This document shows positions 1-38,798 of a stretch of 38,798 bases of DNA, piece after piece. Under the pieces are notes generated by a model. It saw only the letters and a program-made list of their open reading frames with translations, was not told where the DNA came from and searched no databases. A program made the position numbers and the translations under genes. The DNA lies in the NCBI GenBank assembly GCA_020061465.1, contig JAGUYG010000107.1:1-38798 (forward strand), given 5' to 3'. Source of the stretch: Ignavibacteriales bacterium (GTDB lineage: Bacteria; Bacteroidota; Ignavibacteria; Ignavibacteriales; Ignavibacteriaceae). How positions within the stretch are numbered: position 1 is the first letter of the stretch; every line of letters starts with the position of its first letter.

Positions 1-92
1 TCCAAAGGACTCATTTGAGGGATGAGTTCTACTTTTCCGAAGGATCAGCCTGATTGTTTGTAGCTTTTCCGAAGGATCAGTCTGACTGCTAC
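1..92. repeat. Short tandem repeats with TCCRAAGGAT core
   Basis: Two near-identical units with the core TCCGAAGGATCAG lie at 36-48 and 68-80, a period of 32 bases. A more diverged unit (TCCAAAGGACTCA) sits at 1-13. After each core there is a small dyad (for example ATCA-GCC-TGAT). The same core recurs at 10174, 10214 and 10339 (reverse strand), and inside a coding fragment at 11729. There are too few copies and no regular spacers, so this is not a CRISPR array. It is best read as part of a dispersed repeat family. Confidence 0.6.
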
Positions 93-190
93 GCCGTGTA
101 ACTCTGCGATTCTCATTCGAACTCCGTGTAAGAAAAAAATTTCACAGAGTTCCGGAGAGAATACTCAGAAAACCACAGAGTTATTCCAAG
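93..190. repeat. Degenerate CTCCGTG/CACAGAG repeats
   Basis: CCGTGTAA occurs at 94 and again near 123, and CACAGAGTT occurs twice (about 143 and 174). AACTCCGTG at 120-128 can pair imperfectly with CACAGAGTT about 20 bases later. This looks like non-coding intergenic repeat debris. No gene is seen in 1-296. Confidence 0.4.
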
Positions 191-234
191 AGATTTTTCT
201 TAGACTTCAGTATTTAAGAATTTAATGCCCCAAA

Positions 235-278
235 ATGCATGCGATCATCCATTCATGCATTCATTCAATCATGCATTC
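235..278. repeat. Degenerate CATTCA/CAATCA repeats
   Basis: The stretch just 3' of the trmH-like gene is built of CATTCA, CAATCA and ATGCATTC units. It contains ATTCATTCAATC at 259-270, the exact reverse complement of the 12-mer duplicated at 33329-33352. Confidence 0.45.
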
Positions 279-296
279 GCTTCGTCAGCGGTAGAA

Positions 297-887
297 TTAC
301 TTCTTACACCAAATTTCAATTAGCTCATCAATTTCTTGTTTAGTTAGCTGCCTCTTGGAATACATATTTTTCTTTAATCTCTGTCTTAATGCTTCATAAA
401 GAATAACTGCGGCAGCAACGGATACATTCAAGCTTTGAACCATTCCGAACATCGGGATATAGAATTTTTCATCCGCAAGCTCGATAGCTTCTTCAGATAA
501 TCCTCTATTTTCATTTCCGAGGACTACTGCCGTTTTACCGGTGAGATTAATTGTGTAAAGATTGGTAGTTTCGCCGCTCGTCGTTGAGGCAAATATTTTG
601 AACCCCTTCTTCTTTAACGATCGATAACAGTCTTCGACAGTTTTGAATCTTTCTTTCTCAATCCATTTGAAAGCCGATGCAGATGATTTCTTACTTATCT
701 TAGGAAATTTTTCTCGATTATATATGAGGGAAACCTTTGGAACCCCAACTGAATCGCAAGTTCTTAAAATGGCGCTGACATTGTGAGGATCATGAATATT
801 TTCTATTACAACTTTCAGAGAGGGCTGACGTGCTTTTAAAACAGCCAATATTCTTTGTACCCTTTTCTCCGATTTAAAATGTTTCAT
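297..887 (-). CDS. TrmH/SpoU family RNA 2'-O-methyltransferase
   Basis: SAM-dependent 2'-O-ribose methyltransferase of the SPOUT class, expected to act on tRNA (G18) or rRNA in the cytoplasm. The three SpoU motifs are visible: NVSAILRTCDSVGV near residue 40 (motif 1, catalytic Arg), VVLGNENRGLS near 120 (motif 2), and SLNVSVAAAVILYEALR near 152 (motif 3, trefoil knot). At 196 residues it has only the catalytic domain plus a short basic tail, close to TrmH in size and lacking the N-terminal substrate-binding domain of RlmB. The ATG at 887 overlaps the stop of the upstream small gene by four bases, so the two are probably translationally coupled. The exact target RNA cannot be told from sequence. 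Confidence 0.9.
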   Translation of the reverse strand: MKHFKSEKRVQRILAVLKARQPSLKVVIENIHDPHNVSAILRTCDSVGVPKVSLIYNREKFPKISKKSSASAFKWIEKERFKTVEDCYRSLKKKGFKIFASTTSGETTNLYTINLTGKTAVVLGNENRGLSEEAIELADEKFYIPMFGMVQSLNVSVAAAVILYEALRQRLKKNMYSKRQLTKQEIDELIEIWCKK

Positions 888-1114
888 GACTCTGACTTAT
901 TAAAAACAAGCTTGTAAACGGTTTTACTTTTATAGCTCCTTGCTTTATCGAGCTTAAACTTTTTTATATCGGTATTGAGATAGAAAGCGGCTAAATCGAG
1001 AGTTTTGTCCAGCACCGAATCTTCATTGTGTGCCCAGCATTCGCAGCCTTTTAGTGAAGGAATTTCGGCAGTAAAACCATCGTCCGTTCTGCATACAATT
1101 ACATCTAAAACCAT
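884..1114 (-). CDS. HicB-like small protein, no HicA partner
   Basis: This 76-residue protein has the start of the HicB/UPF0150 fold: an N-terminal strand (VIVCRTDDGFTAEIPSLKGC) followed by WAHNEDSVLDKTLDLAAFYL, the helix that normally follows the partial RNase-H-like sheet. HicB proteins are usually antitoxins of the HicA mRNA interferase, but no HicA-like gene is adjacent and no DNA-binding tail is visible. Its stop overlaps the start of the trmH-like gene (ATGA), and deoC lies six bases upstream. It is therefore embedded in a housekeeping cluster rather than in a toxin-antitoxin locus. Function beyond the family is unknown. Confidence 0.6.
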   Translation of the reverse strand: MVLDVIVCRTDDGFTAEIPSLKGCECWAHNEDSVLDKTLDLAAFYLNTDIKKFKLDKARSYKSKTVYKLVFNKSES

Positions 1115-1120
1115 CGCTGA

Positions 1121-1987
1121 TTAATAATTACTTTCAGATTTTTCACCGGTAACAATTTTTACGCTTGCGCTGGCTCCAATTCTATCGGCGCCGCTGGCAA
1201 TCATAGCTTCGGCATCCTGACGGGAACGAATACCACCCGAAGCTTTAACACCGATTGCACTGCCCACAACATATTTCATCAAAGCAACGTCTCCAACGGT
1301 AGCGCCACCTTTGCTGAAACCGGTAGAGGTTTTAACAAAATCAGCACCGGCATCTTTGCAAATAACACATGCTTTTACTTTTTCGTCGTCGGTCAATAAT
1401 GCCGTTTCCAAAATTACTTTGCAAACCACATTATGTTTTTTTGCGGCAAGCACAACTTGTTGAATATCGTTGAATACATATCCATAATTCTGGCTTTTAA
1501 GCTGACCGACATTCATTACCATATCAATTTCTTCGGCGCCATTATAGATTGCCTGTTCAGCTTCAAATCTTTTTACTTCGGTAGTATTAGCCCCAAGCGG
1601 AAAACCTATTACCGTACACACTTTAACATCGCTTGATGAGAGCATTTTACTGCAAAGGGATACAAATGAAGGGTTAATACACACCGAAGCAAAATGATAT
1701 TTGATTGCTTCATCGCATAATAAAATAATTTCATCTTCTGTTGCATCGGGTTTCAATAAAGTATGGTCAATCTTTCCTGCTAAATTTTGATCGGGAAGCT
1801 TACTACCTATGCCTAAACCTGCTGCAATGCGCGATGCCCCAACTCCCACTAAATTATTTACTGCTTTAGGCTGTGTAATAACGTTAGTTTCCCATCCCTT
1901 GCAGCTTTCTTCCTCGCAGTAAAAGTCCCTTAAAGTCTTTTCAAGAAACTCAATGGAAACATCGAGGTCTAAAATGGTATGATTCAT
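1121..1987 (-). CDS. deoC: Deoxyribose-phosphate aldolase DeoC
   Basis: Class I aldolase that cleaves 2-deoxyribose-5-phosphate to glyceraldehyde-3-phosphate and acetaldehyde in deoxynucleoside catabolism. Counting from the in-frame ATG at 1999, the Schiff-base lysine is K223 (DFVKTSTGF), the second active-site lysine is K252 (GVKASGGIR) and the catalytic Asp is D159 (AEEIDMVMN). A leading segment of about 70 residues before KIDHTLLKP makes it longer than the roughly 220-residue enzymes; I believe such extensions occur in related bacteria. I prefer the ATG at 1987: a GGTGA sits five bases before it and the folD stop ends just ahead. The ATG at 1999 would overlap folD by 11 bases and has no visible ribosome-binding site. 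Confidence 0.92.
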
Positions 1988-1988
1988 T

Positions 1989-2867
1989 TTATTCACCATA
2001 CATTGTATATGCTTTAAATGTGTTCTTTAATAACATTGCTATTGTCATGGGTCCAACCCCGCCCGGAACCGGAGTAATGTATGAGGCTTTTTGTGCAGCA
2101 CTTTCAAATTCAACATCACCGACCACCCGGTATCCTTTCGCTTTAGATTTATCTTCAACTCTGTTTATTCCAACATCGATCACTACAACACCTTCCTTAA
2201 CCATATCTCCCTTAACGAAATTTGGTTGACCGATTGCCGCTATTAATATATCTGCCATTTTGGTGTAGTAAGCTAAATCCTTTGCGGCTGAGTGGCAAAT
2301 AGTAACGATTGAATTTGCATCCGCTTTTTTTTGAAGCATTAAATTTGCGATGGGTTTTCCAACAATATTACTTCTGCCTAAAACCACTACATGCTTTCCT
2401 TTTGTTTCAATTTTATATCTCCTCAATAATTCTTGAATTCCTGCAGGAGTACACGGAGCAAATCCGTCTTTGCCTATCACAAGGTTGCCAACATTGATAG
2501 GATGAAAACCATCCACATCTTTTTGGGGTGAGACAGACTCAATCACTTTATTTTCATTAATATGCTTAGGAAGCGGAAGTTGAACTAAAATTCCGTTCAC
2601 GGAAGAATCATCATTTAAATTTTTTATTAAAGATATTAATTCTTCTTCGCTTATACTTGATGGAAGCTTTTCTGTTTTAGATCGCATCCCGATTTCTTCG
2701 CATGCCTTGCCCTTACTCGTAACGTATATTTCAGATGCAGGGTTTTCACCAACAAGAATGGCAGTTAAGCCCGGGGGATTTTTACCGGCTTGTAATAATT
2801 CATCAATTTGCTTTTTTAATTCGCTTTTAATTTCAGATGCGACTTTTTTACCGTCGATTAATGTCAT
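1989..2867 (-). CDS. folD: Methylenetetrahydrofolate dehydrogenase/cyclohydrolase FolD
   Basis: Bifunctional cytosolic enzyme of one-carbon metabolism that interconverts 5,10-methylene-THF, methenyl-THF and 10-formyl-THF using NADP. Signatures appear in order: [14 protein letters not shown] (active-site Tyr and Lys), [19 protein letters not shown], the Rossmann loop [14 protein letters not shown], and the C-terminal [14 protein letters not shown]. At 292 residues it has the usual full length. It is the first gene of a compact minus-strand cluster (folD, deoC, hicB-like, trmH-like). glyA, which supplies methylene-THF, is elsewhere in this window (32.0-33.3 kb). Confidence 0.96.
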
Positions 2868-2995
2868 CTATCATATTCTTTATTTGATGTTGTAACTTTA
2901 TTTGTAAAAAAAGTTGAATAAATCGTTTAATGAAGCTGTCGAATTTAAAAATTCAAATAAGTACACAGATATAACGCTGTGAATAGAGATAATAG

Positions 2996-3400
2996 TCAAC
3001 TGCTTTTTAGTACTACTGATTGTAAACCTAAATGTTTCTCTAAAGGAAAGAAATCTTTATCATTATGAAGTAAGAGAAGTTCATTCTCAATACAAAACGT
3101 ACTTATTATTACATCAATTGTCTTACGTATAGTGATTCCTTTCTTCCGAAGTTTCCGATAATTGTCAGCACTTTTAATAGCAATCTCTTCTCCACATATA
3201 CTAGAACAAGGAAAAGTACGAAGCACATTTTTAGCAGTTTCATAATCTTTGTCATTCCTAAATCCTTGTAAAACTTCTATTAATACATAATCACCTCTAA
3301 TTACAATTTCTTTTCCTAACATTTCATCCAACTTTTCTACTTGCCAATTATTCTTTCCATTAAAGTAATCTATCAACACGGAAGAATCGACAAATATCAT
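2996..3400 (-). CDS. vapC: VapC-type PIN-domain toxin
   Basis: PIN-domain ribonuclease, probably the toxin of a type II pair. The acidic metal-binding residues are in place: D5 (FVDSSVLID), E42 (LIEVLQGF), D96 (TIDVIIS) and D114/D116 (HNDKDF). The length of 134 residues is normal. Its ATG overlaps the stop of the upstream antitoxin by four bases (ATGA), the standard coupling of vapBC pairs. Family knowledge says VapC toxins cleave tRNA or rRNA; the target here is unknown. Confidence 0.88.
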   Translation of the reverse strand: MIFVDSSVLIDYFNGKNNWQVEKLDEMLGKEIVIRGDYVLIEVLQGFRNDKDYETAKNVLRTFPCSSICGEEIAIKSADNYRKLRKKGITIRKTIDVIISTFCIENELLLLHNDKDFFPLEKHLGLQSVVLKSS

Positions 3401-3591
3401 TTATCTTGCCTCATTTTATCTAAATCACCTTCCCACTTCAATTTCCCTCTGAATTTTTTAAGCTTACTCTGATTATTTACTTTTACTAATAATCTTAAAG
3501 CCTCGTCAACAACTTCCTTCTTAGTCTTTAACCCGGAAGTTTTAAGAGCTATTGTCATAAGCTTATCGTCAATTACAATATTAGTTTTCAT
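3397..3591 (-). CDS. vapB: VapB-type antitoxin
   Basis: A 64-residue protein with an N-terminal ribbon-helix-helix-like segment (KTNIVIDDKLMTIALKTSG, then KTKKEVVDEALRLLV) and a charged C-terminal tail (KFRGKLKWEGDLDKMR) of the kind that wraps the PIN toxin. A good Shine-Dalgarno (GGAG) lies seven bases ahead of the ATG. It precedes and overlaps vapC. By family analogy the VapBC complex represses its own promoter, which should lie in 3592-3731. Confidence 0.82.
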   Translation of the reverse strand: MKTNIVIDDKLMTIALKTSGLKTKKEVVDEALRLLVKVNNQSKLKKFRGKLKWEGDLDKMRQDK

Positions 3592-3731
3592 TTCAGCTCC
3601 AATTGTCTATAATTTGCATCAATATATACTTAAATAATAAATAATCAATCACGTATTTCTTATCAGCTAATCAAATGATTAATTCAGCAGTAGATGAAAG
3701 ATTAATGGTATAAATCTTATTTACATTCCTA

Positions 3732-4535
3732 CTACTCTTGCTTACGAATAAATTCCGGGAAAATGATTCGCTCCACTTCTACAGCTTTACCCGTCTCCTG
3801 ATCAATTTTGAAATTGATTCCGCACAGGTGAACATCATCGGTTGCAGTTTCGTACTTCTGAGGAGTTTGATATAAAAATCTATTCAAGGCTGCCTGCGCC
3901 TTCATACCAATTACGGAATCATAAGGACCGGTCATTCCAACATCGGTTATATAACCCGTTCCGTTCGGAAAAATTCTTTCGTCTGCTGTTTGAATGTGCG
4001 TGTGTGTTCCGACTATTGCACTTACTTTACCATCTAAAAAATAAACCATTGCTAATTTTTCAGCGGTAGCTTCGGCATGAAAATCAATTAAGATTATGTT
4101 TGTTTCAGATTTAAGTTTCGAAATTATCCACTCGGCACTTCTGAAAGGACAATCTATCGGAGACATAAATGTTCTTCCCTGGAGATTAAGAACAGCGGCT
4201 TTACCTTTTTTTGTTTCAGCTACATAAAAACCGCTTCCATAAGTACCCTTCGGATAGTTTAGCGGACGCAGAACTCGCTGCTCTTTCTTCAAATAATCCT
4301 GTGATTGATGTTTATCCCACGTATGATTTCCTCCTGTTATCACATGTACGCCCAACTCGAAAAGAGCATTACCTTCTTTTTCAGTGCACCCTTTTCCGTC
4401 CGATACATTTTCACCGTTGGCAATAACCAGATCGGATTTATATTTTTGAATTAAGCTTGGCAGCCAGGTTTGAACAAGGTTCATACCCGGTTTACCTACT
4501 ATGTCACCAATAAAAAGTATGTTGAACAAAGCCAT
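3732..4535 (-). CDS. YmdB-type metallophosphoesterase (TIGR00282 family)
   Basis: Calcineurin-like phosphodiesterase of the YmdB/DR1281 family, known in other bacteria to hydrolyse 2',3'-cyclic nucleotides and to affect biofilm and RNA turnover. The metal-binding motifs are intact: NILFIGDIVGKPG at the N-terminus, VIANGENVSDGKG near residue 38, TGGNHTWD near 67, LIDFHAEATAEK near 150 and VGTHTHIQTAD near 175. At 267 residues it is full length. It is monocistronic and divergent from the exonuclease/GIY-YIG gene. An 18-base palindrome (4551-4568) lies in the shared upstream region. Confidence 0.92.
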   Translation of the reverse strand: MALFNILFIGDIVGKPGMNLVQTWLPSLIQKYKSDLVIANGENVSDGKGCTEKEGNALFELGVHVITGGNHTWDKHQSQDYLKKEQRVLRPLNYPKGTYGSGFYVAETKKGKAAVLNLQGRTFMSPIDCPFRSAEWIISKLKSETNIILIDFHAEATAEKLAMVYFLDGKVSAIVGTHTHIQTADERIFPNGTGYITDVGMTGPYDSVIGMKAQAALNRFLYQTPQKYETATDDVHLCGINFKIDQETGKAVEVERIIFPEFIRKQE

Positions 4536-4550
4536 ATTTTCCGTTAAATG

Positions 4551-4568
4551 TTAGATAAATATATCTAA
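4551..4568. promoter_or_regulatory. Perfect palindrome in a divergent promoter region
   Basis: TTAGATA-AATA-TATCTAA has perfect 7-base arms. It lies 16 bases upstream of the ymdB-like gene and about 110 bases upstream of the divergent exonuclease/GIY-YIG gene. It could be an operator, but in such AT-rich DNA it could also be chance. Confidence 0.3.
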
Positions 4569-4643
4569 ATTATGAGTAAATTAAAAAAATCGGTTATATT
4601 CATCTCATAAACGGATTGATGAGAAACGGTCTCCTCTTAACTC

Positions 4644-4675
4644 TTTGATTGTAATTGAATTATGTAATAGATTTG
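4644..4675 (+). promoter_or_regulatory. Possible Bacteroidetes-type promoter, perhaps leaderless
   Basis: TTTG at 4644-4647 and TAGATTTG at 4668-4675 match the Bacteroidetes housekeeping consensus (TTTG, about 20 bases, TAnnTTTG). The -7 element ends only five bases before the ATG at 4680, so transcription would start at or next to the start codon. No Shine-Dalgarno is seen. Whether this lineage uses that consensus is not certain. Confidence 0.3.
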
Positions 4676-4679
4676 ATTA

Positions 4680-6398
4680 ATGCTGAACGACAAAATATTA
4701 AATACGCCATTAAGTGAAACTACTTTTTCAGTTTTAGATGTTGAAACGACGGGACTTTCAGCCAGAGATAATAAGATAATTGAAATCGGTTTGGTTAAAG
4801 TTGAAAACTTAAAAATAATGGAATCGTACCATTCCTTAATTAATCCAGGCAGGCTAATTCCTTATTTTATCACAAGCTTTACGGGAATAACCAATGACGA
4901 TGTGTTTGATGCTCCTTTCTTTGAAGACATTGTAGATGAATTGGAAGAGTTTATCGGTTACGATATTATTTCAGGTCATAATCTAACTTTCGATAAAAGC
5001 TTCTTGAAAAAAGAATTTATAAGCTGTGGAAAAGAATTTTTACCAAACTTCAATGTATGCACGCTGAAAATAGCAAGAAGACTTTTCCCAAATCTTCGAA
5101 GTAAATCTTTAGGTTCGTTAAGTAATTTTTTAAGGATCAAAAATAGATCCGCTCATAGAGCGTTAGGAGATGCACAGGTAACTGCGAGAATCTTAATAAA
5201 AATAATTAACCAACTACATGAGTCTTTTGACGTAGAAACCGTCGGAGATTTAATCAACTTTCAATTCAACCCACGGCTTAATAAGAGTAACACCACAATA
5301 AAGAAAAAATTAGGGGAAGATGTTTCGGGTTTACCGGATGCACCCGGAATCTACTACTTTCTTAATTCGAGGAATGAAATCATCTACATCGGAAAAGCCA
5401 AGTCGTTGAGAGAAAGAGTTAAAAGTTATTTTTCGCCTACAGCACAGCGCAAAGCTAAAGCCATAATAAAGCAGGCATCGAGATTAAGAACCGAAATTAC
5501 AAACACTGAATTGACTGCACTATTAACCGAAGCAGAATTAATTAAAATTATTAAACCGAGGCACAATACTCAGCTAAGAAAATACGGCAGCAAATATTTT
5601 CTTAGAGTAATGACAACCCATAAGTTCCCCGCTATTGAAATAAGCAATCATTTCGATTTTGACGGCAACGATTACTTCGGTTTATTCATTTCGAAGAAAA
5701 AAGCCGCTGAAATTTATGAGCTTTTGAATAAAACATTTGCTATAAGAGAATGCACTGATAAAGAATTCTCCAAAGGTAAAGCCTGTTTTTTAGCGGAAAT
5801 TGATAGATGCACCGCACCTTGTATAAACTCAGATTTGAAGATATATAATTCCGAACTGGAAAAGTTGTACGAATTTCTTTACGGCAAAAATCAATTCGCG
5901 CTTACACGTTTGATAATTAAAATGAAGGAATACTCCTCAAAACAGAAATACGAAAAAGCAGGCGAGGTTAAACAATTGATTGATTTAATTTTATCTCAAT
6001 CGCATAAATCTTCGATTCTTGCAGAGCCGGTCAACTCGGCAAATGTTTTATTTGAAGTAAGCGGAAATTTTGCAAAGGATTATGTTGTAATGTTAGCAGG
6101 AAAGATTTATGTTAAAAAATATGTGCTTAAGGAGGAAGATAGATTCGAACAAGTTCTCGATGATTATTTTGAGCATACGATTAATATTAACCCGATGCCC
6201 GATGATGAAGACCTTGAGAAAATGAAAATTACTCTCAACTGGTTAATAAAAAACCGGAGCAGCGTTCGCGTTTTTTACCTGAAGGAATACAGAAGTAAAG
6301 CGGAACTTTACTCCCGTTTATCTTCATTCGGTAACCCGAATACAGTTCCGGTTGAATCAAATTTTAATATCCGGGAATTATTGGAGTCTCAGTTTTAA
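4680..6398 (+). CDS. DnaQ-type exonuclease / UvrC-like GIY-YIG nuclease fusion
   Basis: This 572-residue protein joins a DEDDh 3'-5' exonuclease (about residues 14-175) to a UvrC-like N-terminal half. Exonuclease residues are D20/E22 (LDVETTGL), D105 (GHNLTFD), H159 and D164 (AHRALGDAQ). The GIY-YIG domain spans about 218-300: GIYYF at 223, YIGKAKSLRER at 236, and Glu284. It is followed by C358, C369, C377 and C381, spaced like the Fe-S cysteines of UvrC, and a UVR-like helix pair near 415-436. The C-terminal RNase-H nuclease and HhH domains of true UvrC are missing. The same fusion type is known from mycobacteria and Bacteroidetes. It probably makes a single repair incision, like Cho. It stands alone and converges on the thioredoxin-like gene. 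Confidence 0.88.
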   Translation: MLNDKILNTPLSETTFSVLDVETTGLSARDNKIIEIGLVKVENLKIMESYHSLINPGRLIPYFITSFTGITNDDVFDAPFFEDIVDELEEFIGYDIISGHNLTFDKSFLKKEFISCGKEFLPNFNVCTLKIARRLFPNLRSKSLGSLSNFLRIKNRSAHRALGDAQVTARILIKIINQLHESFDVETVGDLINFQFNPRLNKSNTTIKKKLGEDVSGLPDAPGIYYFLNSRNEIIYIGKAKSLRERVKSYFSPTAQRKAKAIIKQASRLRTEITNTELTALLTEAELIKIIKPRHNTQLRKYGSKYFLRVMTTHKFPAIEISNHFDFDGNDYFGLFISKKKAAEIYELLNKTFAIRECTDKEFSKGKACFLAEIDRCTAPCINSDLKIYNSELEKLYEFLYGKNQFALTRLIIKMKEYSSKQKYEKAGEVKQLIDLILSQSHKSSILAEPVNSANVLFEVSGNFAKDYVVMLAGKIYVKKYVLKEEDRFEQVLDDYFEHTININPMPDDEDLEKMKITLNWLIKNRSSVRVFYLKEYRSKAELYSRLSSFGNPNTVPVESNFNIRELLESQF

Positions 6399-6431
6399 CC
6401 TAAAAAGAACCTTTGGACAATTTTAATAAAA

Positions 6432-6926
6432 TTATTTTTTTGGAGCCCATTTTTTCAGAAAAGCCATAACTTTTTCTTTATCGTGTCCCTTTCCTTTTTC
6501 TAACAAACCTGTATCTTGCGAATGCAGCAGCTTTCCTTCTTTATCCAATACGAAAAAATGTGGGTAACCCGGAATCTGCGGAAACTGCGATAGAAATTCT
6601 TCGTTTTTGTTTTCCTCACTGAAATTTACTTTCATAACTAAAAAGTTCTCCATCATAAATGAAGTGACCTCTTCATTATCTTCAAAAAACTTATCGAGCC
6701 TATGGCACCAAATGCACCAGTCACCGCCAACATCGAGAATAATTCTTTTGCCGGTTTTTTTAGCTTCTTTAATCGCCAACTTCAAATCTTCTGACGGAAT
6801 TCTCCCCGGATCAAATTTGGTTACAGGTTCATATACTTCTGTTTTTTTATCGCTGCTATTTTGACAATAAGTTTCTACGTTCAAAATCAATAAAGAAAGA
6901 ATTAAAAAGTACCAGATTTTTGACAT
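6432..6926 (-). CDS. Exported thioredoxin-like protein
   Basis: A 164-residue protein with an N-terminal signal segment (WYFLILSLLILNVETYCQ) and a thioredoxin fold carrying a CxxC active site in DWCIWCHRLDKFF near residue 70. The WCxWCH context resembles the DUF255/Thioredoxin_7 group rather than cytosolic TrxA. A cis-Pro region (GYPHFFVLDKEGKLL) and a Lys-rich tail follow. It probably works as a periplasmic thiol-disulfide protein. A GGAG ribosome-binding site precedes the ATG. It is the last gene of a minus-strand run with the dipeptidase and the T9SS protein, 30 bases after the T9SS tail. Confidence 0.82.
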   Translation of the reverse strand: MSKIWYFLILSLLILNVETYCQNSSDKKTEVYEPVTKFDPGRIPSEDLKLAIKEAKKTGKRIILDVGGDWCIWCHRLDKFFEDNEEVTSFMMENFLVMKVNFSEENKNEEFLSQFPQIPGYPHFFVLDKEGKLLHSQDTGLLEKGKGHDKEKVMAFLKKWAPKK

Positions 6927-6956
6927 TTTGGCTCCGTAGATTTAATGTGTAAATAC

Positions 6957-7220
6957 TTACTTCAAAAATAACATCTTCCAGGAAATTTTTTTGTTTTCAA
7001 ACTCAACTGAATAAATATATACTCCTGAGGCTAATCGTCTACCATCGCCTTCCGCATTAAATACCATTCGGTACTCTCCTGCTTCGAGAAAGTCGTTCAG
7101 CAGCTCAGCAACTTTCTGTCCTAATATATTATAAACTGTTAGATTTACTTTTCCGGCTGACGGAAGTGAAAACTTAATAGTTGTAAAAGGATTGAATGGA
7201 TTAGGGTAGTTCTGCATCAA
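6957..7220 (-). CDS. T9SS type A sorting domain, split off by a frameshift
   Basis: The 87-residue open frame is a complete C-terminal T9SS sorting domain: MMQNYPNPFNPFTTIKFSLP, then VNLTVYNILGQKVAELLN, LEAGEYRMVFNAEG, LASGVYIYSVEF and a final KMLFLK. Reading this frame further upstream gives IPPYKFEL directly before MQNYPNPF, the usual linker sequence. It is therefore the 3' end of the large gene at 7228-9246 rather than an independent gene. Removing one A from the run of seven A (7241-7247, minus-strand sense) would join the two frames. T9SS tails direct export across the outer membrane, so the encoded tail would anchor or release the upstream propeller protein. Confidence 0.75.
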   Translation of the reverse strand: MMQNYPNPFNPFTTIKFSLPSAGKVNLTVYNILGQKVAELLNDFLEAGEYRMVFNAEGDGRRLASGVYIYSVEFENKKISWKMLFLK

Positions 7221-7227
7221 TTCAAAT

Positions 7228-9246
7228 TTATACGGAGGTATTTTTTTCTTTATCGCCGGAAACGATGATTGAACTTTTATCTGTAGTGAATTTAAATTTA
7301 TCGTTGGTAGTCAGAGGTCTTCTAGTTAGTATATAATTTGTATCTCCCTCCGAAGGCAAAACAGGAATTCCGGTTGATAAATTTGCATTAAGCTGCGCGT
7401 GTGTGTTAGTTGGATTTTTTCGGTACTGCACCGGAGTTAAGAATACAATTGCTTCATTCGGATCCCACCTGTTATTCGCCGGTGAGTTTTCCTTAATAAG
7501 CATACTAATTAGTTCTGAATCGGTGATATTAATTGCTTTAAATGGAACCTCAACTACTCGCTGACCTGAAATATTTAATGCAGTATCGAGAGGAAAAGCT
7601 AATTGACCTGTAGACAGCGTATCGGTGTTTCCCCACACAAGACAAATGTCAATAGGTGCAATTAATTTTTGACCTGCCGTCGGTGAACCAACGCTAAAAA
7701 TTAAATTCGTACCGGAGTTGTTAATGAAATAAGAATTATTTTCGTCAAGACTTAAATCGAAAACAGGAATAAATTCTACCGCAACCCCATCAAACTGCTC
7801 AGTTAAATAAAAAACGTTGTATCCTTTATTGAGGGGGAAGCCGGAAATTTTTTCTGTTGAAGTATTCAGGTTGCGAATATTTGCTAATAATTTTTTATCG
7901 ATAATAGATGAGTCAAAAGTAATTTGGTAAGTATGACCTGTGAGCAAAGCAGAATCTACAACATGAACATAAAAGGCAGCCGAAGTTCTGCCTTCAGTAT
8001 GTTGATAACCAGTAGGATTGATTACGCCCTGAGGTTTTGAGGGCTTTATTCTTCGCGCCACAATATCATAATCATTACTGAACTGTTTCCAGCTTGACCA
8101 TATTACAAGAAGCTCTTCTTCACCGGTCACAATAAAATCAGGTTCCCATTGAAATGATTCTGTGTATTCATTTACCTGCGATTCAAAAGTGTATCTGTTA
8201 TTATTCTCGTCAAAGAAAGCTGTATAAATACCTTCACGGCTGCCATCCTGTTTCCAACTTGACCAGACTACGGCAAAGTTTTTACCAACTAATCTTTTTA
8301 CCTTAGGAAGCCATTGGTATTGTGCGGTAGTTTTATTAGCACGGGTTTCATATCCAATTTTATTCCCCCCTTCATCAAACCTTTGGAAATAAATTCCACC
8401 GTCATCGCCATCTTGTTCCCAACTGCACCACACAACAACAAATGAGTCATCATCGAAGACATCCAAATCGCCAAACCATTGATAATCAATCATATAGGTG
8501 TTTATTAAAAATTCATCGGTTAACGGAGAACCATCGCTGTTAAATATTCTGCCGTACAAACCGTAACCCGCCGGAGACTCGCTGTCTTGCCTAAAGGACT
8601 CCCAAATAATTACATACTTTCCATTACTCATATATTTTACACGAGGTTTAGCCTGACTGTAAGCTGTTGTCTGATTTATTTGAAATTCCTCCCCAATTTT
8701 TATGAGGTTTGGCGAAAATCTTTGTCCGTAAACTCCCCTATCACCACCATCCTGATACCAGGAATCCCAAACAACGATTATCTCACCCGTGCTGCTTACA
8801 TCTACTGCCGGGTTGGATTGCGAATTTAGTGTTATAGTGTTTGCCGTTGTCTCAAGTAAAAGCGGTGGAAGCCTGAATGTTTCAACCTTAACTTTAATAT
8901 CATATATCGACAACTCATCAATGTATGATGCCCATGCAATCACGTAATCGCCATTAGGACTTGCAGCTATTACCGGTTTTTCCTGATCTCCTTCTGTACC
9001 GGTATTTACCAATTGTTCACTAAAAATTTTATTGTCGTCGGTATCAAATCTTTGCAAATAAATATCGCTCTTTGAATAGGGAGAGACTTGATTTATTGAA
9101 GTCCAAACTACAGCATAAGAGCCATCACTTTGTTTTGCAATTGAGGGGCTTCGCTGTGTTGTATCAAGAGTAGTGTTAACCAGAAATTCGCTTTGGGGTA
9201 AAATTAATACTGCATTAATTAAAAAAAATAAAAAAATCTTTTTCAT
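7228..9246 (-). CDS. Exported seven-repeat (probable beta-propeller) protein, T9SS tail out of frame
   Basis: The start is set at the ATG at 9246: it has GGGGAT upstream, begins a clear signal peptide (MKKIFLFFLINAVLILPQSE), and lies eight bases after the dipeptidase gene. The mature part holds seven repeats of about 50-60 residues, each centred on a strand such as IIVVWDSWYQDGG, FVVVWCSWEQDG or FAVVWSSWKQDG and followed by IY.QRFD-type strands, suggesting a seven-bladed propeller. A roughly 230-residue beta-rich region follows (STGIPVLPSEGDTNY near its end). The frame stops at 7228, shortly after an A7 run, while the T9SS tail continues in another frame. It is probably a surface or secreted protein; its ligand is unknown. 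A sequencing indel cannot be excluded. Confidence 0.75.
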   Translation of the reverse strand: MKKIFLFFLINAVLILPQSEFLVNTTLDTTQRSPSIAKQSDGSYAVVWTSINQVSPYSKSDIYLQRFDTDDNKIFSEQLVNTGTEGDQEKPVIAASPNGDYVIAWASYIDELSIYDIKVKVETFRLPPLLLETTANTITLNSQSNPAVDVSSTGEIIVVWDSWYQDGGDRGVYGQRFSPNLIKIGEEFQINQTTAYSQAKPRVKYMSNGKYVIIWESFRQDSESPAGYGLYGRIFNSDGSPLTDEFLINTYMIDYQWFGDLDVFDDDSFVVVWCSWEQDGDDGGIYFQRFDEGGNKIGYETRANKTTAQYQWLPKVKRLVGKNFAVVWSSWKQDGSREGIYTAFFDENNNRYTFESQVNEYTESFQWEPDFIVTGEEELLVIWSSWKQFSNDYDIVARRIKPSKPQGVINPTGYQHTEGRTSAAFYVHVVDSALLTGHTYQITFDSSIIDKKLLANIRNLNTSTEKISGFPLNKGYNVFYLTEQFDGVAVEFIPVFDLSLDENNSYFINNSGTNLIFSVGSPTAGQKLIAPIDICLVWGNTDTLSTGQLAFPLDTALNISGQRVVEVPFKAINITDSELISMLIKENSPANNRWDPNEAIVFLTPVQYRKNPTNTHAQLNANLSTGIPVLPSEGDTNYILTRRPLTTNDKFKFTTDKSSIIVSGDKEKNTSV

Positions 9247-9254
9247 GTTATCCC

Positions 9255-9893
9255 CTACTTCATTTGAAAATCTAACAAAGGAAAACTTGTCGAAGGAGCA
9301 TAGTGATAATGCCACCACTCCGAATCATACGAAACCAATCCAGCAACTTGAGTCATAATACTTCGAAGCAGAGTTCTGTTAGCGATAATTTCAGCAGGCA
9401 AATTCATATACGAGTGGGATGCTTCAATTCCGAAGTGATCAAATTCAGTCGGCATCGGTAATTCTTCACCGGTATCAAGATCAACTAAAGATAGATCAAT
9501 TGCACCGCCGCGATTGTGAATTGAACCGCTTGCAGGGTCGGCTACATAAACAGGATTGGGGAATATTTCAAACATCAAATATTGCACTGCACGCGGTCTG
9601 TAGCCGTCATAAATTTTTATTCCGATACCTTTTGGATAAGTTTTTTCGTTATGAACAGTAATTTTCCTTAAACTGTCCTGCGCTAATATTAAACGGTTAA
9701 TTGCGCCTAAGGAAAGATACGCTTCGTCGGTTGTATAAAGTTTTTGATTAGTAAAGTTATTCTCGGTATTATATCTTAAATCTAAGACTATATCGGGAAT
9801 GAGTTGTTTTACCGGCACAAGTTCATCATTAGCGGATTGACAAAATAGAATACTTGAGATCGAAAAAATTATTACAACCATTTTTTTAAGCAT
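9255..9893 (-). CDS. D-alanyl-D-alanine dipeptidase (VanX/DdpX type, M15D)
   Basis: Zinc peptidase of the VanX/DdpX type that hydrolyses D-Ala-D-Ala. Numbered from the ATG at 9893, the key residues are R99 (DGYRPRAVQ), H126 and D133 (SIHNRGGAIDLSL), and E192 and H195 (SEWWHYHY), matching the VanX metal and catalytic set. The GTG at 9917 is also open, but the ATG at 9893 has GGGGT eight bases upstream and begins a clean signal peptide (LKKMVVIIFSISSILFCQS), so the enzyme is exported. No vanA or vanH-like genes are nearby, so a role in peptidoglycan-peptide recycling is more likely than glycopeptide resistance. Confidence 0.9.
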   Translation of the reverse strand: MLKKMVVIIFSISSILFCQSANDELVPVKQLIPDIVLDLRYNTENNFTNQKLYTTDEAYLSLGAINRLILAQDSLRKITVHNEKTYPKGIGIKIYDGYRPRAVQYLMFEIFPNPVYVADPASGSIHNRGGAIDLSLVDLDTGEELPMPTEFDHFGIEASHSYMNLPAEIIANRTLLRSIMTQVAGLVSYDSEWWHYHYAPSTSFPLLDFQMK

Positions 9894-10170
9894 AACACTA
9901 CCCCATTTAGTTTTCACAACTCAAAAATAAAAAAATAATTCCACAACCTAACAAAGCCAAAACCCTGCGCGACTGAAAAAGAGGAGCCGGTTGGAATGAA
10001 GAACACTAAATTAAGAATCAAGAATTCAGAAATAAGAATGAATTAAAATTGGGTAAAATTTTACCTCTTTCTCTGAACTTCTAGAACACTGCGTAAGGAG
10101 AGCAATTTACTGTCGACTCGTTGAGGCTGAACATAAAGTAATCTTTTAGTGATTCTTGAAGTCTCTGTGT
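9894..10170. other. Intergenic, no gene seen
   Basis: AT-rich sequence upstream of the dipeptidase gene. It should contain that operon's promoter, but no convincing element stands out. The right end (from about 10161, TCTCTGTGTC) runs into the repeat element. Confidence 0.4.
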
Positions 10171-10354
10171 CTTTCCGAAGGATCGAGTTTGTGTAAAAAA
10201 TGCTATTGTCATTTCCAAAGGATCATTTGATCGACGGCAGGGAGAAATCTTCATTTACGCTTTGATTTCTCAGTCGCAGCGTTCCTTCCTGCCTGCAGCA
10301 GGCAGGCGAAATGACATCTTTTAGTTTTTACACAGTCTCGATCCTTTGGAAAAG
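10171..10354. repeat. Nested inverted-repeat element (MITE/REP-like)
   Basis: Outer arms of about 29 bases (10171-10199 and 10325-10354) are inverted copies differing at few positions, both carrying TCCRAAGGATCGAG followed by TGTGTAAAAA. Inside is a second inverted pair, TGTCATTTC (10207-10215) and GAAATGACA (10308-10316). Deeper still are GAGAAATC (10242-10249) with GATTTCTC (10264-10271), and a 19-base dyad CCTGCCTGC-A-GCAGGCAGG (10288-10306). There is no coding capacity. The inner part resembles the GTCATTTC...GAGAAATC palindromic repeats common in Bacteroidetes intergenic DNA (from memory). Confidence 0.7.
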
Positions 10355-10400
10355 CTTTGTTTTTATATGAAATTTAAACCATCAGCCACAAATACGCCGA

Positions 10401-10434
10401 GTAGGTCAAGGGGAGTTTTGCCCCTCAACCTCTC
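10401..10434 (-). ncRNA. Group II intron domain VI and 3' splice end
   Basis: In minus-strand sense the sequence directly after domain V folds as GGTTGAGGGG / CCCCTTGACC around a CAAAACT loop and ends in CTAC. This is the expected shape and 3' end of intron domain VI. An A in the 3' strand six bases from the end is a candidate branch point. The intron/exon border would lie at about 10400/10401. Confidence 0.6.
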
Positions 10435-10436
10435 AC

Positions 10437-10470
10437 AGAACCGTACGTGACAGTCTCCTGTCATACGGCT
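10437..10470 (-). ncRNA. Group II intron domain V
   Basis: The 34-base minus-strand hairpin begins with the catalytic AGC triad (AGCCGTATGACAG), has a GAGA (GNRA) tetraloop, and closes with CTGTCACGTACGGTTCT. It matches bacterial group II domain V with no obvious damage. It lies about 20 bases after the maturase reading frame. Confidence 0.85.
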
Positions 10471-10490
10471 GGTGTTATTCAATAATAGTT

Positions 10491-11282
10491 TTAACAATAA
10501 CCTATCTGCCAATGATAAAATAGTTTTAGATTTTCTTGTTTTATCAATCTGAGTTTCTTTACCGTTTTTCGATAACCGTTGATTTTGTATTTCTTCCTTA
10601 TCCATTTCATCAATTTCAGTTCTATTATCATCATTACTCTTCTTAGGCTGCTCTTGCTGTATATGCCGTAATAGTTTATCCAACCTCTGATTTTGGGATT
10701 GAAGTGATTGGCTATGTCCGATATTTCTATTTGAGTATATCTCCATATCTTTGCACTTCTTATTACTTCCCTTATTTTCTTCTGGCTGGTCTGACTTATT
10801 TCCGCCGTGAATGCCATAAAAAGTTTTCCGTCTATTTTGCTTTTCCTTCCTCTGGGTTGATAACTGAATCCGAGAAAGTCGAGCTTAACTTTTTCTTGCT
10901 TTTCTTTTCGACAATAGTCTTTGCAGTATATTATTGCCGTTTTTTCTTCTTTGATTTACAGCTTTACTTCTGCTAATCTTCCTTTAACGGCTCTTAACAC
11001 TTCTTCGGCTTCTTCTTTGCTGTTGCAGTGTATGATTATATCATCTGCATATCTTACAAAGCTTACTGACGGATACTGTTTTGTTAGCCATACGTCAAGC
11101 GTAAAGTGAAGATATAGATTTGCTAACAAGGGACTTATTACTCGTCTTTGAGGCGTGCCTTTACTTTTGAACAATAATTCTAACGATTGCAATTGTTTTA
11201 ACTTATTCTCTCCCATCGTACTGCCAAAGGTTTTTAATATCCGGTATTCCCGGTCATAACTACACAATTGATAGAATTTCAC
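10491..11282 (-). pseudogene. ltrA: Group II intron reverse transcriptase/maturase, 5'-truncated and interrupted
   Basis: One reading frame holds the second half of an LtrA-type protein. The RT motifs GTPQRRVISPLLANLYLH and FVRYADDIIIHC are followed by a TAA at 10956-10958 where a CAA (Gln) is likely. The same frame then resumes with KTAIIYCKDY, VKLDFLGFSYQP and the maturase motif IRGWINYYGIYSKSS, ending LFYHWQIGYC. Everything before the GTPQ motif (RT fingers and part of the palm) is absent, and recognisable intron sequence stops near 11215-11282. The usual GTPQGG is changed to GTPQRR. The YADD catalytic box survives. The protein must be inactive, so this is a 5'-truncated intron remnant, consistent with incomplete retrotransposition. 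Confidence 0.88.
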
Positions 11283-11532
11283 AAATCATTTATTTCCAGA
11301 GTTTTTATTCTGATACAGTGCTGAGAGTAAATTTAAAAGATATGAGTGTTAATAAAACCAATTTTATAACACTACCAGTTTTTAAAAATTTTACACATTG
11401 TTATTATTAGGAGAATATGACTACATCTCATCATATTCATACAATAAAATATATGATATACTTACTTACAGTAATGAAACAGAAAATTTCCCCAAAATAT
11501 ACTTCCATTTTAAGAGATAGAAGAAGGGGTAA
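11283..11532. other. Intergenic, no supported gene
   Basis: AT-rich sequence between the intron remnant and the orphan T9SS tail. AGGAGA at about 11409 is followed two bases later by an ATG at 11417, opening a 63-codon frame. That frame has no recognisable content and runs out of frame over the T9SS fragment, so I do not call it a gene. Confidence 0.4.
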
Positions 11533-11820
11533 AATATTCCTAACAGCTTTACAATTTCAAACTATCCAAATCCGTTTAATAACAGCACAACTATCGCTTA
11601 CACCTTAAAAGAAAAAAACAGCGTCAGCTTAACTGTTTACGATATCCTCGGAAGAGAGCTGAAAGTATTGGTAAACACAACTCAAGAAGCCGGAGAGTAT
11701 ACAACGCATTTTAACGGTTCGAAGTATGTCCGAAGGATTGTTCCGATTAGTGGTGTTTACATATACCAACTAAGAGTTAATGACAAAACCTTTGTAAAAA
11801 AAATGCTGCTTGCGAAGTGA
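11533..11820 (+). pseudogene. Orphan T9SS type A sorting domain fragment
   Basis: The frame after the TAA at 11530 reads KIPNSFTISNYPNPFNNSTT, then VSLTVYDILGRELKVLVN, EAGEYTTHFNGS, SGVYIYQLRVND and KKMLLAK before the TGA at 11818. This is a full-length T9SS sorting tail without a start codon or passenger protein, so it is the 3' remnant of a lost gene. Between FNGSK and SGVYIY there are about eight extra residues (YVRRIVPI) encoded across TCCGAAGGAT at 11729-11738. That is the same core found in the intergenic repeats, so a repeat may have inserted in frame. Confidence 0.8.
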
Positions 11821-11830
11821 GGGCTTCGTA

Positions 11831-11876
11831 AACCTCTGAGGTGCTTGGCGCATGACGGACAAAAACCTCAGAGGTT
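11831..11876. repeat. Inverted repeat, 12-base perfect arms
   Basis: AACCTCTGAGGT (11831-11842) and ACCTCAGAGGTT (11865-11876) are perfect inverted copies separated by 22 bases. It lies between a plus-strand T9SS tail and the minus-strand ALDH gene, so it could end transcription from either side, but no T-run follows. It pairs in style with the next hairpin. Confidence 0.5.
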
Positions 11877-11897
11877 GCTCGGGGCAAAACAACAAGT

Positions 11898-11932
11898 AAC
11901 CTCCAACGTCTAAAGCAGCGACGTTGGAGGTT
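11898..11932. terminator. Perfect 13-bp hairpin between convergent genes
   Basis: AACCTCCAACGTC and GACGTTGGAGGTT form a perfect 13-base stem with a 9-base loop, 15 bases downstream of the minus-strand ALDH stop. Position suggests a transcription terminator. The lack of a T-run, and the AACCTC theme shared with the neighbouring hairpin, leave open a mobile repeat instead. Confidence 0.45.
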
Positions 11933-11947
11933 TAGCTTAATGACTAT

Positions 11948-13480
11948 TTATATCTCAAATTTAATTCCTTGTGCTAAAGGCAAAGCAGTTCCAAAATTTA
12001 TTGTATTCGTTTGTCTTCGCATATAAGCTTTCCATGCATCCGAACCTGATTCCCTTCCGCCTCCGGTTTCTTTTTCACCGCCAAAAGCACCTCCGATTTC
12101 GGCACCGGAAGTACCTATATTTACATTAGCAATACCGCAGTCAGAACCCCAAGCAGAAAGAAATTCTTCGGCTTCACGTAAATTGTTCGTAAATATGGAA
12201 GAAGATAAACCTTGAACAACATTATTATGAATTTCTATAGCGTTACTAACATCTCCGGTGTATTTGATCAAATAAAGAATTGGTGCAAATGTTTCTTCCT
12301 GAACAATTTCATAATGGTTCTCAGCTTCAACTAAAGCAGGTACAACATAGCAGCCCGATTCATATCCCTTACCGCTTAATACTTCTCCGCCAAAAAGAAC
12401 TTTACCGCCTTCAGCTTTAACTTTTTCAAGAGCCTGCATAAAAGTATTAACCGCATCTTTGTCAATTAGCGGTCCTACATGATTTTTTTCATCAAGAGGG
12501 TCACCTATCTTTAATCCTGTATAAGCTTTAAGTAATGATTCTTTCACCCTAGCATAAATTGAATCGTGAATAATTAACCTTCTCGTAGAAGTGCATCTTT
12601 GTCCGCATGTTCCAACGGCACCGAATACTACTGCGGGAATAGCTAAAGGTAAATCGGCATCAGGAGTTATTATGATTCCGTTATTGCCGCCTAATTCCAA
12701 AATCGCTCTGCCGAATCTTCTAGCAATGACTTCGCCTGCGTGTCTCCCAACCCGTGTGGAGCCAGTTACCGAAATAAGCGGAATCCTTTTATCATTTAAC
12801 ATCCTCTCCCCTATCGTTGAACCCCGCCCGATTATCAGAGAAAATACTCCTTCCGGTAAATTATTTTCTTTTAGAACTTCGGCAATGATGTTTTGACATG
12901 CTATAGCCGATAAAGGTACTTTCGAAGAAGGTTTCCACAAATTTACATCTCCGCACACAGCGGCAATCATTGCATTCCACGACCAAACCGCCACCGGAAA
13001 ATTAAAGGCGGAAATAGTAGCTACTATTCCAAGCGGATGATATTGATCGTACATACGATGGCTAGGTCTTTCCGAGTGCATTGTGAAACCGTAAAGCTGT
13101 CGTGATAGACCAACCGCAAAGTCGCATATATCAATCATCTCCTGAACTTCGCCCAAACCTTCCTGCAGCGATTTTCCCATTTCATAAGACACGAGTGTTC
13201 CGAGAGGTTGTTTATATTCTCTAAGTTTCTGACCAATTTGCCGCACAATCTCTCCTCTTTTCGGAGCCGGCACTTTACGCCATTCTTTGAATGCCTTGTC
13301 TGCTGTTTCTAAAATTTTTTCATAATCTTCTTCTGAAGCTTGATAAACACTAGCGATGAATTTTCCATCTGTTGGTGAAAAGATTTTCAATTCACCTTCG
13401 CCGATAGTTTCGAACCATTTTGTACCGCTGTTTACGCCAAAATTTTTTTCTTTTATACCTAATGCTTTTATGAAGTCCAT
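11948..13480 (-). CDS. ALDH7-type aldehyde dehydrogenase (piperideine-6-carboxylate / aminoadipate semialdehyde)
   Basis: NAD(P)-dependent aldehyde dehydrogenase, 510 residues, full length. Catalytic residues are N160 (SAFNFPVAVWSWN), E262 (ILELGGNNGII) and C296 (GTCGQRCTSTRR). The NNG after ELGG and GQRCTSTRRL are typical of the ALDH7 (antiquitin) branch, which oxidises alpha-aminoadipate semialdehyde/piperideine-6-carboxylate to aminoadipate. The context supports this: lysine 6-transaminase, which makes that semialdehyde, lies 1.2 kb away on the opposite strand. A strong GAGGAG site stands five bases before the ATG. The specific substrate is inferred from subfamily motif plus neighbour. Confidence 0.85.
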   Translation of the reverse strand: MDFIKALGIKEKNFGVNSGTKWFETIGEGELKIFSPTDGKFIASVYQASEEDYEKILETADKAFKEWRKVPAPKRGEIVRQIGQKLREYKQPLGTLVSYEMGKSLQEGLGEVQEMIDICDFAVGLSRQLYGFTMHSERPSHRMYDQYHPLGIVATISAFNFPVAVWSWNAMIAAVCGDVNLWKPSSKVPLSAIACQNIIAEVLKENNLPEGVFSLIIGRGSTIGERMLNDKRIPLISVTGSTRVGRHAGEVIARRFGRAILELGGNNGIIITPDADLPLAIPAVVFGAVGTCGQRCTSTRRLIIHDSIYARVKESLLKAYTGLKIGDPLDEKNHVGPLIDKDAVNTFMQALEKVKAEGGKVLFGGEVLSGKGYESGCYVVPALVEAENHYEIVQEETFAPILYLIKYTGDVSNAIEIHNNVVQGLSSSIFTNNLREAEEFLSAWGSDCGIANVNIGTSGAEIGGAFGGEKETGGGRESGSDAWKAYMRRQTNTINFGTALPLAQGIKFEI

Positions 13481-13831
13481 TTTAACTCCTCTTTATTTAT
13501 CGGTTTTTTTGAATCCTAATTGCTTCGCTTAATTCAATTGATCGGAGAGCAATAATTTTTTTAATTTTTGAAGAAATTCTAACAAATAATTAGAAGAAAA
13601 CCAAAATAATAATTCCGCCTATCATCAGATCAATTAGAACTACGTGAGCGACTAATACTTTTTATTTCAATACATAAATAATTAAAGCGCTTATATTATT
13701 TTTATTGAACTTTAAAACTATGCATAATTTATACACAAGGTTTAGCTTCGTTTAAGAATATTCTATGTTCTTTTCTTTCACTTGAAATTCCGCACAGAAT
13801 AACGTACGTTTGATGAAAAAGAATTAAGCCA
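13481..13831. other. Divergent intergenic region
   Basis: About 350 bases between the ALDH gene (minus) and the yefM-like antitoxin (plus). It must hold both promoters, but no clear consensus element or repeat stands out. Very AT-rich. Confidence 0.35.
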
Positions 13832-14074
13832 ATGAAAACTATATCAATTACCGAAGCAAGAAATAATATATATAGGCTAATAGATATTGCACTTGAAGAG
13901 GGTGAACCTATACAAATTACCGGTAAAAGGGGTAATGCTGTACTTATATCCGAAGAGGATTGGAAAGCAATAAAAGAAACATTGTACCTGGTTTCTATTC
14001 CCGGTATGAGAGAGTCGATTATTAAAGGATTAAAAGAACCTTTAAATAAAACTTTCGATAAAATTGAATGGTAA
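13832..14074 (+). CDS. yefM: YefM/Phd-family antitoxin
   Basis: An 80-residue antitoxin with the conserved Phd/YefM N-terminal DNA-binding fold (MKTISITEARNNIYRLIDIA, then EPIQITGKRGNAVLISEEDW) and a C-terminal toxin-binding helix (LYLVSIPGMRESIIKG). Its stop overlaps the toxin start by seven bases, the usual coupled layout. By family it neutralises the toxin and represses its own promoter. No clear Shine-Dalgarno is seen. Confidence 0.9.
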   Translation: MKTISITEARNNIYRLIDIALEEGEPIQITGKRGNAVLISEEDWKAIKETLYLVSIPGMRESIIKGLKEPLNKTFDKIEW

Positions 14075-14334
14075 AGTGGAAAGTTGTTTTCACTAAACAA
14101 GCATTGAAAGATGCTAAAAAAATTAGTGAGGCTGGATTAAAAGAACGTGCCGAAAAAATTTTGAATTTATTAAAGGATAATCCCTACCAAACTCCTCCCT
14201 CATTTGAAAAGCTTGTCGGTGATTTATCCGGCGCTTTTTCAAGAAGAATAAATATTCAGCATAGGTTAGTTTATCAAGTTTATGATAAATTAAAGACTGT
14301 AAAAGTCATCAGAATGTGGACACATTATGAGTGA
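14068..14334 (+). CDS. yoeB: YoeB/Txe-family mRNA interferase toxin
   Basis: An 88-residue RelE-superfamily toxin. Family features are the opening KWKVVFTKQALKDAKKI, the middle FEKLVGDLSGAFSRRI, HRLVYQV, and the C-terminal RMWTHYE with the Glu/Arg/His residues used in ribosome-dependent mRNA cleavage. It is intact and overlaps its yefM-like antitoxin. The pair sits as an insertion-like island between the two lysine-degradation genes. Confidence 0.9.
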   Translation: MVKWKVVFTKQALKDAKKISEAGLKERAEKILNLLKDNPYQTPPSFEKLVGDLSGAFSRRINIQHRLVYQVYDKLKTVKVIRMWTHYE

Positions 14335-14680
14335 ATATTAAGGAATTTTAAAATTTTATCTACACTGCCAGCAGGTTTTATCTGATGTTTTTTATTTGCA
14401 TCGATAATTATTTCACTGTTTTTATCACCCGTTTCTAATGACTGAGTGGTTCATAAATCGGTTTGAAATTCCTACCAGGAATTATTACATTTGCACTGCC
14501 TTTTAGAAAGCAAAAAATGACAATAAAATTTATTATATTTTCAAAACAAACAGGATTTAAAGACCTCCGGAGCTACTTTATCTCCCGCTTCGAAAACGTA
14601 TTCTAGTTATCACTCCCCCTCTCGCTTTCTAAATAATTATTCTCAGCAACTTTCCATTTTTTTCTAATAGGAGGAATAAA
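14335..14680. other. Upstream region of lysine 6-transaminase
   Basis: Non-coding. It contains a perfect inverted repeat (14467-14483) and a CTCCGGAG palindrome near 14567. A very strong ribosome-binding site (TAGGAGGAAT) lies just before the ATG at 14681. No other gene is seen. Confidence 0.4.
14467..14483. promoter_or_regulatory. Inverted repeat upstream of lat, possible operator
   Basis: AATTCCT-ACC-AGGAATT has perfect 7-base arms, about 200 bases upstream of the lysine 6-transaminase gene and 130 bases after the toxin gene. It could be a regulator site or a weak hairpin ending toxin transcription. No T-run follows. Confidence 0.3.
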
Positions 14681-16051
14681 ATGAGTGATAATACTTTAAA
14701 TCTAACTGAAATTGAAACCGGAAACACAACAAAAGTAACTCCCGATAAGGTACACGAAATAATTTCAAGGCACATGTTAGCCGATGGTTTTAAGATTGTT
14801 CTGGACCTTGCTAAAAGCCGTGGTAACAAATTAGTCGATGCAATAACCGGCAAAGAGTACATCGACTTCTTCACTTTCTTCGCTTCAAATCCTTTGGGAA
14901 TGAATCATCCTAAAATGAATAACGAAAAAGTTAAGGCGGAATTAGCTGTTGCTTCGGTAAACAAACCTTCGAATTCTGATATCTATACAGTGCAGATGGC
15001 TGAATTTGTTGACACTTTTACACGGATTGCTAAACCGGATTATATGAATTATTTATTTTTCATTGCCGGCGGTGCGCTTGCAGTTGAAAACGGTTTAAAG
15101 GTTGCATTTGATTGGAAGGTTCAGAAAAATTTTAAAAAAGGTTATAAGGAAGAAAAAGGACACAAAGTAATTCACTTCAAGCAAGCCTTCCACGGCAGAA
15201 GCGGATATACAATGTCCTTAACAAATACTGAAGTAACAAAGATTAAATACTTCCCCAAGTTCGATTGGCCAAGAATTACAAATCCAAAAATCACTGCTCC
15301 GATTCAAGATAATTTAGAACAAATAATTAATTTTGAACAAAATGCTATAGCGGAAATCAAAGATGCGATTGCCAAAAATCCCGACGACATTGCCGTAATC
15401 ATTATCGAACCGATTCAAGGCGAGGGCGGCGATAACTTCTTTAGAAAAGAATTTTTTCAGGCATTGAGAACTATCGCCGACGAGAATGATATTTTGCTCA
15501 TGTTCGATGAAGTGCAGACAGGCTTTGGCATCACCGGAAAATTCTGGGCTGCCGAGCATTATGTAAAACCTGATATAATCGCATTCGGAAAGAAAGCTCA
15601 GATATGCGGAATCATGGTTAATGATCGAATTGATGACATTGATACCCATTGCTTCAAAGTATCCAGTCGAATTAATTCAACCTGGGGCGGTGACTTGACC
15701 GATATGGTTAGATCAAAGCATATTTTAGAAATCATACATGAAGAAAATTTAGTAGAGAATGCCAGGACTAAAGGAGAATATCTCCTTGCCAAACTTTACG
15801 AACTGCAAAAGCAATTTCCCGGCTTGGTAAGCAATACGCACGGATTAGGATTGATGTGTTCATTCGAATTGCCTACTCCGGCAATACGCGATCAATTCAG
15901 GCAATTATGCTATGAAGAGCAATTAATTATTTTAGGATGCGGAGAACGTACAATACGCTTTAGACCACCGCTTACAATTACCGAAAAAGAAATTGACGAA
16001 GGATTGAATGTAATTAAAAAAGTGTTATTTTTGCTCTCGTCAAATAATTAA
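14681..16051 (+). CDS. lat: L-lysine 6-transaminase
   Basis: PLP-dependent class III aminotransferase that transfers the epsilon-amino group of lysine to 2-oxoglutarate, giving aminoadipate semialdehyde (cyclising to piperideine-6-carboxylate). At 456 residues it is full length. Recognisable features are FFTFFASNPLGMNHP near residue 65, IIEPIQGEGGDNFFR near 241, FDEVQTGFG near 275 (cofactor Asp) and the Schiff-base lysine in AFGKKAQICG (probably K304). The FGKKxQxCG form is typical of lysine 6-transaminases such as the mycobacterial enzyme. The ATG at 14681 follows a strong AGGAGG site. With the ALDH7-type dehydrogenase it forms the lysine-to-aminoadipate route. Confidence 0.9.
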   Translation: MSDNTLNLTEIETGNTTKVTPDKVHEIISRHMLADGFKIVLDLAKSRGNKLVDAITGKEYIDFFTFFASNPLGMNHPKMNNEKVKAELAVASVNKPSNSDIYTVQMAEFVDTFTRIAKPDYMNYLFFIAGGALAVENGLKVAFDWKVQKNFKKGYKEEKGHKVIHFKQAFHGRSGYTMSLTNTEVTKIKYFPKFDWPRITNPKITAPIQDNLEQIINFEQNAIAEIKDAIAKNPDDIAVIIIEPIQGEGGDNFFRKEFFQALRTIADENDILLMFDEVQTGFGITGKFWAAEHYVKPDIIAFGKKAQICGIMVNDRIDDIDTHCFKVSSRINSTWGGDLTDMVRSKHILEIIHEENLVENARTKGEYLLAKLYELQKQFPGLVSNTHGLGLMCSFELPTPAIRDQFRQLCYEEQLIILGCGERTIRFRPPLTITEKEIDEGLNVIKKVLFLLSSNN

Positions 16052-16078
16052 ATTTATAATTTAACTACTTGCATGATG

Positions 16079-16098
16079 CGGCTCCAAAAACGGAGCCG
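16079..16098 (+). terminator. Hairpin after lat
   Basis: CGGCTCC-AAAAAC-GGAGCCG forms a perfect 7-bp stem 28 bases after the lat stop and before rsmI. Only a weak T-rich stretch follows (TAATCATTTT), so it is a probable but imperfect terminator. Confidence 0.45.
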
Positions 16099-16121
16099 TA
16101 ATCATTTTAAATGGAATTAAA

Positions 16122-16805
16122 ATGCCCGGCGAACTTTTCATCGTAAGCACTCCAATAGGAAACCTAAAGGATATAACCATTCGCGCCCTAGAAGTATTAA
16201 AAGCAGTTGATATTATTGCTTGCGAAGATACGAGAACCACTTCGGTGCTACTAAAACATTACGATATTCATAAAGAATTAATCTCGTTAAACGCAGTTAA
16301 TGAGAAAACCCGAATTGAAATATTAACTGATAGAATTAAAGCAGGCACCTCAATTGCTTTAGTTTCCGATGCCGGCACGCCAACTATTTCCGATCCCGGT
16401 GTAAGATTAATTTCGAAGGCTATTAGCGAAAAGATAAATGTTATCTCTATTCCCGGTGCTACAGCATTGATTGCTGCTTTAACCATAAGCGGGCTGCCAA
16501 CCGACTCATTCATATTCGAAGGATTTATTCCGCAGAAGAAAGGGCGGCAGAAAAAGTTGAAAGAATTATCGCAGCAAGAACGCACTGTAATTTTTTATGA
16601 ATCAATGCACAGAATTGAAAAATTGCTAAAAGAATTAGTTGACTTGATACCCGAACGACAAATTGTTGTTTGCCGGGAACTAACAAAAAAATTTGAGGAA
16701 ACCTGGAGAGGTACACCATTAGAACTTCTCGACTCATTAAATCAGAAAAATGTAAAGGGAGAATTTGTTGTACTCATTGCCCCTTTAGATTGGAAAAAGA
16801 GTTGA
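16122..16805 (+). CDS. rsmI: 16S rRNA (cytidine-1402-2'-O)-methyltransferase RsmI
   Basis: SAM-dependent tetrapyrrole-methylase-fold enzyme that 2'-O-methylates C1402 in the decoding centre of 16S rRNA. Motifs: LFIVSTPIGNLKDITIRA at the N-terminus, ACEDTRTTSVLLKHY near residue 33, LVSDAGTPTISDPG near 80, IPGATALIAALTISGLP near 109 and FEGFIPQKKGRQKKL near 130. At 227 residues it has the catalytic core but lacks the extra C-terminal region of the E. coli protein (about 286 residues), a common shorter form. It converges on apt with only six bases between the stops. Confidence 0.95.
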   Translation: MPGELFIVSTPIGNLKDITIRALEVLKAVDIIACEDTRTTSVLLKHYDIHKELISLNAVNEKTRIEILTDRIKAGTSIALVSDAGTPTISDPGVRLISKAISEKINVISIPGATALIAALTISGLPTDSFIFEGFIPQKKGRQKKLKELSQQERTVIFYESMHRIEKLLKELVDLIPERQIVVCRELTKKFEETWRGTPLELLDSLNQKNVKGEFVVLIAPLDWKKS

Positions 16806-16811
16806 GAAATG

Positions 16812-17339
16812 TTATTCCGAATCGTATGAAATTAGTGATTTGATGTTATAATCCCCTAACTTCTCTCGTCCTTTCAAAAATGTCAATTCAATTAGAAAAG
16901 AGATTAGCACAATTTCTCCACCTAACTTTTCGATAAGATTAGCAGCGGCTTTAGCCGTTCCGCCGGTAGCAAGCAAATCATCGTGAAGCAGCACTTTATC
17001 ACCCGGGTTTACAGCATCTTTGTGAATCTCTATCGAATCAGTTCCATACTCAAGCCGATAAGTTTCCTTAACTTTTTCTGCAGGCAGCTTGCCGGGTTTG
17101 CGAATCGGAGCGAATCCAACTCCCAATTTTTCAGCCATCATTGCGCCGAAAATAAATCCGCGTGATTCTATTCCTATGACTTTGTCGATTTTTAATCCAT
17201 CTATAAAATCCATCAACTCCGATAATGCAATCTTTAAAGCTTTTGGATCGATAAGCAGTGTTGTTATATCCCTAAACATTATTCCCTGAACGGGAAAATC
17301 TTTTACGCTTCTGATATACTTTTTAAGATCAGCAGACAT
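16812..17339 (-). CDS. apt: Adenine phosphoribosyltransferase
   Basis: Purine salvage enzyme that makes AMP from adenine and PRPP. The 175-residue length, FPVQGIMFRDITTLL near the N-terminus, VIGIESRGFIFG near residue 55, APIRKPGKLP near 77 and the PRPP motif VLLHDDLLATGGTAKAA near 115 are all typical. GAGGA lies seven bases before the ATG. It starts eight bases after the enoyl-CoA hydratase gene and is probably co-transcribed with it and polX. Confidence 0.95.
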   Translation of the reverse strand: MSADLKKYIRSVKDFPVQGIMFRDITTLLIDPKALKIALSELMDFIDGLKIDKVIGIESRGFIFGAMMAEKLGVGFAPIRKPGKLPAEKVKETYRLEYGTDSIEIHKDAVNPGDKVLLHDDLLATGGTAKAAANLIEKLGGEIVLISFLIELTFLKGREKLGDYNIKSLISYDSE

Positions 17340-17346
17340 TTGTTCC

Positions 17347-18096
17347 TCATTTTTTGTTCAGAAATTGATTAAGTCTTTCGGAAAAATCTTTTGACGAACG
17401 GCTGACAGCGTTCAGTCCCACACAATAATTAACAGCTTCCCTAACGTTCAGCTTAGATATATTCTTTAGTAATGCTTTCGTCATTGAAATACTCTCATCG
17501 GAATTTTCTAACAACTTTTCTGCAATTTTATTTGCAGTGTCTAAGCAGTCAGGCACTGCTTGATCAATTAAACCGATTTCGAGAGCTATCTGCGCATTTA
17601 AAATTTCTCCAGTAATTAAAAGTCTTCTTGCTTTGGCTTCGCCTATTCGATTGATTAAAAATACCGACACGATTGCGGGAAGGAAACCGATCTTTACTTC
17701 TGAATATCCGAATTTAGCATTAACCTCATCTGCAATTATTATATCGCATACGGAAGCTAATCCGCAGCCGCCGGCTATAGCAGGTCCATTCACAGCGGCA
17801 ATTATAGGTTTGGGAAAATTGTAAATTTTCAAAAATAAATTGCCGATTAATTTCGAATCTTTTTCATTCTCTCGAATTGAATAATCTTTTATTTTATTCA
17901 AATATGAAAGATCGGCGCCTGCACAAAAACTGCTGCCCTCTCCTGTCAAGATAACAACTTTGACCTTATCGTCATTCCCGGCTTTTTGAATAGCATCGAT
18001 TAGTTGGTTAACAATTTCCGGATTCAAGGCATTGCGCTTTTCAGGCCGGTTTAACTTTATAGTCATAATGCTATTTTGAATCGATACTTTTAGCAT
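17347..18096 (-). CDS. Enoyl-CoA hydratase/isomerase family protein (LiuC-like)
   Basis: Crotonase-fold protein of 249 residues with the CoA/oxyanion-hole motifs SSFCAGADLSYL (near 56) and NGPAIAGGCGLASVCD (near 103). Of the two crotonase catalytic glutamates, the second is present (E133 in FGYSEVKIGFLP), but the first position is Gly112 (GGCGLA instead of GGGCELA). Some methylglutaconyl-CoA hydratases of leucine breakdown carry Gly there and share the SEVKIGFLPAIVS context, so that is my first guess for substrate. It lies between polX and apt with gaps of 10 and 7 bases, so probably one transcript. No other leucine-degradation gene is in view. Confidence 0.75.
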   Translation of the reverse strand: MLKVSIQNSIMTIKLNRPEKRNALNPEIVNQLIDAIQKAGNDDKVKVVILTGEGSSFCAGADLSYLNKIKDYSIRENEKDSKLIGNLFLKIYNFPKPIIAAVNGPAIAGGCGLASVCDIIIADEVNAKFGYSEVKIGFLPAIVSVFLINRIGEAKARRLLITGEILNAQIALEIGLIDQAVPDCLDTANKIAEKLLENSDESISMTKALLKNISKLNVREAVNYCVGLNAVSRSSKDFSERLNQFLNKK

Positions 18097-18106
18097 AATT
18101 CATACT

Positions 18107-19777
18107 CTAAAATTTTCTTGACACTTTCCGGTTTAAGAATAATTTAAAATCTTCCTGGTTAAAACAATTTATCACTTCCTCAGTCTGCATTCCGCCTTTT
18201 CTTGCTGTGATAACTCCGTACTTAGTTAGCAGGATATCTTCGGTTGAATGAGCATCGGCGTTGATTGAAAACTTACAGCCCTTTTCACGGGCGTAGTAAA
18301 TCCACCGCCAATCTAAATCAAGACGATGAGGATTAGCATTAATTTCGATTGCAGTATTGTTAACTGCACAAGCATCAATTACTTTTCGTATGTCAACCTG
18401 ATATGGATCGCGTGAAAGCAGCAAACGACCCGATGGATGCCCAAGTAAATCAGTATAAGGATTTTCAACTGCTCTTACTATTCGATTCGTCATTTCTTCT
18501 TTACTCAAATTAAATCTCGAATGAACGGAAGCAACTATAAAATCGAACTGCTTAAGAATTTCTTCATCATAGTCTAATTTTCCATCGGCTAAGATATCGG
18601 ATTCGATTCCATGGAATATCTGAAACGAAAGTTTTGAACTTACTTCTACAATCTCTCTTCGCTGAATGATTAGCCTCTCTTCATTTAACCCGTTAGCGTA
18701 GAAAGCCGATTTGCTATGGTCGCAAACTGCAGCATAATTAAATCCTAGTTCTTTGGCTGCGGTTGTCATTTCAAGTAATGAATTTCCTCCGTCAGAATAA
18801 GTAGTGTGAAAGTGAAGCAGCCCTTTGAAATCCGTGATCGATAAATTTGAATTCGAAAGCAGCTTTTTATCTTGAACTTCGAAGTATTCTTTTTCTCTCA
18901 TCTCCGGAATTAAATAATTTATTCCGGCAGATGAAAAAATTTGTTCTTCACTCTCACAGGAAATATAATCGGTTAAGATGGCAATTCTATTTAGAAATTC
19001 TTGTGATCCGGTTGATAGGAAAAGCTTGTTGAAATAATTAGAAATGTTTTCAGTAATGTGAAATTGCAAAGGCAAATTATTAAACCGGGTTATAAATGAA
19101 GTGTTTTTCAGTTCCTCTTTCCGAAAATGATTTTGAAGTTTCGGGAACAAGTCGGATATGCTTTCTGTTAACAATACATAATCCAACCGGGAAATTATTT
19201 CTGTTCCTCTTCTGAATTCGCCGGAGATTTCGAATTTTTGAATTTGATTAATTGAAGCAAGAATTTGAGAGATTGTATTGTGAAAATGATCAGCGGTACT
19301 TAGCAAAACAAATTTGCTGTTAAATTTTATTTTCTCGATTTCGGTTAAGATTTTTTTCTGAGTTGCTTTTCCAAAACCTTTCAGGAGTGAAATACGGTTT
19401 TCCTTGCAGGCATATTCAAGCTCGCCTAAACTTGCAATGCCGAGTTCTGAATAGAGCACCGATATCTTCTTCGCTCCTAAACCGCGCACTGCAAACAATT
19501 CTTTTATACCGGCGGGTATTTCTGCACTCAATTCTGATAAGAGATTTGAACTATCTTTTTCGCAATATTCATAAATAACGGATTGTAATCCCTTCCCTAT
19601 TCCTTTAATTCCGTCAAGTTTCCTGTCTTTAGCCAGAGCATTAAAATCGCCCTGAAATCTTCTGATAGAATTTGCGCCGCTTCTGAATGCGTTTATCTTG
19701 AATTTGATTTCTCCTTTAAACTCCATCAAGTCTGCAATTTCTTCAAGAAGATAAATAATTTCTTTTTTCTCTGCCAT
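18107..19777 (-). CDS. polX: PolX-family protein with degenerate polymerase site and intact PHP domain
   Basis: A 556-residue homologue of bacterial PolX. Residues 1-150 hold the helix-hairpin-helix 8-kDa region (LDGIKGIGKG, FAVRGLGAKKI, LLKGFGKATQ). The polymerase palm is recognisable (GEFRRGTEIISRLDY at 186-200; LSTGSQEF near 254). However, the usual GDIDIL pair reads SRLDYV (R197, D199) and the third Asp of VDLRVV aligns with F239 in LPLQFHIT, so two of three catalytic Asp look lost. The C-terminal PHP domain is intact: LLHFHTTYSDGG at 320, CDHSKSAF at 352, HGIESDI at 389, ASVHSRF at 416, GHPSGRLL at 446, INADAHSTED near the end. It is likely a nuclease/phosphoesterase rather than a working polymerase. 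Confidence 0.88.
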   Translation of the reverse strand: MAEKKEIIYLLEEIADLMEFKGEIKFKINAFRSGANSIRRFQGDFNALAKDRKLDGIKGIGKGLQSVIYEYCEKDSSNLLSELSAEIPAGIKELFAVRGLGAKKISVLYSELGIASLGELEYACKENRISLLKGFGKATQKKILTEIEKIKFNSKFVLLSTADHFHNTISQILASINQIQKFEISGEFRRGTEIISRLDYVLLTESISDLFPKLQNHFRKEELKNTSFITRFNNLPLQFHITENISNYFNKLFLSTGSQEFLNRIAILTDYISCESEEQIFSSAGINYLIPEMREKEYFEVQDKKLLSNSNLSITDFKGLLHFHTTYSDGGNSLLEMTTAAKELGFNYAAVCDHSKSAFYANGLNEERLIIQRREIVEVSSKLSFQIFHGIESDILADGKLDYDEEILKQFDFIVASVHSRFNLSKEEMTNRIVRAVENPYTDLLGHPSGRLLLSRDPYQVDIRKVIDACAVNNTAIEINANPHRLDLDWRWIYYAREKGCKFSINADAHSTEDILLTKYGVITARKGGMQTEEVINCFNQEDFKLFLNRKVSRKF

Positions 19778-19970
19778 TGCTTACTTATGATAATGAAAGT
19801 TCTTGTGAAATATAAATAAACTATTACGCTATTAAAATAATACCGCCAGTTTATTCATGTAGAAATTACGGCTAAAAATTTTCGTCTAAGGTGAAAATTA
19901 TAATTTGAAGACTGAAGATGAGCAACATTCAATACATGTTGAATAGTTAATATTAAATTTGTACTGTTCT

Positions 19971-20981
19971 TTACAGCGCAGTTGCTGAAATGTTTAATTG
20001 ATCGATATTACGGTTAGATTCACGGCTCAAATAATCCATCAACAAATCCTCAATGGCATTGTAATCAAACAGAGTCATCAACGAACCTCGAAGCTGGGAA
20101 GCATTGAATAAACCTTTAAGATATCCCGAATAAAATTTCCTATGCTCTAATACAGCTCTTCTTTCCCCTTTGACTTTAATAGCAAGCTGAAGGTGTTTCA
20201 GGCATGTTTCTATTTTCATTTTAGTATCAACAATGGATGAAATTTGCCCGCTTGACAACAATTCTTTAGCTTCTTGGAAAATCCAGGGATTCCCGATCGC
20301 TCCCCTAGCAATCATTACTGCATCGGCTCCAGTTTCTGCGAAAGCACGTTTAACATCATAAGCTGTTAATACATTTCCGTTAAGCGCAACAGGAATTCTT
20401 ACAACTTCTTTTATTTTTGGAATCCACGACCAATCGGCTTCTCCTTTATGCCCCATTTTTCTTGTTCTGCAGTGAATTGTTAAAGCTTGTACACCGACAT
20501 CTTCCATCCGCTTCGCTATTTCTAAAACATAGATACTGTCGGAATCCCAGCCAAGCCGTGTTTTAACAGTAACGGGAAGTGAAACTGCCTTCACCACTTC
20601 ACTGACAAGATTTTGCATATAAGGCGGATCCTTAAGCAAAGCTGAACCCGCTCCTACTCCAACAACATTTTTCACCCAGCAGCCGGCATTAATGTCAATC
20701 AAATCAGGATTCTCAGCTTCGGCTATTCGTGCACCGCCTACCATTGCATCTATGTTTGCACCATAAATTTGAATACCAACCGGACGTTCATCGTCGATTA
20801 GTTTTAATTTTTGATGAGTTTTTTCCGAAGCACGAATTAACCCTTCAGTATTTACAAACTCCGTATAAACAACATCTGCACCTAATTGTTTACAGATTAA
20901 TCTATAAGAAACATCAGTAACATCTTCCATTGGTGCCAGGAGAATGGCTTTATCTATATTTATTTTTTCGATTGAAAACAT
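19971..20981 (-). CDS. dusB: tRNA-dihydrouridine synthase (DusB-like)
   Basis: FMN-dependent TIM-barrel enzyme that reduces uridine to dihydrouridine in the tRNA D-loop. Family motifs: LAPMEDVTDVSYRLICKQLG at the N-terminus, GVQIYGA-type strand (VGIQIYGAN), the catalytic cysteine in DINAGCWVKNVVGVGAGSA near residue 97, TVKTRLGWD, TIHCRTRKMGHKG, and the phosphate-binding end VMIARGAIGNPWIF. At 336 residues it is full length. The catalytic stretch reads NAGCWVKNV where many Dus proteins have NxGCPxxKV, a small departure. It is a single gene with about 190 non-coding bases downstream before polX. Confidence 0.92.
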   Translation of the reverse strand: MFSIEKINIDKAILLAPMEDVTDVSYRLICKQLGADVVYTEFVNTEGLIRASEKTHQKLKLIDDERPVGIQIYGANIDAMVGGARIAEAENPDLIDINAGCWVKNVVGVGAGSALLKDPPYMQNLVSEVVKAVSLPVTVKTRLGWDSDSIYVLEIAKRMEDVGVQALTIHCRTRKMGHKGEADWSWIPKIKEVVRIPVALNGNVLTAYDVKRAFAETGADAVMIARGAIGNPWIFQEAKELLSSGQISSIVDTKMKIETCLKHLQLAIKVKGERRAVLEHRKFYSGYLKGLFNASQLRGSLMTLFDYNAIEDLLMDYLSRESNRNIDQLNISATAL

Positions 20982-21082
20982 AGTGTTTATATTTGTCTTG
21001 AGTTAAAATAAAAACAAACTAATAAAGAATTAAGGCAAATTGAATATGTTCTTCACACGATACTAATCTCAAATTCTTACTA

Positions 21083-22267
21083 TTAAAATTCATGACTTAC
21101 TCGCTTCCAAATAAAGCTGAGGCTTAAAATAAAAATTATAAATGTGAATAATGCTCCGGTTAGAAACGGGAACGGATAACCTAAAAATTCAAATGCAAAT
21201 CCTCCCCAAATCGGACCTAAAACCCTGGCAAGTGCAGAGAATGATTGATTAACACCTAATGTAATGCCTTGCTCAATTTCCGGAGTTGCTTCTGAGATTA
21301 AACCGAGAATTGTTGGCTGAAGTGTTCCGGTTCCTATGGAAAGAATTACAACGACCACAGCTAAACCCAAAAATGTTTGACCGAATGGCATAACTGCCAA
21401 ACCAACTGCCATTAGAAAGGTACCTAAAATTGTCAACTGTTTTCTGTTCAGATATTTTGAAAGTAAGTTCAATAACCCGCCCTGTACAATAACCGATGTT
21501 AATCCCATAAGTGTATACATGTATGCATTTTGTTGATCAGAAAAATGATATACTTTATATCCTAAAAGAGCGAATGTACCGTAAATGTTGGCAATGGAGA
21601 ATGTAAGTATGAAAAAAATGACCAGCATCCAAATTAGAGAAGTGTTACGCATAATTTTTTTAAACGACCCGATATCGATCAATTTAAATTTATTCGTCTG
21701 AGAATTTCCTCTGTTAAGGTTGGATTCAGGAAGCAAAAACAGAGTTAAGATAAAAGCAAGCATCGAAAATGAAGCGCTCCCAAAGCCGGTAATCATATAT
21801 CCATAGTTAGATAAGATACCTCCGATTAGAGGTCCGAAAACAAAACCTAACCCGAACGCCGCACCAATTAATCCCATCCCTTTCGAGCGTTCTGATTTAG
21901 TGGTTACATCAGCAATATAAGCCTGTGCTACCCCAATACTGCTTCCCCCTATTCCGGCTATAACTCGAGAAATAAGAAGCATTAAATAGGAGTGAGTGAA
22001 AGCGAAAATAATGTACCCAATGGCATTCAGGAACAGACTTATTACAATTAAGGGTCTTCTTCCATATTTATCGGATAGTTTGCCAAATATTGGATTGAAA
22101 AAAAATTGAGTAAGCGAATAAACTGCAATTGCAAACCCAATGGCAGTTTCATCCACTCCCAATTCTTTTGTTGCGAATGTTGGAAGGATGGGTATTAATA
22201 TTCCAAATCCTAACAGGTCAATAAAAACCGTTAAGAAAATGAGTGCTAAAGGGGATCTGTTTCTCAA
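21083..22267 (-). CDS. MFS transporter, TetA-like
   Basis: A 394-residue major facilitator protein with 12 predicted membrane segments. It opens like TCR/Tet-group drug/H+ antiporters (FIDLLGFGILIPILP) and has motif A between helices 2 and 3 (FGKLSDKYGRRPLIV) and a motif-C-like region in helix 5 (GAAFGLGFVFGPLIGG). It is probably an inner-membrane proton-driven exporter; its substrate is unknown. The start is a TTG at 22267 inside TTGA, sharing four bases with the isocitrate dehydrogenase stop. GGAAGG about six bases upstream supports it. The two genes are therefore likely to be translated together. Confidence 0.85.
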   Translation of the reverse strand: MRNRSPLALIFLTVFIDLLGFGILIPILPTFATKELGVDETAIGFAIAVYSLTQFFFNPIFGKLSDKYGRRPLIVISLFLNAIGYIIFAFTHSYLMLLISRVIAGIGGSSIGVAQAYIADVTTKSERSKGMGLIGAAFGLGFVFGPLIGGILSNYGYMITGFGSASFSMLAFILTLFLLPESNLNRGNSQTNKFKLIDIGSFKKIMRNTSLIWMLVIFFILTFSIANIYGTFALLGYKVYHFSDQQNAYMYTLMGLTSVIVQGGLLNLLSKYLNRKQLTILGTFLMAVGLAVMPFGQTFLGLAVVVVILSIGTGTLQPTILGLISEATPEIEQGITLGVNQSFSALARVLGPIWGGFAFEFLGYPFPFLTGALFTFIIFILSLSFIWKRVSHEF

Positions 22268-23289
22268 CTCTGCCCTTCCATTTGAGAGATGATTGCGTCA
22301 GTAAATTCTTTTGTGCCGATAAAATTTTTAGGATTGATATCCCTTGTTACCTTCTCTCCTTTTTCAATTACTGCAGCTAAAGCTTTTTCTATCTTTTTTG
22401 CAGCTTCATCTTCTCCGATGTGTTGTAACATCATAACAGAAGCCAAAATAATTGCAGAAGGATTTGCAATATTCTGACCGGCAATATCCGGCGCCGAACC
22501 ATGCACTGCTTCAAACATTGCAACAGAATCACCTATGTTCGCACCGGGTGCCATCCCTAAACCGCCGACTAAACCGGAAGCCAAATCCGATAGAATATCC
22601 CCAAAAAGATTCGTAGTAACTATGCAGTCAAATTGATATGGATTCATTACCATCTGCATTGCCATGTTATCGACTATTTTATCATCAAATTGAATTTCAG
22701 AATACTCCGGTGCAATTTCTTCAGCTATATCCAGGAATAATCCGCCTGTAAATTTTAGAATATTCGCTTTATGTACTACGGTTAACTTTTTCCTTCCATG
22801 CTTCTTAACAAATTCAAATGCGTAACGAATAATTCTTTCAGAACCGCGGCGAGTAATTATCCCTATCGTTTCAGCCGCCGATTTGCTGCTATCTATGTAA
22901 TGTTCAATTCCTGAATAAAATTCTTCCAAATTCTCTCTGAAAATGATCAGGTCTATGTGGTCAAAATATAACGTCTTTATTCCTTTGTAAGTTTTTGCCG
23001 GACGTTGATTGACGTACAATTCAAATTCTTTTCTCAAGGCAACATTGATGCTTCTGAATCCTTTACCGACCGGTGTTGTTAAAGGACCTTTGAGCACAAC
23101 CTTATTTCGATCAATTGATTCAATTACTTCTTTAGGAAGCGGGTCATGATACTTTTCAAGTGCGGTCATACCGGCTTCAACTACATCCCACTCAATATTT
23201 ACTCCGGCTTCATAAATAACTCTTGTAGCTGCCTGTATAATTTCCGATCCAATTCCGTCTCCGGGTATAAGTGTTAATTTATGACTCAA
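22264..23289 (-). CDS. NAD-type isocitrate dehydrogenase
   Basis: Decarboxylating dehydrogenase of the isocitrate/isopropylmalate family. The substrate-binding segment reads FRENLEEFYSGIEH, matching NAD-dependent isocitrate dehydrogenases rather than the RELTGG form of LeuB. Further motifs are LIPGDGIGSEI at the start, VHKANILKFTGG, the metal-binding FDCIVTTNLFGDILSDLASG, and HGSAPDIAGQNIANP near the cofactor site. The frame is open from a TTG at 23337. I prefer the TTG at 23289 (SHKLTLIPGDG), which has AGAAGG nine bases upstream and gives the usual N-terminus. It would supply 2-oxoglutarate and NADH in the TCA cycle. Confidence 0.88.
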   Translation of the reverse strand: MSHKLTLIPGDGIGSEIIQAATRVIYEAGVNIEWDVVEAGMTALEKYHDPLPKEVIESIDRNKVVLKGPLTTPVGKGFRSINVALRKEFELYVNQRPAKTYKGIKTLYFDHIDLIIFRENLEEFYSGIEHYIDSSKSAAETIGIITRRGSERIIRYAFEFVKKHGRKKLTVVHKANILKFTGGLFLDIAEEIAPEYSEIQFDDKIVDNMAMQMVMNPYQFDCIVTTNLFGDILSDLASGLVGGLGMAPGANIGDSVAMFEAVHGSAPDIAGQNIANPSAIILASVMMLQHIGEDEAAKKIEKALAAVIEKGEKVTRDINPKNFIGTKEFTDAIISQMEGQS

Positions 23290-23519
23290 TCCTATTTTCC
23301 TTCTTTCGAATAAAAATTTATAGTAAAATGAATACAAATATACAAATTACTCCCTCTTAATTTGTCGGGAATTTATAGATCTATTAAGTAAATGGACTTT
23401 TCTAAGTGAGTTCAGATTTGGTTAATAATCATTGAAAGTATTACTAACTTATTCAAGAGAATTGATACTAATTGGGGAGCATTCTTATATAGATAATTTC
23501 GTAAAGCTTAGTTGGTTAA

Positions 23520-24701
23520 TTAATCTATTTTATCAAGGGTGCTTCCCTCTCTAATTTCTATTCTGCGATCATACTTAGTAAGAATTGATTTGCTATCCTC
23601 GAACGACTGTTTCATTAACTCAATGTCTTTCTTTCTAAGAAACGTGTAACTATTTTCAAAATAAGCTGATTCAGCAGGTAATATGATAAATTCTTTTCCA
23701 TTCTGAGTATCACCCTTAAAAACCCAGGTAGGAATGAATTCAGCCTTTGAAATGAAAATTGAATCTTTTGTAAAATTTTTTGTAATGAATAAATTCAAAA
23801 TTGCTCCCGCATCGGAATAGCGCCATCGCTGATTTGATATGAAGTTACCCAATGAGTATGCCACGAAACCGGAATCAAGTTTTCCGGTGTTCGACTTGTA
23901 AAATTTTGCAGGCTGCAAAACATGAGGATGACCACCAATAATAATATCTGCTCCATGTTCAATTGCAAATTCAACCGCTTCTTTTTGATATTTATTCGGT
24001 TCTCTTTGGTATTCTTCACCGAAGTGAAAGTGAATTAAAACTAAATCAGCAGCACTACTCCTGCTTTTTTCAATATCTGATTTAATTTTATCAAAGTTGA
24101 TAAAATTTATTAAATATGGTTTACCAGAAGGGACGGAATATCCATTAGTTCCATACGTATAAGCTAAAAAAGCTATTTTGATTCCCTTAATATTAAAAAT
24201 TCTAATTGAGTCGCTGTCTCTTTGAGAAGTATAGGTACCGTTATAGCAAAGCCCAATCTTATCCAATTGTTCAATAGTCCTTCTTAAACCAAACTCGCCT
24301 TGATCCAAAGAATGATTATTTGCAGTGGTAATTAAATCAAATCCGGCAGTCTTTAATGCATAGGCATAAGCATCAGGTGTATTAAAGCGTGGATAACCGG
24401 AATAGCCTAATTTTTTTCCGGCAAGAACTGTTTCCAGATTACCAAATGTGAAATCTGACTCCTGAAAATATGGTTTCACTTCGCTGAAAACATTTGTAAA
24501 ATCAAAGCTGTCTTTCTCGACCCGCGCATAATTATATTGAACCGAATGACACATTAAATCGCCAACTGCAGAAATCACAATGGTTACGGTTTGCTCTTCT
24601 TTATATATCTCATCCGGTTGATAATAATTTGTAGATAAGATAAATCTCGAGAAAAACGAAAGTGCGGCTGAAAGCAGAAAAATTATGTAGACAGTTTTCA
24701 T
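23520..24701 (-). CDS. CapA-family metallophosphatase-like protein
   Basis: A 393-residue protein with an N-terminal hydrophobic anchor (VYIIFLLSAALSFFSRFIL) and a calcineurin-like CapA/PgsA domain. Motifs: SAVGDLMCHS near residue 48, DFTFGNLETVL near 92, TTANNHSLDQG near 125, LIHFHFGEEYQ near 212, IIIGGHPHVLQP near 240, VAYSLGNFISNQ near 266. CapA is required for poly-gamma-glutamate capsule in Bacillus, but no capB or capC partner is here and many bacteria have isolated CapA-like proteins of unknown role. It is probably a periplasm-facing membrane-anchored phosphoesterase. It is preceded by the terminator of the histone-like gene, so it likely has its own promoter. Confidence 0.85.
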   Translation of the reverse strand: MKTVYIIFLLSAALSFFSRFILSTNYYQPDEIYKEEQTVTIVISAVGDLMCHSVQYNYARVEKDSFDFTNVFSEVKPYFQESDFTFGNLETVLAGKKLGYSGYPRFNTPDAYAYALKTAGFDLITTANNHSLDQGEFGLRRTIEQLDKIGLCYNGTYTSQRDSDSIRIFNIKGIKIAFLAYTYGTNGYSVPSGKPYLINFINFDKIKSDIEKSRSSAADLVLIHFHFGEEYQREPNKYQKEAVEFAIEHGADIIIGGHPHVLQPAKFYKSNTGKLDSGFVAYSLGNFISNQRWRYSDAGAILNLFITKNFTKDSIFISKAEFIPTWVFKGDTQNGKEFIILPAESAYFENSYTFLRKKDIELMKQSFEDSKSILTKYDRRIEIREGSTLDKID

Positions 24702-24704
24702 AAA

Positions 24705-24740
24705 GATAAAAAAGAGGCTGAACTAAAATTAAGTTCAGCC
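24705..24740 (-). terminator. Rho-independent terminator of the histone-like gene
   Basis: In minus-strand sense GGCTGAACT-TAATTTT-AGTTCAGCC forms a perfect 9-bp stem at 24716-24740, followed by TCTTTTTTATC. It is the clearest intrinsic terminator in the window, placed 29 bases after the histone-like stop and immediately before capA. Confidence 0.85.
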
Positions 24741-24768
24741 CGAAAAAATTAGTAAAACAGAAAGACTT

Positions 24769-24963
24769 TTAGCCCTGCTTTGCCGCTTTCCTCTGAACTT
24801 TTACATCCTGCACATCTTTACGGATATCTTGTGCAAGCTTGCGTAAGTCGCTTAATCCCTTTCGAACACGAGTGCCGGCAGCAGATTGTCCCTTTTCATA
24901 AAATTTATGAAAATCGACTTCCAAATTCTTTACTGCTTCAACTAATTCATGGTATTTATTCAT
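24769..24963 (-). CDS. Histone H1-like (Hc1-type) small basic protein
   Basis: A 64-residue lysine/arginine-rich protein: MNKYHELVEAVKNLEVDF, then FYEKGQSAAGTRVRKGLSDL and a basic end KVQRKAAKQG. It matches the small H1-like proteins seen across Bacteroidetes that are related to chlamydial Hc1. Role by family: nucleoid-associated DNA binding. A strong GGAGG site stands six bases before the ATG, and a strong terminator follows, so it is set up for high, separate expression. It lies 32 bases after the Fe-S protein gene. Confidence 0.8.
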   Translation of the reverse strand: MNKYHELVEAVKNLEVDFHKFYEKGQSAAGTRVRKGLSDLRKLAQDIRKDVQDVKVQRKAAKQG

Positions 24964-24995
24964 TTAAACCTCCACTTAATTAATGATAGATATAG

Positions 24996-26996
24996 TTAAT
25001 TAGAGAACTCTAAAATAATTTCAGCAATATCTTTGACGGCAACTTCATCGTTTTTATTAAAGACTTTAACACCGTCAGTCATCATTGTCATACAAAAAGG
25101 ACAAGCCGATGCAATTGTTAAAGCACCTGTTTCAAGTGCTTCGCGTGTACGTTCTTCGTTTATTCTTCCGCCTTCCTCATCCTCTAAGAACATTCTGCCG
25201 CCGCCGGCACCGCAGCAAAATCCTCTGCTTTTGTTTCTGTGCATTTCAACTAAGTTAACATTCCCTATTTTTTGTAAGGAATTGCGAGGGTCGTCATATA
25301 TTTTATTATATCTCCCTAAGTAACATGAATCATGATATGTCACAGTTTGATTTTTATCAGATGAAGTTAATTGAATCTTACCGAAATTAATTAATTGTTG
25401 AATTAACTGCGTGTGGTGAATTACTTCATAATTTCCGCCAAACTGCCTATACTCATTACCTAGAGAATGAAAACAGTGGGGACATGCAGTTACAATTTTT
25501 TTTACACTGTATTTATTAAGAGTTGCAATATTTTCTTGAATCATCATTTGGGCAAGATATTCATTACCCAATCTTCGGGCTGTATCTCCGTTACATTTTT
25601 CTTCTGTTCCTAGAATACGAAAATCAACTCCGGCTTTTTGCATTAATTCAGCGAAAGCTCGCGATACTTTTTTATATCTCTCATCAAAAGAACCGGCACA
25701 GCCAACCCAAAATAATATTTCTCCGTTTGAGTCTTCCGACATCGTTTTAATATTAAGTCCTTCAGCCCAATTAGCTCGGTCGTTTTGATTAAATGCCCAG
25801 GGAGTAAAATTAGTTTCGATACTTTTGAACACACTATTTAGATTGGACGGAAATTGAGATTCGGTTAAAACCAAATTTCTACGCATATCGATAATAGAGT
25901 CAAGATGCTCTATCATCACCGGACATTCTTCAACGCAAGCCATACATGTTGTACATTCCCACAATTCCAGATCTGTTATATAATTATGAACAAGGGTTTT
26001 TTCCATAATTTCATGGTCATTTATTCCTGCTACAACCAATGGTGCTTTTTCGGCAGTGCGGTGTCTTATGTCCACGATTATTTTCATGGGTGATAAAGAT
26101 TTTCCCGCTGTAGCTGCGGGACAATCTGCGGAACATCTTCCGCATTCTGTGCACGAGTAACCATCAAGTATTTGTTTCCATGAGAGATGCTCAATATCGG
26201 GTGCGCCATATACTTCTACATTTTCATCTTCCAGATTTAAAGCTTTAATTGTATTTCTTTTTGAATCTAAATTTGCAAAAAAGGTATTAAGCAGCGATGT
26301 AAGTACATGAAGATGTTTCGAGTAAGGAAGGTAATTAAGAAATGCAAAGATGAGCAGAATATGAATCCACCAAAATATTTCGTGGAAGATTGAGGCTAAA
26401 TTACTGCCTGAGCTGAAGAACATTTTTCCTAAAATTAATGAAATCGGTCTTAGCTCTTTATCTGCTAACATGAAATGCTTTTGAGCAATGAGAGAAGCGT
26501 TTTGTCCGAACATAGAAACACAAACCAGTAAAATCAGAACAAGAATTAATGCTGCATCAAGTTTACCTGCCCCGTCAACTTCCAATCTTGCTACGCGTTG
26601 AATAAATCTTCTATAGAGAGCAAATAGTACAGCCAGAATAACTAATACTCCGAATACATCCTGGATTATTGTAACGGCAGAATAAAAGTATCCTGCGAAT
26701 TCCAAAGTAAATGGAGAATAAAATCCCTGTATTACTGCCTCAATAACTGCAAACAGAAACAAAACAAATCCCCAAAAAATGAACACGTGTAAAATACCCG
26801 CAGCGGGATCGCGCAATAATTTCGCTTGTAAGAATCCGACTTTCCAAACAGTAAGCAATCTTTTACCAATGGAATCAAATCTATCGTCTTGCTTTTTAGC
26901 TACCAACATGTAAATAATTAATTTTCTGGTGCTCCAAATAAATGTTGCAAGTGCAATAAGAAAAATCAGGATAAATATGTAGTTTTTTGATTCCAT
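24996..26996 (-). CDS. Membrane Fe-S oxidoreductase, heterodisulfide-reductase-like
   Basis: A 666-residue inner-membrane electron-transfer protein. The first 240 residues hold about five or six membrane helices with histidines suited to heme b (H70, H205, H212, H228, H230), like the NarI/DsrM family. A ferredoxin-like domain carries two CxxCxxCxxxCP clusters (C282/285/288/292 and C348/351/354/358). Two CCG domains follow: WVGCAGSFDERYKK, then CPHCFHSLGNE, HDSCYLGRYNKIYDDPR, FCCGAGGGRMF and CPFCMTMM, as in HdrB/D. Such fusions link soluble donors, often electron-transfer flavoprotein, to the quinone pool. No etf gene is in the window, so the donor is inferred only from family. Confidence 0.85.
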   Translation of the reverse strand: MESKNYIFILIFLIALATFIWSTRKLIIYMLVAKKQDDRFDSIGKRLLTVWKVGFLQAKLLRDPAAGILHVFIFWGFVLFLFAVIEAVIQGFYSPFTLEFAGYFYSAVTIIQDVFGVLVILAVLFALYRRFIQRVARLEVDGAGKLDAALILVLILLVCVSMFGQNASLIAQKHFMLADKELRPISLILGKMFFSSGSNLASIFHEIFWWIHILLIFAFLNYLPYSKHLHVLTSLLNTFFANLDSKRNTIKALNLEDENVEVYGAPDIEHLSWKQILDGYSCTECGRCSADCPAATAGKSLSPMKIIVDIRHRTAEKAPLVVAGINDHEIMEKTLVHNYITDLELWECTTCMACVEECPVMIEHLDSIIDMRRNLVLTESQFPSNLNSVFKSIETNFTPWAFNQNDRANWAEGLNIKTMSEDSNGEILFWVGCAGSFDERYKKVSRAFAELMQKAGVDFRILGTEEKCNGDTARRLGNEYLAQMMIQENIATLNKYSVKKIVTACPHCFHSLGNEYRQFGGNYEVIHHTQLIQQLINFGKIQLTSSDKNQTVTYHDSCYLGRYNKIYDDPRNSLQKIGNVNLVEMHRNKSRGFCCGAGGGRMFLEDEEGGRINEERTREALETGALTIASACPFCMTMMTDGVKVFNKNDEVAVKDIAEIILEFSN

Positions 26997-27018
26997 TAAA
27001 AAAATTGTCGATTACTCT

Positions 27019-27600
27019 TTAGAGGGTATTATTTTTTTTCGGAACAGCAAAGTAAATTGCCGCTGAAGCAAATACTTTTACAACAGTCCATACAGAAAAT
27101 ACTGCAGCACCGGCAGTTAGTGATGCGCTTAAATCTTTTAGATAAAAAACTTCCAGATGAATTACACCTATAGCAAGAATTATAAGATTTGCTGCTAACA
27201 TGGCTAAAACAACGGCAAAATAGTTTTTATATTTTTCAATAACGTAACCTGTAATAAAAGCTGCCAATGGAAAGGCAAGAAGATAACCTCCGGTTGGTCC
27301 TATAATCCTAGCAAACCCGATTGCGCCATCCGGTACTTGTGCAAAAACCGGTAAACCCATTATACCCAATAATAAATAAAGAAACTGACTATAGGCTCCG
27401 TCTCGAGCGCCAAGAAAAGCACCGGCTAAAACCACCATCATTGTTTGAAGGGTAAACGGTACCGGTTTAACCGGAATAGCAACTTGAGCTGAAACTGCTG
27501 TAATTAATGCAAACGTTATTATCCAGAAAAGGCGTAAAGAAAACGCATAGCTGGTTATTTGCCAAATTTTATTCTCTTGAATATTAATTTTAGAAAACAT
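27019..27600 (-). CDS. bioY: Biotin transporter BioY
   Basis: S-component of an ECF-type biotin uptake system, with about six membrane helices. BioY features: PVKPVPFTLQTMMVVLAGAF near residue 50, FLGARDGAYSQFLYLLLG, and the conserved GPTGGYLLAFPLAAFITGY. I place the start at the ATG at 27600 (MFSKIN), which has TGAGGA upstream; an in-frame ATG at 27612 would lack such spacing. No bioMN energising genes and no recognisable biotin-repressor site are adjacent, so it may use a shared ECF module or work alone. It lies 22 bases upstream of the Fe-S gene on the same strand. Confidence 0.92.
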   Translation of the reverse strand: MFSKINIQENKIWQITSYAFSLRLFWIITFALITAVSAQVAIPVKPVPFTLQTMMVVLAGAFLGARDGAYSQFLYLLLGIMGLPVFAQVPDGAIGFARIIGPTGGYLLAFPLAAFITGYVIEKYKNYFAVVLAMLAANLIILAIGVIHLEVFYLKDLSASLTAGAAVFSVWTVVKVFASAAIYFAVPKKNNTL

Positions 27601-28453
27601 TATTATCCTCATATATAATTTTAAATTTTCGTTAGAAGTAACACTGTATGACTTGAGTTATGAAAACGAAACTTCAAGAGCAAGCTTGAAAATAAAAGAA
27701 TTTCCCTGAAAAACACTGAAACGATGTTTAATTTTTTATTAGCTATTCGTGTAAAGCTCAGAATTGATTTAAAAAAAGATAAAAATAGATGCGGTTCGCT
27801 AAAATGAATGAAGCGCCCACAACTAAAATCAATTGATGTTAGATGTAAATTCAAATAGGCTACTTTCTGATTTAAGTTATGAGCGATTATTGGATATAAA
27901 ATTCTTCATTGTCCGTAATTATAAGTTTTGTTATTGAAGAATAATCCATCAAATTTTCTAACTACTCTCACAAGAAGACAATTATGCGCACTCACAATCC
28001 GTAAAATCTAACACTTTTGACTCATGAACAAAGTTTATGTGAAGTAATATTTTAGTTATCATTTTCTTAATGCATGCAATTGTAAATTTCTTCTCTTTCG
28101 GAAAGCAGAATAAATTCTTTGTTCATTTTAATCAAATATGCTTATTAAAGACTGAAAAGTCAAGAATTTAGACCAAATTTTAACTTTTTAAATGAATCAT
28201 GTTAAAAGAAAAGATTATGGCAATTTTAATAGAATTTATTTTATCGCCTGGCTCACCTTTGATTTTTACCAACCTGTTCAATAAGAGGGAATAGTAAAGA
28301 CGAACTCAGGATTCTTTTTTAAATTTGATTTATCAACTTCTTTTATTTTAATTTATTTTTAACACACATTGTATTAATTTGTACTGCCAATAATTAAATT
28401 TTGAAGTTAATATTGCTTCAGTGTTAATCACGTTCATGAATAAATTTATATCA
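27601..28453. other. Long AT-rich intergenic region, no convincing gene
   Basis: About 850 bases between divergently transcribed bioY and the hisA-like gene. A 77-codon minus-strand frame (27621-27854) shows no family features or ribosome-binding site. A weak dyad (ATTCTTCA ... TGAAGAAT) occurs near 27900-27945. No tRNA, repeat array or riboswitch shape was recognised. Confidence 0.4.
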
Positions 28454-29209
28454 ATGAAACGATTTCTACTTGTAATCCCTTCAATAGATATAAGGGACGG
28501 CAAAACCGTTCGAGTTATTCAGGGGATACCGGAACTTGGCTGTAAGGAATACGGCAGCGATCCTGTTGAAATGGCTAAAATTTGGCGGGCAGAGAACGCA
28601 AAGATGCTTCATGTAGTTGACTTTGACGGTGCACTTGAACATTCTAGAAAAAATTTTCAGCTGGTTGAAAAAATTTGTTCTTCCGTTATTATTCCTGTTC
28701 AGTTTGCCGGCGGTATAAGAACTCTTGAAGATGCCGATTTGATCATGGAAACGGGTATCAGCAGACTTGTTGTTAGCACTATTGCAATTGAGAATTCTAA
28801 TGACTTCAAAAAGTTATTTGAAAAATATGGATCGGCAAAGATAGCCGTTTCACTCGATGTTTTGGACAATCAATTAATAATCAGAGGCAGGCAAATAAAA
28901 ACCGGTATTTCTTGTACATCTTTCGCAAAAACGATGAGTGAGATAGGTGTTGATAGATTTATCGTTACCGATGTAAAAAGAAACGGTATGCTTGGCGGAC
29001 CAAACTTACCCTTATGCGAACAAATAATTGAGGTTACAAATGCTAAAATAACTTTATCGGGTGGAATAAGAAATAAAGATGAATTAATGGATATTCAAAA
29101 TTTAATGCACACTGGTATCGACTCGGTGATAGTGGGAAGAGCTTTATATGAAAATAGATTTCCTTGTCAAAAATTGTGGCGCTTAGCTGAATCCGGAATA
29201 TTTAATTAA
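28454..29209 (+). CDS. hisA: HisA-like phosphoribosylformimino-AICAR-P isomerase
   Basis: TIM-barrel sugar isomerase of the HisA/HisF family. The two half-barrel catalytic Asp are present: D12 (VIPSIDIRDGKTVR) and the Asp of VTDVKRNGMLGG. Phosphate-binding loops FAGGIRTLEDADL and LSGGIRNKDELM are clear, and the end GVIVGRALYENRF-type signature is present (SVIVGRALYENRF). Departures from typical HisA are QGIPELG in place of RLxQGD and KRNG in place of (S/A)RDG. The start is set at the ATG at 28454 (MKRFLLVIPSID), since the upstream GTG at 28421 adds only an unlikely tail. It is not with other his genes but heads a plus-strand trio with a cyclic-nucleotide-binding protein and a UspA. It could be the normal HisA or a specialised paralogue. 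Confidence 0.8.
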   Translation: MKRFLLVIPSIDIRDGKTVRVIQGIPELGCKEYGSDPVEMAKIWRAENAKMLHVVDFDGALEHSRKNFQLVEKICSSVIIPVQFAGGIRTLEDADLIMETGISRLVVSTIAIENSNDFKKLFEKYGSAKIAVSLDVLDNQLIIRGRQIKTGISCTSFAKTMSEIGVDRFIVTDVKRNGMLGGPNLPLCEQIIEVTNAKITLSGGIRNKDELMDIQNLMHTGIDSVIVGRALYENRFPCQKLWRLAESGIFN

Positions 29210-29220
29210 AGGATAAAAAA

Positions 29221-29766
29221 ATGAACGAAGAACAACCGCGTGTAATTCATAGCAGCTTTTGGGCTAATCTTTTCAAATCCCCTACAGATAAATCCGATCT
29301 TGAAAATGTTCTTAAGATGATTCCCCCATTCGCTGAATTGAATAAGAGAGATATTTCAATGTTAACTTCTTTTATTCATATCAGACAATATGTGCCAGGC
29401 GAATATATTTTTCATCAAGGAGATCCCGGCATAGGGCTTTATGTAATCCGAGAAGGCGAGGTGCTTATTCAGAGGGCACTTCAATCAGGAGAAACTATTC
29501 CTTTAGCAATATTTAAAAAAGGTGATTTTTTTGGTGAGCTAGCACTCGTTGATAATGAAGAGCGTTCCGCTTCGGCAATTGCTCAAACCGATTGCCGGCT
29601 AGCTGTGGTTTTCAAACCCGACCTTGATGATTTTATCGAAAAGTATCCTAAAAAAGGGATTAAGATTCTACAGGGTATTTCGCATATCATAGTTACACGG
29701 CTGCGTCAATTAAATGAAGATCATATAGCACTTCAGAGTAAATTATTAAATGCTCGGGAGGATTAA
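29221..29766 (+). CDS. Cyclic-nucleotide-binding domain protein without HTH
   Basis: A 181-residue protein with one cNMP-binding domain: MIPPFAELNKRDISMLTSF near residue 33, YIFHQGDPGIGLYVIREGEV near 61, and the phosphate-binding cassette FFGELALVDNEERSASAIA near 101 with the conserved Glu and Arg. After the C-helix there is only a short helical tail (LNEDHIALQSKLLNARED), with no CRP-type helix-turn-helix. It is therefore a sensor or partner protein rather than a transcription factor. AGGAT lies upstream. It sits 11 bases after hisA and overlaps the frame before uspA, so the three are probably co-transcribed. Confidence 0.85.
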   Translation: MNEEQPRVIHSSFWANLFKSPTDKSDLENVLKMIPPFAELNKRDISMLTSFIHIRQYVPGEYIFHQGDPGIGLYVIREGEVLIQRALQSGETIPLAIFKKGDFFGELALVDNEERSASAIAQTDCRLAVVFKPDLDDFIEKYPKKGIKILQGISHIIVTRLRQLNEDHIALQSKLLNARED

Positions 29767-29767
29767 A

Positions 29768-30265
29768 ATGAACCTAAACATCAATAAAATTCTTGTTCCG
29801 ATTGATTTTTCGGATTATTCAAAAAGCGCACTTAAGTATGCAGTAAACTTTGCGCGGTATTTCACTGCCGATTTGTTTCTTGTCTATGTTGTAGAACCGG
29901 TTATATATCCGCCGGATTTTTCAATGGGGCAAATTGCTTTTCCGTCTGCCGACCTTGAAATGGATCGAAGGGCGGTAGATGAATTGAACAGGCTTGCCAA
30001 AAATGAAATACCACCTGATATAAAGGTAAAAAACATCGTAAAAACCGGTAAACCGTTTCTTGAAATTATTGAAACCGCTTCCGAAGAGGATGTTGATCTG
30101 ATAATAATCGCAACTCACGGTCATTCGGGTGTAGAACATATTCTTTTCGGCAGCACGGCAGAAAAAGTTGTACGCAAAGCTCCCTGTCCGGTGCTTACAT
30201 TAAGAGAACCGGTAAAAGGTTTCATCTTCAAGGACAAATTAAATCAGGAGAGAGCGAAGGATTAG
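29768..30265 (+). CDS. Universal stress protein UspA family
   Basis: A single-domain UspA protein of about 165 residues beginning NINKILVPIDFSDYSKSALK, with the ATP-binding loop GHSGVEHILFGSTAEKV (G-2x-G-9x-G-S/T) near residue 120 and the end PVLTLREP. It probably binds ATP. The start is the ATG at 29768, preceded by GGGAGG, which lies within the last codons of the cyclic-nucleotide-binding gene. The pairing of a cNMP sensor and a UspA suggests an adenylate-nucleotide-related stress response (inference). Confidence 0.9.
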   Translation: MNLNINKILVPIDFSDYSKSALKYAVNFARYFTADLFLVYVVEPVIYPPDFSMGQIAFPSADLEMDRRAVDELNRLAKNEIPPDIKVKNIVKTGKPFLEIIETASEEDVDLIIIATHGHSGVEHILFGSTAEKVVRKAPCPVLTLREPVKGFIFKDKLNQERAKD

Positions 30266-30271
30266 ACCCGC

Positions 30272-30303
30272 AGCGAAAAAATGAGCGTATTAATTTTTTC
30301 GCT
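30272..30303. terminator. Bidirectional hairpin between convergent genes
   Basis: AGCGAAAAAAT (30272-30282) and ATTTTTTCGCT (30293-30303) are perfect 11-base arms. The right arm overlaps the last codons of the polyprenyl synthase gene. The stem contains A and T runs, so it can act as a terminator for uspA (plus) and for the long minus-strand unit. Confidence 0.5.
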
Positions 30304-31270
30304 CAATAATAAAATCCACCAGTGCTTCAAGAGCAATTTTGCTCTGCGACTCGGGAAATATTTTTAAAGCTTCTTTAGCCTGCTGTGAGTACTTAATGGT
30401 AGTCCTAACAGCATATTCAATTCCGTTCTGTTGTCTAACAAATTCAATGATCTTCTTTACGCTCTCCTTATTATTTTCATTCTTAATAATTCTTCTTATC
30501 GAAGCAGCTTCGCGTACAGAGACTTGATTAAGCGAATAAATAAGAGGAAGAGTAATTTTTTTCTCTTTGATGTCTCCGCCAACCGGTTTCCCTGTAAGGC
30601 TAAAGGAACCTTCATAATCGAGTATGTCGTCTCTTATTTGAAAGGCAATCCCGATTGATTCTCCGAATCGCCTTAAGGCAGCATGATATTCGGGATTATC
30701 TGAGCTGCTCATTGAGCCAATCAAACAGCATGTTTCAAGAAGTGAAGCAGTTTTATCCGAAATTATTTTGAAATATGTCTCTTCGTCTATATCAAGTTTT
30801 CTAGTCTTCTGAATCTGAAGCAGCTCACCTTCTGACATTCTCTTAACTGTATTTGATATAACGCCAAGGAAATCAAAATCTTTACCATCAACAGCTATCA
30901 TCAAACCTCTTGAAAGTAGATAGTCACCCATTAAAACAGCAACTTTATTTTTAAAGATTGCATTTATCGACCAGAAGCCCCTTCTTTTATCGGCATTATC
31001 AACTACATCATCGTGAATTAAAGTGGCGGTATGCAGCAATTCAACTAACGCTGCGCCTCTGTAAGTTCGTTCATTAACACCGCCGGAAACTTTAGCAGAG
31101 AGCAGCACGACAAGAGGTCTAATCTTCTTCCCTTTTTGTCTTATTATATATCGGGCAATTAAATCGACTAGTCCCACTTTGGACTTCATCGAGGCTTTGA
31201 ATAAGTCGCTAAACTGCACCAACTCCGACTTGATCGGTTTACTGATTTCGGATAATGTTCCCTTTATCAC
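30290..31270 (-). CDS. Polyprenyl diphosphate synthase
   Basis: All-trans prenyltransferase that elongates allylic diphosphates with IPP, likely making the octaprenyl-range side chain of menaquinone. Both aspartate-rich motifs are present: HDDVVDNADKRRG (D87, D88, D91) and QIRDDILDYEG (D214, D215, D218). KIRPLVVLLSAK near residue 49 and the following KPVGGDIKEKKITLPLI are also typical. The length is 326 residues. The start is a GTG inside GTGA, overlapping the tatC stop by four bases. It is the last gene of the long minus-strand unit. Product chain length cannot be read safely from sequence alone. Confidence 0.9.
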   Translation of the reverse strand: MIKGTLSEISKPIKSELVQFSDLFKASMKSKVGLVDLIARYIIRQKGKKIRPLVVLLSAKVSGGVNERTYRGAALVELLHTATLIHDDVVDNADKRRGFWSINAIFKNKVAVLMGDYLLSRGLMIAVDGKDFDFLGVISNTVKRMSEGELLQIQKTRKLDIDEETYFKIISDKTASLLETCCLIGSMSSSDNPEYHAALRRFGESIGIAFQIRDDILDYEGSFSLTGKPVGGDIKEKKITLPLIYSLNQVSVREAASIRRIIKNENNKESVKKIIEFVRQQNGIEYAVRTTIKYSQQAKEALKIFPESQSKIALEALVDFIIERKN

Positions 31271-32028
31271 TTCTTTTTCGCTGCTAACTTTGAAATAAAT
31301 ATACTTACCTCATATAATAAAACCAACGGAACTGCCAGTACAATTTGAGATACGGGATCAGTACCGGGAGTTAAAAATGCAGCCAGAATCAATATAGCTA
31401 CTATCGAATGTTTTCGATACTTACGCATAAATGCCGGTGTTAATATCCCCAGCTTTGTAAGAAAAAATGATATCATCGGCAGTTCGAACACAAAACCTGC
31501 TGCAAGCATAACACTAATAATAATCGAAAGATATTCGTCAATTGCAAACTGATTTGCTATTTCAGCGGAACCGAATTGTGCGGCAAATTTTAATGTTAAT
31601 GGAAGCATAGCATAATAGGCGAAGAATATTCCGGCTAAAAAACATAACGAAGAATAAATTACGATTAAAGAGATATAGCGCCGCTCTTGCTTTCTTAATG
31701 CAGGAGAGATAAACTTCCAGAATTGATAAAAAATATTTGGTATGCTTAAAACTATGCCGCCCATTATTGCAACTTGAACATAAAGGAATAGTTGCCCGAA
31801 GGGACGAAGATTTTGCAGTATTGCACCCGAGTCGCGTGCGGGTTTTAATAAAATTACGTCGATCAGATAGTCGATAAATATCCAGCAAACCACAGCTCCG
31901 ATAATCAATCCGGCAAGTGAATAAATAATCCTCCATCTTAATTCCTCGAGATGTTCGAGGAAAGTCATTTCAGCTTGGTGAGCTTCATTATGGTTTAATT
32001 CTTCTTCAAGCTTTTCAGTTTCAGCCAC
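31267..32028 (-). CDS. tatC: Twin-arginine translocase subunit TatC
   Basis: Core membrane receptor of the Tat pathway for folded proteins. Six helices are predicted in 253 residues. Signatures are [14 protein letters not shown] at the N-terminus (signal-peptide binding Glu), the first periplasmic segment, [16 protein letters not shown] near residue 178, [22 protein letters not shown], and [20 protein letters not shown]. The start is a GTG overlapping the glyA stop region by eight bases. No tatA or tatB gene is in the window. Confidence 0.95.
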
Positions 32029-33322
32029 GATTTAAGTCAGTATATAATGGAAATTTGCTGCACATCTGCATTACTTCGGCTTTTATTGAAGTAAGATTTT
32101 CTTCATCGTTGACATTGCTTAATACACGGTTTATCATATCGGCAATTATCATCATTTCGTTTTCTTTCATACCTCTTGTGCTAACCGCAGGCGTTCCTAT
32201 TCTGATTCCGCTCGTTACAAATGGACTTCTCTGATCGAATGGAACCATATTTTTGTTAACTGTCATTCCCGCAGCTTCTAAAGCGTTCTCTGCCTGCTTG
32301 CCTGTTATTCCCTTATTCGTTAGGTCGATTAATAATAAATGATTGTCTGTTCCGCCTGAAACCACATCTAACCCGTACTTACTCAATTCCGAAGATAATG
32401 CTTTAGCATTCGCAATAACCTGTTGTGCATAGATTTTAAATGAATCGCTCAACGCTTCGCCGAATGCGACGGCTTTAGCCATAATGATGTGCATGAGTGG
32501 ACCTCCCTGTATACCGGGCATCACTATGCTATCAAAAACTTCGGACATCAACTTTAAACGATCACCTTTCGGTGTTTTAATTCCCACCGGATTTTCTTTA
32601 TCCTTACCGATAAGTATAATTCCTCCACGTGGTCCTCTTAAAGTTTTGTGAGTAGTAGATGTAACTACATCGCAATAAGGGAGAGGATTATCCAACAAAC
32701 CTTTTGCAATTAAGCCAGCCGGATGCGCCATATCGCACATTAGAAGCGCACCAACTTTATCGGCAATTTCTCTGAATTTTTTGTAATCCCACTCTCTTGA
32801 ATATGCACTGGCTCCGGTTACGATTAGCTTTGGTTTTTCTTTTTTTGCAAGGTCATCAATTAAATTGTAATCTAAAACTTTTGTCTCTGGATGAAGCGTA
32901 TAGCCTACAGCCTGATATAATTGACCGGAGAAATTGACAGGCGAACCATGAGTTAAATGTCCGCCGTGAGCAAGGCTTAGTCCTAAGAATTTATCGCCCG
33001 GATTTAATAAAGCCATGAATACAGCCATATTTGCTTGTGAACCGCTGTGGGGCTGGACGTTCACATATTCAGCTCTAAAAAGTTTTTTAAGTCTTTCGCG
33101 AGCTACGTCCTCAGCCATGTCCACAAATTCACAACCACCGTAATACCTTCTGCCTGGATAGCCTTCAGCATATTTATTTGTTAATACTGATCCGGCAGCC
33201 GTTAATACAGCAGGGCTTACAAAATTTTCGGAGGCAATAAGTTCCAGCTTATCCTGCTGGCGTGAGATTTCTTTTTTAAGAATTTCAAAAATTTCGGGAT
33301 CGGTTTTCAGATAACTGTACAT
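32021..33322 (-). CDS. glyA: Serine hydroxymethyltransferase
   Basis: PLP enzyme that interconverts serine and glycine and charges THF with a one-carbon unit, the substrate of FolD at the left of this window. At 433 residues it is full length. Motifs: [15 protein letters not shown] near residue 26, [18 protein letters not shown] near 51, the Schiff-base lysine K226 in [14 protein letters not shown], and [21 protein letters not shown] 12-base tandem repeat fills the 35 bases between rpiB and its ATG. Confidence 0.97.
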
Positions 33323-33328
33323 ATTTGT

Positions 33329-33352
33329 GATTGAATGAATGATTGAATGAAT
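33329..33352. repeat. Perfect 12-base tandem duplication
   Basis: GATTGAATGAAT occurs twice in direct repeat (33329-33340, 33341-33352), immediately upstream of glyA. The reverse complement is present once at 259-270 in the repeat block next to the trmH-like gene. Confidence 0.6.
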
Positions 33353-33357
33353 AATGT

Positions 33358-33789
33358 TTATAAATTTTCAATTTTGTCCACACGCCTCTCATGCCGTCCC
33401 CCTTCAAATTCGGTATTTAACCATATATCAACTATTTCTAAAATTTCTTCGTGATTAAGGAAACGCTCACCAAGCGCAAGGAAGTTAGATTTATTGTGTT
33501 TCCGGGAGAGGACAGCCATCTCCTTATTAAATACAAGAGCGGCTCTTACACCTTTAAATTTATTTGCTACTATAGAAACTCCGATCCCGGAGCCGCAAAC
33601 CCCAATACCTGCATCTGAAACCCTTTGTGATACGTCAATTGCGGCTAACTTAATAAAATCAGGGTAATCTACCGATTCAGCAGAAAAGGTTCCGTGGTCA
33701 ATAACCTCGAAACCTTTCTTTAATAAATTGCTCTTAATTAATTCTTTGAAGCCAAAACCGGCATGGTCAGCAGCAATAGATACTTTCAT
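33358..33789 (-). CDS. rpiB: Ribose-5-phosphate isomerase B
   Basis: Pentose-phosphate enzyme of the RpiB/LacAB fold, 143 residues. [14 protein letters not shown] at the start, the active-site cysteine C65 in [24 protein letters not shown], and [14 protein letters not shown] are all conserved. Its ATG shares one base with the stop of the TPR gene (TAATG), which suggests coupling. It is likely cytosolic. Confidence 0.95.
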
Positions 33790-35066
33790 TACGGCACTGT
33801 AACGCTTTTACCAATCCATGTATAGCAGTCACCCGTAATTGGAATAATTTGCCCGGATTTATAACCCTGGAAGAAATAATCTTCTTGTGTAGGAATGGAA
33901 CCGGAGAGAGCGCTTATTCTTGTTTGGGCTTGCGTTGCCACCGTAGGATCTATTCTGATAGCCCTCCGGTAAGTATCAACAGCTACCTGGTAAACCAGCT
34001 TAGCCTTGAAGTCAAACGTGCAGCTTCGCGCAGTCTGCTCGTATAGCAATCCTTCATAGTATATTGGTAATCCCCATCCGTTGCCTAAATCACTTGCTTT
34101 TTGGTACTGAGTTCGTGCAGCAGAAAGAAGACCTTTGTCCTTATAAACAATCCCAAGATTAAGGTAATGATCTCTGTTTCCCGGTTCAAGTTGAATGAGC
34201 TTTTTATAAGCGTCTTCGGCTTTGTTAATCATATCAAGCTTTTGGTAAACAGAAGCTATTTGTTTCCAATAATTTATTGTTTCGGGGGCTTTGCTTATCA
34301 AGAATTCTAACGGAATTAATGCCTCTTTCAAATCGTTTGCTTTGATAGCTAAATCAGCATACTTATATGCTTTAGAGAGGTCATCTTTATTAAGCTCCCA
34401 CGATTTCTTTGCAAGAGCCACTAATTCTTCGATGTTATCCACTAAACTTTCTAATTCCGAATTCCACCTCGGATTATCAGGTTCTCTTTCACTTAAAAGC
34501 GTATAAACGTCGATTGCTTTTGACTTGTAATCGTTCTCATCACGTACATTTGCTTTATATAGCTGACCTAAACGATCATAATAATAGGAAGAAAGACGAG
34601 GATTAATCTCTACCGCTTTTTCATATTCCTTAATTATAGTTTCTGCATCGAGATTCAACCATACTTCCGATACAAATGCTTTTCGGGATTGGAAATATTC
34701 TTTATCGTCAGGATAATATTGCAGAGCAAACTCATAGAAATAGAGAATTGTATCCTCTATTGCTTTCTTTTCTTCGGATGCTACCTGGCTTGAGTCGTGT
34801 AAGTACCATAAAACATCTTCCATTTTATAATAAATCCACTTCTTCATCATCTCCGGGTCTAATTCAATTACCTTCCATCCGAAAGGGAGTGCACTTTCAA
34901 ATTCTCTGTTTTTATGATATTCGGAAAATAAGCTGTACTGTTTCAGCACTTCTTGAGAATCAGATTGTGAGGGATAAAATTTAGAAGCATTTTCTGCTGC
35001 TAAAAAAGCCGATGCCATCGTAAAAATAAATAAAAACATGGCAAATATTTTAATTAACGTTTTCAA
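33789..35066 (-). CDS. Exported TPR-repeat protein
   Basis: A 425-residue protein with a signal peptide (LIKIFAMFLFIFTMASAFLA) and roughly seven tetratricopeptide repeats, for example VIELDPEMMKKWIYYK near residue 67, AVEINPRLSSYYYDRLGQLY near 149, LIQLEPGNRDHYLNLGIVYK near 288 and AIRIDPTVATQAQTRISALS near 366. It is probably periplasmic and mediates protein contacts. It lies between an outer-membrane barrel gene and rpiB, with short spacing on both sides. The specific function is unknown; it could be an assembly factor for the envelope proteins encoded just upstream. Confidence 0.8.
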   Translation of the reverse strand: MKTLIKIFAMFLFIFTMASAFLAAENASKFYPSQSDSQEVLKQYSLFSEYHKNREFESALPFGWKVIELDPEMMKKWIYYKMEDVLWYLHDSSQVASEEKKAIEDTILYFYEFALQYYPDDKEYFQSRKAFVSEVWLNLDAETIIKEYEKAVEINPRLSSYYYDRLGQLYKANVRDENDYKSKAIDVYTLLSEREPDNPRWNSELESLVDNIEELVALAKKSWELNKDDLSKAYKYADLAIKANDLKEALIPLEFLISKAPETINYWKQIASVYQKLDMINKAEDAYKKLIQLEPGNRDHYLNLGIVYKDKGLLSAARTQYQKASDLGNGWGLPIYYEGLLYEQTARSCTFDFKAKLVYQVAVDTYRRAIRIDPTVATQAQTRISALSGSIPTQEDYFFQGYKSGQIIPITGDCYTWIGKSVTVP

Positions 35067-35086
35067 GATGAATCCCTTTTTATTTA

Positions 35087-36337
35087 TTATTTATCTTGTC
35101 TGATGAACCAGGTTTCACCAAGGCTGAGTCCCAGGTTCAATCTAATAAAATTTTCTGTGAACAAATTAAAATCTTTCGTACCTCTAAATGCATATTGCAA
35201 TCCAATATCAATCGTATTTTCAAAACTAAGCGGTAAAGATAACCCGCCGGATATTAGATATTGATTTATTCCTTTACCATAAACCATATATTGCGTTTGT
35301 TCGAAACTTAAACCTGCACGCCAAATTATTTGTTCCCAAAAGGTAGCGCCGATTTCTCTAATAGGTCTATACTCTAACCCTCCGCTAATTTTGTTTATAT
35401 CTCTTAGTTGATCCGACGACTGTTTATTAAAAGTATATTGGCTCCAGGGTTGATATAAATAATCTAAATAAATGTTATAACGATTACTTAATAAAAAACT
35501 AACTCCTGCAACTATCCGTATTGGAATTTTCATTTCAACATTACCATGCCCTATTGAATCGGTACCCAAACTGGATGTTGAACTCAACAAAGTATCGGCA
35601 GAAAATTTTCCTGCAACTGATGCTGAAAGTCCTATTCTTAAATTTGATATGCTGCCGTCGCCGAATAACGAAGAAAGTTCCGGACTGATAAATCCAATTG
35701 TGCTTCCCATTCCTTTAGGAGTGTAAGTGCGTAGAAATTGAGCGTTTACATTGTCGGTATCATAAAAATTAACTTCTGAATAATATTTTAAATTACCGAT
35801 ATAGTAATCGAAAGTTGCTCCCACACTTAAATCGAATGGAAGAGTATAAGAGGAACCGAAAAACATCTTTGATATTCCGCCTCTACCCTCGTAATCAATC
35901 GAGTAAGCGGGAATGTCCGACTCTTGAACTTCAATTATTTGTTTGACTTTATAACTCACATTTGAGTAAGGAACAATTCCCAGCACAAACCCGATTCCAT
36001 AATCTCGTTGTACCGGAAAGCCAAACGTAAAGCCGGTGAAGTCTGCATCCTTATAAAAGCTTTTTAATGAATTATTGGAAACGAACAAACTATTGTAGCT
36101 TAATCCAAATTCTATTCTGGTTTTTGATAGCCTGCTCCATGCAGCAGGATTATTTGAACCGATAAAATCATAGTCGAATAATGCTATTCCAAGCTGCCCC
36201 ATTCCGGCACGCCTTGCCGAATATGAAAATTCAAGGTCCCCGACGCCGATCCGGCTGTAGCTGGAACTGCTTTGTGCGTTGTTATCGGTTATAAAAAAGA
36301 AAAAGCACAGACAAAAGAATAAAATTTTATTTATCAA
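35087..36337 (-). CDS. Putative outer-membrane beta-barrel protein
   Basis: A 416-residue protein with a signal peptide (FFCLCFFFFITDNNAQS), then YSRIGVGDLEFSYSARRAGMGQLG and NNPAAWSRL, a beginning resembling FadL/PorV-type barrels, followed by alternating amphipathic strands. The final residues (IRLNLGLSLGETWFIRQDK) form a strand ending shortly after an aromatic residue, as in outer-membrane barrels. The family is only loosely recognised. It is flanked by a lipoprotein gene and a TPR-protein gene in the same direction, so the three may form an envelope module. Confidence 0.7.
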   Translation of the reverse strand: MINKILFFCLCFFFFITDNNAQSSSSYSRIGVGDLEFSYSARRAGMGQLGIALFDYDFIGSNNPAAWSRLSKTRIEFGLSYNSLFVSNNSLKSFYKDADFTGFTFGFPVQRDYGIGFVLGIVPYSNVSYKVKQIIEVQESDIPAYSIDYEGRGGISKMFFGSSYTLPFDLSVGATFDYYIGNLKYYSEVNFYDTDNVNAQFLRTYTPKGMGSTIGFISPELSSLFGDGSISNLRIGLSASVAGKFSADTLLSSTSSLGTDSIGHGNVEMKIPIRIVAGVSFLLSNRYNIYLDYLYQPWSQYTFNKQSSDQLRDINKISGGLEYRPIREIGATFWEQIIWRAGLSFEQTQYMVYGKGINQYLISGGLSLPLSFENTIDIGLQYAFRGTKDFNLFTENFIRLNLGLSLGETWFIRQDK

Positions 36338-36345
36338 TTTCTTAC

Positions 36346-37521
36346 TTAAGGTTTATTGGTAAAATAGATTTTCAATTTTGGTCGCTGTAAAACATTGGCA
36401 GCATTACTCCCCTTTAATGCAAATAGTTCAAGTCCGTTCAATTCATCCTCAGCGCTTAAAAGCATTCCTTGATTGCTGCCAGAGTCCAGCCATTTTTGAA
36501 CGAACACTGTAATATTTCCGATGAAGATTTCACCGTCCCCAGAAAGTTTAATTTTATATGAGGTGCTGTCCGAATTGGTGCTGTCTTCAATAAACGCTGC
36601 TATTATTCCATCTTTATAATCGGAACCTGTATTAGTATATACATCATCTACAAAGAGTGTAAGTTCTGCCTTATTAATAACAGCACCTTTAGCTAAACCG
36701 GAAAGATCAAAATAAAGTTTGGTCTTTGCTGTTAAACCCGCCATAACAATAATATTTTCGCTTCCTGCATCCGGAATTTCACCAAGAACAACACTTACAT
36801 CAGCGGCAGGCGTAAAACTAAGTGTATCGACATATACACCCTGTTTCTCAATCACAACTTCAAGCGAAGGTGCAGCAGAAATTATTCCGGTATAGGCTGA
36901 GTATCCAACAACTCTGCCGGTACCGTTTTCTGCTTTAATGTAAATTCCGTACTCAATCGGTTTAGCGGTATCTGAAACTGATTGCAGCCATGATTTAACC
37001 ATCTCATTGTCGATGTTAAAAGAATGCACGGAATCATCGTACACTTTATTTGTGGCAACATCATCAGAATCAAATTGCAAAAGAGAAATACTGTCCGATG
37101 TAAAAGTTTCCTGCGTCCAACTATTTCTAATGCGATGAACCGTTATTCCGTAAGAAGAGGTTTCCTCTCCTAACGAATATTCAGTAAGCAACGTAACTTT
37201 TGAACTTACAACTTGAATTTGATCATTAAGAATTTCCTTGGTTATAGAATCGGGAAAGTAGAAGAAAAACCTTATCAGTGAAGCCGCTTCAACACCGGCA
37301 CTCCTCCCAACTAAAAGCCTGCTCGCATTACCAAGCCGCACTGCTTTCTTGAAAGAGTGTGAGCTTTGCGGAAGAGAATCTGTCTGCGAATCGATAACCT
37401 GTAAAGTTATCAAATCATCTTTCAATAAATCGGAACCGATTGAAGACGGGGAATCGCCGCAGGAAGTGATGTTCAAAAGTACAATAATACAGATAGGTAT
37501 GAATATTTTAAGAGGCAACAA
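36346..37521 (-). CDS. Lipoprotein with two DNRLRE-like domains
   Basis: The N-terminus holds a lipoprotein signal ending in the lipobox LLNITSC followed by GDSPSS. The rest has two similar beta-rich segments: VTLLTEYSLGEETS..ITVHRIRNSWTQE near residue 125, and KLYFDLSGLAKGAVINKAEL..VTVFVQKWLDSG..LELFALKGS..RPKLKIYF at the C-terminus. These resemble DNRLRE/CBM96-type domains found in surface proteins. The start is set at a TTG (37521) with GGAG eight bases upstream; ATGs at 37545 and 37566 are alternatives that overlap gmhB further. It is probably an outer-membrane lipoprotein; its ligand is unknown. Confidence 0.65.
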   Translation of the reverse strand: MLPLKIFIPICIIVLLNITSCGDSPSSIGSDLLKDDLITLQVIDSQTDSLPQSSHSFKKAVRLGNASRLLVGRSAGVEAASLIRFFFYFPDSITKEILNDQIQVVSSKVTLLTEYSLGEETSSYGITVHRIRNSWTQETFTSDSISLLQFDSDDVATNKVYDDSVHSFNIDNEMVKSWLQSVSDTAKPIEYGIYIKAENGTGRVVGYSAYTGIISAAPSLEVVIEKQGVYVDTLSFTPAADVSVVLGEIPDAGSENIIVMAGLTAKTKLYFDLSGLAKGAVINKAELTLFVDDVYTNTGSDYKDGIIAAFIEDSTNSDSTSYKIKLSGDGEIFIGNITVFVQKWLDSGSNQGMLLSAEDELNGLELFALKGSNAANVLQRPKLKIYFTNKP

Positions 37522-38098
37522 ACTTTTTATCTCCGTTAAAATCATTAAGAATAAAATTACAGGCATCCATTAAATTATTGGCAACAAAAGTGGGAAAATT
37601 ATTTTCCTTTTTCAATAGAGAAATGCTTTCCAGTCCATAACCGGTTTTTACCAGGATAGTCTTCAATCCGGCATTCATTCCGCAATGAATATCGGCAACA
37701 GAATCACCTATGAAGAAAGAGCTATTAAGGTCTATCTTAAATTTATTCGCCGCTTCGTATACCAATTTTGGTGAGGGTTTTCTGCATTCACACTCTTCGG
37801 GTGTATTATAATCAGGATGATAAGGACAATAATAAAATGCATCAATTGTCACACGGTCGTCCCTCAATAATTCATTAATTCTAATATTGACGGCTTCGAC
37901 ATCTGCCGTTTTTAACAGCCCTCGAACTAAACCAGATTGATTGGAAATAACAATAAGCTTAGCATTTAATTTCGTTTTAAGCTTATAAAGAGCTTTGCCT
38001 GTCTCCGGGAAAAGAGTAACTTTTTCGGGGTCACCTAAATATCCGGGGTCTTCATTCAAGGTTCCGTCGCGGTCTAAAAATACACCCACAAAAGCCAT
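37508..38098 (-). CDS. gmhB: D-glycero-D-manno-heptose 1,7-bisphosphate phosphatase (GmhB-like)
   Basis: HAD-superfamily phosphatase of 196 residues. The nucleophile motif VFLDRDGTLNED (D9, D11), motif II ISNQSGLVRG, the zinc loop CPYHPDYNTPEECECRKP (three Cys and one His), Lys in RKPSPKL, and motif IV FFIGDSVADI are all present. The zinc loop is the mark of GmhB and histidinol-phosphatase relatives. The likely role is heptose synthesis for the LPS core. It overlaps the glgA stop by one base (TGATG). HisB-type phosphatase activity is the main alternative, of some interest given the hisA-like gene 8 kb away. Confidence 0.88.
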   Translation of the reverse strand: MAFVGVFLDRDGTLNEDPGYLGDPEKVTLFPETGKALYKLKTKLNAKLIVISNQSGLVRGLLKTADVEAVNIRINELLRDDRVTIDAFYYCPYHPDYNTPEECECRKPSPKLVYEAANKFKIDLNSSFFIGDSVADIHCGMNAGLKTILVKTGYGLESISLLKKENNFPTFVANNLMDACNFILNDFNGDKKFVAS

Positions 38099-38798
38099 CA
38101 GTTAGAGTCAAGAATAGTTTTGTATAGTTCAATATATTTTTTTGCGGAAGAGTTCCAGCTAAAATCAGCCTTCATGCCGTTTTTTATTATCTTACTCCAC
38201 AATTTCTGATTCTTGAAAATTTTTAAAGCTCTTGTTATTTCTTTAAGCATTGCCTGGGAATCGTAAGCTTTAAAAACAAACCCGTTTCCTTCTCCGTTCT
38301 TTTCATTAAATTTAATTACGGTATCAGCCAAGCCCCCCGTTTCGCGAACAATCGGAACAGTTCCGTACGTAAGGCTGTACATTTGATTTAAGCCGCAGGG
38401 TTCATACTTCGAAGGCATCAAATAAATATCCGAGCCGCCTTCGATTAAATGAGCAAGTTCATCATTAAAGCCAAGATATGCGGCAAATTTCTTAGGATAT
38501 TTTCTAGTCATTTTATCAAAGAAGACATGATATTTCTTTTCACCGTTACCTAATAAAATCATTTGGAGATTAAGTTTCATCAAATCTTCAAAAGCTTCAT
38601 TGATAAGATCAAATCCTTTAGTATCGTACAACCTTGAGATAAGTCCTACAATCGGAATACTGTCATCGTATTCAAATCCAAACTTTTGTGCCAACTCTTT
38701 TTTATTTGCTTGTTTAAGTTCTAAACTCTTTACAGAGAACTTCTTCGGAAGCAGCTTATCTTTTTCAGGATTCCAAACACGCGTATCAATTCCATTAA
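38098..38798 (-). CDS. glgA: Glycogen synthase GlgA, C-terminal part (cut by window edge)
   Basis: The reading frame runs off the right edge. From the edge it reads NGIDTRVWNPEKDKLLPKKF and continues through FGFEYDDSIPIVGLISRL, DTKGFDLI, MILLGNG, AYLGFNDELAHLIEGGSDIYLMPSKYEPCGLNQMYSL, YGTVPIVRETGGLADTV and NGFVFK, all typical of the GT5 C-terminal Rossmann domain (ADP-glucose binding). About 233 residues are visible out of an expected 480 or so. It makes alpha-1,4-glucan from ADP-glucose. It is the first gene in view of the long minus-strand unit; an internal TTG at 38694 is not the true start. Confidence 0.93.
   Translation of the reverse strand, partial: NGIDTRVWNPEKDKLLPKKFSVKSLELKQANKKELAQKFGFEYDDSIPIVGLISRLYDTKGFDLINEAFEDLMKLNLQMILLGNGEKKYHVFFDKMTRKYPKKFAAYLGFNDELAHLIEGGSDIYLMPSKYEPCGLNQMYSLTYGTVPIVRETGGLADTVIKFNEKNGEGNGFVFKAYDSQAMLKEITRALKIFKNQKLWSKIIKNGMKADFSWNSSAKKYIELYKTILDSN

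Follow-up and report, generated by a model that had tools for sequence, protein, structure and literature searches.

The window, the whole stretch of 38,798 nucleotides from an Ignavibacteriales genome that was analysed here, contains an orphan T9SS sorting domain with a short repeat inside its coding sequence. The tail gives a stop-free match to PF18962 (C50:11563-11808, E 7.4e-8). A preliminary description had placed a 10-base core, TCCRAAGGAT, at positions 36, 68, 10174, 10214 and 11729 of the forward strand and, reversed, at 10339; the five forward positions were borne out, and the reverse copy is a minus-strand copy at 10341. The copy in the tail was correctly taken for the same repeat as those elsewhere, but the repeat is an 18-mer and not the 10-base core. 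The features of the window that concern this repeat are the following.

36..53, forward strand: complete 18-mer unit TCCGAAGGATCAGCCTGA, outside the listed open reading frames, preceded by CTTT (32-35)
68..85, forward strand: complete 18-mer unit TCCGAAGGATCAGTCTGA, preceded by CTTT (64-67), with an empty counterpart at L103:19866-19823
10174..10183, forward strand: left half only, TCCGAAGGATC; the 18 bases from 10174 end in TG, not GA
10214..10223, forward strand: left half only, TCCAAAGGATC; the 18 bases from 10214 end in AT
10341..10350, reverse strand: left half only, TCCAAAGGATC; the flanking repeat at 10299-10350 is an empty site for L100:19127
11563..11821, forward strand: orphan Por_Secre_tail (T9SS sorting domain) with the insert, 95 codons open only
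11725..11728, forward strand: TATG, the four bases 5' of the unit (target position), with T at -4 and -2 and so not strict CNTN
11729..11746, forward strand: 18-bp unit TCCGAAGGATTGTTCCGA in the orphan tail, one base off TCCGAAGGATCGTTCCGA, encoding VRRIVP in the tail frame

When positions 11729-11746 are removed, the tail aligns with a paralogous tail (L106:13066-13302) over 79 residues at 76% identity and without a gap; the full window tail requires a 6-residue gap. The tail thus carries extra residues in frame, as had been claimed, but these are six (VRRIVP) and not "about eight" (YVRRIVPI). The tails do not share these residues independently of the repeat, as VRRIVP is found in none of the other 74 sampled T9SS tails. 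Since the orphan tail is possibly what remains of a gene, the in-frame status of its copy proves little. Just upstream of it, a group II intron domain (RF00029, 51.7 bits) lies at 10396-10473 on the reverse strand, and what appear to be pieces of a degenerate intron reverse transcriptase extend up to 11282. Larger composite repeats with TCCnAAGGATCGAGnCTGTGTAAAAA occur at 10174-10350 of the window and in L018, L100 and L116, and some of them are empty sites for the 18-bp unit.

The window has six copies of the core where shuffled sequence has 0.34 on average, and the count of the core in the window's own genome (G000; 4,207,972 bases in 122 contigs), proposed earlier as a check, is far above chance level, with 200 + 213 = 413 strand matches compared with 6 + 2 = 8 for a reversed-pattern control. 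Because a palindromic copy scores twice, the 413 strand matches stand for at least 207 places; the core matches are frequently arranged in inverted pairs. The core belongs to a longer 18-mer, TCn5GATCn5GA, with 112 matches and none for the reversed control in a sample of 778,208 bases (40 stretches and the window) that was picked around sites and T9SS tails and is biased towards the repeat. A stricter pattern, TCCRWAGGATCSTWYSGA, gives 126 + 104 = 230 strand matches in the own genome, or at least 115 places, with 0 for the control.

The 18-bp unit consists of two adjoining 9-bp dyads that are inverted partners, the core being one half, and its common form is TCCGAAGGATCGTTCCGA. The prevalent 9-mer halves are TCCGAAGGA, TCCAAAGGA, TCGGAACGA, TCCGTAGGA, TCCATAGGA, TCAGACTGA and TCAGAATGA. 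With the partner half fixed as TCC[AG]nAGGA, complementarity of positions 3 and 7 is seen in 59 of 66 free halves of other types in the own genome; in a second genome, G425, this holds in only 2 of 9. GTAG is found inside the unit in the GTA-loop variant only, and the bases 3' of the unit have no CCA-like conservation. The predicted single-strand folding of the units is weak: the full hairpin is the best predicted fold for two of eight unit forms, and one form clearly beats its own shuffles.

Five inserts in four genes could be examined by codon alignment, and in each case exactly six residues are absent from every relative aligned, two of the five units being one or two changes away from the common forms. 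The relatives belong to other genera of the same family and comprise only the loci returned. Exactly six residues are missing in 11 of 11 relatives of a SpoIID domain protein (from 30 genomes with a match), in 11 of 11 of a His_kinase family protein (from 29) and in 19 of 19 of a YacP-like NYN protein (from 25). A YdjM-like inner membrane protein has two sites, with six residues missing in 6 of 6 relatives at each; these come from eight genomes with a match, after exclusion of one broken and one weak match. Four other hosts were considered as clean cases and set aside. In the Cas1 and neopullulanase-like hosts the aligned blocks lie to either side of the insert, in the FeoB-like host the unit is at the end of the frame, and in the LeuB-like host of G425 it is not isolated but lies within a longer stretch that is missing from solved structures.

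At the nucleotide level, a gapless empty counterpart was found in the own genome for 24 of 94 sampled sites and a gapped one for none, under criteria (a unit with at most 1 mismatch, at least 12 bp per side, at least 88% identity) to which a large change at the junction would be invisible. The 24 cases are not all independent, since some larger repeats supply several of the counterparts. No empty counterpart was found within the sample from G425 for any of its 42 sampled sites; another genome, G424, was of no use as a donor of empty sites, its contig being 99.9% identical over 6,976 bases and carrying the same unit. Direct identity between the two flanks, as a target duplication would leave it, is at the shuffled level for k = 1-8 (87 of 95 sites, 8 of one T9SS type having been dropped). 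Inverted flank identity is depleted (4 against 15.7 for k = 2 and 0 against 6.7 for k = 3), and the two flanks therefore differ. The exact alignments, the gapless empty sites and the shuffled-level flank identity together give a net gain of 18 bp with no duplication. Wherever empty sites can be compared, the unit is an exact 18-bp gain with neither duplication nor loss of target sequence. For the insertion ends and target duplication, which an alignment of tails had been proposed at the outset to define, the outcome is ends that enclose exactly 18 bp and no duplication seen, and the idea of a small element inserting in frame is upheld by the exact gain of six residues, or 18 bp, over relatives and paralogues.

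The tetranucleotide CNTN adjoins one unit end in 46 of 84 sites in the own genome (expected 8.6, p = 6e-24) and in 35 of 48 sites in G425 (expected 5.5, p = 4e-23); these counts cover sites with distinct flanks (in the own genome 84 of 99 positions), and the p-values are optimistic because the motif was settled after the flanks of both samples had been viewed. Among the 59 orientable sites of the own genome, CNTN lies on the side of the TCC half in 31 and on the other side in 8; only nine sites could be oriented in G425, with no side preference (2 against 3). CTTT, CCTT and CATT account for 30 of 53 CNTN ends in the own genome, where CGTC and CCTC occur twice each. CNTN is a strong preference and not a rule: it is absent at 38 of 84 sites in the own genome, the window copy with its TATG among them, and at 13 of 48 in G425. 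Constant bases of the unit half could pair with the C and T of the target. For a guide pairing of the target tetranucleotide with the RNAG of the unit, no covariation was found in the own genome at the variable positions -1 and -2 (43 of 59 against 41.1, and 14 against 16.2, when shuffled).

Copies are found both within and outside long open frames, here defined as stop-to-stop frames and not as curated genes. In the own genome, open frames of at least 150 codons hold 34 of 94 sites, compared with 81% of random positions, and 60 of 94 sites lie outside; in G425 the figures are 28 of 42 sampled sites and 82%. Copies are read in both orientations and all three frames (23, 6 and 5 genic copies in the own genome; 18, 4 and 6 in G425). 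The favoured frame 0 reads S-x-G-S-x-G/R, and in the own genome repeated T9SS copies contribute to this. Eight forms of the unit were translated; four are free of stops in every frame, and stops occur in some frames of forms with TCCATAGGA, TCCGTAGGA or TCAGACTGA halves. The Pfam families of host proteins comprise SpoIID, His_kinase, the YdjM inner membrane protein, NYN_YacP, FeoB_N, Rhomboid, a PAS histidine kinase, ORF6N and Cas1. The suggestion that turns of secreted proteins are targeted does not hold, with most of the sampled copies outside long frames and with kinases, Cas1 and inner-membrane proteins among the hosts. In Cas1 (PF01867, L117:4581-5672), the 18-bp insert (SERSFG) lies close to the N-terminus, in a region for which solved Cas1 structures give no alignment.

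Within T9SS tails, an insert of the SVGSFG type occupies one turn in 14 of 75 distinct sampled tails. On a poorly resolved tail tree this insert needs 9 changes, at least two of them forced by starred branches, compared with a shuffled mean of 13.1; some tail copies therefore probably arose through tail duplication or exchange and some through separate events. Near-identical SVGSFG-type copies have thus probably spread in part by duplication or exchange of tails. Two tails only 5 kb apart and 96% identical differ in that one has the insert and the other does not, and inserts are also found at other tail positions (in the window and in L102:10556, L119:1022 and L107). A second palindromic repeat, GTAGAGACGGGGCATGCCCCGTCTCTAC (VETGHAPSL and variants), is present in frame in the T9SS tails L119:791, L109:17788, L111:738, L120:3486, L107:6361 and L107:8027, and in both L107 tails an 18-bp unit (SERSFG) sits inside an apparent copy of it. 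The tails L109:15471 and L108:14115 have inserts in the same region reading PLLGGKRGE and PLLGGARGG, perhaps a third repeat family.

The unit has multiplied in the own genome and in one other, with genic copies in three frames as well as non-genic copies. Three of 58 relatives have 1-2 strand matches, and four of 394 other genomes of the phylum have 1-3, the two samples overlapping. In a one-genome-per-species collection (84,980 species, from which records close to the own genome may have been left out), the exact 18-mer occurs on 14 contigs, of which six belong to five MAGs with the title Bacteroidetes bacterium. Six of these 14 loci were traced to genomes, which revealed a single further expansion, in G425 (locus L174, JAMCQL01, isolate FK_Sedi_A_Bin.46; 46 + 48 matches), the other five having 1-3 matches. 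G425 is far from the own genome, with six blastn matches between the two samples at 64-73% identity. High copy number together with lineage-specific spread is found here as in a REP/RAYT system. Matches were also seen in 11 stretches of viral contigs, for which only position and frame were recorded; one of these, L182 from IMG/VR, has one exact unit and three two-mismatch units within 4 kb.

Taken as a whole, these findings make it quite probable that the site in the window is one copy of an 18-bp miniature insertion element of the REP/RPE-like kind. On the simplest reading, insertion would take place regardless of frame and be followed by purifying selection. Genic copies would keep the frame because 18 is divisible by three, with stop-free and tolerated forms retained, and the element itself would not aim at frames or turns. 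A Y1-HUH transposase of the IS200/IS605 or RAYT type might mobilise single-stranded copies in trans; IS200/IS605-type transposition leaves no target duplication, and such a transfer would account here for both the absent duplication and the one-sided tetranucleotide. By itself this step is tentative, at somewhat less than an even chance. IS200/IS605-type transposition is described as recognizing hairpins, with a target tetranucleotide flanking the left end, and REPs are reported to have entered transposase genes of a subclass that is common in Bacteroidetes while leaving the frame intact (PMC6006769).

The density of the core at Y1 loci of the own genome is 0.35 per kb against 0.10 genome-wide, mostly owing to two loci, and the core is present at 4 of 10 such loci compared with 7 of 30 T9SS control loci. 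Seven Y1 loci of G425 were scanned, and one (L227) has two units. No Y1 gene was found to track the repeat, the counts of Y1_Tnp being 10 in the own genome and 11 in G425 against 9, 8, 4, 3 and 1 in the unexpanded G028, G014, G026, G053 and G422. A Y1 gene of the own genome (C33:4520) and one of G425 (C75:3506) share 78% identity over 464 bases, and units or unit-like cores lie close to both. They are first candidates only, because G028 has a gene 74% identical to C33:4520 and no match to the 18-mer pattern. An assessment of replication-strand bias by GC skew gave mixed values, with p = 0.019 in the own genome and p = 1.0 in G425.

A different route of insertion is a minority possibility that deserves to be taken seriously: the 18 bp might be inserted through a duplex-binding protein on the two dyads, another strand-transfer enzyme, or a templated event in replication or repair. 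Most units are predicted to fold weakly as single strands, the dyad symmetry of each half would also suit a dimer binding to duplex DNA, and no transposase gene tracks the repeat among the genomes looked at, all of which speaks for such a route; but the absent target duplication is unlike DDE transposases, and CNTN at one end together with more than 100 sites is unlike simple repair. The target-site duplication expected of a MITE of a DDE transposon was not found (shuffled-level flank identity, n = 87; gapless empty sites).

The remaining alternatives bear on whether the tail copy belongs to a mobile repeat at all and on what that repeat seeks. Specialisation for turns of secreted T9SS proteins would fit the inserts at several tail positions and the recurrence of the SVGSFG type at one turn, but it is very unlikely given hosts of other kinds and copies outside long frames; most tail copies, moreover, have the same position and almost the same sequence, so that shared descent or exchange explains many of them. 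A chance occurrence of the 10-mer in the tail, with no relation to the repeats elsewhere, is hardly credible, even with 0.34 core matches expected in the window alone and with a tail, L035, that holds TCCAAAGGAT in a stretch reading IPKDG, probably as a coding chance: 17 of the 18 bases of the window copy match the common unit, and exactly those 18 bp separate the window tail in length from its paralogue. The same exact net gain over relatives and paralogues contradicts the view, to which we give next to no probability, that a protein-binding or DNA-uptake-like motif was maintained through mutation and selection at sites already present, although hundreds of core matches, often in inverted pairs, are what such a motif would leave.

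The preferred reading, a REP/RPE-like insertion element, places the unit beside several known systems. Palindromic repeats within many unrelated proteins are familiar from Rickettsia RPE-1, which is several times longer; the 18-bp unit resembles it in being palindromic and lying within unrelated proteins and differs in adding six residues only and in using three frames. REPs are 20-40 bp long, mostly tagged GTAG or CGTC, and have intragenic copies on record (PMC3733652). The unit is like these REPs and REPINs (RAYT, TnpA-REP) in being a short palindrome with many copies, clustered in places, in the own genome mostly outside long frames and some intragenic, and in having a tetranucleotide 5' of the structured part. 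Unlike REPs, it has 18 bp, two 9-bp dyads in place of a single 5-13 bp stem, no GTAG or GTGG foot, flanks that favour CNTN outside the inserted 18 bp, and no RAYT clearly tied to it.

The CGTC-tagged REPs, including Rickettsia RPE-4 and RPE-6, are similar in their intragenic copies and in a C-N-T-C-like tetranucleotide on one side (CGTC, TGTC, CCTC); the same source reports them from Bacteroidetes and Chlorobi among others and knows of no dedicated transposase (PMC3733652), a feature that the 18-bp unit shares. They differ, on that description, in their stems of 8-9 bp, loops of 4-5 bases and CCA-like tail, where the unit has 18 bp and no conserved tail, and in that the tetranucleotide of the unit belongs to the target. 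Mitochondrial hairpin and double-hairpin elements are likewise small repeats, scattered among lineages, with tandem double hairpins and occasional frame-keeping gene inserts; the unit shares the small hairpin repeats, the scattered lineages and the frame-keeping inserts, but the mitochondrial protein-gene insert is 90 bp, and no target tetranucleotide is described in the portion of the source available (PMC2800124). A literature search on the unit sequences, on miniature or palindromic repeats of Ignavibacteria and on in-frame palindromic elements, which covered subscription journals thinly, returned nothing recognised as the unit. We class the unit with the REP/RPE kind as something that appears to work like one, not as a proven member.

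Intragenic small palindromic repeats are already known, and their movement has so far mostly been inferred. Here, empty sites compared at the nucleotide level fix the exact ends, show no target duplication and indicate a preferred target, all for a unit shorter than the 20-40 bp of REPs. It is possible, if not yet probable, that the unit represents a class of ultra-short noncoding elements of 18 bp with two 9-bp dyads, which insert precisely at CNTN without duplication, undergo bursts of multiplication in genomes far from each other and lengthen varied proteins by six-codon peptides. The tetranucleotide of the unit lies outside the insert, which suggests that the CGTC "tag" of CGTC-tagged REPs and short RPEs may come from the target DNA and lie outside the element itself. 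Through the 18-bp unit, proteins naturally acquire insertions of fixed length that keep the frame. Because the ends and target of the unit are defined, both the search for the enzyme and the spread of REP-like units can be tested directly.
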